64,000 nt of DNA from positions 1-64,000 of the forward strand of contig JAJRZT010000041.1 in NCBI GenBank assembly GCA_024275115.1, written 5' to 3'. This stretch comes from Gammaproteobacteria bacterium. GTDB taxonomy: Bacteria > Pseudomonadota > Gammaproteobacteria > UBA6429 > Thiohalophilaceae. The notes under the pieces were generated by a model. The model did no database searches, was not told the origin of the DNA, and saw only the letters and a list, made by a program, of their open reading frames with translations. Position numbers and translations under genes: made by a program. This document shows, one piece after another, positions 1 through 64,000 of the stretch (within the stretch, counting starts at the first letter, position 1; each line of letters starts with the position of its first letter).

Positions 1-126
1 TTACGGCGCTTAACGCTTAACCTGCTTAAGGCCAATACCTCAAGCAAAGCCAGTATGAAACGAAAACGGAAAATTGCGATTATGGATGATACGTTGCGTT
101 CTGAGCTAGTGTGTCCAGAAATTTAA
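1..126 (+). pseudogene. C-terminal end of an ISAs1-family transposase (cut by window edge)
   Basis: Frame 1 is open from the first base to a TAA at 124-126 and encodes 41 residues (LRRLTLNLLK..., then a KRKR..AIMDD segment). The pattern 'R-R-x-x-x-N-L-L, then K-x-K-R, then D-x-x-x-L' is how transposases of the ISAs1 / H-repeat family end. The rest lies outside the window, so I cannot tell whether the element is intact. It is marked as a partial gene for that reason. It borders a toxin-antitoxin pair, as often seen in accessory DNA. An IS4-type transposase tail is a less likely alternative. Confidence 0.6.
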
Positions 127-141
127 TATGCTCTTGCCCTA
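123..141. repeat. Probable right end (terminal inverted repeat) of the ISAs1-like element
   Basis: TTAATATGCTCTTGCCCTA directly follows, and overlaps the stop codon of, the transposase fragment. From general knowledge, ISAs1-family right ends resemble ...ATGCGCTTGCCCTG, so this looks like a diverged IS end. The matching left end is outside the window, so the assignment is inference. Confidence 0.4.
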
Positions 142-159
142 CATAAATATGCCGTTATC

Positions 160-188
160 TTGCTTTTAGAGTGTTTATAGTCGATAAT
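160..188 (+). promoter_or_regulatory. Sigma70-type promoter of the toxin-antitoxin pair
   Basis: A -35 TTGCTT (160-165) is separated by exactly 17 bases from a -10 GATAAT (183-188). The predicted start near 195 falls inside the palindrome at 194-210, as expected for an autorepressed antitoxin promoter. The downstream ATG (235) has a good ribosome site (GGAGATAGG). Confidence 0.6.
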
Positions 189-193
189 TAATG

Positions 194-210
194 TACGGCA
201 TATTGCCGTA
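194..210. promoter_or_regulatory. Palindromic operator of the TacAT-like pair
   Basis: TACGGCA-TAT-TGCCGTA is a perfect inverted repeat with 7-bp arms over the predicted transcription start. A related half-site (ATATGCCGT) lies at 147-155. DUF1778 antitoxins bind such sites through their ribbon-helix-helix domain and repress their own operon, so an operator role is the natural inference. Confidence 0.6.
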
Positions 211-234
211 TTTTAGTGGAGATAGGTAAAAATC

Positions 235-516
235 ATGGCACAATCAGTACCACGCGAACGTATTGAAATGCGAGTTGATGCAGATGTAAAACACCTTGCT
301 GAAAGGGCTTCTGCTGCTCAGGGTTTTTCCTCGTTAACCGATTTTATCACAAGCTTGATTCGTGATAATGCGCCGCTCATTTTACAAAATGAAACCTCAA
401 TCCAGTTGACCAATGCGCAATTCGATAAATTTATCGCGGCATGTGAAGACACTGAGCGTCAACCTGGCGAACGTCTTGTTGCTGCAGCCAAACGGTTGGA
501 TGCAGAGGGGTTTTAA
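235..516 (+). CDS. tacA: DUF1778 (TacA-type) antitoxin
   Basis: A 93-residue protein with the DUF1778 layout: an N-terminal ribbon-helix-helix (ERIEMRVDADVKHLAERAS, about residues 8-27) for DNA binding, then a helix with SLTDFITSLI, and a C-terminal tail (FDKFIAACEDTERQP...AAKRLDAEGF) that in this family wraps the GNAT toxin. It should neutralise the acetyltransferase encoded next and repress the promoter at 160-188 by binding the palindrome at 194-210. The start has a strong ribosome site about 10 bases upstream. The stop abuts the toxin's TTG start, so translation is probably coupled. Family assignment is firm; function in this organism is inferred. Confidence 0.9.
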   Translation: MAQSVPRERIEMRVDADVKHLAERASAAQGFSSLTDFITSLIRDNAPLILQNETSIQLTNAQFDKFIAACEDTERQPGERLVAAAKRLDAEGF

Positions 517-1029
517 TTGGCCTTTTTACAAGAATTTGTATTAGTCGATAAAGCTCAACATGATTTAAAAAAATTTAGCTGCGGTAAGCCAGATATGGAT
601 ACCTTTCTGGCTCGCTTTGCTGTGAAAAATATGCAACTAGGGCTTAGTCGCACCTGGGTGTTACCCGTTGCTGAAGAAGCAGCAAAAGCACAAATTGCTG
701 CCTATTACTCACTTGCATCATCAACTGTAAACCGTGAATCAATACCAACCGACAAACATTTGCCAGGTTATCCAGCTTCGGTTGTATTGCTTGCAAGGCT
801 AGCGGTTGATCAACAATTTACAAAGCAGCGGCTTGGTGAAAAGACGTTGATTACCGCACTTAGAAAAGCAGTAGAGTTAACCACAACAGGCCTACCAGCG
901 ATTGGTATCATACTTGATGTTTTAGATGACGAAGCACTTGGTTTCTATCAACATTTTGAGATGTTTAAACCCTTTACCGATGATCCAATGCGACTCTTTG
1001 TGCCCATGAATGCTTTAAAACAACTATAA
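517..1029 (+). CDS. tacT: GNAT acetyltransferase toxin (TacT-type)
   Basis: A 170-residue GNAT-fold protein. Residues about 90-115 hold the acetyl-CoA loop (LLARLAVDQQ...QRLGEKTL), and FYQHFEMF near residue 145 carries the Tyr used as general acid in TacT toxins. Relatives acetylate the amino group of charged tRNAs and stop translation. The start is TTG at 517, directly after the antitoxin TAA, with AGAGGGG at 504-510 as ribosome site; a weak start codon suits a toxin kept below its antitoxin. The first Gly of the usual Q-x-x-G-x-G loop is replaced (KQRLGE), so activity should not be assumed. Confidence 0.88.
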   Translation: MAFLQEFVLVDKAQHDLKKFSCGKPDMDTFLARFAVKNMQLGLSRTWVLPVAEEAAKAQIAAYYSLASSTVNRESIPTDKHLPGYPASVVLLARLAVDQQFTKQRLGEKTLITALRKAVELTTTGLPAIGIILDVLDDEALGFYQHFEMFKPFTDDPMRLFVPMNALKQL

Positions 1030-1030
1030 A

Positions 1031-1214
1031 GTTATTCGCAAAACGCAAACAACGGGGTCGAACCAAACTAACCCTTTGAAAAATATTAATAAAAGATCAA
1101 AAACACACCCATATTATTGCTTAGAAGCCCTTTTTTGATAGTAAAATGGTTACTTTAAGGAAGGTAGGAGCCCACCTAATCAACTGACACTGAATAAGCG
1201 GTTATTCGCAAAAC
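1031..1214. repeat. 14-bp direct repeat in the gap before miaB
   Basis: GTTATTCGCAAAAC occurs at 1031-1044, just after the toxin stop, and again at 1201-1214. The 1030-1298 gap contains no convincing gene. A short imperfect stem (GGTAGG/CCCACC) lies near 1164-1180. The direct repeat could mark an insertion or recombination scar that brought in the toxin-antitoxin pair; this is inference. Confidence 0.4.
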
Positions 1215-1298
1215 AGGCTCAGAACAGAACTGGAAACTTGCCGTGCTTAGTGATACCTTAGCCCGCCCTGACAATGAAGGCCTGTTCTATTTAATATC

Positions 1299-2732
1299 AT
1301 GAACAAAAAAGTTTTTATTAAAACATTCGGTTGTGCGATGAATGAGTATGATTCCGGTAAAATGGCGGATATTTTGAAGGATTCGCACGATCTGGAATTG
1401 ACTCAGGATGAAGCGCTGGCCGATGTATTACTGTTAAACACCTGTTCGGTACGCGAAAAAGCACAGGAAAAGGTGTTTTCTCAGCTTGGGCGTTGGCGCA
1501 AATTAAAAGCCAAACAACCGGATATTCTGATTGGCGTAGGTGGTTGTGTGGCCAGCCAGGAAGGGCAGGCCATTCTTAAGCGTGCCAGTTATGTCGATTT
1601 GATTTTTGGCCCGCAAACTCTGCACCGCTTGCCGCAGTTGTTTGATCAGGCTATTAAACAGAAAAAAGCGCAAATCGACATTAGTTTTCCTGAAATTGAA
1701 AAATTTGACCATATGCCGGAAGCGCGCGTCGAGGGTGCTACTGCGTACGTGTCGATAATGGAAGGTTGCAGCAAATATTGTACTTTCTGCGTGGTACCGT
1801 ATACGCGTGGCGAAGAATTTAGTCGGCCATTTGATGATGTTATCGCTGAAATTGCCGGCCTGGCCGCTCGTGGGGTGAAAGAAGTCACTTTGCTGGGGCA
1901 AAACGTTAATGCCTATCGGGGCAACATGCATGATGGTGGCAGCGCCGATCTAGCCTTATTGATGCATTATGTGGCAGCTATTGAGGGTATCGGGCGCATT
2001 CGTTATAGCACCTCGCACCCGTTGGAAATGAGCGACAGCCTGATCCAGAGTTATGCTGAAATCCCTGAATTAGTGAGCCACCTGCATTTGCCGATTCAAA
2101 CCGGTTCCAATGCCCTGCTGCAGTCGATGAAACGACGCCATACAACGGACGAATACCGGGATATTATGCGCCGAATTCGTGCAATTCGCCCGGACATCAG
2201 CATGTCGTCTGATTTTATTGTCGGTTACCCCGGTGAAACCGAGCAGGACTTTAAAGACACGATGGACTTTATTGCCGAAATAAACTTCGACCATTCTTAT
2301 AGCTTTGTTTATAGCCAACGCCCCGGTACGCCTGCGGCAGACTTTGATGATGATGTGCCACTAGGTCTTAAAAAACAAAGACTTGCACTGTTGCAGCAGC
2401 GTTTAAGCCAGCAGTCGGCCAATATTAGCCGTAAAATGGTGTGTTCCACACAGCGGATTTTAGTCACGGGGTTATCCCCAAAACAGAAAAAACAGCTCGA
2501 TTTAAGTGCCTACGATGCGGACAAGGCCGTTGCCGTGGACTTTGATGCCGGTGTAATCGGTGCTGGCGCAAAAAATTCTCAGCTAACTGGCCGCACAGAG
2601 AACAATCGTGTGGTAAACTTTACAGGTAACCACGACTTAATCGGTACTTTTGTAAACGTGAATATCACCGCAGCTTTTTCAAACTCTCTCCAGGGAGAGC
2701 TTCCTTCTGGCAGCCGCCACTCCATTGCATAG
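1299..2732 (+). CDS. miaB: tRNA-2-methylthio-N6-dimethylallyladenosine synthase MiaB
   Basis: A radical SAM methylthiotransferase (477 aa, close to the 474 of E. coli) that adds the 2-methylthio group to i6A37 of tRNAs reading codons starting with U. The N-terminal UPF0004 domain has Cys12, Cys49 and Cys83 for the auxiliary 4Fe-4S cluster. The radical SAM motif CSKYCTFC gives Cys157, Cys161 and Cys164. All six positions are identical to E. coli numbering, which also fixes the start. A TRAM domain follows at the C-terminus. No good ribosome site is visible before the ATG, and the upstream gap carries accessory repeats. First gene of the conserved miaB-ybeZYX-lnt cluster. Confidence 0.97.
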
Positions 2733-2751
2733 ATCTAAATTTTAAATCATC

Positions 2752-3774
2752 TTGAATACCACTATCCAATCAAGCTCTATTATTTTAGAACCGGCCGACA
2801 ATCGCCGTCTGGCAAATTTGTGTGGCCAGTTCGATGAGCATTTACGCCAAATAGAACAACGTTTGGGTGTTGAAATTAATAATCGTGGCAATACCTTTAA
2901 AGTGATAGGCGAAAGTGATTCAGTTCAGGCGGCCGAAGCCTTGTTGCGCGAACTTTATAACGAAACGGACAAAGTGGAACTTGAGCCCAGCTCAATCAAC
3001 CTGCTGTTACAGCAATCCGGCGTGGAGTCTTATATAAAAGCCCCTGCTGAAATTGTTGAAGATGTTGTCATTAAAACCCAGCATGGGATTGTGCGTGGCC
3101 GAGGGCCGAATCAAAAACATTACCTGTCGCGCATTCAATCGCACGATATTAATTTTGGTGTTGGCCCGGCCGGTACGGGTAAAACCTATTTAGCGGTGGC
3201 CGCTGCGGTGGCCGCTTTGCAAAAAGAACAAGTTGATAGAATTATTTTAACGCGGCCAGCAGTAGAAAGTGGTGAGCGGCTGGGTTTTTTACCGGGTGAT
3301 TTGTCACAGAAGATAGACCCTTACTTGCGCCCACTTTACGATGCACTTTATGAAATGCTGGGTTTTGATTATGTTGCAAAATTAATTGAACGCAATGTTA
3401 TTGAAGTGGCACCGTTAGCCTATATGCGTGGCCGGTCACTCAACGACTCTTTTATTATTCTCGATGAGGCGCAAAACACCACTGTTGAACAAATGAAAAT
3501 GTTTTTAACTCGCATTGGTTTTGGTTCCAAAGTGATTGTAACCGGTGATGTAACTCAGGTTGACCTGCCTCGTGGGCAGCGTTCTGGTTTACGGCATGTG
3601 ATTGATGTATTGGTCGATGTTAAAGGAATCAGCTTTACTTTTTTTAAAGCAAAAGATGTGGTGCGGCATCCACTGGTTCAGCAAATAGTAACGGCCTACC
3701 AGAATCGTGAAGACGAAGAAAAATCGCTTAAGTCACCACTACAAAATCCCCCTAAAGAAAATGAACAAAAGTAA
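2752..3774 (+). CDS. ybeZ: PhoH-family ATPase YbeZ
   Basis: A 340-residue PhoH-like P-loop ATPase. The N-terminus (ILEPADNRRLANLCGQFD) matches YbeZ proteins and sets the TTG start at 2752, 19 bases after miaB. A KH-like region covers about 20-75. The Walker A GPAGTGKT is at 138-145 and the Walker B/DEAQN motif at 238-242. YbeZ works with the ribosome-linked endonuclease YbeY, and here its stop overlaps the ybeY start by one base (TAATG), so the two are translationally coupled. The precise RNA-related job is not settled for the family. Confidence 0.93.
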   Translation: MNTTIQSSSIILEPADNRRLANLCGQFDEHLRQIEQRLGVEINNRGNTFKVIGESDSVQAAEALLRELYNETDKVELEPSSINLLLQQSGVESYIKAPAEIVEDVVIKTQHGIVRGRGPNQKHYLSRIQSHDINFGVGPAGTGKTYLAVAAAVAALQKEQVDRIILTRPAVESGERLGFLPGDLSQKIDPYLRPLYDALYEMLGFDYVAKLIERNVIEVAPLAYMRGRSLNDSFIILDEAQNTTVEQMKMFLTRIGFGSKVIVTGDVTQVDLPRGQRSGLRHVIDVLVDVKGISFTFFKAKDVVRHPLVQQIVTAYQNREDEEKSLKSPLQNPPKENEQK

Positions 3775-4304
3775 TGAATAATACCTCAGCAGAACCTCCG
3801 CCGAAATATTCATGTGCTGTTGATGTGCAGTGTATGTATGCGGATATTTCTGTGCCTGCAGATAAATTATTCAGTGAGTGGGTCTCGGCGGTTATTACTT
3901 TTCTAGTTGAACACAAACAATTAGAACAAACAGATTATGAAGTGGCGATTCGTATTGTTGATAAAGTTGACAGCCAGCAATTAAATAATCAGTACCGGCA
4001 AAAAAATGTGCCCACTAACGTACTTTCTTTCCCTTTCGATACGCCGGAAATTTTTAAACAATGTCAGCAACTTGATATTCTGGGCGATATTGTTGTTTGT
4101 GCGCTTATTGTAGAAGCTGAGGCACAACAACAAAATAAAAGCATTGAACAGCACTGGGCACATATGATTGTGCACGGTGTGCTGCACTTATTAAATTATG
4201 ATCATACCAACGACGACGATGCCAGTGTGATGGAAGCCCTGGAAACCAGAATTCTTTCACAGCTGGGTTATCCAAACCCTTACACGGAACACCCTTATGA
4301 GTGA
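3774..4304 (+). CDS. ybeY: Endoribonuclease YbeY (16S rRNA maturation)
   Basis: UPF0054 metalloprotein of 176 residues, needed in relatives for 16S rRNA 3'-end maturation and ribosome quality control. The zinc site H-G-V-L-H-L-L-N-Y-D-H gives His134, His138 and His144. The conserved NVLSFPF lies at 82-88. The N-terminus is about 20 residues longer than in E. coli and includes a Pro-rich start. It overlaps ybeZ by one base and corC by 8 bases, so the three are tightly coupled. Confidence 0.95.
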   Translation: MNNTSAEPPPKYSCAVDVQCMYADISVPADKLFSEWVSAVITFLVEHKQLEQTDYEVAIRIVDKVDSQQLNNQYRQKNVPTNVLSFPFDTPEIFKQCQQLDILGDIVVCALIVEAEAQQQNKSIEQHWAHMIVHGVLHLLNYDHTNDDDASVMEALETRILSQLGYPNPYTEHPYE

Positions 4305-5235
4305 GTCGCAGAACAATTCAACTGAAGAACCGCAAGCAGAAAACAATCAGCCAGGCTGGTTTGAACGTGTCACACAGTTTTTTCAAAATGAAGTTACCAA
4401 CCAGGAGCAATTGCTGGATGTAATGCAGGAAGCGAAAAAGAACAGTCTGCTGGATCAGTATTCACTAACAATGATTGAAGGTGTCATACAGGTTGCAGAA
4501 ATGCAGGTGCGTGACATTATGATTCCACGCTCACAAATTGTGGTGGTAGAACGTGATTCAGATTTAAAAACAATATTACCTACCGTGATTGAGTCTGCGC
4601 ATTCGCGTTTCCCTGTTATTGGTGAAAACAAGGATGAGGTGGTTGGTATATTATTAGCGAAAGATTTATTAACACAAATAAATAATGATAAAAACAACGG
4701 TTTTAATATACGTGAAATATTGCGCCCGGCGGTGTTTATTCCTGAAAGTAAACGACTGAATGTATTACTGGATGAGTTTCGTGCGAATCGTAATCATATG
4801 GCGATAGTGGTGGATGAATACGGTGGTATTGCCGGCCTGGTGACCATTGAAGATGTGCTGGAACAAATTGTCGGTGAAATTGAAGATGAGCATGACATTG
4901 AAGAAGATAAATTTATCCATGCGCATTCAAACGGAACCAGTATTGTTAAATCAATTACACCTATCGATGAGTTTAATGAACACTTCAAATGTGAAATTGT
5001 AAGTGATGAAGTGGACACAATAGGTGGTATTGTGATTAATGCGCTAGGCCATATGCCCAAGCGGGGTGAGTCGGTGAACCTGTATGGTTTTAATTTTAAA
5101 GTGCTGCGTGCCAGTCGGCGTCGGATTCATCTGCTGGAAGTGACACGCATCAGCGAGCCTGAGCAGCAAGAGTCAATTGAAGAAGAGATAACTGAGCAGG
5201 ATATTCCTTCTTCTACAGCCATTAATAGTAAGTAA
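4297..5235 (+). CDS. corC: CorC/YbeX-type CBS-domain protein
   Basis: A 312-residue cytosolic protein with a short acidic N-terminus, two CBS domains (about 70-130 and 135-195, including the typical MIPRSQI and HMAIVVDEYGGIAGLVTIEDVLEQIVGE-type stretches) and a CorC_HlyC domain (about 210-285). Members have been linked to Mg/Co efflux and, through the operon, to ribosome and envelope functions; the second link is contextual. It overlaps ybeY by 8 bases and precedes lnt, the order seen in most Gammaproteobacteria. It lacks a membrane domain, unlike long HlyC/CorC proteins. Confidence 0.93.
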   Translation: MSESQNNSTEEPQAENNQPGWFERVTQFFQNEVTNQEQLLDVMQEAKKNSLLDQYSLTMIEGVIQVAEMQVRDIMIPRSQIVVVERDSDLKTILPTVIESAHSRFPVIGENKDEVVGILLAKDLLTQINNDKNNGFNIREILRPAVFIPESKRLNVLLDEFRANRNHMAIVVDEYGGIAGLVTIEDVLEQIVGEIEDEHDIEEDKFIHAHSNGTSIVKSITPIDEFNEHFKCEIVSDEVDTIGGIVINALGHMPKRGESVNLYGFNFKVLRASRRRIHLLEVTRISEPEQQESIEEEITEQDIPSSTAINSK

Positions 5236-5258
5236 ATTTAGATACTGGCCAATCAATA

Positions 5259-6818
5259 ATGGGCATATCGGCTTTTATAAAAAATATCCAGCAGTTAAGT
5301 ATGCTTAAGCAGTCTGTTATTGCACTGTTTGCTGGTTTATGCCTGCCGCTGGCTTTTTCCCCTGTATATTTTTTCCCCTTGGCTTTTTTATCACCGCTGG
5401 TTTTATTTTTTCTATGGTTGGACAAAACACCGCGGCAGGCTTTTAAATTAGGCTTTGCATTTGGTTTTGGATTTTTTGCGTTTGGTCTTTCGTGGGTCTA
5501 CGTTGCTATTCATGTGTTTGGTGCCACACCCGCATGGGTGGCAGTTATTATGGTTGCATTATTTGCCGCCTACCTTGCTTTATTTATTGCCCTGCAAGGC
5601 TGGTTGGGGGCTAAGTTAATAGCAAAATTTCAAATTTCTTTTTCACTGCAAGTGCTTATTGTTTTCCCTGTTTTGTGGTTGCTATTTGAATGGTTAAGGG
5701 GCTGGTTCTTAACCGGAATGCCGTGGTTGCACCTTGGTTATGCTTTCCCTGTGTTGCCTTTGTCAGGCTATGCACCCGTATTCGGTGTTTATGGTGTATC
5801 CTTTTTAGTTGTCTTTATGACGGCACTGGTTTTTTATGCATTGAATGCAGCCAATAATATAAAGCGTATTATCGCTGTAACAGGTGCTATTAGTATCTTG
5901 TTTATTGGTTTTGGTTTATCGAAAATTGAATGGACAGAGCCAAAAGATAAGTTGATTAAAGTCAGCCTTGTGCAGGGTAATGCCGAGCAGCTAACAAAGT
6001 GGGATGCAGATAAAATAAAATTACGCATGGACACTTACGCAGAATTGTCACGCCAGCACTGGGACAGTGATGTTGTTATCTGGCCGGAAAATGCCATGAC
6101 GATTTTTTACCATCAACTGGATAAAAAATATTTACTGCCTTTGGCGAAAGAAGCAAAGCAAACTAACACAGACTTAATTGTTGGTTTACCTTTTATGGAT
6201 GAGGACTTTGAGAATTACTATTCGAGTATGATGAGTTTTTCGGCCAGTGATAAAAAACTGAACAGCTATTCCGGGGTTTTTCATAAAGTGCACCTGGTGC
6301 CCTTTGGTGAATATGTGCCACTTGAAGGTTTAATTCGTGGTCTGGTCAAATTTTTTGATTTGCCCATGTCGAACTTTAGCAAAGGCAAGCAGGATCAACC
6401 GCTGTTAAAAATGCGTGGTGAACCACTGGCAACAACCATTTGCTATGAAGACTCGTTTGGAGAAGAACTTATTCGGCAATTACCAGAGGCCACACTTTTA
6501 CTCAATGGCAGTAATAATGGCTGGTATGGTGATTCGCTTGCGCCTCACCAGCATTTGCAAATATCACAAATGCGCGCACTTGAAACTGGCCGGATGTTAT
6601 TACGTGCCACTACCAATGGTATTTCTGCGGTGATCGATCACAAAGGCAAGATATTGGCACGCTCCCCGCAATTCAAGACCTATGTGCTCACTTATTCAGT
6701 ACGGCCCCGAACGGGGGCAACACCGTATGTTCGTTGGGGGAACTGGCCGGTTATCAGTCTGGCTTTTTTATTGCTATTCGGGGCGATTATTTACACGAAT
6801 AAAACCAAAAATACCTGA
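5259..6818 (+). CDS. lnt: Apolipoprotein N-acyltransferase Lnt
   Basis: Inner-membrane enzyme (519 aa) that adds the third acyl chain to the N-terminal Cys of lipoproteins, a step needed for Lol sorting. About six to seven hydrophobic segments fill residues 15-225, followed by a periplasmic nitrilase-fold domain and a last membrane helix near 490-510. The catalytic triad is visible: Glu277 (WPENA), Lys343 (FHKVHLVPFGEY) and Cys395 (TICYEDSFG). The start could instead be the Met at residue 15 (5301); neither site has a strong ribosome signal. Last gene of the miaB-to-lnt set. Confidence 0.96.
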   Translation: MGISAFIKNIQQLSMLKQSVIALFAGLCLPLAFSPVYFFPLAFLSPLVLFFLWLDKTPRQAFKLGFAFGFGFFAFGLSWVYVAIHVFGATPAWVAVIMVALFAAYLALFIALQGWLGAKLIAKFQISFSLQVLIVFPVLWLLFEWLRGWFLTGMPWLHLGYAFPVLPLSGYAPVFGVYGVSFLVVFMTALVFYALNAANNIKRIIAVTGAISILFIGFGLSKIEWTEPKDKLIKVSLVQGNAEQLTKWDADKIKLRMDTYAELSRQHWDSDVVIWPENAMTIFYHQLDKKYLLPLAKEAKQTNTDLIVGLPFMDEDFENYYSSMMSFSASDKKLNSYSGVFHKVHLVPFGEYVPLEGLIRGLVKFFDLPMSNFSKGKQDQPLLKMRGEPLATTICYEDSFGEELIRQLPEATLLLNGSNNGWYGDSLAPHQHLQISQMRALETGRMLLRATTNGISAVIDHKGKILARSPQFKTYVLTYSVRPRTGATPYVRWGNWPVISLAFLLLFGAIIYTNKTKNT

Positions 6819-6872
6819 CGCGCAAACCGATAATGCGTAAAATATCCTGCAAAGTCTCATCTTGTAAAATAA

Positions 6873-9391
<2,519 letters not shown>

Positions 9392-9392
<1 letters not shown>

Positions 9393-9967
9393 TGAAAAAA
9401 AGACTGAGTCAAATAATACTGTTAATACTGACATTGAGTTTACTATCAGCTTGCGGGTTTCGCTTGCGTGGTGCCAGCAATTTACCGGCAACAATCAAAT
9501 ATGCTGTTATTGATGGTGTGGCACAATACAGTGAAGTGGGGCTGGCGATTAAGCAACAACTGGAAGTATCTGGTACCAAAGTTGTCAGTACTGCCGATGT
9601 TGACACGGTGCATTTTGTTGTATTGAAAAATAAATTTACCCGCCGGGTCTTATCTGTTGGTGCTTCGGGTACGGCCAATGAATATGAACTGGCCTACAGC
9701 TTTTCTATGCGGGTGCAAGACCCAAAAGGGAAACTGCTGGTTGCTGAGCGTGCCATTAATCTGAATCGTAATTATATTTATGATGCATCTCAGGCGCTGG
9801 CCAAGAGTGATGAAGAATTAACGATCAAGTCACAAATGATTTCGTTGGCTGTTCGTCAGTCAATGCGACGCATTGGTATTAAATTAAGGCAAGACTCGGA
9901 TTTAAAGCCAGCAGCTGAAAAGGCATCTCCAACGGCAAAGCCGGTTAAAGATAGTAGTGTTAAATAA
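9392..9967 (+). CDS. lptE: LPS-assembly lipoprotein LptE
   Basis: Outer-membrane lipoprotein (191 aa) that plugs the LptD barrel and helps place LPS in the outer leaflet. A lipoprotein signal ends at LLSAC, with Cys21 as lipidation site, followed by GFRLRG, the conserved start of mature LptE. The rest has the alternating pattern of the alpha/beta LptE fold, and a Lys/Pro/Ala-rich tail (about 170-191) looks disordered. It overlaps leuS by one base and is followed 5 bases later by holA. Together with lptABC at 30030-31824 it covers much of the Lpt bridge; lptD and lptFG are not in the window. Confidence 0.93.
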
Positions 9968-9972
9968 CAGTA

Positions 9973-11025
9973 ATGAATATCGCCTTACAACAACTTTCAA
10001 ATCATCTTCGCCAGCAGGTAATGAATGTTTACTATGTGGCTGGTGATGAGCCTTTGCAAAAAGAAGAAGCGGTAAAGGCAATAAGGCAGGCTGCAAGTAA
10101 CGATGGTTTTACTGAGCGGGTTGTACTGGATGTTGATAAACAATTTGACTGGGGTTTACTGCTGGCGGAAAGCCAGAGTATGTCGTTGTTTGGTGATAAG
10201 CGCTTAATTGAACTACGTATGCCACAAACAAAGCCGGGAGACAAAGGCAGTAAGGCGATTGTTGCTTTTATGGCCGGCTGCCCTGATGATGTGATGTTGC
10301 TGATCGTCAGCGGCAAACTGGATAAACCACAACTCAAGTCTAAGTGGTTTAAGGCGATTGATGCTAAAGGTGTTTGCATACAAGTTTGGCCGATTGATAA
10401 AACACAGTTGCCTGGCTGGGTAACGCAACGGATGGCGACACTCAAAATGCAGCCAACGCCCGATGCCCTGGCTCTTTTGTGCGACCGAGTTGAAGGCAAT
10501 TTACTGGCTGCCGAACAGGCACTGGAAAAATTATTTTTACTGAACGGTGAAGGGGAGGTGGACAGTGATGCGGTACGTGATCTGGTTGCCGACAGCTCGC
10601 GTTACAATGTTTTCCAGTTGGTCGACACCTGTTTAAATGGTGAGGCAAGCCAGTCAGTGAAAATTCTGGACGGCTTGCAGGGCGAAGGTGTTGATTCGGT
10701 GATTATTGTCTGGGCTTTAATGCGCGAAATTCGCACCCTGGTTTCGATGTCGTTGGCAATGAACGAGCAGAGTCTGGAGCAGGTTATCCGCTCTTTTCAT
10801 GTTTGGCAAAAACGCCAGAATTGCGTCAAATCGGCCTTGTCCCGGCATAAAGCGCGCCAGTGGCAGCTCTTTTTATGGCAATTAAGTGAGCTGGATAAGA
10901 TGAATAAAGGTCTTAAAGCAGGAAATATCTGGCATGAGTTGATACAATTAGTACTTAAGGTAGCGGGAAGCCCCTTAATGCCTGCGCAACGACCAAAACA
11001 AGCCGCGTATTCGTACCCGATTTAG
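9973..11025 (+). CDS. holA: DNA polymerase III delta subunit HolA
   Basis: The clamp-loader delta subunit (350 aa) that opens the beta sliding clamp. The N-terminal pattern VYYVAGDEPLQKEEA and the beta-binding region SMSLFGDKRLIELRMP (about 70-85) are typical, as are the lid segment near 160-215 and the C-terminal collar domain. The start ATG is 5 bases after lptE. Next to leuS-lptE and near nadD, the usual arrangement. Confidence 0.94.
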   Translation: MNIALQQLSNHLRQQVMNVYYVAGDEPLQKEEAVKAIRQAASNDGFTERVVLDVDKQFDWGLLLAESQSMSLFGDKRLIELRMPQTKPGDKGSKAIVAFMAGCPDDVMLLIVSGKLDKPQLKSKWFKAIDAKGVCIQVWPIDKTQLPGWVTQRMATLKMQPTPDALALLCDRVEGNLLAAEQALEKLFLLNGEGEVDSDAVRDLVADSSRYNVFQLVDTCLNGEASQSVKILDGLQGEGVDSVIIVWALMREIRTLVSMSLAMNEQSLEQVIRSFHVWQKRQNCVKSALSRHKARQWQLFLWQLSELDKMNKGLKAGNIWHELIQLVLKVAGSPLMPAQRPKQAAYSYPI

Positions 11026-11088
11026 TCGGCGCTTTTATTAACCGGTATTTAAGTCATTCTCCTTTTTCATTTTAGACAGGTTTAGCTA

Positions 11089-12357
11089 ATGGATGCGAAA
11101 GTGAACATTCAAACATACATGCAACAACTCGGCGAACAGGCGCGCGCCGCTTCACGTAAGTTAGCGGGCACGACCAGTGGTGCCAAAAATAAAGCCTTAC
11201 TGGCAATGGCCGCAGCCGTTGAGTCACAGCAAGCCGCTTTACTTATTGCCAATAAAAAAGATTTAGAAGCAGGTAAAAAGAGCGGTCTGGACGAAGCACT
11301 GCTTGATCGTTTGGCATTGAACCCTGAGCGTATCAGTGGCATGGCCGAAGGTATCCGCCAAATTGTGGCTTTGGCTGATCCGGTGGGTGAAATTACTGAT
11401 TTAAGTTACCGCGAGTCGGGTATTCAAGTGGGTAAAATGCGCGTGCCACTCGGTGTTATTGGCATTATTTACGAGTCACGCCCAAATGTAACCGCAGATG
11501 CGGCAGTGCTGTGTTTAAAATCAGGTAATGCCGCTATTTTGCGGGGTGGTTCTGAAGCGGCGCACTCCAATCAGGCCATTGCCCAATGTATTCAAACGGG
11601 CTTAAAAGAAGCAGGCTTATCGGTTGACTGTATTCAGGTAATAGAAACAACGGATCGCGAAGCGGTCGGTAAACTCATTACCATGCCAAAATATGTTGAT
11701 GTTATTGTACCTCGTGGTGGCAAAGGGTTAATCGAACGTGTCAGTGCAGAAGCGACGGTGCCAGTTATTAAACACTTACACGGCGTTTGCCATGTTTACA
11801 TTGATGGTAAAGCCGATATGGATAAAGCCCTTGCAGTGGCCTTTAATTCCAAAACGCAGCGTTACGGCACCTGCAATACCATGGAAACTTTACTGGTTGA
11901 TGTCGCTATTGCCGAATCTATATTACCAACGCTTTGTAAAATGTATACCGAAGAAGGTGTTGAGTTGCGCGGTTGTGAAAAAACACAAAAGATTGTTTCA
12001 AATGCGATTGCTGCAACCGATGCGGACTGGGATGAAGAATACCTGGCGCCAATTTTGTCGATACGCATTGTTGATGGACTGGATCAGGCTATCGAGCATT
12101 GTCATCAGCACAGTTCAGGGCATACCGAATCGATAATCACCGAAGATTACAGCAAGGCACGGCGCTTTTTAGCTGAAGTGGATTCCAGCTCGGTGATGGT
12201 GAATACATCGACCCGTTTTGCCGATGGCTTTGAATATGGTCTGGGCGCAGAAATTGGTATCAGTACCGACAAAATACATGTACGCGGCCCGGTGGGGCTT
12301 GAAGGTTTAACATCACAAAAATACATTGTGTTAGGCGATGGCCATATTCGAAAATGA
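11089..12357 (+). CDS. proA: Gamma-glutamyl phosphate reductase ProA
   Basis: NADPH-dependent enzyme of proline synthesis (422 aa) that turns glutamyl-5-phosphate into the semialdehyde. It has the aldehyde-dehydrogenase fold, with the catalytic Cys262 in [12 protein letters not shown] and the signature [14 protein letters not shown]. The [11 protein letters not shown] segment and the GAEIGIST C-terminal motif are also typical. proB is not adjacent. The stop overlaps the nadD start (ATGATAG, 4 bases), so proA and nadD are co-translated, an arrangement common in this group. Confidence 0.97.
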
Positions 12358-12992
12358 TAGGTATTTTTGGCGGCACGTTTGACCCGGTTCATTATGGGCA
12401 CATCAAACCGGCGCTGGATGTGAAGCAGAGCCTGGGTTTAGAAGAGCTTCGTTTTATACCGTGCTCCATTCCTGCACACCGTGCTGCGCCCATTGCAACA
12501 GCCGAGCAGCGGCTTGATATGCTACATGCCGCTATTGATGAACACGAAAATTGTGTACTGGATGAACGTGAATTAAACCGTCAGGGTGTTTCCTATATGG
12601 TGGACACCTTGCAAAGTCTCCATGATGAGTTAGACGGAAAAAACTTTTGTTTAATTATTGGTATGGATGCTTTTTTGGGTTTAAATCAGTGGCATCAGTG
12701 GCGGCGAATTTTTGAACTGGCAAATTGTGCGGTGACTTACCGGCCAGGGTTTGAATTAAATTTGGCACAGTTGCCAGTTGATTTACTCAATGAAGTTAAG
12801 CTGCGTCAGGTAGAGTCAGTTGAAGCTTTTGTTATAAAACAGCAGGGCGCGATTTTTTTTATGCCCGTTACGCAACTCGATATTTCTGCAACGGATATAC
12901 GTCAAAGTGTAAAATACGAAAAATCCATTGAAGAGTTTGTTCCACCCGCTGTGAATAATGTTATTCAACAGCAGAAAATATATGCAGGTTAG
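12354..12992 (+). CDS. nadD: Nicotinate-nucleotide adenylyltransferase NadD
   Basis: Makes deamido-NAD from nicotinate mononucleotide and ATP (212 aa). The nucleotidyltransferase signature [11 protein letters not shown] sits at 5-15 with the two catalytic His residues, and the ATP-binding [10 protein letters not shown] motif is near the C-terminus. It overlaps proA by 4 bases and is followed 8 bases later by rsfS. The nadD-rsfS-rlmH order is widely conserved. Confidence 0.97.
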
Positions 12993-13000
12993 CTTTAAAT

Positions 13001-13351
13001 ATGAACAGTAAACAGCTTTGTGATTTAACCGTTGATGCGCTGGAAGACATTAAAGCCATTGATGTTAGAGTGCTTGATGTCACCGGACGTTCCAGCGTAA
13101 CCGATATTATGGTTATCGCAACGGGTAATACTACTCGACAGGTAAAATCATTATCAAATAATGTTTTAAAAGAGACAAAAGAAAAGGGTATCCGACCAAT
13201 TGGTGTTGAAGGTGAGCAAGTCGCTGACTGGATTTTAATCGATCTGGGTGATGTGGTGGTGCATATCATGACACCCGATATCCGTGATTTTTATAATCTG
13301 GAAAAACTTTGGGATGAAGACAGCCCCGAGGCAGAAGCCGCTTCTGAATAA
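13001..13351 (+). CDS. rsfS: Ribosome silencing factor RsfS
   Basis: A 116-residue Iojap/RsfS protein that binds L14 on the 50S subunit and blocks subunit joining in slow growth. The conserved LEDIKAIDVRVLDV, GNTTRQVKSL and DLGDVVVHIMTPDIRDFYNLEKLW stretches are all present, and the acidic tail (DEDSPEAEAASE) is typical. It stands between nadD and rlmH, separated from rlmH by the palindromic element at 13369-13478. Confidence 0.96.
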   Translation: MNSKQLCDLTVDALEDIKAIDVRVLDVTGRSSVTDIMVIATGNTTRQVKSLSNNVLKETKEKGIRPIGVEGEQVADWILIDLGDVVVHIMTPDIRDFYNLEKLWDEDSPEAEAASE

Positions 13352-13368
13352 TCTTGTATTTTAAATGA

Positions 13369-13478
13369 TTTTAACCACAACGGGCACGAAGAATACGACG
13401 TGTTTAAATTTGTGTTTAACAAATTTAAATGCATTTTTGACTTTCCGTTGTGTACTTCGTGTCCGTTGTGGTTAGAAA
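13369..13478. repeat. Nested palindromic (MITE-like) element between rsfS and rlmH
   Basis: Two 29-base arms (13372-13400 and 13446-13474) pair with four mismatches; the outer 20 bases (TAACCACAACGG..CACGAAG) have only one, which is a G-U pair in RNA. Inside is a second perfect 11-bp stem, TTTAAATTTGT (13403-13413) with ACAAATTTAAA (13419-13429), around a 5-base loop. The right arm ends four bases before the rlmH ATG. It has no coding capacity. A non-autonomous mobile repeat is the best guess; a folded mRNA element is the alternative. Confidence 0.7.
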
Positions 13479-13946
13479 ATGATCATTCACATTCTCGCCA
13501 TTGGAACCAAAATGCCCTCCTGGGTGACGCAAGGCATTGATGAATATGTGCGCCGCATGCCAAAAGAGTGCCAGGTTAAATTTGTTGAATTGCCTTTAGG
13601 CCAGCGCGCGAAGTCTAAAAATATCAAGCAGGCCATGCAGCAGGAAGAAAAAAGTATTCTTGCGGCCATACCTGACAATGTGCAGATTATTGCGCTGGAA
13701 GTCACCGGGCGAAACTGGTCGACCGAGGTTTTGTCAAACAAAATGCAGGACTGGATGCAATCGGGTAAAGACGTTGCTTTGCTTGTCGGTGGTCCTGATG
13801 GCATGACGCAGGCCTGCCTGAATAAAGCGCAGGAAAAATGGTCTTTATCCAACCTAACCTTGCCACACCCTCTGGTTCGAATTGTTCTTGCAGAGCAGCT
13901 TTATCGCGCTTTGATGGTTATCAAAAATCATCCCTACCATAAATAA
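13479..13946 (+). CDS. rlmH: 23S rRNA (pseudouridine1915-N3)-methyltransferase RlmH
   Basis: A SPOUT methyltransferase of 155 residues that methylates pseudouridine 1915 in helix 69 of 23S rRNA. GGPDG at 104-108 and the C-terminal LPHPLVRIVLAEQLYRA with the final NHPYHK are the family's knot and AdoMet motifs. The ATG lies four bases after a long inverted repeat, and no clear ribosome site is visible; the repeat arm itself forms the leader, so initiation may be weak or structure-dependent. It is followed 10 bases later by maf. Confidence 0.97.
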   Translation: MIIHILAIGTKMPSWVTQGIDEYVRRMPKECQVKFVELPLGQRAKSKNIKQAMQQEEKSILAAIPDNVQIIALEVTGRNWSTEVLSNKMQDWMQSGKDVALLVGGPDGMTQACLNKAQEKWSLSNLTLPHPLVRIVLAEQLYRALMVIKNHPYHK

Positions 13947-13956
13947 AGACATTTGC

Positions 13957-14604
13957 ATGAAGCAGCTTCCGGTTTATCTGGCCTCCCAATCTCCGCGCCG
14001 CCGTGAATTATTAGCACAAATCGGTGTCCGATTTGATGTGCTCGATGTTTTAGTGCCAGAGGAACGCCAACCTGGTGAAGCCCCGTCCGATTATGTGCAG
14101 CGTGTTGCCACTGATAAGGCTCAGGCCGGTATCGCGCTGCTTGAAAAAAATTATTTAGAAGCGAACAAAACAGGCTTAAGTAATTGGCAATCAACGGAAA
14201 AACGCGCCACAATAGAGCTAGTGATAGGGGCGGATACAGCGGTAGTTTGCGATGGCCAAATACTGGGTAAGCCTGAATCTGCAGAGCATGCCGAGTTGAT
14301 ACTCAGCCAGCTTTCGGCAAAAACCCATGAAGTATACACTGGGGTTGCTATTTATGGTTCGCGTATTTTAACAGTAACTTCGCGTACGTTAGTCACATTT
14401 AAGCGCTTAAGTACACAGGAAATTAAAGGTTATATCGCCACAAATGAAGGTGTCGATAAAGCCGGAAGTTATGCGGTACAAGGCCTGGCAGCGATATTTA
14501 TTGAAAATTTACAGGGCAGTTATTCAGGGGTAATGGGTTTACCTTTGTATGAAACAGCCTGTTTATTAGCGCAATCGGGTGTGGATGTCTTATCGGCACA
14601 ATAA
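13957..14604 (+). CDS. maf: Maf-family nucleoside triphosphate pyrophosphatase
   Basis: House-cleaning pyrophosphatase of 215 residues that hydrolyses non-canonical nucleotides such as dTTP/UTP or m7GTP analogues. The S-Q-S-P-R-R-R-E-L-L motif at 9-18 and GADTAVVCDGQILGKP are the phosphate and substrate-binding motifs. A roughly 15-residue insertion (about 65-85, with NYLEANKTGLSNWQSTEKRAT) makes it longer than the usual 190-200. Whether it is YhdE-like (dTTP/UTP) or YceF-like cannot be decided, but its place before rng favours YhdE. Confidence 0.93.
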   Translation: MKQLPVYLASQSPRRRELLAQIGVRFDVLDVLVPEERQPGEAPSDYVQRVATDKAQAGIALLEKNYLEANKTGLSNWQSTEKRATIELVIGADTAVVCDGQILGKPESAEHAELILSQLSAKTHEVYTGVAIYGSRILTVTSRTLVTFKRLSTQEIKGYIATNEGVDKAGSYAVQGLAAIFIENLQGSYSGVMGLPLYETACLLAQSGVDVLSAQ

Positions 14605-14626
14605 AAAATTTAAAGAAGCGGTTCAA

Positions 14627-16126
14627 ATGAGTGAAGAATTATTAATTAACGTGACACCGCAGGAAACGCGGATAGCTTACGTCGAAAACGGCATGTTACA
14701 GGAAGTGCATATTGAGCGTGCTCGACGGCGTGGCTTAGTGGGCAATATTTACAGTGGTAAAGTTTCACGGGTATTACCCGGCATGCAGGCGGCTTTTATC
14801 GATATTGGTTTAGAGCGCACCGCTTTTTTACATGCCTCGGATATTGCAGACAACTATCAACGACTCATTAAAAATAAGGATGACGAAAAGCCAACTGAAG
14901 GTGTTGCCGACATTGCGGATTTACTGGCAGAAGGGCAACAAGTTATTGTTCAGGTCGTTAAAGATCCAATTGGTACAAAAGGTGCTCGGCTAACAACCAA
15001 TATTTCAATACCATCACGCTATCTGGTGCTAATTTCAAACACCGACCATATTGGTATATCGCAAAAGATCGATTCAGATGAAGAACGCCAGCGCTTAAAA
15101 GACATTATCAATAAACATAATGCCGAGCACTCTGAATATAAAAATGGTTATATTGTTCGAACGGTTGCCGAAGGGATTAGCGAAGAAGATATTTGCAAGG
15201 ACATTGTTTTTCTGGAGAAACTGTGGGCAGCGGTTAAAGCCAAATCAACACAAATATCCTCAAAGAAAGTGGTTAATTTATTACACGAAGATTTGCCTTT
15301 AGTGATGCGAACGATGCGTGACCTCGGTGGAACCGATATACAAAAAATACGCATCGACTCCCGTGAAACCTTTAAACGGGTTGAAAAGTTTTCGAAAAAA
15401 TTCATTCCAGAAGTTGCTAACTGCATTGAATACTATCCCGGTGAACGCCCTATTTTTGATTTATACGGTGTGGACGATGAAATTCGCAAGTCACTCGAAC
15501 CTAAAGTACAGCTAAAGTCTGGTGGCTATTTAATTATCGATCAAACCGAAGCGATGACAACCGTCGATGTGAATACCGGTGCCTTTGTTGGCCATCGCAA
15601 TCTTGAAGAAACCATTTTTAAAACTAATCTGGAAGCAACTCAGGCTATTTGTCGTCAGGTTAGGCTTAGAAATCTAGGCGGTATTATTATTATCGACTTT
15701 ATCGATATGGTGGACGAAGAACATAAACGGCAGGTGCTGCGTGGCCTGGAAAAAATGCTCAACAAAGATTCAGAAAAAACCAATATCAGTGAGGTTTCAT
15801 CTTTAGGTCTGGTGCAAATGACGCGAAAGCGAACCCGCGAAAGTCTGGAGCATATTTTATGTGAAACCTGCCCGACCTGTCAGGGACGTGGTTCAATTAT
15901 GACGGTTGAAACAGTTAGTTATGAAATATTTCGTGAAATTTTACGCGAGTCCCGTCAGTTTGACGCGAAAAACTATTTAGTTCTGGCTGCCGAGGCGGTG
16001 GTCGATAATTTACTGGATGATGAATCAAGTGGTGTTGCCGAGCTGGAAGAATTTATAGGTAAGTCGATTCGTTTTCAGATTGAAGCAGAATATGCACAAG
16101 AGCAGTTTGATGTTGTGCCGATGTGA
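14627..16126 (+). CDS. rng: Ribonuclease G
   Basis: RNase E/G endonuclease that trims 16S rRNA 5' ends and helps mRNA decay. From the ATG at 14627 (MSEELLINVTPQETR), which matches known RNase G N-termini, the protein has 499 residues; the upstream TTG/ATG at 14579 would add 16 residues inside maf and is unlikely. An S1 domain covers about 35-130. The catalytic Asp residues are in TTVDVNTG (about 314) and IIIIDFIDMVDEE. The zinc-link CETCPTCQGRG is near 410. It lacks the long degradosome-binding C-terminus of RNase E. It lies between maf and yhdP, the usual order. Confidence 0.96.
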   Translation: MSEELLINVTPQETRIAYVENGMLQEVHIERARRRGLVGNIYSGKVSRVLPGMQAAFIDIGLERTAFLHASDIADNYQRLIKNKDDEKPTEGVADIADLLAEGQQVIVQVVKDPIGTKGARLTTNISIPSRYLVLISNTDHIGISQKIDSDEERQRLKDIINKHNAEHSEYKNGYIVRTVAEGISEEDICKDIVFLEKLWAAVKAKSTQISSKKVVNLLHEDLPLVMRTMRDLGGTDIQKIRIDSRETFKRVEKFSKKFIPEVANCIEYYPGERPIFDLYGVDDEIRKSLEPKVQLKSGGYLIIDQTEAMTTVDVNTGAFVGHRNLEETIFKTNLEATQAICRQVRLRNLGGIIIIDFIDMVDEEHKRQVLRGLEKMLNKDSEKTNISEVSSLGLVQMTRKRTRESLEHILCETCPTCQGRGSIMTVETVSYEIFREILRESRQFDAKNYLVLAAEAVVDNLLDDESSGVAELEEFIGKSIRFQIEAEYAQEQFDVVPM

Positions 16127-16178
16127 TTCCAGCATGGTTTGGTTTCTTAATGCATAGTGGTATCTCCATTAGAGTTTA

Positions 16179-19100
16179 ATGTTAAATAAAATTCGAAATT
16201 TTATTCTGTATATAATTATTGCAACGATAATATTACTTGCAATAGGGCTTTCGGCTGCACGGGTATTTTTACCTGATGTACATAGTTATCGTTCTTATGT
16301 TGAGGAGCAACTGGCCAAAGTGATTGAACGGCCAGTAAAAATAGGTGATCTGGATGCCTTTATGTCAGGGGTTACACCGGTTATTGTTTTTCATGATGTA
16401 AAGCTGATGAGCAAAAAAAATGACCGGGAAATACTGGAAATATCAAAAATAAAAATTGGTTTTTCCTTATGGCGTTCAATAAGAGACGCTAAAATTACCC
16501 CCAGCATTTATACAATTGATGGTGTTGAGCTTGCGATAACAAGAAAGAAAGATGGAAAAATTTTGGTGCAGGATGTTGATGTGGCCGATATTGGTGGTGC
16601 TTTTTCTGATCAAGAACTATCGAGTAACAATGAATTATCTGAATGGCTGTTTAACAGGAGCAGTCTGGTTATTCAGAATAGCAGTATTATATGGCATGAC
16701 AAAAAGCGTCTTACCGAACCTACTCATTTTAAAAATGTAACCCTTAAACTTAAAAATAATCGCAACCGGCATCAGTTTAACGGCGAGTTTATTTTATCGC
16801 AACAGGATAAAAGCAAGCCTAAAAAACTGGCGTTGGCGCTGGATGTTTATGGCGACATGTTGGATCCTGTTAAATGGGTTGGCAAGTTTTATGCTAAGGG
16901 TAAAAATATCAATGCCAGTGAATGGGGCTTTAAACCGGTTATCATGGATGTGATAGTGGAGCAGGGACAGCTGGACTTTGAGTTATGGGGGGAATGGGTT
17001 GCCGGCGAGCTTAACCAGATTTCGGCCGACGTGACTGCAAATGATGTTGTTTTAAAAAGATTAAAAACCAATGCCAGTGCAAATGTTAAATTACTGGGTG
17101 GACTGATAACATGGAATAAGGATCTTGATGATTGGGACTTATCTATTGAAAAACTAAGATTTATTTCTGATAAAGGGGAATGGCCTGAAACAGAAGTTAA
17201 AATTGCACGAAAATATGTAACAGAAACAAAAACTGAAACAATCGAAACGGATATTAAATATTTCCGGGTTGAAGACATTCGTGATTTATTATTGAAAAGT
17301 GGCTACATTGATGATGCGGTATTTAAATATCTGAACAATGCTTCACCTTCGGGTGAAGTTCAGAACATTCATTACCACTTAGTTACTCAGGAAAATGAAA
17401 TAAAAGAATATTCCATTTCAGCCAAAGTCAATAACCTTTCTCTTAACAGCATTGAAAATATACCTGGCTTGCGGGGTGTGTCGGGTGAGTTCTTTAGCAA
17501 TAAAGAATCGGGGCTGCTTAAAATTAATACAAAAAGCGCTGCGTTATCCTATACTGATATTTTACTAAAACCAGTTCACATTGATAATTTAACAGGAAAC
17601 ATAGAGTGGGTTAGAAACAAAACCGGCTGGATTTTTTCCAGCGAAAAAATTAAGGCGAGTAACACAGATGTTTCTGGGGAAATAAGTTTCAATCTGAATA
17701 TTTCTGATCATGGCACTTCACCTTATATTGAATTGCAAGCGAAGATTGACAGAGCCAACGCTAATGTAGTTTTTAAATATTTGCCCAGAGCTATTATGAC
17801 GGGTGATTTTAAGGACTGGATGGAGTCTGCTTTTCTTGCAGGTGAAATTGATAAGGGTGAAATTATTTTACACGGTCGCCTGGATGAATTCCCCTATGCT
17901 GATTATCAGGGTGTTTTTAAAGGTTATTTTACAGCGAAGGGTGTAGAAATAAATTATAAGCCCGGCTGGCCTAATTTACGCCAGGGTGAGGCAGATGTTG
18001 TTTTTACTGGTCAGGGAATCGAACTTGACGTTAAGCATATTGAATTACTAAGTAGTCATGCCAACAATTTCAAGGTAAGTATTGATGATTATTTGCAACC
18101 ATTACTTAAAGCAAAAGCACAGATAAAAAGCAACCTGGATGATATTGCACAATACTCTTCAACTACATTTCTGAAGGAGGCGCGTAACTTTGTTAAGAGT
18201 TCCAAATTCTCTGGGAAAATTAATGTTGATATGCTGCTGGATATCCCTTTATCAGATGAAGTTGAAAAATTATACCCGCTTAATGTTAAAGCAAAGGCTT
18301 TCTTGTTGGGGGCCGATATTTCATTTTCTAATAATAAAATTTATGCAAAGAATATAAGCGGCGAGATTGATTTAACCCAGAACTCGGCGACAGCCTCTGG
18401 TATAAAAGCAAACATTATGGGAGGACAGTCTGTTGTTGATGTTTTTACCCGGCATGAGTTTGGTGGGAACCCCATTCGCCTGGTTATGCAGGGTAATATT
18501 GATATAAGCAAAACAATGCAGCGTTTTGAAATACCGGGGTATGACAAAGTAACAGGCCGAACAGATTGGCAAGGCGTTTTTACACTACAGCATAAACAGG
18601 ACGGTGTGGTGAAAAATCCTTTTCTGCAAGTAACAACCAATATGAAAAATATTGCGATTAACTTACCAACACCAATGAATAAGTCTGCAAAAAAGGTTGT
18701 GCCTACTTATATGACGATTGAAAATATTTCAACTGACACAATGTTATTACATTTGGTGTATGGCGAAGCCATGTCGTATGCAATGGATATTGATTTAAAT
18801 GATACCAGTGCAAGATTACGCCGAGGAGAGTTTCGGTTTAAGACAAAAAGCGCAACTATTCCTGATAATGAAATATTATTATTAACAGGAAGTTTATGGG
18901 ATTTCTCTATGGGTGACTGGCTGGATGCACTGGAGCCTACTAGCAAAAACAATAAAAAAAGTTTTCTTGGCGTTCCTGTCAAAGTCGATATGGATATTTT
19001 GCATCTGGTGAAAGCAAAAAATCAGAAGCCGCGTGAACCTTCTGACCCACGTGAATTACCTGTATTTGAAGGTGAAGTCGGACAACTGGAATATGATACT

Positions 19101-19907
19101 TTTCAATATGGTAAAGCTTATTTTAAAACAAGTCGTAAGAAGGATGGTTTAAGCCTGGATAAATTTACCATTACTTCTCCGCATGTTGATGTTGAAGGTA
19201 AGGCTTACTGGCACTATCGCCCGAACAAACAATTTACTGATGTGACGATGACACTGACATCGGATAATTTCGGGGAGTTATTAACAAGTTTGGGGTTTAA
19301 CTCGACCATTGAAAATGGTAAGGCAAATTTTTCTGGTGATTTTAACTGGAATGGGGGCTTGGGTGATTTTGACTGGGGAACCTTAAATGGCGTTGTTACT
19401 ATGGATATTACTAACGGTGTGTTTACAAAAGTAGATCCTGGTGCGGGACGAATGTTAGGTTTACTGAGTATTGAATCTTTACCTGGAATGATTTTTAGTG
19501 GTGATGCATTTAAAAGTGGTTTTAACTTTGATCGAATAGTGGGCAATTATAACATTAGTGATGGTAATGCTATTACGGATGATATCAGCATTGCTGGCCC
19601 CGCTGCCTATGTGCTTGTAACCGGGCGTACCGGTATTGTTGTGCAAGATTTCGATCATTATGTCACGGTTGTACCTAATGTAAGTGGTACACTTCCTTTA
19701 ACCAGTGGTGCTATTTTTGGCCCGCAGGTGGGTGCGGTTGTTTATTTCTTTAAAAAGTTATTTGGTGCGGGAATTGATGAGTCGTCAAAACGTATTTACC
19801 ATTTAACGGGCAGTTGGACAAACCCGGAAATACAACGAATCGATAAAAATGAAGGTAAGCCTGCTGAAAATAAAGCAGCCACTGATGAGAGCGATGAAGA
19901 TTTTTAG
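16179..19907 (+). CDS. yhdP: AsmA-like inter-membrane phospholipid transport protein YhdP
   Basis: A 1242-residue protein with one N-terminal membrane helix (about 8-28) and a long periplasmic body rich in short beta strands, matching the YhdP/TIGR02099 family (DUF3971 region plus AsmA-like C-terminus near 1050-1200: a GVFTKVDPGAGRMLGLLSIESLP-type stretch). Family members form a hydrophobic groove bridging inner and outer membranes and carry phospholipids outward, together with TamB and YdbH. Downstream of rng, as in E. coli. Its stop overlaps the start of a small exported protein. Confidence 0.93.
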   Translation: MLNKIRNFILYIIIATIILLAIGLSAARVFLPDVHSYRSYVEEQLAKVIERPVKIGDLDAFMSGVTPVIVFHDVKLMSKKNDREILEISKIKIGFSLWRSIRDAKITPSIYTIDGVELAITRKKDGKILVQDVDVADIGGAFSDQELSSNNELSEWLFNRSSLVIQNSSIIWHDKKRLTEPTHFKNVTLKLKNNRNRHQFNGEFILSQQDKSKPKKLALALDVYGDMLDPVKWVGKFYAKGKNINASEWGFKPVIMDVIVEQGQLDFELWGEWVAGELNQISADVTANDVVLKRLKTNASANVKLLGGLITWNKDLDDWDLSIEKLRFISDKGEWPETEVKIARKYVTETKTETIETDIKYFRVEDIRDLLLKSGYIDDAVFKYLNNASPSGEVQNIHYHLVTQENEIKEYSISAKVNNLSLNSIENIPGLRGVSGEFFSNKESGLLKINTKSAALSYTDILLKPVHIDNLTGNIEWVRNKTGWIFSSEKIKASNTDVSGEISFNLNISDHGTSPYIELQAKIDRANANVVFKYLPRAIMTGDFKDWMESAFLAGEIDKGEIILHGRLDEFPYADYQGVFKGYFTAKGVEINYKPGWPNLRQGEADVVFTGQGIELDVKHIELLSSHANNFKVSIDDYLQPLLKAKAQIKSNLDDIAQYSSTTFLKEARNFVKSSKFSGKINVDMLLDIPLSDEVEKLYPLNVKAKAFLLGADISFSNNKIYAKNISGEIDLTQNSATASGIKANIMGGQSVVDVFTRHEFGGNPIRLVMQGNIDISKTMQRFEIPGYDKVTGRTDWQGVFTLQHKQDGVVKNPFLQVTTNMKNIAINLPTPMNKSAKKVVPTYMTIENISTDTMLLHLVYGEAMSYAMDIDLNDTSARLRRGEFRFKTKSATIPDNEILLLTGSLWDFSMGDWLDALEPTSKNNKKSFLGVPVKVDMDILHLVKAKNQKPREPSDPRELPVFEGEVGQLEYDTFQYGKAYFKTSRKKDGLSLDKFTITSPHVDVEGKAYWHYRPNKQFTDVTMTLTSDNFGELLTSLGFNSTIENGKANFSGDFNWNGGLGDFDWGTLNGVVTMDITNGVFTKVDPGAGRMLGLLSIESLPGMIFSGDAFKSGFNFDRIVGNYNISDGNAITDDISIAGPAAYVLVTGRTGIVVQDFDHYVTVVPNVSGTLPLTSGAIFGPQVGAVVYFFKKLFGAGIDESSKRIYHLTGSWTNPEIQRIDKNEGKPAENKAATDESDEDF

Positions 19908-20271
19908 ACAATTTAAACAGTATCAGATACTAGTGCTGCTATTTATGCTCATGCCTGTTGGACCCACACTGGCAGTGGTAAAAGACAAGCCTGTTCATTT
20001 TGTATTAACACAGCAACAATGGTCGGTACCAAGAACGGCAGAATCTGTTTTAGGTATGCCGGCTATTCATAATGTAATGAAAAAATTAGCAGATAAAAGT
20101 GACTATGTACTACATATACGTTATCCCGGTGGTGAAGTAGGCATGTTGTGGGCTTCAGAATTAAATGGTTGGTTAGTTTCTTTAGGCCTGGCCTCAAGCT
20201 CTATTGAGCTTCAGCCAGGTAGTTTGAATGTGCAGGAAATTGAACTGAGCATCAATAAAATTGTATACTAA
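19894..20271 (+). CDS. Small exported protein of unknown function, coupled to yhdP
   Basis: About 125 residues, starting at the ATG 19894 (or 19885) inside the end of yhdP in another frame, so it is translationally coupled. Residues 1-30 form a signal peptide (basic MKIFRQFKQY, then a hydrophobic LVLLFMLMPVG core). The mature part has a conserved-looking core with HFVLTQQQWSVPRTAES, IRYPGGEVGMLWASEL and GWLVSLGLASSSIEL. It resembles no family I can name. The position between yhdP and a nitrilase gene hints at an envelope role, which is only contextual. Confidence 0.75.
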   Translation: MKIFRQFKQYQILVLLFMLMPVGPTLAVVKDKPVHFVLTQQQWSVPRTAESVLGMPAIHNVMKKLADKSDYVLHIRYPGGEVGMLWASELNGWLVSLGLASSSIELQPGSLNVQEIELSINKIVY

Positions 20272-20289
20272 TCGAAACAGGAAAAAATA

Positions 20290-21117
20290 ATGAAACGTAT
20301 TGCTGCTATTCAAATGGCCTCTGGCCCTAATATTTCAGCTAACCTGAATGAAGCGGGGCGCTGGATAAGTTATGCAGCTGATGCTGGCGCTGATCTTGTT
20401 GTATTACCCGAAAATTTTGCTTTTATGGGAATGAATGAAACGGATGTATTAAAAATAAAAGAACAGCAGGGCGAGGGACCGGTTCAGGATTTTATAAAAA
20501 AAATGTGCCGTAAACATCAGGTGTGGATTGTTGCCGGAACGATTCCAGTAATCAGTGATGATACGAAGCGGATACGGGCAGCCTGTTTGCTGATTAATTC
20601 TGAAGGGGAAATAGTGACACGCTATGATAAAATTCATTTATTTGATGTGACACTGGGTGATGGCGAAAATTATTTTGAGTCTGAAGTGATTGATGCGGGC
20701 ACGGACATTGTTGTACAGGATACACCGTTTGGACGTATGGGCTTTGCGGTTTGCTATGATTTACGCTTTCCTGAAATGTTTCGTCGGATGGTGGATAAAG
20801 GGGTTGACCTTATTGTACTGCCATCTGCTTTTACGGCGATTACCGGTAAAGCACACTGGGAGTCATTAGTTCGTGCACGTGCAATTGAAAATTTAAGCTA
20901 TATTATTGCTTCAGCGCAAGGTGGCTATCATGCTAATGGCCGTGAAACACACGGTGACAGTATGATCGTGGACCCCTGGGGTGAAGTAAAAGACCGACTG
21001 GCACGCGGTTCTGGTTTTGTAATTGCTGATCTGGATCAGGATAAAATTAATTTAACGCGTAAGCAGTTCCCGGTCTTAAAGCACCGTAAACTGGAATGTT
21101 ATAAAAAGTCATCTTGA
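20290..21117 (+). CDS. Nitrilase-family amidase (deaminated glutathione amidase-like)
   Basis: A 275-residue carbon-nitrogen hydrolase with the Glu-Lys-Cys triad visible: Glu41 (LPENFAFMG), Lys114 (YDKIHLFDV) and Cys155 (AVCYDLRFPE). The HLFDV and CYDLRFPE patterns match the Nit1/YbeM branch, which hydrolyses deaminated glutathione as metabolite repair; other omega-amidase-like activities cannot be excluded. It follows the yhdP cluster on the same strand with an 18-base gap. Its last 19 bases overlap tail-to-tail with darP on the opposite strand. Confidence 0.9.
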   Translation: MKRIAAIQMASGPNISANLNEAGRWISYAADAGADLVVLPENFAFMGMNETDVLKIKEQQGEGPVQDFIKKMCRKHQVWIVAGTIPVISDDTKRIRAACLLINSEGEIVTRYDKIHLFDVTLGDGENYFESEVIDAGTDIVVQDTPFGRMGFAVCYDLRFPEMFRRMVDKGVDLIVLPSAFTAITGKAHWESLVRARAIENLSYIIASAQGGYHANGRETHGDSMIVDPWGEVKDRLARGSGFVIADLDQDKINLTRKQFPVLKHRKLECYKKSS

Positions 21118-21653
21118 TCGTTTTGTTTCACATGGGTAAATACAAGTTCCTTAATATAAAGAAAGAGTTTACGCTTTGCGCGTATCGATATTTGAGGATT
21201 TGTATTCACTGAATCCCGCTGCATTTTTATTAATGACTGGCGCTGCGCCATTGGAAATTTTGCAAGCAAGGCATTGATGTTAGCTGAGTCTTCAATGATA
21301 GAATCCCGCCAGTTTTCTACATCATGGAATTGTTTTACATCTTCTTTATGTGGACTTTGAAGTATTTCGTATTGTGCTTCAATGGGTTTTGCATCCAGCC
21401 CGCGTAATAATTTGCCTATATAAAGTTTTTGTCTTTTTAAAGCGCCGTGTTTTTTTATATTTTTAGCTGCTTTCAAGGCATCAAGTAAATTGTCGGGCAG
21501 GTCAAAACTATTGAGTTTCTCAGCTGACAGCGTGAGTAGCTTTGAACCAAGATCAGTAAGTGCCTGGGCTTCACGCTTTAATTGCGACTTACTGATAATT
21601 CCATCATTATCCATTTCGACATCTGTTTCATGATTATTTTTTTTTCGTGCCAT
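21099..21653 (-). CDS. darP: DUF615 protein DarP (YjgA), 50S assembly factor
   Basis: A 184-residue basic, helical protein of the DUF615 family. The conserved SKSQLKREAQALTDLG-type N-terminal motif, RGLDAKPIEAQYEIL and the C-terminal RKLFLYIKELV are typical. E. coli DarP/YjgA binds late 50S precursors and promotes peptidyl-transferase-centre maturation. It ends the long leftward gene run and follows mgtE by 10 bases. Its 3' end overlaps the convergent nitrilase gene by 19 bases, so neither can have a dedicated terminator between them. Confidence 0.94.
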   Translation of the reverse strand: MARKKNNHETDVEMDNDGIISKSQLKREAQALTDLGSKLLTLSAEKLNSFDLPDNLLDALKAAKNIKKHGALKRQKLYIGKLLRGLDAKPIEAQYEILQSPHKEDVKQFHDVENWRDSIIEDSANINALLAKFPMAQRQSLIKMQRDSVNTNPQISIRAKRKLFLYIKELVFTHVKQNDQDDFL

Positions 21654-21663
21654 AAAATTCTCG

Positions 21664-23013
21664 TTATAAAATAACTAATGTTGCCAGCCCCAGAAAAGCC
21701 ATGAAACCAATAACATCGGTTACCGTTGTCAGGATCACCGTACCGGCCAGTGCAGGGTCAATGCCCATCCTGTCCAGGATTAAAGGGATGCTTGCACCCG
21801 CTAGTGCGGCAACAAACAAGTTAATAATAATAGCGCTGCCAATAATGTAACTGATCTGCAGACTGTTGAACCAGACGCCAGCAACAACGGCAATAATAAC
21901 GGCCCAGATTAGCCCATTAAACACGCCAACCAGGAGTTCTTTTTGCATAAGTCGCCGGGCGTTTGATTTACCGATGCGACCCAATGCCATACCACGTATT
22001 ACCAGTGTCAATGTCTGGCTGCCAGCAATACCGCCCATGCTGGCAACAATTGGCATTAAAATAGCGAGTGCAACCAGTTTTTCAATGGTTGCTTCAAACT
22101 GGCTAATAACAATGGAGGCCAAAAGCGCGGTAAGTAAATTAACGCCGAGCCAGATTGTTCGGCGTTTAGTGCTGACCAGTGCCGGGGCAAACATATCATC
22201 TTCTTCATTAAGGCCGGCCATGCTCATCACCGAGTGCTCCGCTTCGTCCCGAATTTCATCAACAACGTCATCGATAGTAATTCGCCCCAGTAGTTTGTTA
22301 TCGTTATCAATAACGGGGGCGGTAATTAAGTCACGGTGTTCGAAGATATTAACAACATCGCGCACGGAGCTATTGGCATTAATAGCTTCAACGCCTGCAT
22401 CCATTGTGTCGGCAACGAGCAGGTTAGGGTCATTTGTTACCAAGGTTGTGAGTGGTAACAGTCCCAGATATTTATTTTCCCGGTCAACAACATAAAGTGT
22501 ATCGGTTCCTTCGGGCAATTCACCTTTAAATCTTAAATATCGTTGCACAACTTCGAGTGATGTGTCGGCTCGGATAATAATGGTGTTTAAGTCCATTAAA
22601 CCGCCAGCCGTGTCATCGGCATAGGACAGAACAGATTTTAGCCTGTCTCGATCCTGTTGCTCCATACTCAGCAGCAGTTCCTGACTTACTGCGGGTGGGA
22701 TCTCTGACAAAATGTCAGCAAGGTCATCGGTTTCCAGAGATTCAGTAGCCGCGAGTAAGGCCGAGGGTTCCATTGTTTTAATGAAATGGCTACGCACTGT
22801 TTCATTAAGGTTAACAAGAATTTCACCTTCATATTCCGTTGGGACACGTTGCCATATTTTCTCGCGTTCTTTGCCAGACAGGGTTTCTATAACATGCGCA
22901 ATTTCAGCAGGATGAAGATCTTTTAGAAGCTGGTCTATTTTTTTACAGTCATTATTCTCAATACACTCAGAAATGGTATTGAGTAAATCTTGTTCTTCTA
23001 TTGCATTTGCCAT
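21664..23013 (-). CDS. mgtE: Magnesium transporter MgtE
   Basis: A 449-residue Mg channel: an N-terminal superhelical domain (about 1-125), two CBS domains (about 130-250, with DTAGGLMDLNTIIIRAD and GRITIDDVVDEIRDEAEHSV-type parts) that close the pore when Mg is bound, then five membrane helices (about 285-449) with the conserved pore segment GGIAGSQTLTLVIRGMALG and a GASIPLILDRMGIDPAL-type stretch. It sits downstream of ptsI, the usual place in Gammaproteobacteria with HprK. The 90-base gap before it is too short for an M-box riboswitch and shows none. Confidence 0.96.
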   Translation of the reverse strand: MANAIEEQDLLNTISECIENNDCKKIDQLLKDLHPAEIAHVIETLSGKEREKIWQRVPTEYEGEILVNLNETVRSHFIKTMEPSALLAATESLETDDLADILSEIPPAVSQELLLSMEQQDRDRLKSVLSYADDTAGGLMDLNTIIIRADTSLEVVQRYLRFKGELPEGTDTLYVVDRENKYLGLLPLTTLVTNDPNLLVADTMDAGVEAINANSSVRDVVNIFEHRDLITAPVIDNDNKLLGRITIDDVVDEIRDEAEHSVMSMAGLNEEDDMFAPALVSTKRRTIWLGVNLLTALLASIVISQFEATIEKLVALAILMPIVASMGGIAGSQTLTLVIRGMALGRIGKSNARRLMQKELLVGVFNGLIWAVIIAVVAGVWFNSLQISYIIGSAIIINLFVAALAGASIPLILDRMGIDPALAGTVILTTVTDVIGFMAFLGLATLVIL

Positions 23014-23103
23014 GATGAGACCGCACTTTCTGGATTTAGGCTTAAGAGTAGCCTCAGTGTAACAGGCAGCGGCTATAAAATAAAAAAAATTTGCTGGGTC
23101 GGG

Positions 23104-24846
23104 CTAACAGAGTAATTTTTCGATTTGATTTATAAACTCAGTGTGATTATTACTTTTGAGCAAGCGCTTAACTTGTCGGCGTAATTTTCGGGTATTACAC
23201 AGTGGAATAATTTTCTTGATAGGAGGATGAGAGTTAGGGTGCATGCTGAACTCCTGCAAGCCCAGACCAAGCAGTAATTTAGTGTAACGTGGATCGCCCG
23301 CCATTTCACCGCACATTGTTACCGGAATACCAGCCTGCTGGCCGGCTGCGATCGTTTGTGCAATGAGTTTTAAAACCGCCGGGTGCAAAGGGTCATACAG
23401 GTAGTTTACTTCATCATCGGTTCGATCAATAGCAAGGGTATACTGGATTAAATCATTGGTACCGATGGACAGAAAATCAAGTTCAGCAGCAAACATTTCA
23501 GCGCAGATAGCCGCTGCCGGTACTTCGATCATCCCACCGATATGCATATCGGGATCAAATTTGATGGACTCTTTTTGTAATGTCGATTGTGTGGTTTGAA
23601 TAAGGCGCAGCACTTGTTGTAATTCATTAATGTTGGAAAGCATGGGAATCATCATTTTCACTGACCCCAGCGCCGAAACACGAAGGATTGCACGCAGCTG
23701 GGGAATAAACAGCGACAGATCATTTAGGCACAGCCGAATAGCACGTAAACCCATCGCTGGATTAGTAATGGTATGTGAGGGTTGTTTACCACTATCAACT
23801 TGTTTGTCTGAACCCAAATCTAGAGTGCGAATAGTTAATGGCTTATCCTTTAATTGCATCAGTACATTGGCATAGGCCAGAAATTGCTCCTCTTCTGATG
23901 GGGTAGTGGAACGGTTCATAAATAAATATTCGGTGCGGTATAAACCAATGCCGTTCGCCCCCATTTCATGCATGAGCGGAATTTCTTCGGCTAATTCAAT
24001 ATTGGCACTAATGTTTATTTCGATGCCATCATCGGTTATCGCTGGGAGATGGGGAAATTCTTTATAGCGCTTGAGTTGTATTTGTTGTTCGCGGCGTAAA
24101 CGATGATAATGGTGCAAAGCTTCATCATCGATATTTGTTAAAACCAGGCCGAAACGGCCATCAACAATAATCGTTTCAGTTTCGTGCAACAGGGTATATA
24201 TATTATGTATACCGGCAATGGCTGGAATGTTTAAGCTACGCGCAATGATAGCGGTGTGTGATGTGGGGCCACCTGTTTGAGTGACAAATGCTGCGATCCC
24301 CTGATGCTGCATTAAGACAAGTTCTGATGGTGAAATATCATCGGCAACAATAACATGGCCGCTGAAGCGCTGTTCCTGTGAATGGTGTACACCATGATGG
24401 ACGGCTCCACTCAGCAGGTTTTGCATAATGGTTTTTACCACATGGTCAACATCATCACGGCGGGTACGTAGATAATCATCTTCCATTGCATCAAAAATAC
24501 TAACAATACTGTCGCGCTGAATTTTTAAGGCCCACTCTGCATTGCACTGTTGCTTTAATATGATTTCAACAGGTGCATCTGATAACATTTCATCATCAAG
24601 CATTAATAGATGAGAGTGGATAAAAGCGGTAATTTCAGAAGGTGTTGATTGCGGAATATTATTGAGTACGGAGTCGAGATGGTTTTTTGCATTGTTGTGC
24701 GCTTTTTTATAACGACTTACTTCTTCCTGAAGAAAGTTTTTATGAATGCTGTATTCAGTAACTTCAAAATCGTGTTGTTTTATTATGTGCACCGGGCCAA
24801 TCGCAACGCCAGAGGTAATTCTTGTTCCCTGTAAGCATAAGGTCAT
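23104..24846 (-). CDS. ptsI: Phosphoenolpyruvate-protein phosphotransferase (EI)
   Basis: EI of 580 residues, taking phosphate from PEP and passing it to HPr. The active-site His197 is in GGPTSHTAI; the PEP-binding barrel shows GANGIGLYRTEYLFM and the catalytic Cys in VTMCGEMAGDP. There is no N-terminal GAF domain, so it is PtsI-like and not PtsP. It lies 78 bases after ptsH with no sugar permease nearby, so with HprK and the two EIIA proteins it most likely feeds a regulatory PTS. Confidence 0.95.
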   Translation of the reverse strand: MTLCLQGTRITSGVAIGPVHIIKQHDFEVTEYSIHKNFLQEEVSRYKKAHNNAKNHLDSVLNNIPQSTPSEITAFIHSHLLMLDDEMLSDAPVEIILKQQCNAEWALKIQRDSIVSIFDAMEDDYLRTRRDDVDHVVKTIMQNLLSGAVHHGVHHSQEQRFSGHVIVADDISPSELVLMQHQGIAAFVTQTGGPTSHTAIIARSLNIPAIAGIHNIYTLLHETETIIVDGRFGLVLTNIDDEALHHYHRLRREQQIQLKRYKEFPHLPAITDDGIEINISANIELAEEIPLMHEMGANGIGLYRTEYLFMNRSTTPSEEEQFLAYANVLMQLKDKPLTIRTLDLGSDKQVDSGKQPSHTITNPAMGLRAIRLCLNDLSLFIPQLRAILRVSALGSVKMMIPMLSNINELQQVLRLIQTTQSTLQKESIKFDPDMHIGGMIEVPAAAICAEMFAAELDFLSIGTNDLIQYTLAIDRTDDEVNYLYDPLHPAVLKLIAQTIAAGQQAGIPVTMCGEMAGDPRYTKLLLGLGLQEFSMHPNSHPPIKKIIPLCNTRKLRRQVKRLLKSNNHTEFINQIEKLLC

Positions 24847-24924
24847 AGTGTGCTACTCAGTATTATCTGGTTTTCCTGCCCGTTGGTGGCGTGCAAAAAA
24901 TCGCTGCTGATATATAATGGGTTC

Positions 24925-25194
24925 TTAGGTTGCTTCATCGAAGCGATTATCCACTAGTTTTATTATTGCATCACTGGCTTGTTGTTCGTCTGGCCCATCT
25001 GCAATCAATGTGAGCTCGGTACCAGTTGATGCGGCTAGCATCATAACGCCCATAATACTTTTACCGTTTACTTTTTTCTCATGGTGTTCAAGAAATATTT
25101 CACTTTGGTACTGGCTGGCAAGGGTTACAAATTTTGCTGCAGCACGGGCGTGCAGGCCGAGTTTATTTATTATTTTAATCTTTGAGTGTTGCAT
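24925..25194 (-). CDS. ptsH: Phosphocarrier protein HPr
   Basis: An 89-residue HPr. Starting at the ATG 25194 (MQHSKIKIINKLGLHARAAA) the phosphorylated His is residue 15 and the HprK target Ser is residue 46 (VNGKSIMGVMML), exactly the standard numbering; the longer upstream reading frame is therefore not used. Ser46 and a nearby hprK imply dual phosphorylation by EI and HPr kinase. The start overlaps the end of the EIIA-Man gene by 20 bases. Confidence 0.95.
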   Translation of the reverse strand: MQHSKIKIINKLGLHARAAAKFVTLASQYQSEIFLEHHEKKVNGKSIMGVMMLAASTGTELTLIADGPDEQQASDAIIKLVDNRFDEAT

Positions 25195-25594
25195 TTTTAT
25201 TATATTTATCTGTGTTGTAGATGAGTACACCGTCTTTACCGCCGCCGGTGGCTTTATCGCTAAGCTCATAAAGTGGTAGGGTATGATAGTTCATAATGCG
25301 AATTAGCATTGGAAGGTTTAAGCCTGCCACGATAATGCTGTTTTCAATATCAACCGATGTTGCAATGTTACTGGGGGTAGCGCCATAAAGATCGGTTAAT
25401 ATCAATAAACCATCATTGCTATTGAATTTACTGGTAATGGAAGTTATTTCGGATAGTTTTTTTTTGTAATTGCAGTCCATTTCAATGCTGACAGTATGTA
25501 TCGGCATTGGGCAGGAGCCAATAATTTTTATTGCGGTATCCAGAATCACCTGGCCAATATGATCATGGGTAATAATGAGGACGCTGACACTCAT
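25175..25594 (-). CDS. PTS EIIA component, mannose family
   Basis: A 139-residue EIIA-Man domain protein. With the ATG at 25594 (MSVSVLIITHDHIGQV) the phosphorylated His is residue 10, as in ManX EIIA; the TTG at 25606 would shift it. LILTDLYGATPSNIA and the hydrophobic NLPMLIRI motif are typical. There are no EIIB, EIIC or EIID genes nearby, so it cannot by itself move sugar; in relatives such orphan EIIA-Man proteins are phosphate sinks or regulators beside HPr/HprK. Confidence 0.92.
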   Translation of the reverse strand: MSVSVLIITHDHIGQVILDTAIKIIGSCPMPIHTVSIEMDCNYKKKLSEITSITSKFNSNDGLLILTDLYGATPSNIATSVDIENSIIVAGLNLPMLIRIMNYHTLPLYELSDKATGGGKDGVLIYNTDKYNKNATLKD

Positions 25595-25625
25595 GCTTTT
25601 TCTCAATATTGTCGTTCTTTGTATA

Positions 25626-26483
25626 TTACTCTAATTCTCTGTGTCGAACCAAGATATTGGGGTAATGTTTTTTAAGTGTGGCGGCAATTTTTTCAGTTAA
25701 ATAGACGGAGCGATGTTGCCCGCCAGTGCAGCCAATGGCAATACTCATATAACTGCGATTTTCAGCAATAAATTTTGGTATCCACTTTTCAAGAAACTGC
25801 AAGATATCATGATACATTGATTTAACGTCATCATTTGATTCCAGAAAATTGATAACGGCCTTGTCTTTTCCAGTTTGTGGGCGTAACTCGGGCATCCAGT
25901 GCGGGTTGCTTAAACAGCGTACGTCAAAAACAAAGTCGGCATTTATGGGTGCTCCGTGTTTAAAACCGAAGGACTCTATTAATATAGAGGTGCTGGCATC
26001 ATCATTTTTAACCAGCCGTTCTTTTATTCGCTCGCGTAGCTGATGCACATTGGTCAGGCTTGTATCAAATCTTAAATCTGCACAGTATGCTATGGGCTCC
26101 AGTAGTTTTCTTTCTAATGTAATCGCTTCGCTTAGCGACATATTAGACTGGCTTAACGGGTGCTTACGCCGTGTTTCGCTAAAGCGTTTAATAATAGTTT
26201 CATCATTCGCTTCAAGGTAGAAAACTTTGTAATTGATTTTATTTCCTTTAAGTTCATTCAGGCAGGATTCAAATTCATTTAAACTAGCCGGTATATTCCG
26301 CGCGTCAACGCCAATGGCAATATTTTTCCTGGGTTGAGAGGCGGCACTATGAAATTCTTTAATGAGTGCAGGTAGCATACTAATAGGGAGATTATCTACA
26401 CAGTAATAATCCATATCTTCAAGCAGGCGTAGTGCAATACTTTTTCCTGAGCCTGATAATCCACTGACAATAATTAGATTCAT
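25626..26483 (-). CDS. rapZ: RNase adapter protein RapZ
   Basis: A 285-residue P-loop protein (Walker A GLSGSGKS at 8-15) with the conserved C-terminal half IGCTGGQHRSVYLTEKI. In enteric bacteria RapZ senses glucosamine-6-phosphate and guides RNase E to the sRNA GlmZ; outside that group the partner RNA is unknown. The position between hprK and the EIIA-Man gene is typical of HprK-containing Proteobacteria. It starts one base after the hprK stop. Confidence 0.95.
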   Translation of the reverse strand: MNLIIVSGLSGSGKSIALRLLEDMDYYCVDNLPISMLPALIKEFHSAASQPRKNIAIGVDARNIPASLNEFESCLNELKGNKINYKVFYLEANDETIIKRFSETRRKHPLSQSNMSLSEAITLERKLLEPIAYCADLRFDTSLTNVHQLRERIKERLVKNDDASTSILIESFGFKHGAPINADFVFDVRCLSNPHWMPELRPQTGKDKAVINFLESNDDVKSMYHDILQFLEKWIPKFIAENRSYMSIAIGCTGGQHRSVYLTEKIAATLKKHYPNILVRHRELE

Positions 26484-26484
26484 A

Positions 26485-27435
26485 TTAGTCTTTATTTTCG
26501 GTTAATTTATTATCGATGTATTGTTGCTGTCTTTTAATAAAGTCATCACTTGCATTATAGCCCTGTAGTAACAATATATGGTTACGTACAGCCGCTTCAA
26601 CAATAACTGCTAGAGTTCGGCCAACCGCAACGGGCAGAGTAATTTCTGGTATTTCGACTTCGAGTATAGTGCGGTATTTATGCCCACCATCTAGCCTTTC
26701 GGTTGCGGGTGGTATTGCACTTTTTGAGACTTCCAGGTTTATAATTAAACTCAGTTTTTTTCTATTAATTAAGGCATTATCGCCAAACATGGCACGTATA
26801 TTCAATATACCCAGCCCGCGAACCTCAATAAAGTCCTTTAATATTTCCGGGCACTTGCCAGAAATGGTATCAGGTGAAACTTTTCTGAATTCTACAATGT
26901 CATCTGCAATAAGACGGTTACCGCGCGTGACCAGCTCAAGGGCTAATTCGCTTTTACCAATACCACTGAGCCCGCCAAGTAGTACGCCGACACCAAGCAC
27001 TTCGAGATAAACGCCGTGTAAGGTGATATATTCACTTAGATGGTCGGCGAGGTAATATTGAATAACTTCAATAATCTGGTTACTGTTTTTGCTCGATTGA
27101 ACTAACGCTGTTTGTGTTTTGTTTGCAAGTTTAATGATTTCTGCGGGTGCTTCAAGATCATTACCTATAATTACCAGTGCAGGTCTGGATGAGAACAGAT
27201 GTTCGATAGCATCATTGAAGGAGTTTTTCCCCAGGCCTTTAAGGTATTGTAGTTCAGTTTCACCGATGACCTGTATCTGGTTAGGCCGAACTAAATTAAG
27301 AAAACCGATAAAAAGGGTGGGATGTTGTTCTGACTGGCAAAGCGTTTGTTGCTGATTTTTTTTGACACCAACCCATTTAAAGTTTAGTTTGTCACAGTGT
27401 GCGCTAAATATGTCGTTTACTGTGATGGCAGGCAT
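26485..27435 (-). CDS. hprK: HPr kinase/phosphorylase
   Basis: A 316-residue bifunctional enzyme that phosphorylates and dephosphorylates HPr on Ser46. The C-terminal catalytic domain has Walker A GGLSGIGKS at 154-162 and the family signature IEVRGLGILNIRAMFG at 203-218; the N-terminal domain (1-130) is poorly conserved. The presence of HprK with an HPr carrying Ser46 and no sugar permease indicates a PTS used for control. It is encoded 9 bases downstream of ptsN. Confidence 0.95.
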   Translation of the reverse strand: MPAITVNDIFSAHCDKLNFKWVGVKKNQQQTLCQSEQHPTLFIGFLNLVRPNQIQVIGETELQYLKGLGKNSFNDAIEHLFSSRPALVIIGNDLEAPAEIIKLANKTQTALVQSSKNSNQIIEVIQYYLADHLSEYITLHGVYLEVLGVGVLLGGLSGIGKSELALELVTRGNRLIADDIVEFRKVSPDTISGKCPEILKDFIEVRGLGILNIRAMFGDNALINRKKLSLIINLEVSKSAIPPATERLDGGHKYRTILEVEIPEITLPVAVGRTLAVIVEAAVRNHILLLQGYNASDDFIKRQQQYIDNKLTENKD

Positions 27436-27444
27436 GACATTGTG

Positions 27445-27906
27445 TTAGTGTGATTTCTGCCAGTCATCAAAGGTTGTTTGTACCTCATCTGCGGTATTGG
27501 CATGGCGCAGATTTTCCCGTATTTCCTCGTCATTAAGCATGTTGGCGAGCAGTGCGAGTGTTTGTAAATGCTCTTCTTCTGCGTTTTCAGGCACCAGCAG
27601 CGCAAACATCAGGTCAACCGGTTTTTTGTCGAGGGAATCAAAGTCAATTCCGGATTTTAGCTTTATAAAGGCACCGCGCGTGGTATTAATGTTTTTTAGT
27701 CGGCCATGTGGTATGGCAACGCCGTAGCCCAGGCCTGTTCCGCCAAGTCGCTCTCTGGCGATAAGGCTGTCAAACACATCATTAGCCGTAATACCTTCAC
27801 AGTTCTTTGATATTAGCTGACTTAGCGCTTCAAATGCGCGTTTTTTGCTATTGGCTTCAACGTTGCAAAGAACGCGATCAGTTTGAATAAATTCACTCAC
27901 TTGCAT
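27445..27906 (-). CDS. ptsN: Nitrogen PTS EIIA (PtsN)
   Basis: A 153-residue EIIA-Ntr protein with the phosphorylation His67 in AIPHGRL and the conserved ERLGGTGLGYGVA preceding it. Relatives link PTS phosphorylation to K+ homeostasis and RpoN-related functions. It lies downstream of hpf in the rpoN-hpf-ptsN set; a hairpin at 27953-27981 separates it from hpf and could reduce readthrough. Confidence 0.95.
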   Translation of the reverse strand: MQVSEFIQTDRVLCNVEANSKKRAFEALSQLISKNCEGITANDVFDSLIARERLGGTGLGYGVAIPHGRLKNINTTRGAFIKLKSGIDFDSLDKKPVDLMFALLVPENAEEEHLQTLALLANMLNDEEIRENLRHANTADEVQTTFDDWQKSH

Positions 27907-27952
27907 TTAAATCTTAACCCTTCTGTTTTTATTATCTGCTGGTATTATTCTG

Positions 27953-27981
27953 GCCGGTATTCGAGTGTTCGAATTACCGGC
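27953..27981 (-). terminator. Stem-loop between hpf and ptsN
   Basis: GCCGGTATTCGA (27953-27964) pairs with TTCGAATTACCGGC (27968-27981), about 11 bp with one bulge. Read in the operon direction it is not followed by a U-run, so it is more likely an mRNA-stabilising or processing hairpin, or a partial attenuator, than a full terminator. Confidence 0.4.
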
Positions 27982-28006
27982 TTTTGATAATAAAGCGAGA
28001 CGGATT

Positions 28007-28348
28007 TTATTCCTCTTCTGCCGCACCGTCCACCTGTTTTTGCTGTAGCCCAGACTGTTTGTGGTGGTTGGTGATTTTTTCTTTGTACTTTTTAATTTGG
28101 CGATCCAGTTTGTCGGTTAATGAATCAATGGCGGCATACATATCGGTATTTTCGGACTCGGCATGCACGCTGGTGCCGCTTAAATGGAGTGTTGCTTCTG
28201 CTTTTTGGCGTAATTTCTCAATGCTGAGAATGACGTTTACCTTAGACATATGGTCAAAGTGGCGTTCTAGCCTGCCAAATTTTGATGAGACGTACTGGTG
28301 TAGAGAATCTGTAACATCAACGTGATGACCGCTTACATTTAATTGCAT
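28007..28348 (-). CDS. hpf: Ribosome hibernation promoting factor Hpf
   Basis: A 113-residue short-type Hpf/YfiA protein, beta-alpha-beta-beta-beta-alpha, with the N-terminal MQLNVSGHHVDVTDSLHQYV and the DMYAAIDSLTDKLDRQIKKYK helix. It dimerises ribosomes or stabilises them in stationary phase. The C-terminal tail (QKQVDGAAEEE) is acidic and about 15 residues longer than E. coli Hpf. It is encoded after rpoN in the classical cluster. Confidence 0.95.
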   Translation of the reverse strand: MQLNVSGHHVDVTDSLHQYVSSKFGRLERHFDHMSKVNVILSIEKLRQKAEATLHLSGTSVHAESENTDMYAAIDSLTDKLDRQIKKYKEKITNHHKQSGLQQKQVDGAAEEE

Positions 28349-28409
28349 ATGTTTTCTCCTTTTTAGACTACTGTTGTTTACTTTGCCGGTTGTTTTTTAA
28401 CCGGGGTTG

Positions 28410-29885
28410 TTAAGTGAATTGTTTCCTTTCGTTAGATGAAGGGATGGATAACGATTCACGGTATTTTGCGACGGTACGTCTTGCAACCTTGATACCCTGA
28501 TCAGCCAGAATATCAGCTAACTTACTGTCGCTTAAGGGTTTACTGTGGTTTTCGGCTGCAATGAGTTTTTTCAGCAAGGCGCGAATGGCAGTGGCGGAAC
28601 ATTCACCACCACTAACGGTACTCACATGGCTGGAAAAAAAGTATTTAAGTTCAAATATACCGCGTGGGGTATGCATGTATTTTTTGGTGGTGACACGCGA
28701 AATGGTGGATTCATGCATGCTCACTTCCTCGGCAATATCATGTAAAACCAGCGCTTTCATTGCTTCTTCGCCATGTTCCAGAAACCCCAACTGGCGATTA
28801 ACAATGCTGGTAGACACTTTTAGCAGGGTTTCATTGCGGCTTTGCAAGCTTTTAATAAACCAACGTGCTTCTTGCAGGTGGTTCTTCATATCGGTGTTGT
28901 CACTGCTGTTATTCACCTTCTTGATCATGCTCGCATAATGGTTGTTTATACGTATTTTGGGGGCGGAATCGGCATTAAGTTCCACAACCCATTTATTTTT
29001 TTTCTTGCTGACAAAAACATCAGGCACAATATATTCCGGGTTACTGTCGGTAATATGGCTGCCGGGGCGTGGGTTCAGTGATTGAACCAGTGTGATCATC
29101 TCACGGAATTCAGGTTCAGAGATTTTCATCTGCCGCATAATTTGGGTGTAGTCGCGATTGGCCAGTTGCTCAAAATGTTGCTGTACCAGCTGTTTGGTCA
29201 TTTCCAGGTAATCGGCGGTATTGTCCAGTTGAGCCAACTGGAGTATTAAACTTTCTTTAAGATCCCGTGCTGCAATGCCGGGTGGGTCAAAATTTTGTAT
29301 CTGGTGTAAAACCGCAGCGACTTCATCGAGTTCAATTTCATATTCATCCTCCAGCCCCTGATGAATATCTTCAATGGTACTTTTTAGAAAACCGTCATCA
29401 TTGATTGAGTCGATAATGGCTTCTGCAATCATCGAGTCGGTATTACTAAAGGGGGTGAGTTCTCGTTGCCAGTTTAAGTGCTGTTGCAGGCTTTCACCGG
29501 TAATGGAAATTGGTTCAAAATCGCCTGTATCAGCGGGGGCATTGCTGGTGGCTGGCAGGTGAGCCATTGAGTCATAAATATCTTCCCACACGGTGTCAAC
29601 AGCAAGCTCATCAGGAATGGTGTTTTCTTCGTTTAACTTGTTTTCAAGGCTTGTTGATTCAGTGCCTCGGTCATCACCATTTTTATTGGTACTCTCTGTA
29701 TTCTGGTTTTGTTCTGAGGTTGCCGCAGTATCATCGGCAGCTTCCAGCATCATATTAGAGTCCAGTGCTTCCTGAATTTCATTGCTTAACTCTATGGTTG
29801 AGAGTTGTAACAGGCGTATGGCCTGTTGGAGTTGGGGGGTCATCGTCAGTGACTGACCAATACGCAGTTGTAAACCTTGTTTCAT
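28410..29885 (-). CDS. rpoN: RNA polymerase sigma-54 factor RpoN
   Basis: A 491-residue sigma-54. Region I is seen at the N-terminus ([20 protein letters not shown]), followed by an acidic, Asn/Glu/Thr-rich region II (about 50-120), the core-binding domain, a helix-turn-helix, and the RpoN box [10 protein letters not shown] with [14 protein letters not shown] near 475. It directs transcription from -24/-12 promoters with enhancer-binding activators. It stands between lptB and hpf, as in most Gammaproteobacteria. Confidence 0.96.
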
Positions 29886-30029
29886 ATAACGTTTATTTTA
29901 GCCCGAGTTTTTTAAAGGATGTGAGTGTAGCAAAGATCTTTTTGAGTAAGGCTGTGTGCATTAGGTCCGACATTTTTATGACTGATTATAGTGTAAGTCT
30001 AGCGCATATTTTAAAGGATTGCAGAGTGA

Positions 30030-30755
30030 TTATAACTTGAAATTTTCACCTAAATAGACTTTACGCACTTGCTTGTCCTGAAGTAAATGATCTGGATCAC
30101 CTTGAGCAATAACTTCACCATTATTCATAATATAGGCACGTTGGCATATTCCAAGGGTTTCCCGTACGTTGTGGTCGGTAATGAGTACGCCAATATCCCG
30201 CTCTTTTAAATGCGAGATAATATTCTGAATATCAAGGATAGAAATGGGGTCTACGCCAGCGAAAGGCTCATCTAAAAGGATAAAACGGGGCTCGGTTGCC
30301 AGAGCGCGGGCAATTTCAACACGGCGGCGTTCGCCTCCGGAAAGGCTCATACCAATATTGGAGCGAATATGGCCAATGTGCAGCTCGTCCAGTAATTCTT
30401 CCAGTTTTTGTTGCTGCTGAAAGGGAGCCAACTCTTTACGTGTTTGTAATATAGCTAAAATATTGTCGGCGACAGAGAGTTTGCGGAAGATGGAAGCTTC
30501 CTGGGGAAGATAACCGATGCCGCGTTGTGCCCGTAAATGCATTGGGAGTTGGGTAATGTCCTGTTCATTGAGTTCAACTCGGCCGCTGTCAGATTTTATA
30601 AGGCCGACGACCATATAGAATGAAGTGGTTTTACCCGCGCCGTTAGGGCCGAGCAAGCCAACCACTTCGCCACTGCTGATCTCGATGCTTACGTTTTTTA
30701 CCGTGTCGCGTTTTTTGTAGCTTTTACAGAGATTAATTGCTTTTAGAGTGGCCAT
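30030..30755 (-). CDS. lptB: LPS export ABC transporter ATP-binding protein LptB
   Basis: A 241-residue ATPase that powers extraction of LPS by LptFG. Walker A GPNGAGKT at 36-43, signature [15 protein letters not shown] and Walker [15 protein letters not shown] are all present, with the family-typical [18 protein letters not shown]. Its ATG abuts the lptA stop codon (TAA ATG), so the two are coupled. Confidence 0.97.
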
Positions 30756-31268
30756 TTATTCTTTTGGTTCTTCTTTATCCGGTTCGATAATCGCATGCAC
30801 CCGGTTTTTTTTACCGCTACCTTTTTGTGCTGTGATAGTACTGTTGCGTGTATTGTATTCGATTTGCTCCCCCTTGAGCAGGTTTTCACCCTGGGAAACG
30901 GAGGCATTCTGGCTTAAATAGACACGTTCATCATCGGTAATAAATTCCATTTTACCGGCTTTTGCCCGCACAAGCTGTTTTACATTATCCTGTTGTTGTT
31001 GAAAACTGGCCGGTTTGCCTGTCACTATGATTTTACTGACTTTTCCATCAGGTTGATGAATGACGATTTTGCTGCCTTTTAAAATAAGGCTGCCCTGGGT
31101 GAAAATAACATTGCCATTATAAATACTGACGCCGGTTTTCTCATTCAGCGTAACATTGTCGGCTTTAATTTTTATTGGTTGGTTGCGATCACTCGATAAG
31201 GCAAAGCTGAGCGACGGTAACAGCAGCACGGTTATGAGTAAAACCACAGATTTTCTAATTAGTAACAT
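30756..31268 (-). CDS. lptA: Periplasmic LPS bridge protein LptA
   Basis: A periplasmic OstA-fold protein of 170 residues. The start is taken at 31268 (MLLIRKSVVLLITVLLL), giving a clear signal peptide ending near SFA; the longer frame adds an unlikely N-terminus. The body (IKIKADNVTLNEKTGVSIYNG..., GNVIFTQGSL) has the repeating beta-jellyroll pattern that lines the hydrophobic groove carrying LPS to LptD. The first 14 bases overlap lptC. Confidence 0.94.
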   Translation of the reverse strand: MLLIRKSVVLLITVLLLPSLSFALSSDRNQPIKIKADNVTLNEKTGVSIYNGNVIFTQGSLILKGSKIVIHQPDGKVSKIIVTGKPASFQQQQDNVKQLVRAKAGKMEFITDDERVYLSQNASVSQGENLLKGEQIEYNTRNSTITAQKGSGKKNRVHAIIEPDKEEPKE

Positions 31269-31824
31269 TATAAAACCCTTCAACATTGGACAATAATTCA
31301 AGTCGACCATCAGCTAAGTATACACGCATCCCAATGGCTTTTAATCGATGTTTTCCTGTTTGAATAAAAACGGCATCATCTGTTTCGGCATAATCAAGGT
31401 CGGTTTTTATGGTTAAGTTGCTGGTGTCAAGTTTGACTTCGGGTTCGGTTTTACTGCTTGGGCGACGCATCGAAACTTTACCATTAAGATATATAAGCGT
31501 GCCCTTATTTAAAACTCGAGCCTGTTTGGCTTTTACATACCACGGGCTGAGTTTTTCACGAAATAATTCTATATTGGGCAGTGTAATATCAATGCTGCGA
31601 TCGTCAGGAAAGTGTTCGAGCCGGGTGCCGGTTAAAATGTAATGTGGCTTGCCTTCTTTATCCATAACGGTGGCATTAAAGTTGGTCAGGAAATAATCCA
31701 TATCATGGCGGGGTGGTTTTATCAGGCTAAACGGTTCTACTTCTACCTTTTGCAATAACCAGCTACTGGTTGCGGCAACCGCAACCACAATAACCAAAAT
31801 CAGAATGTAGCTGAATCGATTCAT
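31255..31824 (-). CDS. lptC: LPS export protein LptC
   Basis: A 189-residue protein with one N-terminal membrane helix (about 5-24) and a periplasmic jellyroll domain. It joins LptBFG to LptA and accepts LPS from the inner membrane. The MDYFLTNFNATVMDKEGKPHYILTG-type region is the typical LptC start. It lies between kdsC and lptA. Confidence 0.93.
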   Translation of the reverse strand: MNRFSYILILVIVVAVAATSSWLLQKVEVEPFSLIKPPRHDMDYFLTNFNATVMDKEGKPHYILTGTRLEHFPDDRSIDITLPNIELFREKLSPWYVKAKQARVLNKGTLIYLNGKVSMRRPSSKTEPEVKLDTSNLTIKTDLDYAETDDAVFIQTGKHRLKAIGMRVYLADGRLELLSNVEGFYNVTN

Positions 31825-31834
31825 TTAGGACGGT

Positions 31835-32380
31835 TCATTTTGAGAATGAGTGGAGTTGTTCATCCAATGTATTTTGCGCTTGCATAATCAGTTCGCAAAC
31901 ATTGCGAGCGGCACCGCGGCCACCGTTTAAAGGGGTTTGCCAGTGAGCCTGTGTTATAACCAGAGGGTGCGCATCTTTAACGGTAATGGATAAACCCACT
32001 TTGTTCATCACCGGCAGGTCGACCACGTCGTCGCCAACAAAGGCAGTTTGTTCATAATTCAAATTGAGTTTATTTATCAGGTCATCGAAAGCATTGAGTT
32101 TGTCGAGTTGCCCCTGATAAAGATGGTCGATGCCTAAACTGTCCATGCGGTGTTTAACAAGGCTGGAATTACGTGCGGTAATAATGCCAATTTGCACACC
32201 GGTGCGCATAAGTAGCTTCATGCCAAGGCCATCTTTGGCGTAAAAGGCTTTGTATTCTTCGCCGTTGTCACCATAAAATAAACTGCCATCAGTTAAAACA
32301 CCGTCGACATCAAAAACGACCAGTTTGATTTTTTTAGCACGTTGCAGAATTTCTTTCATCGTGGTTTCTTTGTAATTCAT
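31835..32380 (-). CDS. kdsC: Kdo-8-phosphate phosphatase KdsC
   Basis: A HAD-family phosphatase of 181 residues that makes free Kdo from Kdo-8-phosphate. The motif VVFDVDGVLTDG contains the catalytic Asp24 and Asp26, followed by GLGMKLLMRTGVQIGIITAR and GDDVVDLPVM. The Met at residue 8 (32359) is an equally good start, since relatives are usually near 170-180 residues. It comes after a GT9 gene and before lptC. Confidence 0.95.
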   Translation of the reverse strand: MNYKETTMKEILQRAKKIKLVVFDVDGVLTDGSLFYGDNGEEYKAFYAKDGLGMKLLMRTGVQIGIITARNSSLVKHRMDSLGIDHLYQGQLDKLNAFDDLINKLNLNYEQTAFVGDDVVDLPVMNKVGLSITVKDAHPLVITQAHWQTPLNGGRGAARNVCELIMQAQNTLDEQLHSFSK

Positions 32381-32390
32381 AGTGAAATGA

Positions 32391-33440
32391 TTATACAGGA
32401 TTTGCCTGGGTCAGTTGACTAAACTTTGCAGTGACATCGTCAATTGAGATCAATTTCATTGCCCAGTCATCACGTACCCGAGTGCCCCATTTAACCTGTT
32501 CCACGCTGCAACTGAACTTTTTCTGTATCGCTTCGGGGTAACGGTTTACTGTCCATTGTTTGCTTAAATAGGGGCGAGCCCGGTCGGGGTTAGTGCAGGC
32601 ATACAGCCCGATAACCGGCGTGTTAACCGCCGTTGCCATATGCGCCGGGCCGGAGTCGGGGCTAATAACACAATAGGCATTTTTTAGCAGACTGAGTAAT
32701 TGTTTTAAGTCTGTTTTGGCGGTTAAATTTAATAAGGGGTGTTTTGCCTGTTGGGTAATTTTGTCGGCCATTTTTTTTTCGATAAGTGAATGGCCGCCGC
32801 TTAAAACAACCTGCATGCCATGTTGTTTATAAAGCCAGTCTGCAATGGCAGCATAGCCTTCAGCGTTCCAGTTACGGTAAGGCATGCTGGAACAGGGGCT
32901 AATAACAACGTAAGGCTTTTTAGTTTTGAACAGATTAAAGTCCATTTGATTTGCTACTGGAATATCCCACTGGTATTCATGTTGAGAAATCCCTAGCATT
33001 TCGGTAAACCCAAAAAAGCTGTCAACCACATGTTGTTTTTCTTTATACGCAATGGTTGTGTTACTGAACAACCATTGTAAATCTTTGGCTCTTTGTTTAT
33101 CAAAGCCCAGTTTAATTTTACTTTTTACCAGCAAACTAATTAGACTAGTGCGCATGGACATTTGCATATGCAGCAAGGCATCGAATTTGGTATTTTTTAA
33201 CTGCTGATGAATATCTTTATAAGCTTTAAGGCTGTTTGATTTATCAAAAATTATAAAATTTATATTTTTAATTTCGTTGACGAGTGGATATTCGGTTTTG
33301 CCGATTATCCAGGTGAGCTTTGTGCTCGGCCAGTGTTTTTGTATTGTTCGAACAATGGGCAGGGTATGACAAATATCGCCAATGGCCGATAATCGTAATA
33401 AACAAATGCTTTCAGGTGGTTGTTTGAACGGTAAAGGCAT
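32391..33440 (-). CDS. Glycosyltransferase family 9 (heptosyltransferase-like)
   Basis: A 349-residue GT9 protein with the N-terminal LLRLSAIGDICHTLPIVRTI and the C-terminal VISPDSGPAHMATAVNTPVIGLY that bind ADP-heptose-type donors. It probably adds a sugar, most likely heptose, to the LPS core. It is inserted between kdsD and kdsC, which are normally adjacent, so it may act on the Kdo-lipid A region. Which GT9 subtype (WaaC, WaaF, WaaQ-like) is not decidable from the sequence alone. Confidence 0.85.
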   Translation of the reverse strand: MPLPFKQPPESICLLRLSAIGDICHTLPIVRTIQKHWPSTKLTWIIGKTEYPLVNEIKNINFIIFDKSNSLKAYKDIHQQLKNTKFDALLHMQMSMRTSLISLLVKSKIKLGFDKQRAKDLQWLFSNTTIAYKEKQHVVDSFFGFTEMLGISQHEYQWDIPVANQMDFNLFKTKKPYVVISPCSSMPYRNWNAEGYAAIADWLYKQHGMQVVLSGGHSLIEKKMADKITQQAKHPLLNLTAKTDLKQLLSLLKNAYCVISPDSGPAHMATAVNTPVIGLYACTNPDRARPYLSKQWTVNRYPEAIQKKFSCSVEQVKWGTRVRDDWAMKLISIDDVTAKFSQLTQANPV

Positions 33441-33467
33441 TAGCCTGGGGAACCTGTTGTGGTTAAT

Positions 33468-34448
33468 TTAATTATTTTTTAATTGGTAAAGCTGCACGAT
33501 ACCTTTTAGCTCGTTATTTTCGGCAACGATGACACTGGTAATTTTATTATCAAACATAATTTTTTCTGCATCCGATACCATCATGGTCGGTTCAATAACT
33601 TTGGGGTTAGGTGTGAACATGTCACTGGCTTTAAGTTGAAAAAAATTATCCTGTTCCGAAGTCTGTTCTGAATCGACCATTGCGCGGCGGATGTCCCCAT
33701 CGGTAATCACCCCTTTAATTTTTTTGTCAGTGGTTTGTACAATCACCAGACCTAAGCGTGATTGTGAAACAGTATGTATAAGGTCGGTGATTTTTGTATC
33801 GGCGGTACAAGTTGGTAATTCGGTTGTACGCATCAGATCTTTTACCTGGGTTAACAATTTTTTACCTAATGCACCACCGGGGTGATACAGCGCAAAATTC
33901 TCTGCCTGAAAGTTTCGTATTTTAATCAGTGTGGTGACAAAAGCGTCGCCAATGACCAGTGCCACCGTTGTAGACGAAGTAGGTGCCAACCCGATAGGGC
34001 AGGCTTCTTTTGAGACTGCACCATCAATGTGTACGCTGGTATTTTTTGCCAACGTTGAGTCAGACCGGCCGGTAATGGAAATGGTTTTGTTACCGTGCTT
34101 GATTAAGAACGGCATAATTTTTAGAATTTCGTCGGTTTCACCAGAGTTGGATAACAGAATAACAACATCATCTGCTTCAATCATACCCAGGTCACCATGG
34201 AAGGCTTCACCTGGATGAATAAAAAAACTCGGTGTGCCGGTACTGGCCAGTGATGCGGCAATTTTTTGAGCAATAATCCCAGACTTACCCATGCCGATTA
34301 GAATGCATTTGCCTTTGGCCTCTGCAATTAGTTTTACGGCTCTCACAAAGCTGTTATCGATTCTATTTTTAAGCTGCGCAAGTTCGTTGCATTCGATCTC
34401 AATCGTTTGCTGTGCAAAATCAATAATATCTTTATCAGACAACGGCAT
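33468..34448 (-). CDS. kdsD: Arabinose-5-phosphate isomerase KdsD
   Basis: A 326-residue isomerase converting ribulose-5-phosphate to arabinose-5-phosphate, the first step to Kdo. The SIS domain (about 40-170, including GMGKSGIIAQKIAASLASTGTP-type and LSNSGETDEIL motifs) is followed by two CBS domains (about 205-325). The HPGGALGKKLL motif marks the KpsF/GutQ/KdsD family. It stands between kdsA and the GT9 gene, 3 bases after kdsA. Confidence 0.95.
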   Translation of the reverse strand: MPLSDKDIIDFAQQTIEIECNELAQLKNRIDNSFVRAVKLIAEAKGKCILIGMGKSGIIAQKIAASLASTGTPSFFIHPGEAFHGDLGMIEADDVVILLSNSGETDEILKIMPFLIKHGNKTISITGRSDSTLAKNTSVHIDGAVSKEACPIGLAPTSSTTVALVIGDAFVTTLIKIRNFQAENFALYHPGGALGKKLLTQVKDLMRTTELPTCTADTKITDLIHTVSQSRLGLVIVQTTDKKIKGVITDGDIRRAMVDSEQTSEQDNFFQLKASDMFTPNPKVIEPTMMVSDAEKIMFDNKITSVIVAENNELKGIVQLYQLKNN

Positions 34449-34451
34449 ATT

Positions 34452-35288
34452 TTATAATTCGTCTTCTAAAAGCGGGTTGGTTGCTTTGATGATTTTATCA
34501 ATTTCAGCAAGCTGGCTTAATAATTGTTTTACTTTATTCAATGGCATCATATTGGGGCCATCGCTTAAGGCGTTATCCGGGTCGGGATGGACTTCCATAA
34601 ACACGCCAGCAACACCGGCGGCAATGGCGGAACGTGCAAGTAAAGGTACCATAGTGCGATCGCCACCAGATGTACTGCCCAGCCCGCCGGGTTGTTGCAC
34701 CGAATGGGTGGCATCAAAAATAACCGGGCAACCCGTTCGGCGCATGACCGCCAGTCCGCGCATATCGGATATTAGCGTGTTGTAGCCAAAACTGGTACCA
34801 CGGTCGCAGACCATAATTTGCCTGTTGCCGGTACTTTCGGCTTTGTCGACTACGTTTTGCATATCCCATGGCGCCATAAACTGGCCTTTTTTAATATTGA
34901 CGGGTTTACCTTGCTTGGCAACATTTAAAATAAAATTGGTTTGTCGGGCTAAAAAAGCCGGTGTTTGCATCACATCGACCACACTGGCCACTTCGTCTAA
35001 GGGGGTATCTTCATGTACATCGGTTAACACCGGCAGGCCGATATCCGTTTTCACTTTTTCTAAAATACGCAGGCCTTCCGCGATGCCGGGGCCGCGAAAG
35101 CTGTCCAGAGATGAGCGATTAGCCTTGTCGAAAGACGACTTAAATACCAGGCCGATGCCGAGTGATTCAGTTATTTCTTTCAGGGCTTGAGCGGTTTGCA
35201 TAACGAGTTTTTCATTTTCGATAACGCAGGGGCCGGCGATAACAAAAAATGGCTGCTGGTTGCCGACGTTGAGTTCATTGATTTTCAT
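34452..35288 (-). CDS. kdsA: Kdo-8-phosphate synthase KdsA
   Basis: A 278-residue TIM-barrel enzyme joining PEP and arabinose-5-phosphate. [24 protein letters not shown] and the [11 protein letters not shown] segment are diagnostic. Cys and His metal ligands appear to be those of the non-metal or class I type, but I have not resolved the class. It begins a Kdo gene run with kdsD 3 bases downstream. Confidence 0.97.
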
Positions 35289-35378
35289 TGTGTGTCTGAC
35301 TCCAACGCCTGATGAATAGTTCTGATAGTTTTACCTAGAATACGTTTATTTATGCATAGGTTCAAATAGGCAGGGTGA

Positions 35379-36374
35379 TTAAGCGGTGATATCAATATAA
35401 AGCCAGCTTAAATAGCCTATATAGGCGGAGACGAGTAAAAAACCTTCGAACCGATTAACACGTCCGGCGTTTTTTAAGCCGTAAGCCATGATAAACAGTG
35501 CAACACTGAGGCCGATCATGGTTAAAAAGTCTCGCTGTAGTACCGCAGCTTCAAGTTGAACCGGAACGATCAGTGCCGGGATCCCGACAACAGCAAGTAA
35601 ATTAAAGATGTTTGAGCCAATAATATTGCCAATGGCGAGATCATGTTCGCCTTTCAGGGCGCTGGCAACGGTGGCCGCCAGTTCGGGCAGGCTGGTGCCA
35701 AGCGCCACAATGGTAAGGCCGATAATTAAGTCGCTGACGCCAAAAATGTGTGCCACTTCAACGGCCCCCCAAACCAGCACCTTCGAGCTGGCAAGCAATA
35801 AGATAAAGCCCAGTATCAGCCAGAAAAAGGCGGCGCGCAGTGACATTTTGGGGATTTCGGACTCAAATTCATCTTCCAGGGGGTCTTGTGGTTGATGCTT
35901 GCTTTGTTTGTTTTCATCCAGCCCTATTTTGATCATCCAGCCTAAAATAAGCAGCAGGCCAATCAGTAAAATGATGCCATCAGTAAAGGTAAGCTGTAAA
36001 TCCCACATTAAAACCAGTGCAAGCAACATCACGCTAAACATAATGGGGTATTCACGTTTAAGGATTTCAGATTTAACCAGCAGCGGCGTGACCATGGCCG
36101 TAACACCAATGACTAAGGCAATATTGGTGATATTGGAGCCCAGTGCATTACCAATGGCCAGGTTAGGTACGCCATCCAGGGCGGCGATAATGGAAACGAG
36201 TATTTCAGGCGCGGAGGTGCCGAAGCCGATGATGGTCAGGCCAATAATCATCGGTGATACACCCAGGCAACGGGCACTGGCGGCGCCGCCCATCACAAAA
36301 CGGTCGGCACCCCATAACAAAACAATAAAGCCACCAGTGATGGCTAAGAAGGGGTAAAGAAGCTGCATAAGCAT
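35379..36374 (-). CDS. Calcium/sodium antiporter (YrbG-type)
   Basis: A 331-residue K+-dependent Na+/Ca2+ exchanger-family protein with about ten membrane helices and the two family repeats, GFGTSAPEILVSIIAAL with GNALGSNITN, and ALGTSLPELAATVASAL with GNIIGSNIFN. A cytosolic loop rich in charged residues (about 150-180) separates the halves. E. coli yrbG occupies the equivalent place next to kdsD. Substrate assignment (Ca) is by family. Confidence 0.92.
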   Translation of the reverse strand: MLMQLLYPFLAITGGFIVLLWGADRFVMGGAASARCLGVSPMIIGLTIIGFGTSAPEILVSIIAALDGVPNLAIGNALGSNITNIALVIGVTAMVTPLLVKSEILKREYPIMFSVMLLALVLMWDLQLTFTDGIILLIGLLLILGWMIKIGLDENKQSKHQPQDPLEDEFESEIPKMSLRAAFFWLILGFILLLASSKVLVWGAVEVAHIFGVSDLIIGLTIVALGTSLPELAATVASALKGEHDLAIGNIIGSNIFNLLAVVGIPALIVPVQLEAAVLQRDFLTMIGLSVALFIMAYGLKNAGRVNRFEGFLLVSAYIGYLSWLYIDITA

Positions 36375-36469
36375 AAATATTGGAATTCCTGTATTCGAAT
36401 TTAATGGGGGCTTAAATAGGTATTCAAAGGATGTTTAGTGGGAAAAGCCTTGTGCTAAATTTTAGTGTT

Positions 36470-37267
36470 TTATTGTAATGCTTTTTCCAGATCTTCTTCC
36501 AGTAAAAGATCTTCTGCCGAATCGCTGGACGGCGTTGGTCGGTTGTTTTTATCCTGTGGTGGGTTGCCATCGTAGATAAGGTGCTTACGGCGTTGTAAAT
36601 AAGCGTCACGCAAGAAAGCATAGCGGTCAAATGCGGCCTGATCTAAAACCTTAGACGCGCCCAGTAAATCGGCACGGGTATCAACGGCTTTTAAGCCTAC
36701 GGTCGCATAACGGGCTTGCGTGTCTCTAATGTTATACACAGGGTCAGCTTGTGCATCCACCAACAAACCTGCGGTATCACGGATAGTGCTTGGGCCGAGC
36801 AAAGGTAAAACCAGATACGGGCCATCGCTGACACCCCAAACGGCCAGTGTTTGGCCGAAGTCTTCATGATTTTTGGGTAGTCCCATATAGGTTGCCACAT
36901 CAATCAGCCCGAAAAGACCAAAGAAGGTGTTGTAAACAACGCGTATTGTGTCATCGCGTGCCTGGCTAAATTTGCCCTGGAGTAAATCATTTAGAACAAC
37001 CAGAATATCACCCAGGTTGCTGAAAAAGTTAGAGACACCGGTGCGGATAGGGCTGGGAACATAATCTCTATAAGCGGCTGCGACTGGTTTAATAACAGTA
37101 CGATCAACAGCATCATTAAAAGAAAACATAGCACGGTTATAGGATTCAAATGGGTCGTACTCAGGAGACGGGCCATTGACCGATGCACAGCTCGCTGTTG
37201 TTAAGGCTATGGTTAGGGTTAGCAACAATGATTTTATTGTTTTTAACGTCTGCATGGTTTTTCTCAC
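36470..37267 (-). CDS. mlaA: Outer-membrane lipid-asymmetry lipoprotein MlaA (VacJ)
   Basis: A 265-residue lipoprotein: basic start, hydrophobic LLLTLTIALTTAS and lipidation Cys27. The body has YDPFESYNRAMFSFNDAVD and TGVSNFFSNLGDILVVLNDLLQGKF, the family signature. MlaA forms a channel in the outer membrane with porins and removes outer-leaflet phospholipids. Here it is separated from mlaFEDCB by only about 2 kb, though on the opposite strand, whereas it is often unlinked. The Met at residue 5 is an alternative start. Confidence 0.94.
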   Translation of the reverse strand: MRKTMQTLKTIKSLLLTLTIALTTASCASVNGPSPEYDPFESYNRAMFSFNDAVDRTVIKPVAAAYRDYVPSPIRTGVSNFFSNLGDILVVLNDLLQGKFSQARDDTIRVVYNTFFGLFGLIDVATYMGLPKNHEDFGQTLAVWGVSDGPYLVLPLLGPSTIRDTAGLLVDAQADPVYNIRDTQARYATVGLKAVDTRADLLGASKVLDQAAFDRYAFLRDAYLQRRKHLIYDGNPPQDKNNRPTPSSDSAEDLLLEEDLEKALQ

Positions 37268-37377
37268 TGCTTAGCTATTAGCTAAGGTTTTGATTTTATT
37301 GCGGTACTTCATATTATATCGGGATGTTATGTGATTTTGTCTGTATTGGCAATCTTTGCCGGTGTGCCTGTAAAAAA

Positions 37378-38235
37378 TTAATTAAAAAATTCTGCATTTT
37401 GTTCAATGGCGATGCGAATGGGGGCATAGTCACTGTGGGCGGCGGGAAGAAAGCCGTCTTTTTTGAGTTGTTTTAAGACTTGTACATCTTTTATATTGAG
37501 TAAGATTTTTTTCAGGGCTGTTTTTATAGAAGTGTTTAATACCGCGCTGGCAACCCACGGTTTGGTGACATTATCAAATTCGGCTAATTTGCGAAGAGGA
37601 GCCCCTTTTTTGAGTAACTTATTATAGGTGCTGGATTTAAGCGCGCCTGCATCAAAAAGCCCTATAGCAACGACAGCCCCTACTTTGTCGTGCCTTCCAA
37701 GGTATTTATAGCTAGCGAGATCTTTAGCATATATGCCATGTTTGATTAAATAGCGTTGTGACAAGTAGCGGCCAATGGTGGAGTTTTCATTGCCGAAAGC
37801 AAAGCTTTTTCCTTTTAGATCAGCGATTGAATGAATGGCACTGTTTTGTTTTACGCTAATAATCCCTTTGAATGTCTTTTTCCCCTGTTTACTTTCTGCG
37901 GCAAGTATTTCAATATGCGGGTTGCTTTTTTTGGCTATAATATAGGACGCTGGCCCCATTCTCATAAAATCTACTTTAGATTCAGCCAGTTGATTAATGC
38001 CCTTTTTATAGGTCGGTGCGATAATAATTTTTATTGAGACGCTCTGCTTAAGTTGTTGACTTAATCGCTGTTCGATTAAAGTGATGACGGGTTGGAATTT
38101 CTTAATTAAATCAGAGGGTTTATCTGAAGTATAAAGGCCAAAACGAAGCTGAATATCGGCATAGCAATAACTTGTAGTGATGGCACCAAGAAAAAAAATA
38201 AAGCACAGTTGTTTTATATGGTTTTTGAGTGACAT
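37378..38235 (-). CDS. Orphan PhnD-like periplasmic binding protein
   Basis: A 285-residue protein with a signal peptide (about 1-26) and the type 2 periplasmic-binding fold of phosphate/phosphite/phosphonate ABC transporters: LRFGLYTSDKPSDLIKKF, then DFMRMGPASYIIAKK, DLKGKSFAFGNENSTIGRYL. There are no permease or ATPase genes nearby, so it may be a solo sensor-type binding protein. The ligand is unknown. It precedes mlaA on the same strand with a 110-base gap. Confidence 0.83.
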   Translation of the reverse strand: MSLKNHIKQLCFIFFLGAITTSYCYADIQLRFGLYTSDKPSDLIKKFQPVITLIEQRLSQQLKQSVSIKIIIAPTYKKGINQLAESKVDFMRMGPASYIIAKKSNPHIEILAAESKQGKKTFKGIISVKQNSAIHSIADLKGKSFAFGNENSTIGRYLSQRYLIKHGIYAKDLASYKYLGRHDKVGAVVAIGLFDAGALKSSTYNKLLKKGAPLRKLAEFDNVTKPWVASAVLNTSIKTALKKILLNIKDVQVLKQLKKDGFLPAAHSDYAPIRIAIEQNAEFFN

Positions 38236-38320
38236 TTTACTGGATAGAACATCATATCCCTTTGATTAGAAATGGTACTATCGGTATTTAGCGGCTGTTT
38301 GGAGTAAAACTTTAAAAAAA

Positions 38321-38503
38321 TTATCCGCTATTGTTTTTTGTGGCTCCACAGCGTGAGCAGCAATATTGCGAGACCAGCTTGCCTTTTTTAACATCAAACG
38401 GGGTATTTACCACTTCCCATTTGTGAAAACCGCTTTTACACAAGGTTTTGCCTTTGTGCTTATCTTTTGGTTTGGGCTTTTTGAAGGGAATAATATCAGC
38501 CAT
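38321..38503 (-). CDS. Small Cys-rich (zinc-ribbon-like) protein
   Basis: A 60-residue protein. MADIIPFKKPKPKDKHKGKTL, a basic and Pro-rich start, is followed by Cys22 with His26 (CKSGFH) and a later pair CCSRCG, a likely zinc site. It is similar to a family of short conserved proteins in Gammaproteobacteria with no known function. Transcribed away from the DUF72-like gene. A real gene is likely because start, Cys pattern and length fit that family. Confidence 0.7.
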   Translation of the reverse strand: MADIIPFKKPKPKDKHKGKTLCKSGFHKWEVVNTPFDVKKGKLVSQYCCSRCGATKNNSG

Positions 38504-38582
38504 GAGCCTGGATTCTGCTTGCTGTTGTTAATTTAGACAAAGTATAGTCCGTTGTTGATAAAGAATGAAACAGGGAGATGAG

Positions 38583-39284
38583 GTGCATGTGTCACAACGC
38601 GATTACAGAATTTTAATTGGAACAGCCGGTTGGCAATATCCTGAATGGGGCAACGAGGTTTTTTATCCTGAAGACTTGCCGCAGGACTGGTATTTATCTT
38701 TTTACTCAAATGAATTTCCGGTGGTGTTGATAGCCGAGTCCCGCTGGGCTGGTGCCTCTGAAACGGAACAAATCGTGGATGAAATTAGTGAGCAAGCGAC
38801 CGAGGGCTTTAAATGTATTTTTGAACTGGATTTACGGGTGCAAAATTCTATGCAGACGCGCTTGCAACCTTTAGCCAGGATTGAGAATTTTTTAGGTGGT
38901 TTACTGGTGCATGCAAAGAGTAATTTTGTTGAAGATAAAAAGTTGTGTCAGCAGTTAGTTTCTTTACATGCTGATTTTAATGTCTGTTTAGATATTGATG
39001 GTGATACAGATTTACCTGCGCTGGCTGTTTTTTGTGAGCAGCATGCTATTAGCGTCTGCTGGCGAGGCGAGGGCGAAGTGATTGTACCGGATGCGTCACC
39101 TTTATGGCTAACGCGTTGCGACAGTGGGCTGGATAAAAAAGTGCTTGTACAGCAGTTAAAAACAATCATTGCAAAACAATTAAAGTTAGAAAACCCATCA
39201 CGCGAGCATGTGTTAATTATTGATGGCGCGCCGCCGAGTGTTGAAATTACACGTAACGCCAGTATTATGATGGATATTATGTAA
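38583..39284 (+). CDS. DUF72-like protein
   Basis: About 233 residues from GTG 38583; the ATG at 38565 would give 239. AGGGAG at 38572-38577 stands 5 bases before the GTG, which favours that start. The N-terminal ILIGTAGWQYPEWGNEVFYP and FYSNEFPVVLI match the DUF72/YecE TIM-barrel start, but the rest is diverged and lacks the usual RxHG-type C-terminal part. Function unknown. It stands alone between a divergent small gene and mlaF. Confidence 0.7.
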   Translation: MHVSQRDYRILIGTAGWQYPEWGNEVFYPEDLPQDWYLSFYSNEFPVVLIAESRWAGASETEQIVDEISEQATEGFKCIFELDLRVQNSMQTRLQPLARIENFLGGLLVHAKSNFVEDKKLCQQLVSLHADFNVCLDIDGDTDLPALAVFCEQHAISVCWRGEGEVIVPDASPLWLTRCDSGLDKKVLVQQLKTIIAKQLKLENPSREHVLIIDGAPPSVEITRNASIMMDIM

Positions 39285-39374
39285 TTTCTTTTTATGCTTT
39301 TTAAGACGTTGCAAGGCAGGTCAATGCAAGGCACAATGCAAATATATTAAAAATCATCGAAGTTAAGTGTTTGT

Positions 39375-40175
39375 ATGGACGAAAATAAAACTCTGGTTAA
39401 AGTTCGCGATTTAAAATTTTCCCGCGGTGGACGGATGATTTTTGATGGCGTGAATCTGGATATTCAGCGCGGTAAAATCACCGTGATAATGGGCCCGAGT
39501 GGAACCGGTAAAACAACCTTGTTACGGCTTATTGGTCGGCAGCTCAAACCAGTCGAAGGTTCAATTATTGTCGATGGTGAAGAGGTGACAACACTGGGGC
39601 ATCGACGCTTATACGAATTACGCAAACGTATGGGCATGTTATTTCAGAACGGTGCCTTGCTCACCGACTTAAACGTGTTTGAAAACGTGGCTTATCCCAT
39701 TCGTGAACATACCAATTTGTCAGAAGAATTAGTCCGCACCCTTGTTTTAATGAAGTTACAAGCGGTGGGCTTGCGGGGTGCGCGTGATTTAATGCCGGCT
39801 GAATTATCGGGTGGCATGGCGCGGCGGGTTGCCCTGGCACGTGCGATTGCACTTGACCCAATGATGATCATGTACGACGAACCCTTTACCGGCCAGGATC
39901 CTATTTCAATGGGGGTGCTGGTGCGTTTAATTCGTAATTTGAATAATGCACTGGGTTTAACCAGTGTGGTTGTGTCCCATGATATTGAAGAAGCATCGTC
40001 CATTGCCGATTATATTTATCTGTTATCGGGCGGCAAGGTGGTGGCGCATGGCACAACGGACGATTTAGCCAATTCCGACTCTGAATGGGCGCAACAGTTT
40101 ATGAAAGGCAAGCCTGATGGCCCAGTGCCATTTCATTTTCAATCTCAACCTTATGCAGACGATCTCAATATATGA
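39375..40175 (+). CDS. mlaF: Mla ABC transporter ATP-binding protein MlaF
   Basis: The ATPase (266 aa) of the MlaFEDB complex in the inner membrane, which handles phospholipids between membranes. Walker [10 protein letters not shown] is at about 38-46, the signature [14 protein letters not shown] and Walker [14 protein letters not shown] follow. The C-terminal extension that contacts MlaB is present. The stop overlaps the mlaE start by 4 bases (ATGA). Confidence 0.97.
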
Positions 40176-40948
40176 TAAGCCAGATTCAGTCACTCGGACA
40201 TAAAGCGTTAGGTTTTTTTCAGCGCTTAGGCCGTGGCCATATTCTTATTGCTGATATATTAAAAGGCCAGCCCGCACTCTTTTTACGCCCGAGTTTAATC
40301 ATCCAGCAACTTTATTCTGTGGGCGTGCTGTCAATCCTTATTGTTGTGGTCTCCGGTTTTTTTGTTGGTATGGTCATGGGTTTGCAAGGCTATAACACGC
40401 TGGTTGATTTTGGTGCAGAAGAATCGTTAGGCGTGATGGTGGCTTTGACTTTAGTACGGGAGTTAGGGCCGGTTGTAACGGCATTGCTATTTGCAGGACG
40501 GGCTGGCTCGGCACTCACCGCTGAAATTGGTTTAATGAAAGCAACCGAGCAATTATCTGCAATGGAAATGATGGCGGTCGACCCCATTCGGCGAGTGCTC
40601 GCGCCACGTTTTTTAGCCGGTTTTATTTCAATGCCATTACTTGCGGCCATGTTTAGCGCAGTGGGTGTACTCGGTGGCTATTTTGTCGGGGTTGGTTTAC
40701 TGGGTGTGGATGAAGGTGCTTATTGGTCGCAAATGCAGGCCAGCGTTGACCTTTATGAAGATATTCTTAATGGCGTAATAAAAAGTATTGTATTTGGTTT
40801 TGTGGTGACATGGATTGCGGTTTTTGAAGGTTATGATGCGATACCCACATCCGAAGGCGTTAGCCGCGCCACAACACGTACGGTGGTGCATTCATCGCTG
40901 GCGATTTTAGGTTTAGACTTTATTTTAACCGCACTCATGTTTAATTAA
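40172..40948 (+). CDS. mlaE: Mla ABC transporter permease MlaE
   Basis: A 258-residue MlaE/DUF140 permease with about five membrane helices and the conserved [17 protein letters not shown] and [17 protein letters not shown]-type stretches, which form the coupling region with MlaF. It is the membrane part of the MlaFEDB complex and overlaps mlaF by 4 bases. Confidence 0.96.
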
Positions 40949-40974
40949 TTTAGGTTCGTTTTAGGAGAAAACAA

Positions 40975-41532
40975 ATGACAACACGTATTGCAGAAATCTG
41001 GGTGGGGCTGTTTGTTGCTGCAGGCATAGCCGCTTTGTTTATGCTGGCGATGCAAGTGAGCAATTTAAGCACCTATAATTCAGACAGTGGCTACGATGTT
41101 ACCGCCTATTTTGAAGACATTAGCGGTTTAAAAGTGCGCTCGCCGGTGACCATGTCGGGCGTGCGTATTGGCCGGGTTAAATCGATAAGCTTTGATAAAG
41201 AACGTTTAAGTGCATTAGTGACAATGGAAATAGAAGGTGAGTATGACACCTTGCCAGATGATTCGTCAGCCAGTATTTATACGGCCGGTTTACTGGGTGA
41301 AAAATACATTGGTCTGGAACCCGGTGCGGGTTCGAATGACTGTGAAGATATCACTTTAGATGACAGCGGCGAAATTAAAATCGAAGAATCTACAGATAAA
41401 GATTGTAAGCCGAGTACATTGCAACAAGGTTCGGAAATTAAATTGACCCAGGATTCACTGGTGTTGGAAAAATTAATTGGTCAGTTCATTTCTAAATTCC
41501 TGGATGATGATAAAAAGGACACTGCTAAATGA
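40975..41532 (+). CDS. mlaD: Mla substrate-binding protein MlaD (MCE domain)
   Basis: A 185-residue inner-membrane MCE protein: one N-terminal membrane helix (about 8-26) and a periplasmic MCE domain (about 35-120, with VTAYFEDISGLKVRSPV and SIYTAGLLGEKYIGLEPG). In E. coli MlaD forms a hexamer with a central hydrophobic pore. A good ribosome site (TAGGAGA) precedes the ATG. The stop overlaps mlaC by 4 bases. Confidence 0.95.
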   Translation: MTTRIAEIWVGLFVAAGIAALFMLAMQVSNLSTYNSDSGYDVTAYFEDISGLKVRSPVTMSGVRIGRVKSISFDKERLSALVTMEIEGEYDTLPDDSSASIYTAGLLGEKYIGLEPGAGSNDCEDITLDDSGEIKIEESTDKDCKPSTLQQGSEIKLTQDSLVLEKLIGQFISKFLDDDKKDTAK

Positions 41533-42155
41533 TTTTAAATAATATCTCAAAATATTCTGTTATTTTTATGGGGCTTGTTGCCTTAATGATTGCGCCTGCT
41601 TATGCTAATCCAGCAGATGAACCTCAAGCGCTGGTAAAAAACACAACAGAAAAAATGTTTGCGAAATTAAAAGCAGAAAAACAAAATCTGGATAAGAATC
41701 CACAACTTGTTTATGGCCTGGTGAGTGACATTGTGTTGCCGCATTTTGACTTTATTACCATGTCAAAATGGGTGTTGGGTAAAAATTGGCGAAGTGCTTC
41801 AAGGGCGCAAAAAATAGGTTTTATTAAAGCCTTTAGAGAACTCATGGTGCGAACCTATTCCGTTGCATTACTTGAATATACTGACAGCAAGATTAGCTAT
41901 AAACCATTACGTGGTGATCTGTCTACAGGTGATGTTACGGTTAAAACACAGGTTGAGACGGATAAGGGTAGTCCAGTTGCGATTAATTACAGCCTGCATA
42001 AAAAGAAAAAGGGCTGGAAAGTTTATGATATATCAGTTGAAGGGGTAAGCCTGATTGCGAATTATCGAACTACGTTTGCTTCTGAAGTAAAACAGAAAGG
42101 GCTCGATTCACTTATTGCCCGGTTACAGAAACATAACAAGAAAAAAGAGGCTTAA
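41529..42155 (+). CDS. mlaC: Periplasmic phospholipid carrier MlaC
   Basis: A 208-residue periplasmic protein with a signal peptide (cleavage near YANP, about 26-30) and the Tol_Tol_Ttg2 fold (IVLPHFDFITMSKWVLGKNWRSAS, then YKPLRGD...VTVKTQV, GWKVYDISVEGVSLIANYR). It ferries phospholipid between MlaA in the outer membrane and MlaFEDB. It overlaps mlaD and is followed 5 bases later by mlaB. Confidence 0.95.
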   Translation: MILNNISKYSVIFMGLVALMIAPAYANPADEPQALVKNTTEKMFAKLKAEKQNLDKNPQLVYGLVSDIVLPHFDFITMSKWVLGKNWRSASRAQKIGFIKAFRELMVRTYSVALLEYTDSKISYKPLRGDLSTGDVTVKTQVETDKGSPVAINYSLHKKKKGWKVYDISVEGVSLIANYRTTFASEVKQKGLDSLIARLQKHNKKKEA

Positions 42156-42160
42156 GCGCA

Positions 42161-42481
42161 ATGTCCACCGCTAGCATTGAAGGTGTCAGCATTAAAAAAG
42201 TATCGGATACACATTTTTCGGTGGAAGGTGTGTTAATGATGCACACCGTCATGTCCATTTTAAATGAAGTGGCTAGCAACTTTAATTCACAAAAAGAAAT
42301 CAGCATTGATTTCGCCGCAGTGAAAAACAGTGACAGTGCCGCTGTTGCATTAATCGTTTCCTGGCTGGCTAAAGCTAAAACACGAAATATTAAACTTCAT
42401 TTACTCAACTTACCTCAGCAAATACTGGATATTGCAACCGCCAGCGATTTACTGGAAATATTGCCAATCGAAAGCAGCTGA
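42161..42481 (+). CDS. mlaB: STAS-domain protein MlaB
   Basis: A 106-residue cytosolic STAS domain that binds MlaF and activates the transporter. The core pattern FSVEGVLMMHTVMSILNEV and IDFAAVKNSDSAAVALIVSWL fits the fold, with the SDSAAV segment in the place of the conserved Ser/Thr. It ends the mlaFEDCB cluster, the same order as in E. coli. Confidence 0.9.
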   Translation: MSTASIEGVSIKKVSDTHFSVEGVLMMHTVMSILNEVASNFNSQKEISIDFAAVKNSDSAAVALIVSWLAKAKTRNIKLHLLNLPQQILDIATASDLLEILPIESS

Positions 42482-42550
42482 TATTTCTCCCGATAAAAGC
42501 ATTGCAGGGGGCTATTTCAGCCGTATTGTTCAATTTTTTGGCAAATTATT

Positions 42551-42568
42551 GTATTTAGCGCTAAATAC
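42551..42568. promoter_or_regulatory. 18-bp perfect palindrome upstream of ibaG-murA
   Basis: GTATTTAGCGCTAAATAC reads the same on both strands. It begins 8 bases after a possible -35 TTGGCA (42538-42543) and covers the matching -10 window, so an operator is plausible. It lies between mlaB (ending 42481) and ibaG (42651). Ten bases of it (GTATTTAGCG) recur at 38284-38293, upstream of the PhnD-like gene. The binding protein is unknown. Confidence 0.45.
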
Positions 42569-42650
42569 GGCATAAATTCCTGTGCCTTGGTATCAATCAC
42601 AGGCTAAAATAGCGCCCATAGTTTATCCCCCTATATTACAAGGTGTACCA

Positions 42651-44173
<1,523 letters not shown>

Positions 44174-44188
44174 AATCAATTATATATC

Positions 44189-44286
44189 GTCAACGGGGTA
44201 TGCACCCCGCTGACGACCAAAGGGGAGAGCTCCGCTTCTCCCCTTTGGAAACCCCAACGGTTTTGTGCCCGCCGCAAGCGGACGGG
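44189..44286. repeat. Block of three consecutive hairpins between murA and hisG
   Basis: Stem 1: 44189-44214, GTCA.CGGGG with CCCCG.TGAC. Stem 2: CCAAAGGGGAGA (44217-44228) with TCTCCCCTTTGG (44237-44248), a perfect 12-bp stem with an 8-base loop. Stem 3: CCCGCCGC (44268-44275) with GCGG-A-CGGG (44278-44286). No U-run follows any of them, so this is unlikely to be a simple terminator. REP-like palindromic repeats are a good guess; the GC-rich sequence differs from the flanks. Confidence 0.6.
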
Positions 44287-44327
44287 GAATTTAGATTAAA
44301 GCTTAAACTAAAAATATAAGTGCAAAA

Positions 44328-44963
44328 ATGATGACAACACGTATAACCATCGCCTTATCGAAAGGGCGTATTTTTAAAGAAACCTTACCGCTGCTGGCAC
44401 ATGCCGGAATAGTCCCCGTGGACGATCCGGAAACAAGCCGTAAGCTTATTTTGGATACCAATGACGACAATGTAAAACTGGTCATCATTCGTGCTTCCGA
44501 TGTGCCAACTTATGTACAGTACGGCGCGGCCGATATTGGTGTTGCTGGCAAAGATGTTTTAATGGAACACGGCGGTGAAGGTTTATATGAACCGTTAGAC
44601 TTAAAAATTGCCCAGTGCCGTTTAATGACCGCCGGGCCGGTTAATGCACCTGAACCACAAGGCCGGTTACGCATTGCAACCAAGTTTGTTAATTGCGCGC
44701 GTCGTTATTATGCCGAGCAAGGTCAGCAGGTTGAAATTATCAAACTGTATGGTTCTATGGAATTAGCCCCGATAGTCGGTTTGGCCGACCGAATAGTTGA
44801 TTTGGTGGATACCGGCAACACACTAAAAGCCAATGGCCTGGAGCCGATGGAACATATTGCGGATATCAGTTCGCGGCTGGTTATTAATAAAGCCTCAATG
44901 AAAATGAACCATGATGTGATGCAAAAATTTATTGATAAAATTGCCGAAGCTGTTTCTAAATAA
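44328..44963 (+). CDS. hisG: ATP phosphoribosyltransferase, short form HisG
   Basis: The first enzyme of histidine synthesis (211 aa). The length and the lack of a C-terminal regulatory domain mark the short HisG, which needs HisZ as regulatory partner; hisZ is not in the window. Conserved [18 protein letters not shown] and [16 protein letters not shown] are present. ATG codons occur in tandem at 44328 and 44331. It is followed 22 bases later by hisD. Confidence 0.96.
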
Positions 44964-44985
44964 AAAATAACTTGTTTCAATATTT

Positions 44986-46290
44986 ATGACTATTTCAATT
45001 AAACAACTGAATACAAAGGACGCTGATTTTTGGGCAGCTTTAGACAGCTTGCTGGCCTGGGAAAGTGTGTCCAATGATCAGGTCTTTGCAACGGTAAAAA
45101 ATATTATTGCGGATGTGCGGAATAATGGCGACAAAGCCCTTATCGAGTTAAGCAATAAACTGGATCGTTTGTCTGTTAGCTCAATGGATGAGTTAACAAT
45201 TTCCCCGGCACGTTTAGAGCAGGCACTCGAACAACTTGATCCCACTCAACGCAAAGCTCTTGAAACAGCCGCCAGCCGTATTCGCCTGTATCACGAAAAA
45301 CAACTTATGCCCTCATGGCAATATACAGAAGACGATGGCACCATGCTGGGGCAGCAAATTACGGCTCTGGAAAGTGTGGGTTTGTATGTGCCCGGCGGTA
45401 AAGCCACTTACCCATCGTCAGTTTTAATGAATGCCATCCCCGCTCAAGTGGCCGGTGTGGAAGAAATTGTAATGGTGGTGCCGACACCGGATGGCGAAGT
45501 AAATGATATGGTATTGGCGGCCGCGCAGATTGCTGGCGTAACAAAAGTATTTACCATTGGTGGTGCACAAGCGGTTGCGGCACTGGCCTATGGAACAAAA
45601 ACCATACCGAGCGTGGACAAAATTGTTGGCCCCGGTAATATCTATGTGGCAACTGCAAAGTCGATGGTGTTTGGTAAAGTCGGTATTGACATGATTGCCG
45701 GCCCGTCTGAAATTCTGGTGGTTTGTGATGGTAAAAGTGATCCCGACTGGATTGCAATGGACTTGTTCTCGCAAGCCGAACACGATGAAGATGCGCAATC
45801 TATTTTAGTTTCGCCCGATAAAGCATTTCTAGACACGGTACAAGCCAGCATTAATAAGCTGGTTGTGGAAATGGAACGCAAAGAAATTATAACCACCTCG
45901 TTAAATGATCGCGGTGCAATGATTTTAGTGAAAGACATGGATGAAGCCATACAAGTTGCCAATTACATTGCACCAGAACACCTAGAACTGGCTGTTGATG
46001 ACCCACAAGCAATGGTGGGCAAAATACGCCATGCCGGAGCCATCTTTATGGGGCGTTATACCGCCGAAGCATTAGGTGATTATTGTGCAGGCCCCAACCA
46101 TGTATTGCCAACATCACGCACGGCAAGGTTTAGCTCGCCTTTAGGTGTGTATGATTTTCAAAAGCGCAGCAGTTTAATTATGTGTTCCGAAGAGGGTGCA
46201 TCTGAGCTAGGTAAAGTTGCATCGGTGCTGGCGCGTGGTGAAAGCTTAACGGCACATGCCCGTTCGGCTGAGTATCGGATTAAAAAATAA
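44986..46290 (+). CDS. hisD: Histidinol dehydrogenase HisD
   Basis: A 434-residue zinc enzyme that oxidises histidinol to histidine in two NAD-dependent steps. [25 protein letters not shown] and the [20 protein letters not shown] segment hold the catalytic and metal-binding residues. It lies between hisG and hisC, as in Pseudomonas-type genomes. Confidence 0.97.
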
Positions 46291-46352
46291 ATTGCCGTTA
46301 TTCCTGCCTCCTCGGGAGTAACGTATTAGGCATTTAGAGTAACGGGATAACT

Positions 46353-47468
46353 GTGAACAAAGATAAATCCAATAATATCACTTTCTCCATCAAACAATGG
46401 GTGCGCCCAGAAATACGTGCGTTACAGGCTTACCATGTTCCGCCTGCAACCGATTGTATTAAACTCGATGCCATGGAAAACCCCTATCAGTGGCCGGAAG
46501 CCATGGTGGATGAATGGCTGGGTTTAGTTAAAGACGTGGAACTCAATCGTTACCCGGATCCTTCCGCATCACAACTGAAAGATAGCTTAAGAAAAAGCAT
46601 GGCCGTGCCAGCCGGTGCAGATATTTTACTGGGCAATGGCTCAGATGAACTTATTCAAATGTTGCTGATGGCGCTTGCCAACAAAGATAGCAGTGGCAAA
46701 GGGTCAACTGTATTATCGGTTGATCCCAGTTTTGTGATGTATAACATGGTCGCAACGTATACGGGCATGAATTATATCAGTGTGCCATTGAATGACAATT
46801 TTAGTTTAGACGTAGCTGCTTTTATTACTGCAATCGAACAACATACCCCGGCCATTATTTTTATTGCCTACCCAAACAATCCAACCGGTAATTTATTTGA
46901 TCGTAGCGATTTGCAAAAAATTATTAACGCTGCACCGGGTGTCATTGTTATTGATGAAGCCTATCATGCCTTTGCCAACGACAGTTTTATGGATAAAGCA
47001 GGGCAAACAGATAACCTCTTAGTGATGCGTACAGTATCAAAAATGGGGCTTGCTGGTTTACGCCTGGGGCTGCTTGCGGGTAAAACAGAATGGTTAAACG
47101 AGTTTGATAAAGTACGTTTACCATATAACCTGAATGTATTAACACAGGCAACCGCACAATTTGCCTTACAGCATCAGTCGGTACTGGACGAGCAAACGCA
47201 AACTATTTGTAAAAATCGTGCATTACTTTTTGCCGCGTTGTCCGAAATAGAAGGCTTGCAGGTTTATCCTTCTCAGGCGAATTTTATTTTATTTCGTACC
47301 CGCCAGAGTGAGGCTACGGCTATCTTTAATAAATTAAAAGCCGCAGGTGTATTAATTAAAAACTTAAGTCCCGTTGGTGGTGCTTTAACGGATTGCTTAC
47401 GAGTCACGGTGGGAACGCAGGAAGAAAACACCGCATTTATAAAAGCCTTGGCGCTGGCACTTGAATGA
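46353..47468 (+). CDS. hisC: Histidinol-phosphate aminotransferase HisC
   Basis: A PLP-dependent class I/II aminotransferase (371 aa). PLP-Lys230 is in RTVSKMGLAGLRLG; IFIAYPNNPTGN and VIDEAYHAFA are typical. The start is a GTG at 46353. The last 4 bases overlap the next gene (a PAS protein), suggesting co-translation. The his genes hisB/H/A/F are not in the window, so the pathway is split. Confidence 0.95.
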   Translation: MNKDKSNNITFSIKQWVRPEIRALQAYHVPPATDCIKLDAMENPYQWPEAMVDEWLGLVKDVELNRYPDPSASQLKDSLRKSMAVPAGADILLGNGSDELIQMLLMALANKDSSGKGSTVLSVDPSFVMYNMVATYTGMNYISVPLNDNFSLDVAAFITAIEQHTPAIIFIAYPNNPTGNLFDRSDLQKIINAAPGVIVIDEAYHAFANDSFMDKAGQTDNLLVMRTVSKMGLAGLRLGLLAGKTEWLNEFDKVRLPYNLNVLTQATAQFALQHQSVLDEQTQTICKNRALLFAALSEIEGLQVYPSQANFILFRTRQSEATAIFNKLKAAGVLIKNLSPVGGALTDCLRVTVGTQEENTAFIKALALALE

Positions 47469-47941
47469 CGGCCATTAAAACCGATAGCCTTAAAGACTTA
47501 ATGGCCGTGGTTAATTCTGCTGATATTGGCCTGGTTATTTTTGATAAGCACTACCATATTCGTGTCTGGAACCTGTTTATGGTGAACCACAGTGGGCTTA
47601 AGGCCGAATCTTTGATGGGAAAGACGCTGTTCGAGCAATTTCCTGATATAAAAGCCCAGTGGTTTGAAGGAAAAGCACAGCAGTGCATAGCACAAAAGCA
47701 GAAACTATTGTCCACCTGGGAAGAACAATCGTATTTATTCAAATTTAAAAACAGCCGCAGCAAAGCAAAATCGGTTGTCTTTATGTACCAAAATATTACC
47801 TTTATTCCTCTGACATCCGCCAATGGCGAAGTCGACAATTTTGCTATTACTATCAATGATGTAACCGATATTGCCGCCAGTACTCAGCAACTGGATGCCG
47901 TCGTTAGTGAATACTCACATAACAATTCCAAAGATAGCTAA
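47465..47941 (+). CDS. Single PAS-domain protein
   Basis: A 158-residue protein with one PAS domain (about 15-140: ADIGLVIFDKHYHIRVWNLFM, GLKAESLMGKTLFEQFP, ITINDVTDIAASTQ). There is no output domain (no GGDEF, kinase or HTH), so it must act through partners or bind a small molecule. It overlaps hisC by 4 bases and is followed by a new promoter (47977-48005). The link to histidine genes is contextual. Confidence 0.8.
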   Translation: MTAIKTDSLKDLMAVVNSADIGLVIFDKHYHIRVWNLFMVNHSGLKAESLMGKTLFEQFPDIKAQWFEGKAQQCIAQKQKLLSTWEEQSYLFKFKNSRSKAKSVVFMYQNITFIPLTSANGEVDNFAITINDVTDIAASTQQLDAVVSEYSHNNSKDS

Positions 47942-47976
47942 ACGCCTTAAACTTTGCTGATTAAGCACCTTCCTGC

Positions 47977-48005
47977 TTGCGAAACCTATATTAGCAAACT
48001 ATAAT
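47977..48005 (+). promoter_or_regulatory. Sigma70 promoter of the membrane rhodanese gene
   Basis: A -35 TTGCGA (47977-47982) and a perfect -10 TATAAT (48000-48005) are separated by 17 bases. Transcription should begin near 48012, giving a leader of about 33 bases to the ATG at 48045. Confidence 0.65.
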
Positions 48006-48044
48006 ATACCGCTCTTTCAATCTGTATTATTTAAGGTGGTCTCA

Positions 48045-48821
48045 ATGGCTCAGGAATGTAATTTATCTTTCCAGCAACGTAGCTTGTTCCAGCAGGGTTT
48101 TCAGCGCTATTCATCTGCTGAGCTAAAGCAACTGGAGTGGGGTTTGCGTTTTACACCCGCGGCCTGTTCCTTAATTGCGGCATATGGCTTGTTTACGCAA
48201 CAACCGCTTATTTTGTTTTTTGTTGCCTTGCTGGGTATCTGGGCATTTATTTTCCCTGCTGGCCACCCAATGGACTTAATTTATAATCGCATGATTGCGC
48301 CAGCGTTTAATGCAGTTAAATTGCCAAAAAATCCATTTCAGCGTCGTCTGGCCTGTTTTTCAGCCGGGTTGATGAATATTATTGCCGGTACACTTTTTAT
48401 ATTTGAAATGCCGATGGCGGCAATAGTCGTTGGGGTGAGTTTGTTGTTTCTGCAGGTCGTTGTTATTTTCACGCATTTTTGTACTTTGTCATGGATGTAT
48501 GAAGGTGCCATGCGCGCCTTGGGTAAATGGCACAAGCCGGTGGATATTTTTGAAGCCAAGCTGATGTTAAAAGACGGTGTAACCCTGGTGGATGTTCGCA
48601 GTCAAAATGAATTTGCAAAAGATTCGATTGAAGGTGCCCTAAATTTACCGCTGGAAGATCTTGAACAACATATTGAGACCTTTAAAAAGGATAAATGCCT
48701 GCTTTTTTGTAACAGCGGTACCCGTAGCCATATTGCAGCAGAAAAACTTAAAGAGTTTGGCGTTGATGAAATCTATAATTTAGGTGATTTCAGCCGAGCC
48801 AAGTCGATTGTGGGTGTTTAA
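48045..48821 (+). CDS. Membrane-anchored rhodanese (DUF4395-like plus rhodanese domain)
   Basis: A 258-residue protein: the N-terminal half has about four hydrophobic segments (about 38-70 and 107-145), and the C-terminal half is a rhodanese domain (about 165-258). The active-site loop is CNSGTRS with Cys222, a single-domain rhodanese of sulfur-transfer or sulfur-sensing type. The ATG at 48045 is chosen because AAGGTGG (48034-48040) precedes it at normal spacing; a GTG at 48036 lies in that site. It has its own promoter and terminator. Substrate unknown. Confidence 0.85.
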   Translation: MAQECNLSFQQRSLFQQGFQRYSSAELKQLEWGLRFTPAACSLIAAYGLFTQQPLILFFVALLGIWAFIFPAGHPMDLIYNRMIAPAFNAVKLPKNPFQRRLACFSAGLMNIIAGTLFIFEMPMAAIVVGVSLLFLQVVVIFTHFCTLSWMYEGAMRALGKWHKPVDIFEAKLMLKDGVTLVDVRSQNEFAKDSIEGALNLPLEDLEQHIETFKKDKCLLFCNSGTRSHIAAEKLKEFGVDEIYNLGDFSRAKSIVGV

Positions 48822-48840
48822 TTTTTAATATTACCACTGT

Positions 48841-48866
48841 AAAAAAGCGCTTCGGCGTCTTTTTTT
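48841..48866 (+). terminator. Rho-independent terminator after the rhodanese gene
   Basis: AAAAAAGCGC-TTCG-GCGTCTTTTTTT: a short stem closed by a UUCG tetraloop and followed by a run of seven T. It lies 20 bases after the rhodanese stop and separates it from the FNR-controlled ubiT promoter. Confidence 0.65.
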
Positions 48867-48890
48867 ATGTGGGATGCTTTATGTGGGCAG

Positions 48891-48904
48891 TTGATATAGA
48901 TCAA
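48891..48904. promoter_or_regulatory. FNR-type box upstream of ubiT
   Basis: TTGATATAGATCAA matches the FNR/ANR consensus TTGAT-n4-ATCAA at all ten defined positions. It is centred 73 bases upstream of the ubiT ATG. A TATAAT follows at 48941-48946, about 55 bases downstream of the box centre; the exact start is not fixed, so class I or II activation is undecided. The same 14 bases occur at 53064-53077. Confidence 0.75.
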
Positions 48905-48970
48905 TAATAAGATAGAAACAGACGGGCAAATAAAGTTAAGTATAATTTAGTGTAGTAAGATAATTTTCTT

Positions 48971-49477
48971 ATGAAAAACTTGAAGCCTTTAAAGTTATTT
49001 TTACGCAGTGTGCCGGACAGTGTACACAGTCAGTTATTCTGCCGTTTGTGTACGCAATTAATGCGTGGCCAGTCGATAGTGAAAAAACTGCAAAAGCTGG
49101 ACGGTAAAGTTGTTCGCCTGACGATTACCGATACTAAAAATAGCTGGTGCTTTCAATTTACAGCGCAGGGATTAAAAGCTGTTGCAAATAATAATGCAAC
49201 GGTTGATGTGCATATTAAAGGGAGTTTAAAAAGTTTTTTACTGCTTGCAACACATAACGAAGATCCTGACACCTTGTTTTTTAATCAGGAACTTTGTCTC
49301 GAAGGCAATACGGAAGACGGTTTGTATTTACGAAATATTCTGGATGCAATGGAATTTAATACAGCCGCGCATTTACAAAAAGTGTTTGGAACATCCGTGG
49401 CGGATATTGTATCCCCCTTAGTTGAGCGTTTTCAGTTAGGTTCGCGGTTGCAGGCATTGGGGAAGACTTTAATCTAG
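48971..49477 (+). CDS. ubiT: Ubiquinone biosynthesis accessory factor UbiT (SCP2 domain)
   Basis: A 168-residue SCP2-domain lipid-binding protein (VRLTITDTKNSWCFQFTAQGLKAV, VDVHIKGSLKSFLLLATHNEDPDTLFFNQELCLEGNTEDG). UbiT takes the place of UbiJ and lets quinone synthesis run without oxygen, together with UbiU and UbiV, which are encoded convergently next to it. An FNR box lies upstream, fitting anaerobic use. The start ATG at 48971 has only a weak ribosome signal. Confidence 0.92.
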   Translation: MKNLKPLKLFLRSVPDSVHSQLFCRLCTQLMRGQSIVKKLQKLDGKVVRLTITDTKNSWCFQFTAQGLKAVANNNATVDVHIKGSLKSFLLLATHNEDPDTLFFNQELCLEGNTEDGLYLRNILDAMEFNTAAHLQKVFGTSVADIVSPLVERFQLGSRLQALGKTLI

Positions 49478-49495
49478 AAAATTTTGGCACTTCTT

Positions 49496-50392
49496 TCAAG
49501 CTTCTTTTTGCCAGTTCATACCCGGTTGTCCATACCAATACCCATTACACCATTCATTATTGCCAGTGCCTTTTTTAAGCCATACGTCTATTTCAGTTTG
49601 CGTGAGTTCTTTGTTAATGGCTTTACGAAACATTTGGACCACGGATGCCATACCATTAATTTGTGGAGACAGTCGCACCACGTCAACCTTTAATGAACGC
49701 ATCTGTTCAATAGCACCGATTAAGTTACAGGGAATACCGGATTGCAACTGAATGCCATTGATATTAAATAACTTGTGGTTTTCCTGCGTGTATAAAGCAA
49801 CACCTTGATCGTCCTGTTTACATAAGAAATCACACTGATCTTTGGGTAAATTATGTTTGCGTGCTGTAAAGCAACGCGCAGAGAATGATAATGGAATATG
49901 TCCGTAAGCAAAAACTTCGGTTTCAATGTTTTCGGGTTTGCTTTCCTGTAAACCCTGAAGGGTCTGTGCTGATAATTCCATTGGCATGACCCAGCGATAG
50001 GCGCCTAAATGGGATAGTAATTTTATTGTTTCAGAGTTGTACATATTAATATGCGGGCCGGCAACAAATTCTCGTACTTCTTTTAGCAGGTAGACGGCCG
50101 ATAAGTCATTTGCTTCCACAGGATAACTTGGGTTATTGCATATTCGTTTTAAGCGTGACAGTTCAGAATCGGCCTCAAGTAAAACCATTGTGGAGAGGAC
50201 GACGTGTTTACCTGCAGCAGTTAATTCAGTCGCAATTCGCAACCAGTCATCTAACTTTATTTCTCGCCGCTTGGCGCAAACATTTTCACCTAAATAGACA
50301 ATATCTACTGGCCATGTTTTTACCTGTTCATAAAAATCATAGACTTTTTCAGCGGGCCAAAAATACTGAATAGGGCCAAGTGATATTCTCAT
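49496..50392 (-). CDS. ubiV: Anaerobic ubiquinone hydroxylation protein UbiV
   Basis: A U32-family protein of 298 residues that forms a heterodimer with UbiU and binds a 4Fe-4S cluster. With the ATG at 50392 (MRISLGPIQYFWP) the cluster Cys residues are 39, 174, 187 and 191; the E. coli equivalents are 39, 180, 193 and 197, so the spacing of the last three is the same. This also rules out the longer upstream start. It follows ubiU by 19 bases. Confidence 0.94.
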   Translation of the reverse strand: MRISLGPIQYFWPAEKVYDFYEQVKTWPVDIVYLGENVCAKRREIKLDDWLRIATELTAAGKHVVLSTMVLLEADSELSRLKRICNNPSYPVEANDLSAVYLLKEVREFVAGPHINMYNSETIKLLSHLGAYRWVMPMELSAQTLQGLQESKPENIETEVFAYGHIPLSFSARCFTARKHNLPKDQCDFLCKQDDQGVALYTQENHKLFNINGIQLQSGIPCNLIGAIEQMRSLKVDVVRLSPQINGMASVVQMFRKAINKELTQTEIDVWLKKGTGNNEWCNGYWYGQPGMNWQKEA

Positions 50393-50411
50393 TTTTTGTT
50401 GCCTCTGATCA

Positions 50412-51428
50412 TTATTGCCATGGCCGATGTAAGGCACCGAGTGTCGTGCTGCAACCTTCGGAAACACGTTGTAATTGTTGTAACCAGTCTGGGTCTGGCT
50501 GGTAACTGTCGGGATTGGCTTTATAAGTATCCAGCGCGGTACGGAAAATACCGGTTACTTTTGCGATATAAGCCGGGCTACGCTGTCGGCCTTCTATTTT
50601 TATTGCAGCCACACCGATATTGACTAACTCGGGTAAAATTTCTAACACATTTAAGCTGGTGGGTTCCTCTATGGCATAAAATATATCGTCGCCAGTTTGG
50701 AAGCGGCCTTTACACAGCGTTGGATACCCGGCGGCTTCACCGGGCTGGTAACGATCAATCAGTACATTATTGAGCCTTGATTGTCGGCCATTAGGGGTTT
50801 CTTCCCAGCTAACGGCATGTGCAGGTGAGCAAACACCCGAGGTATTGGGTGACTCGCCGGTAACATAAGAAGACATAATGCAACGCCCTTCAACCATTAC
50901 ACAGAGACTGCCAAAACCAAATACTTCCACTTCAATGGGGGTGGCCTCCACGACGTTACTTACCTGTGTCATCGAAAGTACCCGAGGCAATATCACCCGT
51001 TTCACTTTAAATTGTTCATAGTAAAAGGCGATGGCATACTGGTTGGTTGCGGAGCCCTGCACAGAAAGGTGACGGCTTAAATCAGGGTGGTGTTGTGTGG
51101 CGTATTGTAATAAACCCAGGTCGGCAATAATAACTGCGTCCAGTTTTAAATCGGCTGCGCTTTGTAATGCCTGTGTCCACAACGGCCAGTTTTCTGACTG
51201 TGGGTAGGTGTTTAATGCCAGCATCACTTTGCAGTTTTTCTGGTGCGCATAATCAACGCCTTGTTGCGCTTCGTCCATATCAAAATTTAAACCCGGAAAA
51301 TTACGTGCATTGGTGGTATTACTAAAACCAAAATAAACTGCATCGGCACCATTATCGACTGCCGCCTTTAATGCTGGCAGGCTTCCGGCAGGGCAAACCA
51401 GATCAGGTATTTGATCTACAATAACCAT
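50412..51428 (-). CDS. ubiU: Anaerobic ubiquinone hydroxylation protein UbiU
   Basis: A 338-residue U32-family protein. Cys176, Cys183, Cys200 and Cys239 have exactly the spacing of the cluster ligands of E. coli UbiU (169, 176, 193, 232). The N-terminus VCPAGSLPALKAAVDNGADAVYFG is typical. UbiU and UbiV carry out O2-independent hydroxylation of the quinone ring. The first 13 bases overlap yhcC, so it is co-translated with two radical SAM genes. Confidence 0.95.
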   Translation of the reverse strand: MVIVDQIPDLVCPAGSLPALKAAVDNGADAVYFGFSNTTNARNFPGLNFDMDEAQQGVDYAHQKNCKVMLALNTYPQSENWPLWTQALQSAADLKLDAVIIADLGLLQYATQHHPDLSRHLSVQGSATNQYAIAFYYEQFKVKRVILPRVLSMTQVSNVVEATPIEVEVFGFGSLCVMVEGRCIMSSYVTGESPNTSGVCSPAHAVSWEETPNGRQSRLNNVLIDRYQPGEAAGYPTLCKGRFQTGDDIFYAIEEPTSLNVLEILPELVNIGVAAIKIEGRQRSPAYIAKVTGIFRTALDTYKANPDSYQPDPDWLQQLQRVSEGCSTTLGALHRPWQ

Positions 51429-52354
51429 GATACCTGCGCTCCATAACTTGTTCCTTGATAACTTTTTCGTTGTTTAAGTTCACTTTCAATTGCATTTAAA
51501 ACATTCCATTTTTGTGAACACCATGCCGGTGCTAATAAAATATTTTTAGATGCTGTTCCCGTTAATCGGTGGTAAATAATTTTTGCCGGGGTAAGCTCGA
51601 CTAAATCGGCAACAGTGTTGATATAGTCAGCCATTTCTAAAGGTTGGTATTCTTTTTTACGCCACTGGTTGGCTAACTGTGTTCCTTTTACAACGTGTAA
51701 AGGGTGTAATTTTATGCCGTCAACGCCAAGTTCCATGGTGCGTAACAAACTAATACGCGCATGTAAATTTGTTTCACCGGGTAAACCAATAATTAAATGG
51801 GTGCAAACCTGTAAGCCTCGCTGACGGGCGGCTTTAACAGCAAGTCGGTATTCTTTATAACCATGACCACGGTTAACGCGTTGCAGCGTTTTGTCAAAAC
51901 TGCTTTGCAAGCCTAACTCCAGCCAAATTTCATACCCTGCATCATGATAGCTGGCAAGTAAATCCAGTACTTTATCGGGCACGCAGTCGGGTCTTGTTCC
52001 AATGGCAAGGCCAATAACATCGGGTTCGGCCAGTGCTTTATCGTAACGTTTTTTCAGAACGCTAATATCATCATAGGTATTGGTATAGGCCTGAAAATAG
52101 GCGATGTATTTTTTTGCACCGGTTCGTTTTCGAATAACACAACGGCCGTTATTAATTTGTTGTGCGATGCTTTCTGGTTGCCGCCCGTTGGGGCTAAATG
52201 AAACGTTATTGCAAAATGTACAACCACCACGACCGATACTTCCATCACGATTAGGGCAGGTAAAATTTGCATCAATTGCAACTTTATGTACGCGTTGTTT
52301 GTAGCGTGAGATCATTGCCTGGCCAAAGGTATGCACATAACTTGATAATGGCAT
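51416..52354 (-). CDS. yhcC: Radical SAM protein of the YhcC/TIGR01212 family
   Basis: A 312-residue radical SAM protein; the cluster motif is unusual, C33 with C45 and C48 (a CPNRDGSIGRGGCTFC stretch, CX11CX2C-like), which marks the TIGR01212 family. GIKLHPLHVVKGTQLA is also typical. The function is unknown in all members I know. The first base overlaps the stop of the preceding radical SAM gene (TAATG), and the last 13 bases overlap ubiU. Confidence 0.9.
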   Translation of the reverse strand: MPLSSYVHTFGQAMISRYKQRVHKVAIDANFTCPNRDGSIGRGGCTFCNNVSFSPNGRQPESIAQQINNGRCVIRKRTGAKKYIAYFQAYTNTYDDISVLKKRYDKALAEPDVIGLAIGTRPDCVPDKVLDLLASYHDAGYEIWLELGLQSSFDKTLQRVNRGHGYKEYRLAVKAARQRGLQVCTHLIIGLPGETNLHARISLLRTMELGVDGIKLHPLHVVKGTQLANQWRKKEYQPLEMADYINTVADLVELTPAKIIYHRLTGTASKNILLAPAWCSQKWNVLNAIESELKQRKSYQGTSYGAQVSWLL

Positions 52355-52986
52355 TAGCCGACCTCGTCTAAAATTCGGCGTCTGAATTTTGCACCTAGAT
52401 CAGAGGCTATTTTTTCACAGGCAGGAATATCAACGTCCGCTAAGCCGTCTATTGCGGTAACAGTAATGTCGTCTATGTGTTGATGTGCTGCACGTATAAA
52501 ATCCTGCACAGCAGTAAAGGCATTGTCAACAAGGGGGCGGCAATGTTTTTCATACAGTTTTGAGTTGTGTGAATTGAGTGAAACCGAGATGGCGTCAATG
52601 CAATTTTTTAATAAGGGTGTGATGTCTTTTTTATAAACGGCATTAGCGAGCCCATCAGTGTTCAGGCGGATTTTTGCACCCTTAAGTTTAAGCTGTGTGG
52701 CTATGCTTAATAATTCATTTAAGCGTAAGGTGGGTTCTCCTAAACCGCAAAACACAATTTCTTTATAGCGGCTGGGGTCACCAACAGCAGAGAGTATGGT
52801 CTGTGTTTCGGGTTCCGATTTAAGGCGTAACAAATACCCTTTAACATCCCATTGCTTGTTAAACTTGGGGCAGAATGAACAGCGTAAAGTGCAGCGGTTT
52901 GTTATATTAATGTAACAATTCCCATGCAGAGTATACGCAATATTTTGAGAGTTAGCGGTGGTTGCTGATAGTTGTGATCCATTCAT
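52354..52986 (-). CDS. TatD-linked type radical SAM protein
   Basis: About 210 residues from the ATG at 52986; a TTG at 53007 would add 7. The radical SAM motif CTLRCSFC (Cys32, Cys36, Cys39) follows CYINITNR, typical of the 'TatD family-associated' radical SAM group. GLGEPTLRLNELL and RLNTDGLAN are further AdoMet-site motifs. No tatD gene is near. First gene of the operon with yhcC-ubiU-ubiV; the FNR box at 53064-53077 is 78 bases upstream of its ATG. Confidence 0.85.
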   Translation of the reverse strand: MNGSQLSATTANSQNIAYTLHGNCYINITNRCTLRCSFCPKFNKQWDVKGYLLRLKSEPETQTILSAVGDPSRYKEIVFCGLGEPTLRLNELLSIATQLKLKGAKIRLNTDGLANAVYKKDITPLLKNCIDAISVSLNSHNSKLYEKHCRPLVDNAFTAVQDFIRAAHQHIDDITVTAIDGLADVDIPACEKIASDLGAKFRRRILDEVG

Positions 52987-53063
52987 TATACTGATGACCT
53001 GTATCAATCCCTGTCGATTAAAATTTGTGACACACAGTATTAAATAGATAGCACAAAATCGTT

Positions 53064-53077
53064 TTGATATAGATCAA
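53064..53077. promoter_or_regulatory. FNR-type box upstream of the radical SAM-ubiUV operon
   Basis: TTGATATAGATCAA, a perfect FNR/ANR consensus and identical to the site before ubiT. On the minus strand a -10-like TAATAC (53042-53037) would place the start about 41 bases from the box centre, the class II activation distance. It is farther (about 180 bases) from ung, so the leftward operon is the better target. Confidence 0.78.
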
Positions 53078-53180
53078 TTAATACCGGTTCATTTTTACTA
53101 AATTGGGGTGGTAAGATGTGAACAAAAAGACTGATATTTAAACCAAGGCCTTAATTTTTTTTGTGGTTATGTTTTGCTCG

Positions 53181-53197
53181 GGCATATTTTATATGCC
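53181..53197. promoter_or_regulatory. Inverted repeat upstream of ung
   Basis: GGCATAT-TTT-ATATGCC is a perfect inverted repeat with 7-bp arms, next to TATGAT (53211-53216), a possible -10. It may be an operator or a small hairpin for the ung transcript. It shows no match to the LexA consensus that I can see. Confidence 0.3.
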
Positions 53198-53250
53198 AGG
53201 ATAAACACGGTATGATGTTCCTTCGCTGACAGTTACTAAAGTAAATAAAC

Positions 53251-53961
53251 ATGATGGATATAAAAACTGAAATAAAACTGGAACCTTCATGGCTCGCTTT
53301 ATTAAAAGATGAGTTTGAACAACCTTATATGCAGGCACTAAAAAAATTTCTGCTCACACAAAAGCAGCAGGACAAAGTTATCTACCCGGCCAGTGATTTA
53401 ATTTTTAATGCACTTAATACAACGCCTTTTGATTCGGTAAAGGTCGTTATTTTGGGGCAGGATCCCTACCACGGCCCCAATCAGGCACATGGGCTTTGTT
53501 TTTCAGTTTTGCCGGACGTGCGGTTACCTCCGTCATTATTAAATATTTTCAAAGAGCTCCAGCAGGATTTAGGTTTTGCGATACCCGCTCATGGTTACCT
53601 TCAGTCATGGGCTGAGCAGGGTGTATTATTGTTGAATGCAACGCTGACCGTTGAGCAGAATCAGGCAGGTTCACACCAGAAGCGGGGTTGGGAGCAATTT
53701 ACAGATCGTGCTATTCAATTATTAAATGAACAACGTGAAGGCCTGGTATTTTTATTGTGGGGCAGTTATGCGCAGAAAAAAGGGCTGTTTATCGATAGCC
53801 AAAAACATCTGGTATTAAAAGCCCCCCATCCGTCTCCATTATCAGCGCATCGTGGTTTTTTTGGTACTCGGCATTTTTCAAAGGCAAACGCTTACCTGGA
53901 ACAGCGTGGGCTTAGCCCAATTGACTGGCATCTGCCTGTTACCGTACCCAGCGGGTGTTGA
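53251..53961 (+). CDS. ung: Uracil-DNA glycosylase
   Basis: A family 1 UDG of 236 residues removing uracil from DNA. The water-activating Asp71 is in [17 protein letters not shown], and the [13 protein letters not shown] motif carries the leucine-loop His. It follows the FNR intergenic region and converges on degS with a 7-base gap. Confidence 0.97.
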
Positions 53962-53968
53962 TTATTCC

Positions 53969-55147
53969 CTAGCGTTTAGAAATGGATTGTACTGGTGGTG
54001 GGCGTTGAACAGCAATGGCGGTTGCGTCAAATACTTTGCCGCGCCTTACACCTTCTATTTTAAGTTTATCACCGGGTTTGGACAGGCTAATTGTATTTAA
54101 AGCATGCCGAACATCCTTTAGTTCAATGCCGTTTATTTTTGTAATGACATCACCGCGAGTGAGTTTTGCTTTATCGGCCGGGCCATTAATAATAATGTTT
54201 GTAATAATCACGCCATTGTTTGACTTCAGGCCTAATGATTTTGCAAGTTGAGGGTTAATGCTCTGAATGGCGACCCCGAGCCAGCCACGCACAACATGAC
54301 CATACTCTATAATTTGTTGCATAACATTTTTCGCTAGGCTAACGGGAATGGCAAAACCAATACCCTGAGAACCACCGCTACGCGTAAAGATAGCGGTGTT
54401 AATACCAATCAGTTCACCATAAGGGTTAATCAGCGCACCGCCTGAGTTGCCGGGGTTAATGGCGGCATCGGTTTGAATAAAATTTTCAAAGGTATTAATG
54501 CCCAGCATATCGCGGCCGGTGGCACTGACAATACCGGATGTGACCGTTTGCCCAACGCCAAAAGGATTGCCTATCGCGAGAACAACATCACCGACACGTA
54601 ATTCCTTATCTTTACCTAATGTGATGGCCGGTAAGTTGTCTCCCTGAATTTTTAGTACCGCAATATCCGTATCAGGATCGGTACCGACTATTTGTGCTTT
54701 TTTTACTTCCCCTGTTTTGAGTGCCACTAAAATTTCATCTGCACCAGCAATAACATGGTTATTGGTTAAAATATAGCCATGTTGATTAATGATAACGCCT
54801 GAACCCAGGCTAGATTCAATTTTTTGGCGGCTTTTCGATTGATTCCGGTCTAAAAAGAAGCGGCCAAAAAATGGGTCATTAAAAAGCGGGTTAGCCTGAG
54901 TGGTAATGATTTTAGACGTTTGGATATTAACCACCGCAGGGGAGGCGGTATCAACAGCATCGGCATAGGATATCACCGCCTGCGATCTATTCTTATCGTG
55001 AGTATGCAGAGATTCTTTTATTTCAACCGTGGTGGGTCTTGAATTGTTGCTTAGCAAATGGGGATACATATATATCAGTATAAAAGCCGCAGCTAAACCC
55101 ACGGTTGCAAATTGAAAGATAAAAATAAGGTTCTTTGTTATTTTCAT
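53969..55147 (-). CDS. degS: DegS/AlgW-type periplasmic serine protease
   Basis: A 392-residue trypsin-like protease with an N-terminal membrane anchor (about 6-28), the catalytic triad His131 (TNNHV), Asp161 (DTDIAVLKI) and Ser235 (NPGNSGGAL), and a single PDZ domain (about 280-375). One PDZ domain and a membrane anchor favour DegS/AlgW, which starts cleavage of the anti-sigma factor RseA/MucA when outer-membrane proteins misfold. In Pseudomonas the algW gene is in the same position after hisC, which supports this call. Confidence 0.9.
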   Translation of the reverse strand: MKITKNLIFIFQFATVGLAAAFILIYMYPHLLSNNSRPTTVEIKESLHTHDKNRSQAVISYADAVDTASPAVVNIQTSKIITTQANPLFNDPFFGRFFLDRNQSKSRQKIESSLGSGVIINQHGYILTNNHVIAGADEILVALKTGEVKKAQIVGTDPDTDIAVLKIQGDNLPAITLGKDKELRVGDVVLAIGNPFGVGQTVTSGIVSATGRDMLGINTFENFIQTDAAINPGNSGGALINPYGELIGINTAIFTRSGGSQGIGFAIPVSLAKNVMQQIIEYGHVVRGWLGVAIQSINPQLAKSLGLKSNNGVIITNIIINGPADKAKLTRGDVITKINGIELKDVRHALNTISLSKPGDKLKIEGVRRGKVFDATAIAVQRPPPVQSISKR

Positions 55148-55244
55148 AATGATTCGCTATGCTTGACGGTAATAATTCAGGTGGTCGTTCGAATGCTAAG
55201 AATAATCTTACCTTAATAAACCTTAAACAGGAACGCTATTTACT

Positions 55245-56030
55245 ATGGTGGCACGCGCCGACATTATCAACTATTGCGACAATTTGTTAGAAGTTGCGCA
55301 ATTTAAAGACTATTGCCCAAATGGGCTGCAGGTTGAAGGGGCTGAGGATGTGACAAAGATTGTCACCGGTGTAACAGCCAGCCAGGCTTTAATTAATGCT
55401 GCGATTGCGGAAAACGCCGATATGCTTCTGGTTCATCATGGTTTTTTCTGGCAAGGCGAAAACCCGAATATTGTCGGGATTAAACAGCGCCGAATCAAGT
55501 CCTTACTCCAGGCTAATATCAATCTGGTCGCGTACCATCTGCCACTGGATGCGCACCCCTTGCTGGGCAACAACGCGCAACTGGCTAATGTACTGGGTTT
55601 AGAGGTTGAGGGGCGCTTTGGCGGGGATGGTGGCGGGAATGGCAACGGCAGCATGGCCATTGCCATGCACGGTTGTGTGGCAGGCAAAATAGCCGCATCG
55701 CAGTTTGCCAGCCATATTAGCGCGTCACTGAACCGTCAGGTTTTACATATCGCACCTGAGTCAGGGAGTAATCAAAGTATTCATACGGTGGCCTGGTGTA
55801 CAGGGGCTGCACAGGGTTATATTGAAAAAGCGGTTGAATTAGGTGTGGATGCTTTTATTACGGGTGAAGCGTCTGAGCAAACGACCCATATCGCCCGTGA
55901 GTCTGATATCCACTTCTTTGCAGCCGGTCACCACGCGACTGAACGTTACGGTGTCAAGGCTCTAGGTGAACATTTAAGCCAACATCTTGATATAGATCAG
56001 TGTTTTATCGACATTGATAACCCTATCTAA
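55245..56030 (+). CDS. Nif3-like dinuclear metal-centre protein (YbgI)
   Basis: A 261-residue Nif3/YbgI-family protein with the typical DYCPNGLQVEG, MLLVHHGFFW and YHLPLDAHPLLGNNAQLA motifs that bind two metals. A small Gly/Asn-rich loop lies near 125-135. Biochemical role is not established; a GTP cyclohydrolase-like or hydrolase role is suspected for some members. It is encoded upstream of petABC, as seen in several relatives. Its last 15 codons contain an FNR-like motif (55987-56000). Confidence 0.88.
   Translation: MVARADIINYCDNLLEVAQFKDYCPNGLQVEGAEDVTKIVTGVTASQALINAAIAENADMLLVHHGFFWQGENPNIVGIKQRRIKSLLQANINLVAYHLPLDAHPLLGNNAQLANVLGLEVEGRFGGDGGGNGNGSMAIAMHGCVAGKIAASQFASHISASLNRQVLHIAPESGSNQSIHTVAWCTGAAQGYIEKAVELGVDAFITGEASEQTTHIARESDIHFFAAGHHATERYGVKALGEHLSQHLDIDQCFIDIDNPI
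55987..56000. promoter_or_regulatory. FNR-like box inside the end of the Nif3 gene
   Basis: TTGATATAGATCAG, nine of ten defined FNR positions and 13 of 14 bases identical to the two boxes at 48891 and 53064. It sits in codons for Leu-Asp-Ile-Asp-Gln and is 234 bases before petA. A regulatory role for petABC is possible but unproven; the coding match may be chance. Confidence 0.25.
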
Positions 56031-56233
56031 CTTTTTGATTCCTAAAACAAAATTCACCTTTTACTTGACGTTTGTGAGGCTTTAGGTCAAACTTACGCCG
56101 CAAATTTTAGCTATTTAAGTATATTTAAAACTTATAATATTGAATTACTTAAGTGAGTTGTAAAAAAATGAATCAATAAACTCGTCAATTTGTCGATATA
56201 TAGTGATTCAATCTAGTTTGGGAGACTTTTTTA

Positions 56234-56830
56234 ATGAGTGAACAAGACGTTGATAAAAGCAGACGTCGCTTTTTAACTGCGGCAACGACCGTGGTTGGAG
56301 CTATTGGTGCTGGTGTAGTAGCTGTTCCATTTGTTGGTTCGATGGTACCAAGCGCTCGAGCCTTATCGGCGGGTGCATCCGTTGAAGTGGATATTTCAAA
56401 ACTTGAGCCAGGCCGTCGTCTGGTTGTTGAATGGCGTAAACAACCTGTTTGGGTCTTGCACCGTACCCAACAAAACCTGGATGATTTAGCTAAGCTGGAA
56501 GACAAGTTAGCAGACACTGAATCTAATTCATCAAAACAGCCTGCTTATGCAAAAAACAAACACCGTGCTATTAAACCTGAGTACTTAGTAGTTATTGGTA
56601 TCTGTACTCATCTGGGTTGCTCACCGCAGTACCGCCCTGAGGTTGGAAATGTTGATTTTGACTCCGGTTGGTTAGGTGGCTTTTTCTGTGCATGCCATGG
56701 TTCAAAATTTGATCTGGCCGGTCGGGTTTATGCAGGTGTGCCTGCGCCGACTAATTTAGTGATACCACCTTATATGTATATAAATAATGATAAGGTTGTA
56801 CTGATTGGCGAAGATGGAGGAGTTGTATAA
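56234..56830 (+). CDS. petA: Cytochrome bc1 Rieske iron-sulfur subunit PetA
   Basis: A 198-residue Rieske protein. The N-terminus has SRRRFLTAA and one membrane helix (about 15-40), a Tat-type signal anchor. Cluster ligands are Cys124 and His126 (CTHLGC) with Cys152 and His155 (CACHGS); Cys129 and Cys154 would form the disulfide. A perfect -10-like TATAAT lies at 56133-56138, but no good -35 is seen. A strong ribosome site (GGGAG) precedes the ATG. The stop overlaps the petB start by one base. Confidence 0.97.
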   Translation: MSEQDVDKSRRRFLTAATTVVGAIGAGVVAVPFVGSMVPSARALSAGASVEVDISKLEPGRRLVVEWRKQPVWVLHRTQQNLDDLAKLEDKLADTESNSSKQPAYAKNKHRAIKPEYLVVIGICTHLGCSPQYRPEVGNVDFDSGWLGGFFCACHGSKFDLAGRVYAGVPAPTNLVIPPYMYINNDKVVLIGEDGGVV

Positions 56831-57960
56831 TGACAACGAAAACTCAGGCCCTTATGAATTGGGTAGATGCACGTTTCCCAATGACAAAAATGTGGGATGA
56901 CCACATGGCGAAATACTATGCGCCGAAGAATTTTAATTTCTGGTATTTCTTTGGTTCATTAGCATTGTTAGTGCTTGTTCTACAGATTGTGACGGGTATT
57001 TTTCTGACAATGAATTACAAACCCGATGCAACTTTAGCGTTTGCTTCCGTTGAGTACATCATGCGTGATGTCAACTATGGCTGGCTTATTCGTTATATGC
57101 ATTCAACCGGTGCTGCGGCCTTTTTTGTGATTATTTACTTACACATGTATCGCGGATTAATGTATGGCTCATTCAAGCAGCCACGTGAATTAATCTGGTT
57201 ATTTGGTATGTTGATTTACCTTGCGTTAATGGCTGAAGCCTTTTTGGGCTACCTGTTACCGTGGGGGCAAATGTCTTACTGGGGTGCCCAGGTTATTGTT
57301 AACTTGTTTGCCGCTGTACCCTGGGTAGGTGAAGAGCTTTCAGTCTGGATACGTGGCGACTATGTCGTGTCCGATGCTACCTTAAACCGTTTCTTCGCTT
57401 TCCATGTTATTGCCGTGCCCTTTATTTTGGTTGGCCTTGTTGTTGCGCACATTATCGCGTTACACGAAGTGGGTTCAAACAACCCGGATGGTGTTGAAAT
57501 CAAGAAGACTAAAGGTGCTGACGGTATCCCATTAGATGGTATTCCTTTCCACCCTTACTACTCTGTTAAAGATATTGTAGGTGTGGTTGTGTTTTTAATG
57601 TTCTTCTCAGCGGTACTTTTCTTTGCTCCTGAGCTAGGTGGCTGGTTCCTGGAAAAAGAGAACTTTATTCCAGCAGACCCACTTAAAACACCCGAACATA
57701 TTGTGCCTTTATGGTATTTCACCCCGTATTATGCGATCCTTCGTGCTATTCCACCAATTTGGGAATCACAATTCCCAGGTGTTATTGCAATGGGTATGGC
57801 GATAGTATTTCTGTTCTTCCTGCCATGGTTAGACCGCCACCCCGTTAGATCCATGCGTTATCGTGAGCCTATCTTTAAAGTTAACATGTTTATTTTTATT
57901 GTCAGCTTTATTGTATTAGGTTGGTTGGGTACACAACCTTCTACCGGCATATTATCTTAA
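56830..57960 (+). CDS. petB: Cytochrome b subunit PetB, ending at an in-frame TAA before the last helix
   Basis: 376 residues of bc1 cytochrome b up to a TAA at 57958-57960. Seven membrane helices (A-G) and the heme ligands His91/His105 and His192/His207 are present, as is the PLWYFTPYYAILR (PEWY-type) quinol site. The reading frame stops right after GWLGTQPSTGILS, where relatives continue into helix H. The next 92 codons in the same frame (57961-58239) look like the missing C-terminus, so the TAA stands in place of a Leu codon. See the next entry. The quinol sites and both b hemes should be intact even if the product ends here. Confidence 0.9.
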   Translation: MTTKTQALMNWVDARFPMTKMWDDHMAKYYAPKNFNFWYFFGSLALLVLVLQIVTGIFLTMNYKPDATLAFASVEYIMRDVNYGWLIRYMHSTGAAAFFVIIYLHMYRGLMYGSFKQPRELIWLFGMLIYLALMAEAFLGYLLPWGQMSYWGAQVIVNLFAAVPWVGEELSVWIRGDYVVSDATLNRFFAFHVIAVPFILVGLVVAHIIALHEVGSNNPDGVEIKKTKGADGIPLDGIPFHPYYSVKDIVGVVVFLMFFSAVLFFAPELGGWFLEKENFIPADPLKTPEHIVPLWYFTPYYAILRAIPPIWESQFPGVIAMGMAIVFLFFLPWLDRHPVRSMRYREPIFKVNMFIFIVSFIVLGWLGTQPSTGILS

Positions 57961-58239
57961 CTTGCATACCGCTTTACACAGCTTTATTTTGCATTCTTTA
58001 TCTTCTTGTGGGTGTTCAGTTCTGAACGTTCGGTAAAATATTACCTTACGACCCTGGTTGTTATGCTGGGTATTGTCGTGCTACTTGATGTGCTACGTGG
58101 TGGCGATGCGGATAAAATTGCAATGATGATGAAAACTTTCCTTATTCCGGGTATTTGTTTTTCAATTTTATTGATTGTTCCTGCCAAATTTAAATCGTGG
58201 TCGCAGGCTAAACCAGTTCCAGAGAGGGTTACATCATAA
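57961..58239 (+). pseudogene. petB: petB C-terminal continuation behind the in-frame stop
   Basis: 92 codons in the same frame as petB, beginning directly after the TAA and ending with a TAA that overlaps the petC start. LAYRFTQLYFAFF aligns with the expected start of helix H, and the end KPVPERVTS is the family-typical C-terminus. Between them are two extra hydrophobic stretches (about YYLTTLVVMLGIVVLLDVL and FLIPGICFSILLIV), so even the repaired protein (469 residues) would be longer than usual. A TTG at 58006 is the only in-frame start candidate and has no ribosome site, so an independent gene is unlikely. Explanations: a sequence error, a real nonsense change, or readthrough (the base after TAA is C, a leaky context). 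Confidence 0.75.
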
Positions 58240-59003
58240 TGAAAAAATTAATCGCAACACTCCTGATTTCTCTTATGCCAACATTTGCCTTTGCAGCAGG
58301 AAAAGTTCAGTTGGAAGAAGTTGAAATTAATCTGGATAATAAAGCCTCACTTCAACGTGGAGCCAAATTATTTGTAAACTATTGTCTAAACTGCCATGCC
58401 GCCAGTTATATGCGCTATAGTCGTATGGCTAAAGATCTTGAATTGACGGATGAACAGGTTGAGGAAAATATGATTTTCCCAGCTGACTTTTCTAAAGAGA
58501 AAGACGGCAAGCCTAAAAAAATCGGTCAGTTGATGACTGTTGCAATGTCGGCTGAAGATGGTAAGGCTTATTTCGGTACAGCGGTTCCTGATTTATCAGT
58601 GATTGCACGTGCTCGAGGTGCGGACTGGATTTATACTTATTTAAAATCTTTCTACATCGATGAGTCGCGTCCTTTTGGTGTTAATAACACCGTTTTTCCA
58701 AGTGTCGGTATGCCGCATGCTTTATGGGAACTAGAAGGTCTGAAAAGGCCTGTTCACGCAAAAGGGGCTGATAAAGAAGGGCATGAAAAGCTTGCCCTTG
58801 ACTTTGAAACAGTAGTTCCTGGTTCAATGAGCGCGGCTGAATATGACAGTGCGGTAACCGATCTGGTTAACTTCCTTGAATATATGGGCGAGCCGGCCAA
58901 ATTAGTACGCTATACAATGGGTGTATACGTTCTTGGTTTCTTGTTCTTATTATTTATTGTGTCGTACGCAATGAAGAAAGAATTCTGGAAGGACGTTCAC
59001 TAG
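58239..59003 (+). CDS. petC: Cytochrome c1 PetC
   Basis: A 254-residue cytochrome c1 with a signal peptide (1-20), the heme motif CLNCH (Cys49, Cys52, His53) and a C-terminal anchor helix (about 225-245). The ribosome site AGAGAGGG is about 10 bases upstream. The first base overlaps the end of the petB continuation (TAATG), meaning petC would normally be coupled to petB translation; if petB ends at 57960 that coupling is lost. Confidence 0.96.
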   Translation: MKKLIATLLISLMPTFAFAAGKVQLEEVEINLDNKASLQRGAKLFVNYCLNCHAASYMRYSRMAKDLELTDEQVEENMIFPADFSKEKDGKPKKIGQLMTVAMSAEDGKAYFGTAVPDLSVIARARGADWIYTYLKSFYIDESRPFGVNNTVFPSVGMPHALWELEGLKRPVHAKGADKEGHEKLALDFETVVPGSMSAAEYDSAVTDLVNFLEYMGEPAKLVRYTMGVYVLGFLFLLFIVSYAMKKEFWKDVH

Positions 59004-59064
59004 GAGCAATATTTAATGTATTTTCTGGTTTCTGAATTTCTATGAAATGTACATAAAACAAAAT

Positions 59065-59100
59065 AAACAAGAAAAGAGGGGCAACCCTCTTTTCTTGTTT
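59065..59100. terminator. Strong rho-independent terminator after petC
   Basis: AAACAAGAAAAGAGGG (59065-59080) pairs perfectly over 16 bp with CCCTCTTTTCTTGTTT (59085-59100) around a GCAA tetraloop. The A- and T-rich outer ends make it work in either direction. It separates petABC from sspAB. Confidence 0.85.
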
Positions 59101-59144
59101 GTAGTTTCAGTTTTATTTTATTTAAAAGTTTATAGGTGTTAAAA

Positions 59145-59765
59145 ATGGTACAAGTAGCAAATAAACGTTTAGCAATGATGCTTTTTAGCAGTGACAAAAA
59201 TCTCTATTGTCACATGGTTAGAATTGTACTTGCCGAAAAAGGGATCAGTTACGATTCAACTTTTATTGATTTAGATAACACGCCTGAAAATTTACAGGAA
59301 TTGAATCCTTATAATGAGGTACCTACTTTAGTTGATCGTGACCTTACGTTATACGATCAGCGGGTTATTGTTGAATATCTGGATGAGCGTTTTCCGCATC
59401 CACCGTTAATGCCGGTTGACCCTGTGTCACGTTCTCGGGTTCGTTTATTATTGCAACGAATCGAAAGAGACTGGATGTCGCTATCGAATAAAATTACTAA
59501 TGGCGAAGATGTTGAAAATGCACGTAAAGCATTGCAAGACAGTTTAGTGGGCGCTTCACCTATATTCGAACAAAAACCTTTCTTTATGAGTGACGAATAC
59601 ACGTTGATTGATTGTGCCCTGGCCGCTTTGTTATGGCGCTTGCCTTCTTACGGTATTACCTTGCCCATACAGGCGAAAGCACTCATTAATTATGCTGATA
59701 AACTCTTTGAAAGAGAAGCCTTTAAAGAAAGCATGACTGAAACTGAAAAAGAATTACGCGCCTGA
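59145..59765 (+). CDS. sspA: Stringent starvation protein A
   Basis: A 206-residue GST-fold protein that binds RNA polymerase. From the ATG at 59145 (MVQVANKRLAMMLFSSDKN) the thioredoxin-like domain runs to about 80 (FIDLDNTPENLQELNPYNEVPTLVDRD-type region, YDQRVIVEYLDERFPHPPLMP) and the helical domain follows. AGGTG precedes the ATG; a GTG at 59136 is a weaker alternative. The petABC-sspAB order is conserved in Gammaproteobacteria. Confidence 0.95.
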   Translation: MVQVANKRLAMMLFSSDKNLYCHMVRIVLAEKGISYDSTFIDLDNTPENLQELNPYNEVPTLVDRDLTLYDQRVIVEYLDERFPHPPLMPVDPVSRSRVRLLLQRIERDWMSLSNKITNGEDVENARKALQDSLVGASPIFEQKPFFMSDEYTLIDCALAALLWRLPSYGITLPIQAKALINYADKLFEREAFKESMTETEKELRA

Positions 59766-59776
59766 GTTAATTGAAC

Positions 59777-60217
59777 ATGGTTTCAAGTCGACCTTACCTT
59801 ATTCGAGCCATGCATGAATGGATCCTTGATAGCGATTTAACGCCTTATATTCTGGTTGATGCCAATTACAAAGACGTTGTCATCCCGCTTGAATATGTTG
59901 AAGATGGTAAGATCCTGTTAAATGTCAGCCCCGGTGCAACTCAAAACCTTAATTTAGGAAATGAGTTTGTTATTTTCAGTGCGCGCTTTAGTGGCAAGGC
60001 AATGGAAGTTTCTTTTCCGGTTGACGCTGCCCTGGCAGTGTATGCAAAAGAAAATGGGCGGGGTATGATGTTTAATACCGATGGCTCTGATGATGAACCA
60101 CCTTCATCTGATCCGGCTCCCAGTGATCCTTCTGCGCCTGGTTCTACAACTTCAGGAACAACCCAGGGCTCTACCCCAGCCCCAAATAAAAAACCCAGTT
60201 TAAAAATTGTAAAGTAA
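59777..60217 (+). CDS. sspB: ClpXP adaptor SspB
   Basis: A 146-residue SspB (ATG 59777; a TTG 6 bases earlier is possible). The folded domain (RPYLIRAMHEWILDSDLTPYILVDA to about 105) binds ssrA tags. A long Pro/Ser/Gly/Thr-rich linker (about 110-138) leads to the C-terminal PSLKIVK, which matches the ClpX-binding XB motif. It delivers ssrA-tagged proteins to ClpXP. It follows sspA by 11 bases. Confidence 0.94.
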   Translation: MVSSRPYLIRAMHEWILDSDLTPYILVDANYKDVVIPLEYVEDGKILLNVSPGATQNLNLGNEFVIFSARFSGKAMEVSFPVDAALAVYAKENGRGMMFNTDGSDDEPPSSDPAPSDPSAPGSTTSGTTQGSTPAPNKKPSLKIVK

Positions 60218-60318
60218 AATCTGTTTATATTTTTAGTTTTAATGTTCTTTTTTTGAAACAAGGTTATGTATAATCTGCTAAACTATTTATCATAAATACA
60301 GTTGTTCAGGTTACGATA

Positions 60319-60672
60319 ATGAGAATTATTTCATTTGAAGTATACGGCATGATTTATCCCCATCAGGCCGAGCAGTTGGAAGCAGAGTTAAATGAAATAA
60401 ACGGAATTAGTGTACGGGTATCATCAGATAGTCATTTAGTAATGATTACCTCACATCAGTTGTTTGATTTACAGCAAGTTATCGATGTTATTGAAAATCA
60501 TGGTTTTGAAACTGAAACGCTGGATGTTGATTTTATTAACGGGAATGACTTAGCCCTTAGCGGTTCATCCGCCTTAGGAATAACGAGAGACTCAATTACG
60601 GCGTTTACCCTCTATATAAATAATAAAGATGGGGCACTCCGAAAAGCTTTCTCAAAAATGCTCACTTACTAA
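60319..60672 (+). CDS. HMA-like protein without metal-binding cysteines
   Basis: 117 residues. Residues 1-70 show the heavy-metal-associated beta-alpha-beta-beta-alpha-beta pattern (RIISFEVYGMIYPHQAEQLEAEL..., DVIENHGFETETLDVDF), but the place of the usual GMxCxxC holds GMIYPHQ, so it has no Cys pair. From about residue 88 on (ITRDSITAFTLYINNK...), the frame runs into the palindromic element at 60580-60779, so the real C-terminus may have been replaced. A -10-like TATAAT is at 60269-60274. Function unknown. Confidence 0.5.
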   Translation: MRIISFEVYGMIYPHQAEQLEAELNEINGISVRVSSDSHLVMITSHQLFDLQQVIDVIENHGFETETLDVDFINGNDLALSGSSALGITRDSITAFTLYINNKDGALRKAFSKMLTY

Positions 60673-60779
60673 TTGTTAGTCGCTCTCGCCCGTCCATGGG
60701 CTTTGCGAACTAAGCACATCCATGTGCAAACCTCCGCTTTTTGAGAAATCTTTTGCCTTGTACTTGAACCTCTCGTTAT
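60580..60779. repeat. Large nested palindromic (MITE-like) element
   Basis: Outer arms ATAACGAGAG (60580-60589) and CTCTCGTTAT (60770-60779) continue as an imperfect stem, then AAAAGCTTTCTCAAAAA (60642-60658) pairs with TTTTTGAGAAATCTTTT (60738-60754), 16 of 17. The centre holds two small palindromes (GCCCGTCCATGGGC and GCACATCCATGTGC). About 200 bases, no gene of its own. It provides the last codons of the HMA-like gene. It looks like a non-autonomous mobile repeat inserted there. Confidence 0.65.
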
Positions 60780-60809
60780 CCCTCAGAGTTTCCTGGAAAT
60801 TCTCACTAT

Positions 60810-62207
60810 TTATTTAACAATTGGAAACATCTTATCTGGATTAAGAATATTATTCGGATCAAACTGTGTTTTTATCTGCCGCATCAGTTCTAACGTATTA
60901 TTATCAATTTCTCTGCCAACGTAATCCCGTTTTTCAATACCCACACCGTGTTCGCCGGACAGGGTGCCGTTTAATTTTAACACCAGTTCAAACACATCAT
61001 TTAAGCAGGGCTGTGCGTTATTAGCCTGGGTGGGGTTGGTTTCATCTAACAATAAGTTTGTATGAATATTGCCATTACCGGCGTGGCCAAAGTTAACAAT
61101 GGGAATACTGTATTTGTCTGAAATAATTTGCAGTTGTTTAATCAATTCCGGAATTTTTGATACGGGAACCACGACATCTTCATTAATTTTTTTCGGTGCA
61201 ATGGTGCGTAATGCCGGTGAAAGAACTTTGCGTGTTTTCCATATTTTTTCTATATCGCTCTTTGATTCTGCAATATTACACTCAATCAGCCCGTTATTTT
61301 CTGTGCTTGCTGAAATACTGTTAACAGCAGCTTTAATGATGTCACGGCTACCATCCACTTCAATCATTAATAGTGCCTTTGCATTAGCGGGTATAGCTTC
61401 ATCTGAATGCTCACGAATAATATCCAGGCAGGCTGAATCAATAAATTCCAGTGCGCAGGGGCTAACGGGTTGAGCCATTACTTTTGTTATTGCTTCGGTT
61501 GCTGATTCAATGTTTTTATAAAAAAGTTGTAAAGTGGCTTTAGTTTCAGGTAAGGGGAGTAATTTCAGGTAGGCCTGGGTGATGATTGCAAGTGTGCCTT
61601 CGGAACCAATGATGAGTCGGGTTAAGTCATAACCCACCACTCCCTTTGTTGTTTGTACACCGGTTTTAATTTTTTGGCCATTACCGGTGATGGCGTGAAG
61701 GCCTAAAACATTGTCCCGGGTGCTGCCGTATTTAACGGCACGTGGGCCGGCCGAATTAATCGCCAGGTTGCCACCGATACTGCAAAATGCCGCACTGGTT
61801 GGATCCGGCGCCCAGAATAGCTGGTGTTCGGCGAGCGCATCCTGCAAAGTCTGGTTTAAAACACCGGGTTGCACGGTAGCCATTCTATTTTGCGGGTCAA
61901 TGTTTATAATTTTAGCCATGTTTTCTGTGGACAAAACAACACCCTGATGCAGTGGAACGCTGCCACCCGCTGTGCCTGTGCCACGCCCGCGTGTTGTTAA
62001 TGCAACCTTATATTTATTACAGAGACTGACAATTTTTTGTATTTGATCTTCATTGGTGGGTAAAACAACGGCATGGGGTAATTGGTGGTTACGACTGTTG
62101 TCGTAACCATAGGCATAACAGTCGGATGGATCGGTGAAGCAGGCATTCGCAGGAATGCAGCTTTGAAGTTGTTCTAAAAATTCAGGATGTAATATTCTGT
62201 CAGACAT
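60810..62207 (-). CDS. FAD-linked oxidase, GlcD / D-lactate dehydrogenase type
   Basis: A 465-residue FAD-binding protein: PCMH-type FAD domain (VVLPTNEDQIQKIVSLCNKYKVALTTRGRGTGTAGG-type start, SIGGNLAINSAGPRAVKYGSTRDNV) and a C-terminal oxidase domain (GHAGNGNIHTNLL, LSGEHGVGIEKRDYV). Members oxidise D-lactate, glycolate or D-2-hydroxyglutarate and feed electrons to the quinone pool. The exact substrate is not decidable; no GlcE/F or Fe-S partner is in the window. It lies 8 bases downstream of diaA on the same strand. Confidence 0.88.
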   Translation of the reverse strand: MSDRILHPEFLEQLQSCIPANACFTDPSDCYAYGYDNSRNHQLPHAVVLPTNEDQIQKIVSLCNKYKVALTTRGRGTGTAGGSVPLHQGVVLSTENMAKIINIDPQNRMATVQPGVLNQTLQDALAEHQLFWAPDPTSAAFCSIGGNLAINSAGPRAVKYGSTRDNVLGLHAITGNGQKIKTGVQTTKGVVGYDLTRLIIGSEGTLAIITQAYLKLLPLPETKATLQLFYKNIESATEAITKVMAQPVSPCALEFIDSACLDIIREHSDEAIPANAKALLMIEVDGSRDIIKAAVNSISASTENNGLIECNIAESKSDIEKIWKTRKVLSPALRTIAPKKINEDVVVPVSKIPELIKQLQIISDKYSIPIVNFGHAGNGNIHTNLLLDETNPTQANNAQPCLNDVFELVLKLNGTLSGEHGVGIEKRDYVGREIDNNTLELMRQIKTQFDPNNILNPDKMFPIVK

Positions 62208-62215
62208 CGTTTAAA

Positions 62216-62830
<615 letters not shown>

Positions 62831-62851
62831 TTAGTTCATTCAGAGTTGATT

Positions 62852-63235
62852 TTACGCCTGAAAAGCATCTTTTATCCAGTCAATTTCACTTTGTTTATTA
62901 TTATTGCTGGGGGCGATAGCAATAACATCAAAGCGGGCAGCAAATTTCGCTGTATTTGAAGTTTGCTGTAAGTAGTGGCTGGCTGTTTTAATTAATTTTC
63001 GTTGCTTGTTAATGGTGACACTTTCTGCGCCACCACCAAACTGGCTGTGTTTTCGGTAACGTACTTCAACAAAAACAAGCGACTCTCCGTCTTGCATAAT
63101 TAAATCGATTTCTCCATAGCGGCAACGGTAATTTTTATAAACAAGTTTTAATTTTTGTTTGATTAGATACTCACAAGCATCCTGTTCGGCGGCTTCGCCT
63201 GTTAATAAATGTTTTGCTTTGCCGAGCAGGCTCAT
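62852..63235 (-). CDS. yraN: YraN / UPF0102 nuclease-like protein
   Basis: A 127-residue UPF0102 protein with the fold of a PD-(D/E)XK nuclease: E..A..YL, NYRCRYGEIDLIMQD and LVFVEVRYR carry the Glu-x-Asp and Glu-Val-Arg/Lys signature. The role is unsettled in the family (Holliday-junction resolvase-like in shape). The start overlaps the lpoA stop by one base. A 42-base gap separates it from diaA. Confidence 0.93.
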   Translation of the reverse strand: MSLLGKAKHLLTGEAAEQDACEYLIKQKLKLVYKNYRCRYGEIDLIMQDGESLVFVEVRYRKHSQFGGGAESVTINKQRKLIKTASHYLQQTSNTAKFAARFDVIAIAPSNNNKQSEIDWIKDAFQA

Positions 63236-64000
63236 TAATTATTGCTAATCAGGCTGGGTCGGCCACTGCGGAAGGTAACCCAGGTTAACTGGCGCTTAAC
63301 CCGCCGATATTCATCCAGGCTCAAGCTGCCGGTTTCGCCATCGAAACGTTCGTAGGAATAATGGCTTAAGGTATGGATTGCCGGAATAATATTAAATGCG
63401 TCGATGCCCAAAGCATAAAGACGTTGCAGGCGGTTACCCGCATCTGAAATAAGTGATTCAATATCGGCACGTAAACCATGGTGGGAGGTGCTTTCTGTGA
63501 GTACCCAGGGCATATCACCGAAGATCATGCCGTCCATATCGCGGTCTCTTTCCTGATTTAAATTACCTGTGAAAACATGTGAGGTGGAATAAACAGGAAT
63601 ATCGGCGGCATGATAGAATTTTATTTGCGGCCGAATTTGTCGCGCCTGCCTTGGGTAGGCAGCCAGAAAAATAAAGTCCACATCCTGACGACGGCGTGCA
63701 GTAAATTTAATTTTACGCTGCAATACGGTGGTGAGTTTTCGGAAGCGTTGCTGGCTAGCATTAATTTCCAGCAGGTTGCGGATAGGGCGAGAAAAATCAC
63801 GCTTAGTTGGGTTATAGGTTTGTTGACCAACGACCAGCCCACCAATGGCTTCCCATTGTGTTTTAAAGGCATTAAAGACGCGCTCACCCCAGGGCCCCGA
63901 TGGGTAGATAGCCGCTGCATGAATATAACCATCAAGCCAGGTGCGTTGTGCCACCTGACGTGCCTCTTCTTCGGGAGACAAGCCAAACATATATAAATTA
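63235..64000 (-). CDS. lpoA: Penicillin-binding protein activator LpoA, C-terminal part
   Basis: About 255 residues are visible; the frame is open to the window edge (…NLYMFGLSPEEEARQVA), so the N-terminus, including the lipoprotein signal and TPR domain, is missing. The region matches the C-terminal periplasmic-binding-like domain of LpoA (YraM), which stimulates the peptidoglycan synthase PBP1a from the outer membrane. DVDFIFLAAYPRQARQIRPQIKFYHAADIPVYSTSHVF-type residues are typical. The order lpoA-yraN-diaA is as in E. coli and Pseudomonas. Confidence 0.93.
   Translation of the reverse strand, partial: NLYMFGLSPEEEARQVAQRTWLDGYIHAAAIYPSGPWGERVFNAFKTQWEAIGGLVVGQQTYNPTKRDFSRPIRNLLEINASQQRFRKLTTVLQRKIKFTARRRQDVDFIFLAAYPRQARQIRPQIKFYHAADIPVYSTSHVFTGNLNQERDRDMDGMIFGDMPWVLTESTSHHGLRADIESLISDAGNRLQRLYALGIDAFNIIPAIHTLSHYSYERFDGETGSLSLDEYRRVKRQLTWVTFRSGRPSLISNN

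What the first reader, a model, noticed from the sequence alone, without database searches (positions are those of the whole stretch)
48891..53077. Identical FNR boxes in front of ubiT and the radical SAM-ubiU-ubiV operon
Seen: TTGATATAGATCAA at 48891-48904 and 53064-53077, both perfect TTGAT-n4-ATCAA. They flank a convergent unit, ubiT rightward and rSAM-yhcC-ubiU-ubiV leftward. Known: UbiT, UbiU and UbiV run O2-independent ubiquinone synthesis, and FNR activates ubiUV in E. coli. Inferred: an anaerobic regulon with both arms under the same factor.
Basis: partly seen in the sequence, partly recalled or inferred. Interest (0 to 1): 0.62.

Follow-up and report, generated by a model that had tools for sequence, protein, structure and literature searches.

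The report
FNR-controlled anaerobic ubiquinone genes
Two identical binding sites for the oxygen sensor FNR sit in front of the genes that make ubiquinone without oxygen; this is a known arrangement, but here the same switch also drives two radical-SAM enzyme genes not usually counted in that pathway.

Summary
TTGATATAGATCAA occurs exactly twice in the window, at 48891-48904 and 53064-53077, before ubiT and before the leftward rSAM-yhcC-ubiU-ubiV unit. The interpretation (one O2-sensing regulator, FNR, on both arms) is well supported. Across 45 related operon-head promoters and 32 ubiT promoters, boxes with at most one mismatch occur in 30 and 25. Aligned on the box, a -10-like nAnnnT lies at one fixed spacing in 38 of these 55, the FNR class II (-41.5) geometry. 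A canonical FNR gene is missing from the draft genome, but all three congeners have it, and the neighbouring cco genes run off a contig end, so it is most likely in an assembly gap. FNR control of both ubiT and ubiUV is already published for E. coli and predicted across Pseudomonadota, so the core finding is not new. What is added: the FNR-headed operon here carries yhcC (a TIGR01212 radical SAM, named MnmL/YtqA by NCBI) and a TIGR04038 radical SAM. The box follows whichever gene heads the operon. Every relative with YhcC also has UbiUV (25 of 25), and E. coli yhcC is itself a published direct FNR target although unlinked. The ubiT -10 is weak in this genus.

The parts
48891..48904 (+). FNR box TTGATATAGATCAA upstream of ubiT; centre 73.5 nt before the ATG
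   Evidence: identical box in congeners G002 and G003, boxes in 25 of 32 ubiT promoters
48931..48936 (+). candidate -10 of the ubiT promoter (TAAAGT; would put the box at -45.5); the canonical position 48927-48932 reads CAAATA, a poor -10
   Evidence: inference
48971..49477 (+). ubiT, SCP2-domain accessory factor of O2-independent ubiquinone synthesis
   Evidence: NF047962 112.5 bits against cut-off 46.9; 29% identity to E. coli UbiT
49496..50392 (-). ubiV, U32-family 4Fe-4S hydroxylase subunit
   Evidence: NF047965 382.7 bits against cut-off 275; four cluster Cys at 39, 174, 187, 191 align with E. coli C39, C180, C193, C197
50412..51428 (-). ubiU, U32-family 4Fe-4S hydroxylase subunit
   Evidence: NF047963 537.4 bits against cut-off 440; Cys 176, 183, 200, 239 align with E. 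coli C169, C176, C193, C232
51416..52354 (-). yhcC, radical SAM protein of family TIGR01212 (NCBI name: tRNA modification radical SAM protein MnmL/YtqA)
   Evidence: 378.3 bits against cut-off 180; 48% identity to E. coli YhcC
52354..52986 (-). small radical SAM protein of family TIGR04038 (TatD-linked), first gene of the operon; a TTG start at 53007 is also possible
   Evidence: 246.1 bits against cut-off 129.7; Cys triad invariant in 38 homologues; confident radical-SAM fold model, pLDDT 91.8
53036..53041 (-). -10-like AATACT at the class II spacing (centre 32 nt from the box centre), conserved in five genomes
53064..53077 (-). FNR box (TTGATCTATATCAA read on the transcribed strand) of the rSAM-yhcC-ubiU-ubiV operon

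Best explanation
This is a two-armed FNR regulon for making ubiquinone without oxygen. When oxygen falls, FNR regains its 4Fe-4S cluster, dimerises and binds the two identical palindromes. At the right-hand box it sits at about -41.5 and recruits RNA polymerase (class II activation) to a leftward operon: TIGR04038 radical SAM, yhcC, ubiU, ubiV. At the left-hand box it activates ubiT, running towards the operon. UbiU-UbiV then do the O2-independent ring hydroxylations with UbiT as accessory factor, while YhcC and the small radical SAM supply other oxygen-sensitive chemistry in the same programme. Shown here: boxes, gene identities, conservation, promoter spacing, co-occurrence. Taken from published work on other species: FNR/Anr activation and UbiTUV function. 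Inferred: that it operates in this organism, the transcription starts, and the roles of the two radical SAM proteins.
For: Exact boxes, far above chance. Boxes with at most one mismatch upstream of 30 of 45 operon heads and 25 of 32 ubiT genes in de-duplicated relatives; per-gene shuffle expectations in the parallel non-de-duplicated run were about 0.5-0.7 sites for 35-37 promoters. The box tracks the operon head: before tatD-rSAM when that is first, before yhcC when tatD-rSAM is absent, shared when tatD-rSAM is flipped. Box-aligned -10: nAnnnT at one offset in 38 of 55 promoters; TAnnnT in 26 against a mean of 1.2 at other offsets, 0 of 2000 shuffles. FNR with the N-terminal Cys cluster and E-T-V-S-R helix in all three congeners; own genome broken at that place. 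Cluster cysteines of UbiU and UbiV conserved. Published: E. coli ubiT and ubiUV both Fnr-activated (PMC10470549), P. aeruginosa ubiUVT by Anr (PMC10247376), FNR sites in 1362 of 1566 triplets (PMC11707229), and E. coli yhbUV and yhcC both direct FNR targets (PMC3688515).
Against: No canonical FNR gene in the draft assembly itself. The ubiT arm has CAAATA where relatives have TAnnnT, so its promoter geometry in this genus is not the standard one. No expression or binding data exist for this organism. The relatives are not independent samples.
Confidence: 0.88

Rival explanations
1. The boxes are read by the NO-sensing relative DNR rather than by FNR, so the genes respond to denitrification intermediates, not to oxygen directly.
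For: The own genome has a DNR-like gene next to norCB with related palindromes (TTGACCTTAATCAA, TTGACCTACGTCAA) around it, and FNR and DNR motifs overlap (established knowledge of the Crp-Fnr family).
Against: G028 (97% complete) has both boxes and FNR but no close DNR (best match E 8e-10); clear DNR relatives (160 bits or more) are in 18 of the 28 UbiUV genomes, FNR above cut-off in 23 of 28. P. aeruginosa ubiUVT is Anr-dependent.
Confidence: 0.06
2. Only the operon arm is truly FNR-activated; the ubiT box is an evolutionary remnant or a weak site, and ubiT is mostly constitutive.
For: The ubiT -10 at the class II spacing is CAAATA here, CCAGCA in G002 and TTAGTA in G003. E. coli ubiT also has a constitutive promoter (PMC10470549).
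Against: The 14-mer is perfectly conserved in the congeners that have ubiT while flanks differ, and a shifted -10 (TAAAGT, CAAAGT, TAACAT) would place the box at -45.5, as reported for frdABCD (PMC3688515).
Confidence: 0.15
3. The right-hand box serves the divergent ung gene, or both genes, rather than the rSAM operon.
For: It lies 174-187 bp upstream of the ung start as well.
Against: In many relatives the box stays at the rSAM/yhcC head where no ung gene was found next to it, and the conserved -10 is on the rSAM side at the right spacing.
Confidence: 0.03

Closest known systems
E. coli ubiT / ubiUV divergent pair with Fnr sites F1 and F2 (Arias-Cartin 2023, PMC10470549)
   Same: Same three genes, an Fnr site on each arm, activation from about class II position; UbiU 56% and UbiV 45% identical.
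   Different: E. coli arms are divergent from one intergenic region with imperfect boxes (TTGATTTAAGGCAG, TTGATTTATACCGC); here they are convergent with identical perfect boxes, and the ubiUV arm carries two radical SAM genes.
Pseudomonadota-wide survey of ubiTUV architectures and FNR sites (PMC11707229)
   Same: FNR sites upstream of ubiU and ubiT in most triplets; compact ubiTUV loci.
   Different: The main text holds no mention of radical SAM (term search); [quoted passage not shown] The figure and supplements could not be read.
E. coli yhcC (b3211), FNR regulon member (Myers 2013, PMC3688515)
   Same: 48% identical protein; direct FNR activation reported by ChIP and expression in the same table as yhbUV.
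   Different: In E. coli it is beside arcB and gltB, about 50 kb from ubiUV; here it is inside the ubiUV operon.
P. aeruginosa Anr-controlled ubiUVT operon (PMC10247376)
   Same: Oxygen-sensing FNR homologue activates the same genes.
   Different: There the three genes form one operon with an extra sRNA layer (SicX), not looked for here.

Membership tests
O2-independent ubiquinone pathway (UbiT, UbiU, UbiV) | All three proteins above curated family cut-offs | tested here: met
O2-independent ubiquinone pathway (UbiT, UbiU, UbiV) | Four 4Fe-4S cysteines in UbiU and four in UbiV | tested here: met
   against residues listed in PMC6747719
O2-independent ubiquinone pathway (UbiT, UbiU, UbiV) | Anaerobic ubiquinone synthesis in the organism | not testable with these tools
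   needs quinone analysis
FNR-activated class II promoters | TTGATNNNNATCAA box | tested here: met
FNR-activated class II promoters | Box centred near -41.5, -10 at the matching spacing: operon arm | tested here: met
   AATACT at the exact offset, conserved; start site itself unmapped
FNR-activated class II promoters | Box centred near -41.5, -10 at the matching spacing: ubiT arm | tested here: inconclusive
   CAAATA at the offset; shifted TAAAGT possible
FNR-activated class II promoters | FNR gene with 4Fe-4S cysteines in the genome | tested here: inconclusive
   absent from the draft, present in three of three congeners, missing block coincides with contig end C56
FNR-activated class II promoters | Anaerobic induction dependent on fnr | not testable with these tools
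   needs expression data
YhcC / MnmL (TIGR01212) | Above family cut-off, radical SAM plus Radical_SAM_C domains | tested here: met
YhcC / MnmL (TIGR01212) | tRNA-modifying activity | not testable with these tools
   rests on the NCBIfam name only; no paper testing it found
TatD-linked radical SAM (TIGR04038) | Above family cut-off, CxxxCxxC and radical-SAM fold | tested here: met
TatD-linked radical SAM (TIGR04038) | Adjacent to or fused with TatD nuclease | tested here: not met
   fusion seen in Nitrospirota and Desulfuromonadales loci; none next to it in the window. This is a naming feature of the family, not its curated membership criterion

The most novel reading that the evidence does not exclude
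The operon is an oxygen-replacement module: FNR switches on ubiquinone hydroxylation by UbiUV together with YhcC (and, in one lineage, the TIGR04038 radical SAM), which carries out an oxygen-independent step, such as tRNA wobble-uridine modification or support of UbiUV chemistry, that anaerobic ubiquinone-dependent life needs. The full nesting of YhcC inside UbiUV genomes would reflect a functional tie, not only shared anaerobic lifestyle or joint deletion of neighbours.
Probability: 0.25. Interest if true: 0.6.

Novelty: new variant of a known kind. Interest (0 to 1): 0.35.

Why it matters
The FNR control of anaerobic ubiquinone synthesis is already known. The useful addition is a lineage where yhcC, a conserved enzyme without a published role that I could find, sits inside the ubiUV operon, while in E. 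coli it is separately placed but still under FNR. That makes a concrete guess about YhcC testable in a laboratory strain. The box-aligned -10 signal also shows that class II spacing can be read from comparative data alone in uncultured bacteria.

Tried and rejected
FNR really absent: rejected as most likely, because the missing block coincides with a contig end and all congeners have FNR. YhcC as a simple stand-in for MnmC: not supported; MnmC is above cut-off in only 7 of 58 relatives and most genomes have neither. TIGR04038 rSAM as a general FNR target: only partly; of its loci not linked to ubiUV, 3 of about 14 have a box. TATAAT at 48941-48946 as the ubiT -10: not conserved in G002 or G003. 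The one-mismatch box at 55987-56000 before petA (Rieske): no such site in G002. Function of the TIGR04038 protein by structure: the model is a plain radical-SAM fold with equally distant hits (TYW1, PFL-activase, RlmN, NifB, viperin), not informative; no solved close relative by sequence. Neighbours of unlinked TIGR04038 genes are inconsistent. Simple promoter scan: number of sites at chance level. Literature searches on YhcC/YtqA/MnmL and TIGR04038 gave nothing on function.

Full report
Observation. The two sites are real and exactly where stated. Perfect TTGATNNNNATCAA occurs three times in 64 kb against 0.17 expected; the identical 14-mer occurs twice against none in shuffles. The genes are ubiT (rightward) and, leftward, a TIGR04038 radical SAM, yhcC (TIGR01212), ubiU and ubiV, all above their curated cut-offs. 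The four cluster cysteines of UbiU and the four of UbiV known from E. coli are conserved. The operon genes overlap or nearly abut, so one transcript is likely.

Regulator. The draft genome (2.52 Mb, 82.7% complete) has Crp/Vfr-like and DNR-like proteins and one Crp-family protein with an FNR-like recognition helix but no N-terminal cysteine cluster. It has no match near the FNR model (best 47.9 bits), while G001, G002 and G003 of the same genus all exceed the cut-off and show the Cys cluster and E-T-V-S-R helix. In G001 fnr is next to ccoNOQP, in G002 next to hisB. In the own genome the cco match runs to base 77333 of a 77335-base contig and the his-fnr block finds only weak, partial matches elsewhere. 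The absence is therefore most simply an assembly gap.

Footprint. I collected relatives from whole genomes and from a genome-contig scan. After removing duplicates, 30 of 45 operon-head promoters and 25 of 32 ubiT promoters carry a box with at most one mismatch within 220 bp. In the parallel non-de-duplicated run the shuffle expectation was about 0.5-0.7 for each set. Upstream of internal ubiU and ubiV, boxes are rare (1 and 2 of 42). The box sits before tatD-rSAM when that gene is first, before yhcC when it is not, and between the two when tatD-rSAM is flipped (G004, G021). In congener G001, where no ubiUV or yhcC was found, tatD-rSAM keeps its box.

Promoter geometry. Aligning the 55 boxed promoters on the box, an nAnnnT hexamer starts 23 bases after the box in 38, and TAnnnT in 26 against a mean of 1.2 at other offsets; no shuffle in 2000 reached this. 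That spacing puts the box centre at -41.5, the class II position reported for most FNR-activated promoters (PMC3688515). The window's operon arm fits (AATACT at 53036-53041, conserved in five genomes). The window's ubiT arm does not fit well (CAAATA); a shift of four bases gives TAAAGT, conserved in kind in the congeners, and a box at -45.5, as listed for frdABCD. This is a real qualification of the 'both arms the same' claim.

What is known. E. coli ubiT and ubiUV are both activated by Fnr through two sites (PMC10470549). P. aeruginosa ubiUVT is activated by Anr (PMC10247376). FNR sites are predicted at 1362 of 1566 ubiTUV triplets (PMC11707229). So the central inference is established knowledge applied to a new genome.

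What is added. The operon carries yhcC and, in one lineage, the TIGR04038 gene. In 58 relatives UbiV is in 28 (clear matches) and YhcC (above cut-off) in 25, all 25 within the 28 (Fisher p 2e-13, which overstates because species are related and the genes are neighbours that can be lost together). E. coli yhcC, about 50 kb from ubiUV, is nevertheless listed as a direct FNR-activated gene beside yhbUV (PMC3688515), and a box-like ATGACCTGGATCAA lies upstream of it. Together these tie YhcC to the anaerobic programme. NCBI names the family MnmL/YtqA, a tRNA-modifying radical SAM, but I found no paper that tests this, and MnmC distribution does not support a simple replacement story. The tail-to-tail ubiT arrangement is found in 29 of 34 loci with both genes.

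Rivals. DNR instead of FNR is disfavoured: FNR tracks UbiUV genomes better than DNR does, and one nearly complete genome (G028) has both boxes with FNR but no close DNR. A role for ung is disfavoured because the box stays with the rSAM/yhcC head in loci where no ung gene was found nearby. A mainly constitutive ubiT remains possible.

Limits.

Noticed in passing
window 55987-56000: TTGATATAGATCAG, one mismatch from the two boxes, at the end of the nif3-like gene before petA (Rieske protein); no such site in congener G002.
   Followed up: partly
window 13911-13924: Third perfect TTGATNNNNATCAA site (TTGATGGTTATCAA), near the end of a coding sequence; probably chance.
   Followed up: partly
L019 2591, L020 2603 (own genome contigs C49, C50): Perfect TTGATTTAGATCAA sites upstream of a cytochrome c plus NapA-like oxidoreductase pair, and between a uroporphyrinogen-III methyltransferase and a bacteriohemerythrin: likely further members of the anaerobic regulon.
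   Followed up: partly
L018 (own genome C50): DNR-like regulator beside norCB with palindromes TTGACCTTAATCAA and TTGACCTACGTCAA: the organism probably reduces NO.
   Followed up: partly
L017 2389-3129 (own genome C110): Crp/Fnr-family regulator with an FNR-like recognition helix (TREMVSRIL) but no N-terminal Cys cluster, close to a DsrE-like gene and a second ccoN.
   Followed up: no
L083 5233-6588, L126 5098-6588: TIGR04038 radical SAM fused to a TatD nuclease in Nitrospirota and Desulfuromonadales; in gammaproteobacteria it stands alone and in one lineage sits in the ubiUV operon.
   Followed up: partly
G021 contigs C1 and C3 (L196, L186): One relative assembly carries two complete ubiTUV-yhcC loci, a duplication or a contaminant.
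   Followed up: no
window 48036-48821: Protein with a DUF4395-type membrane part fused to a rhodanese domain, directly upstream of ubiT; conserved next to ubiT in the congeners.
   Followed up: no
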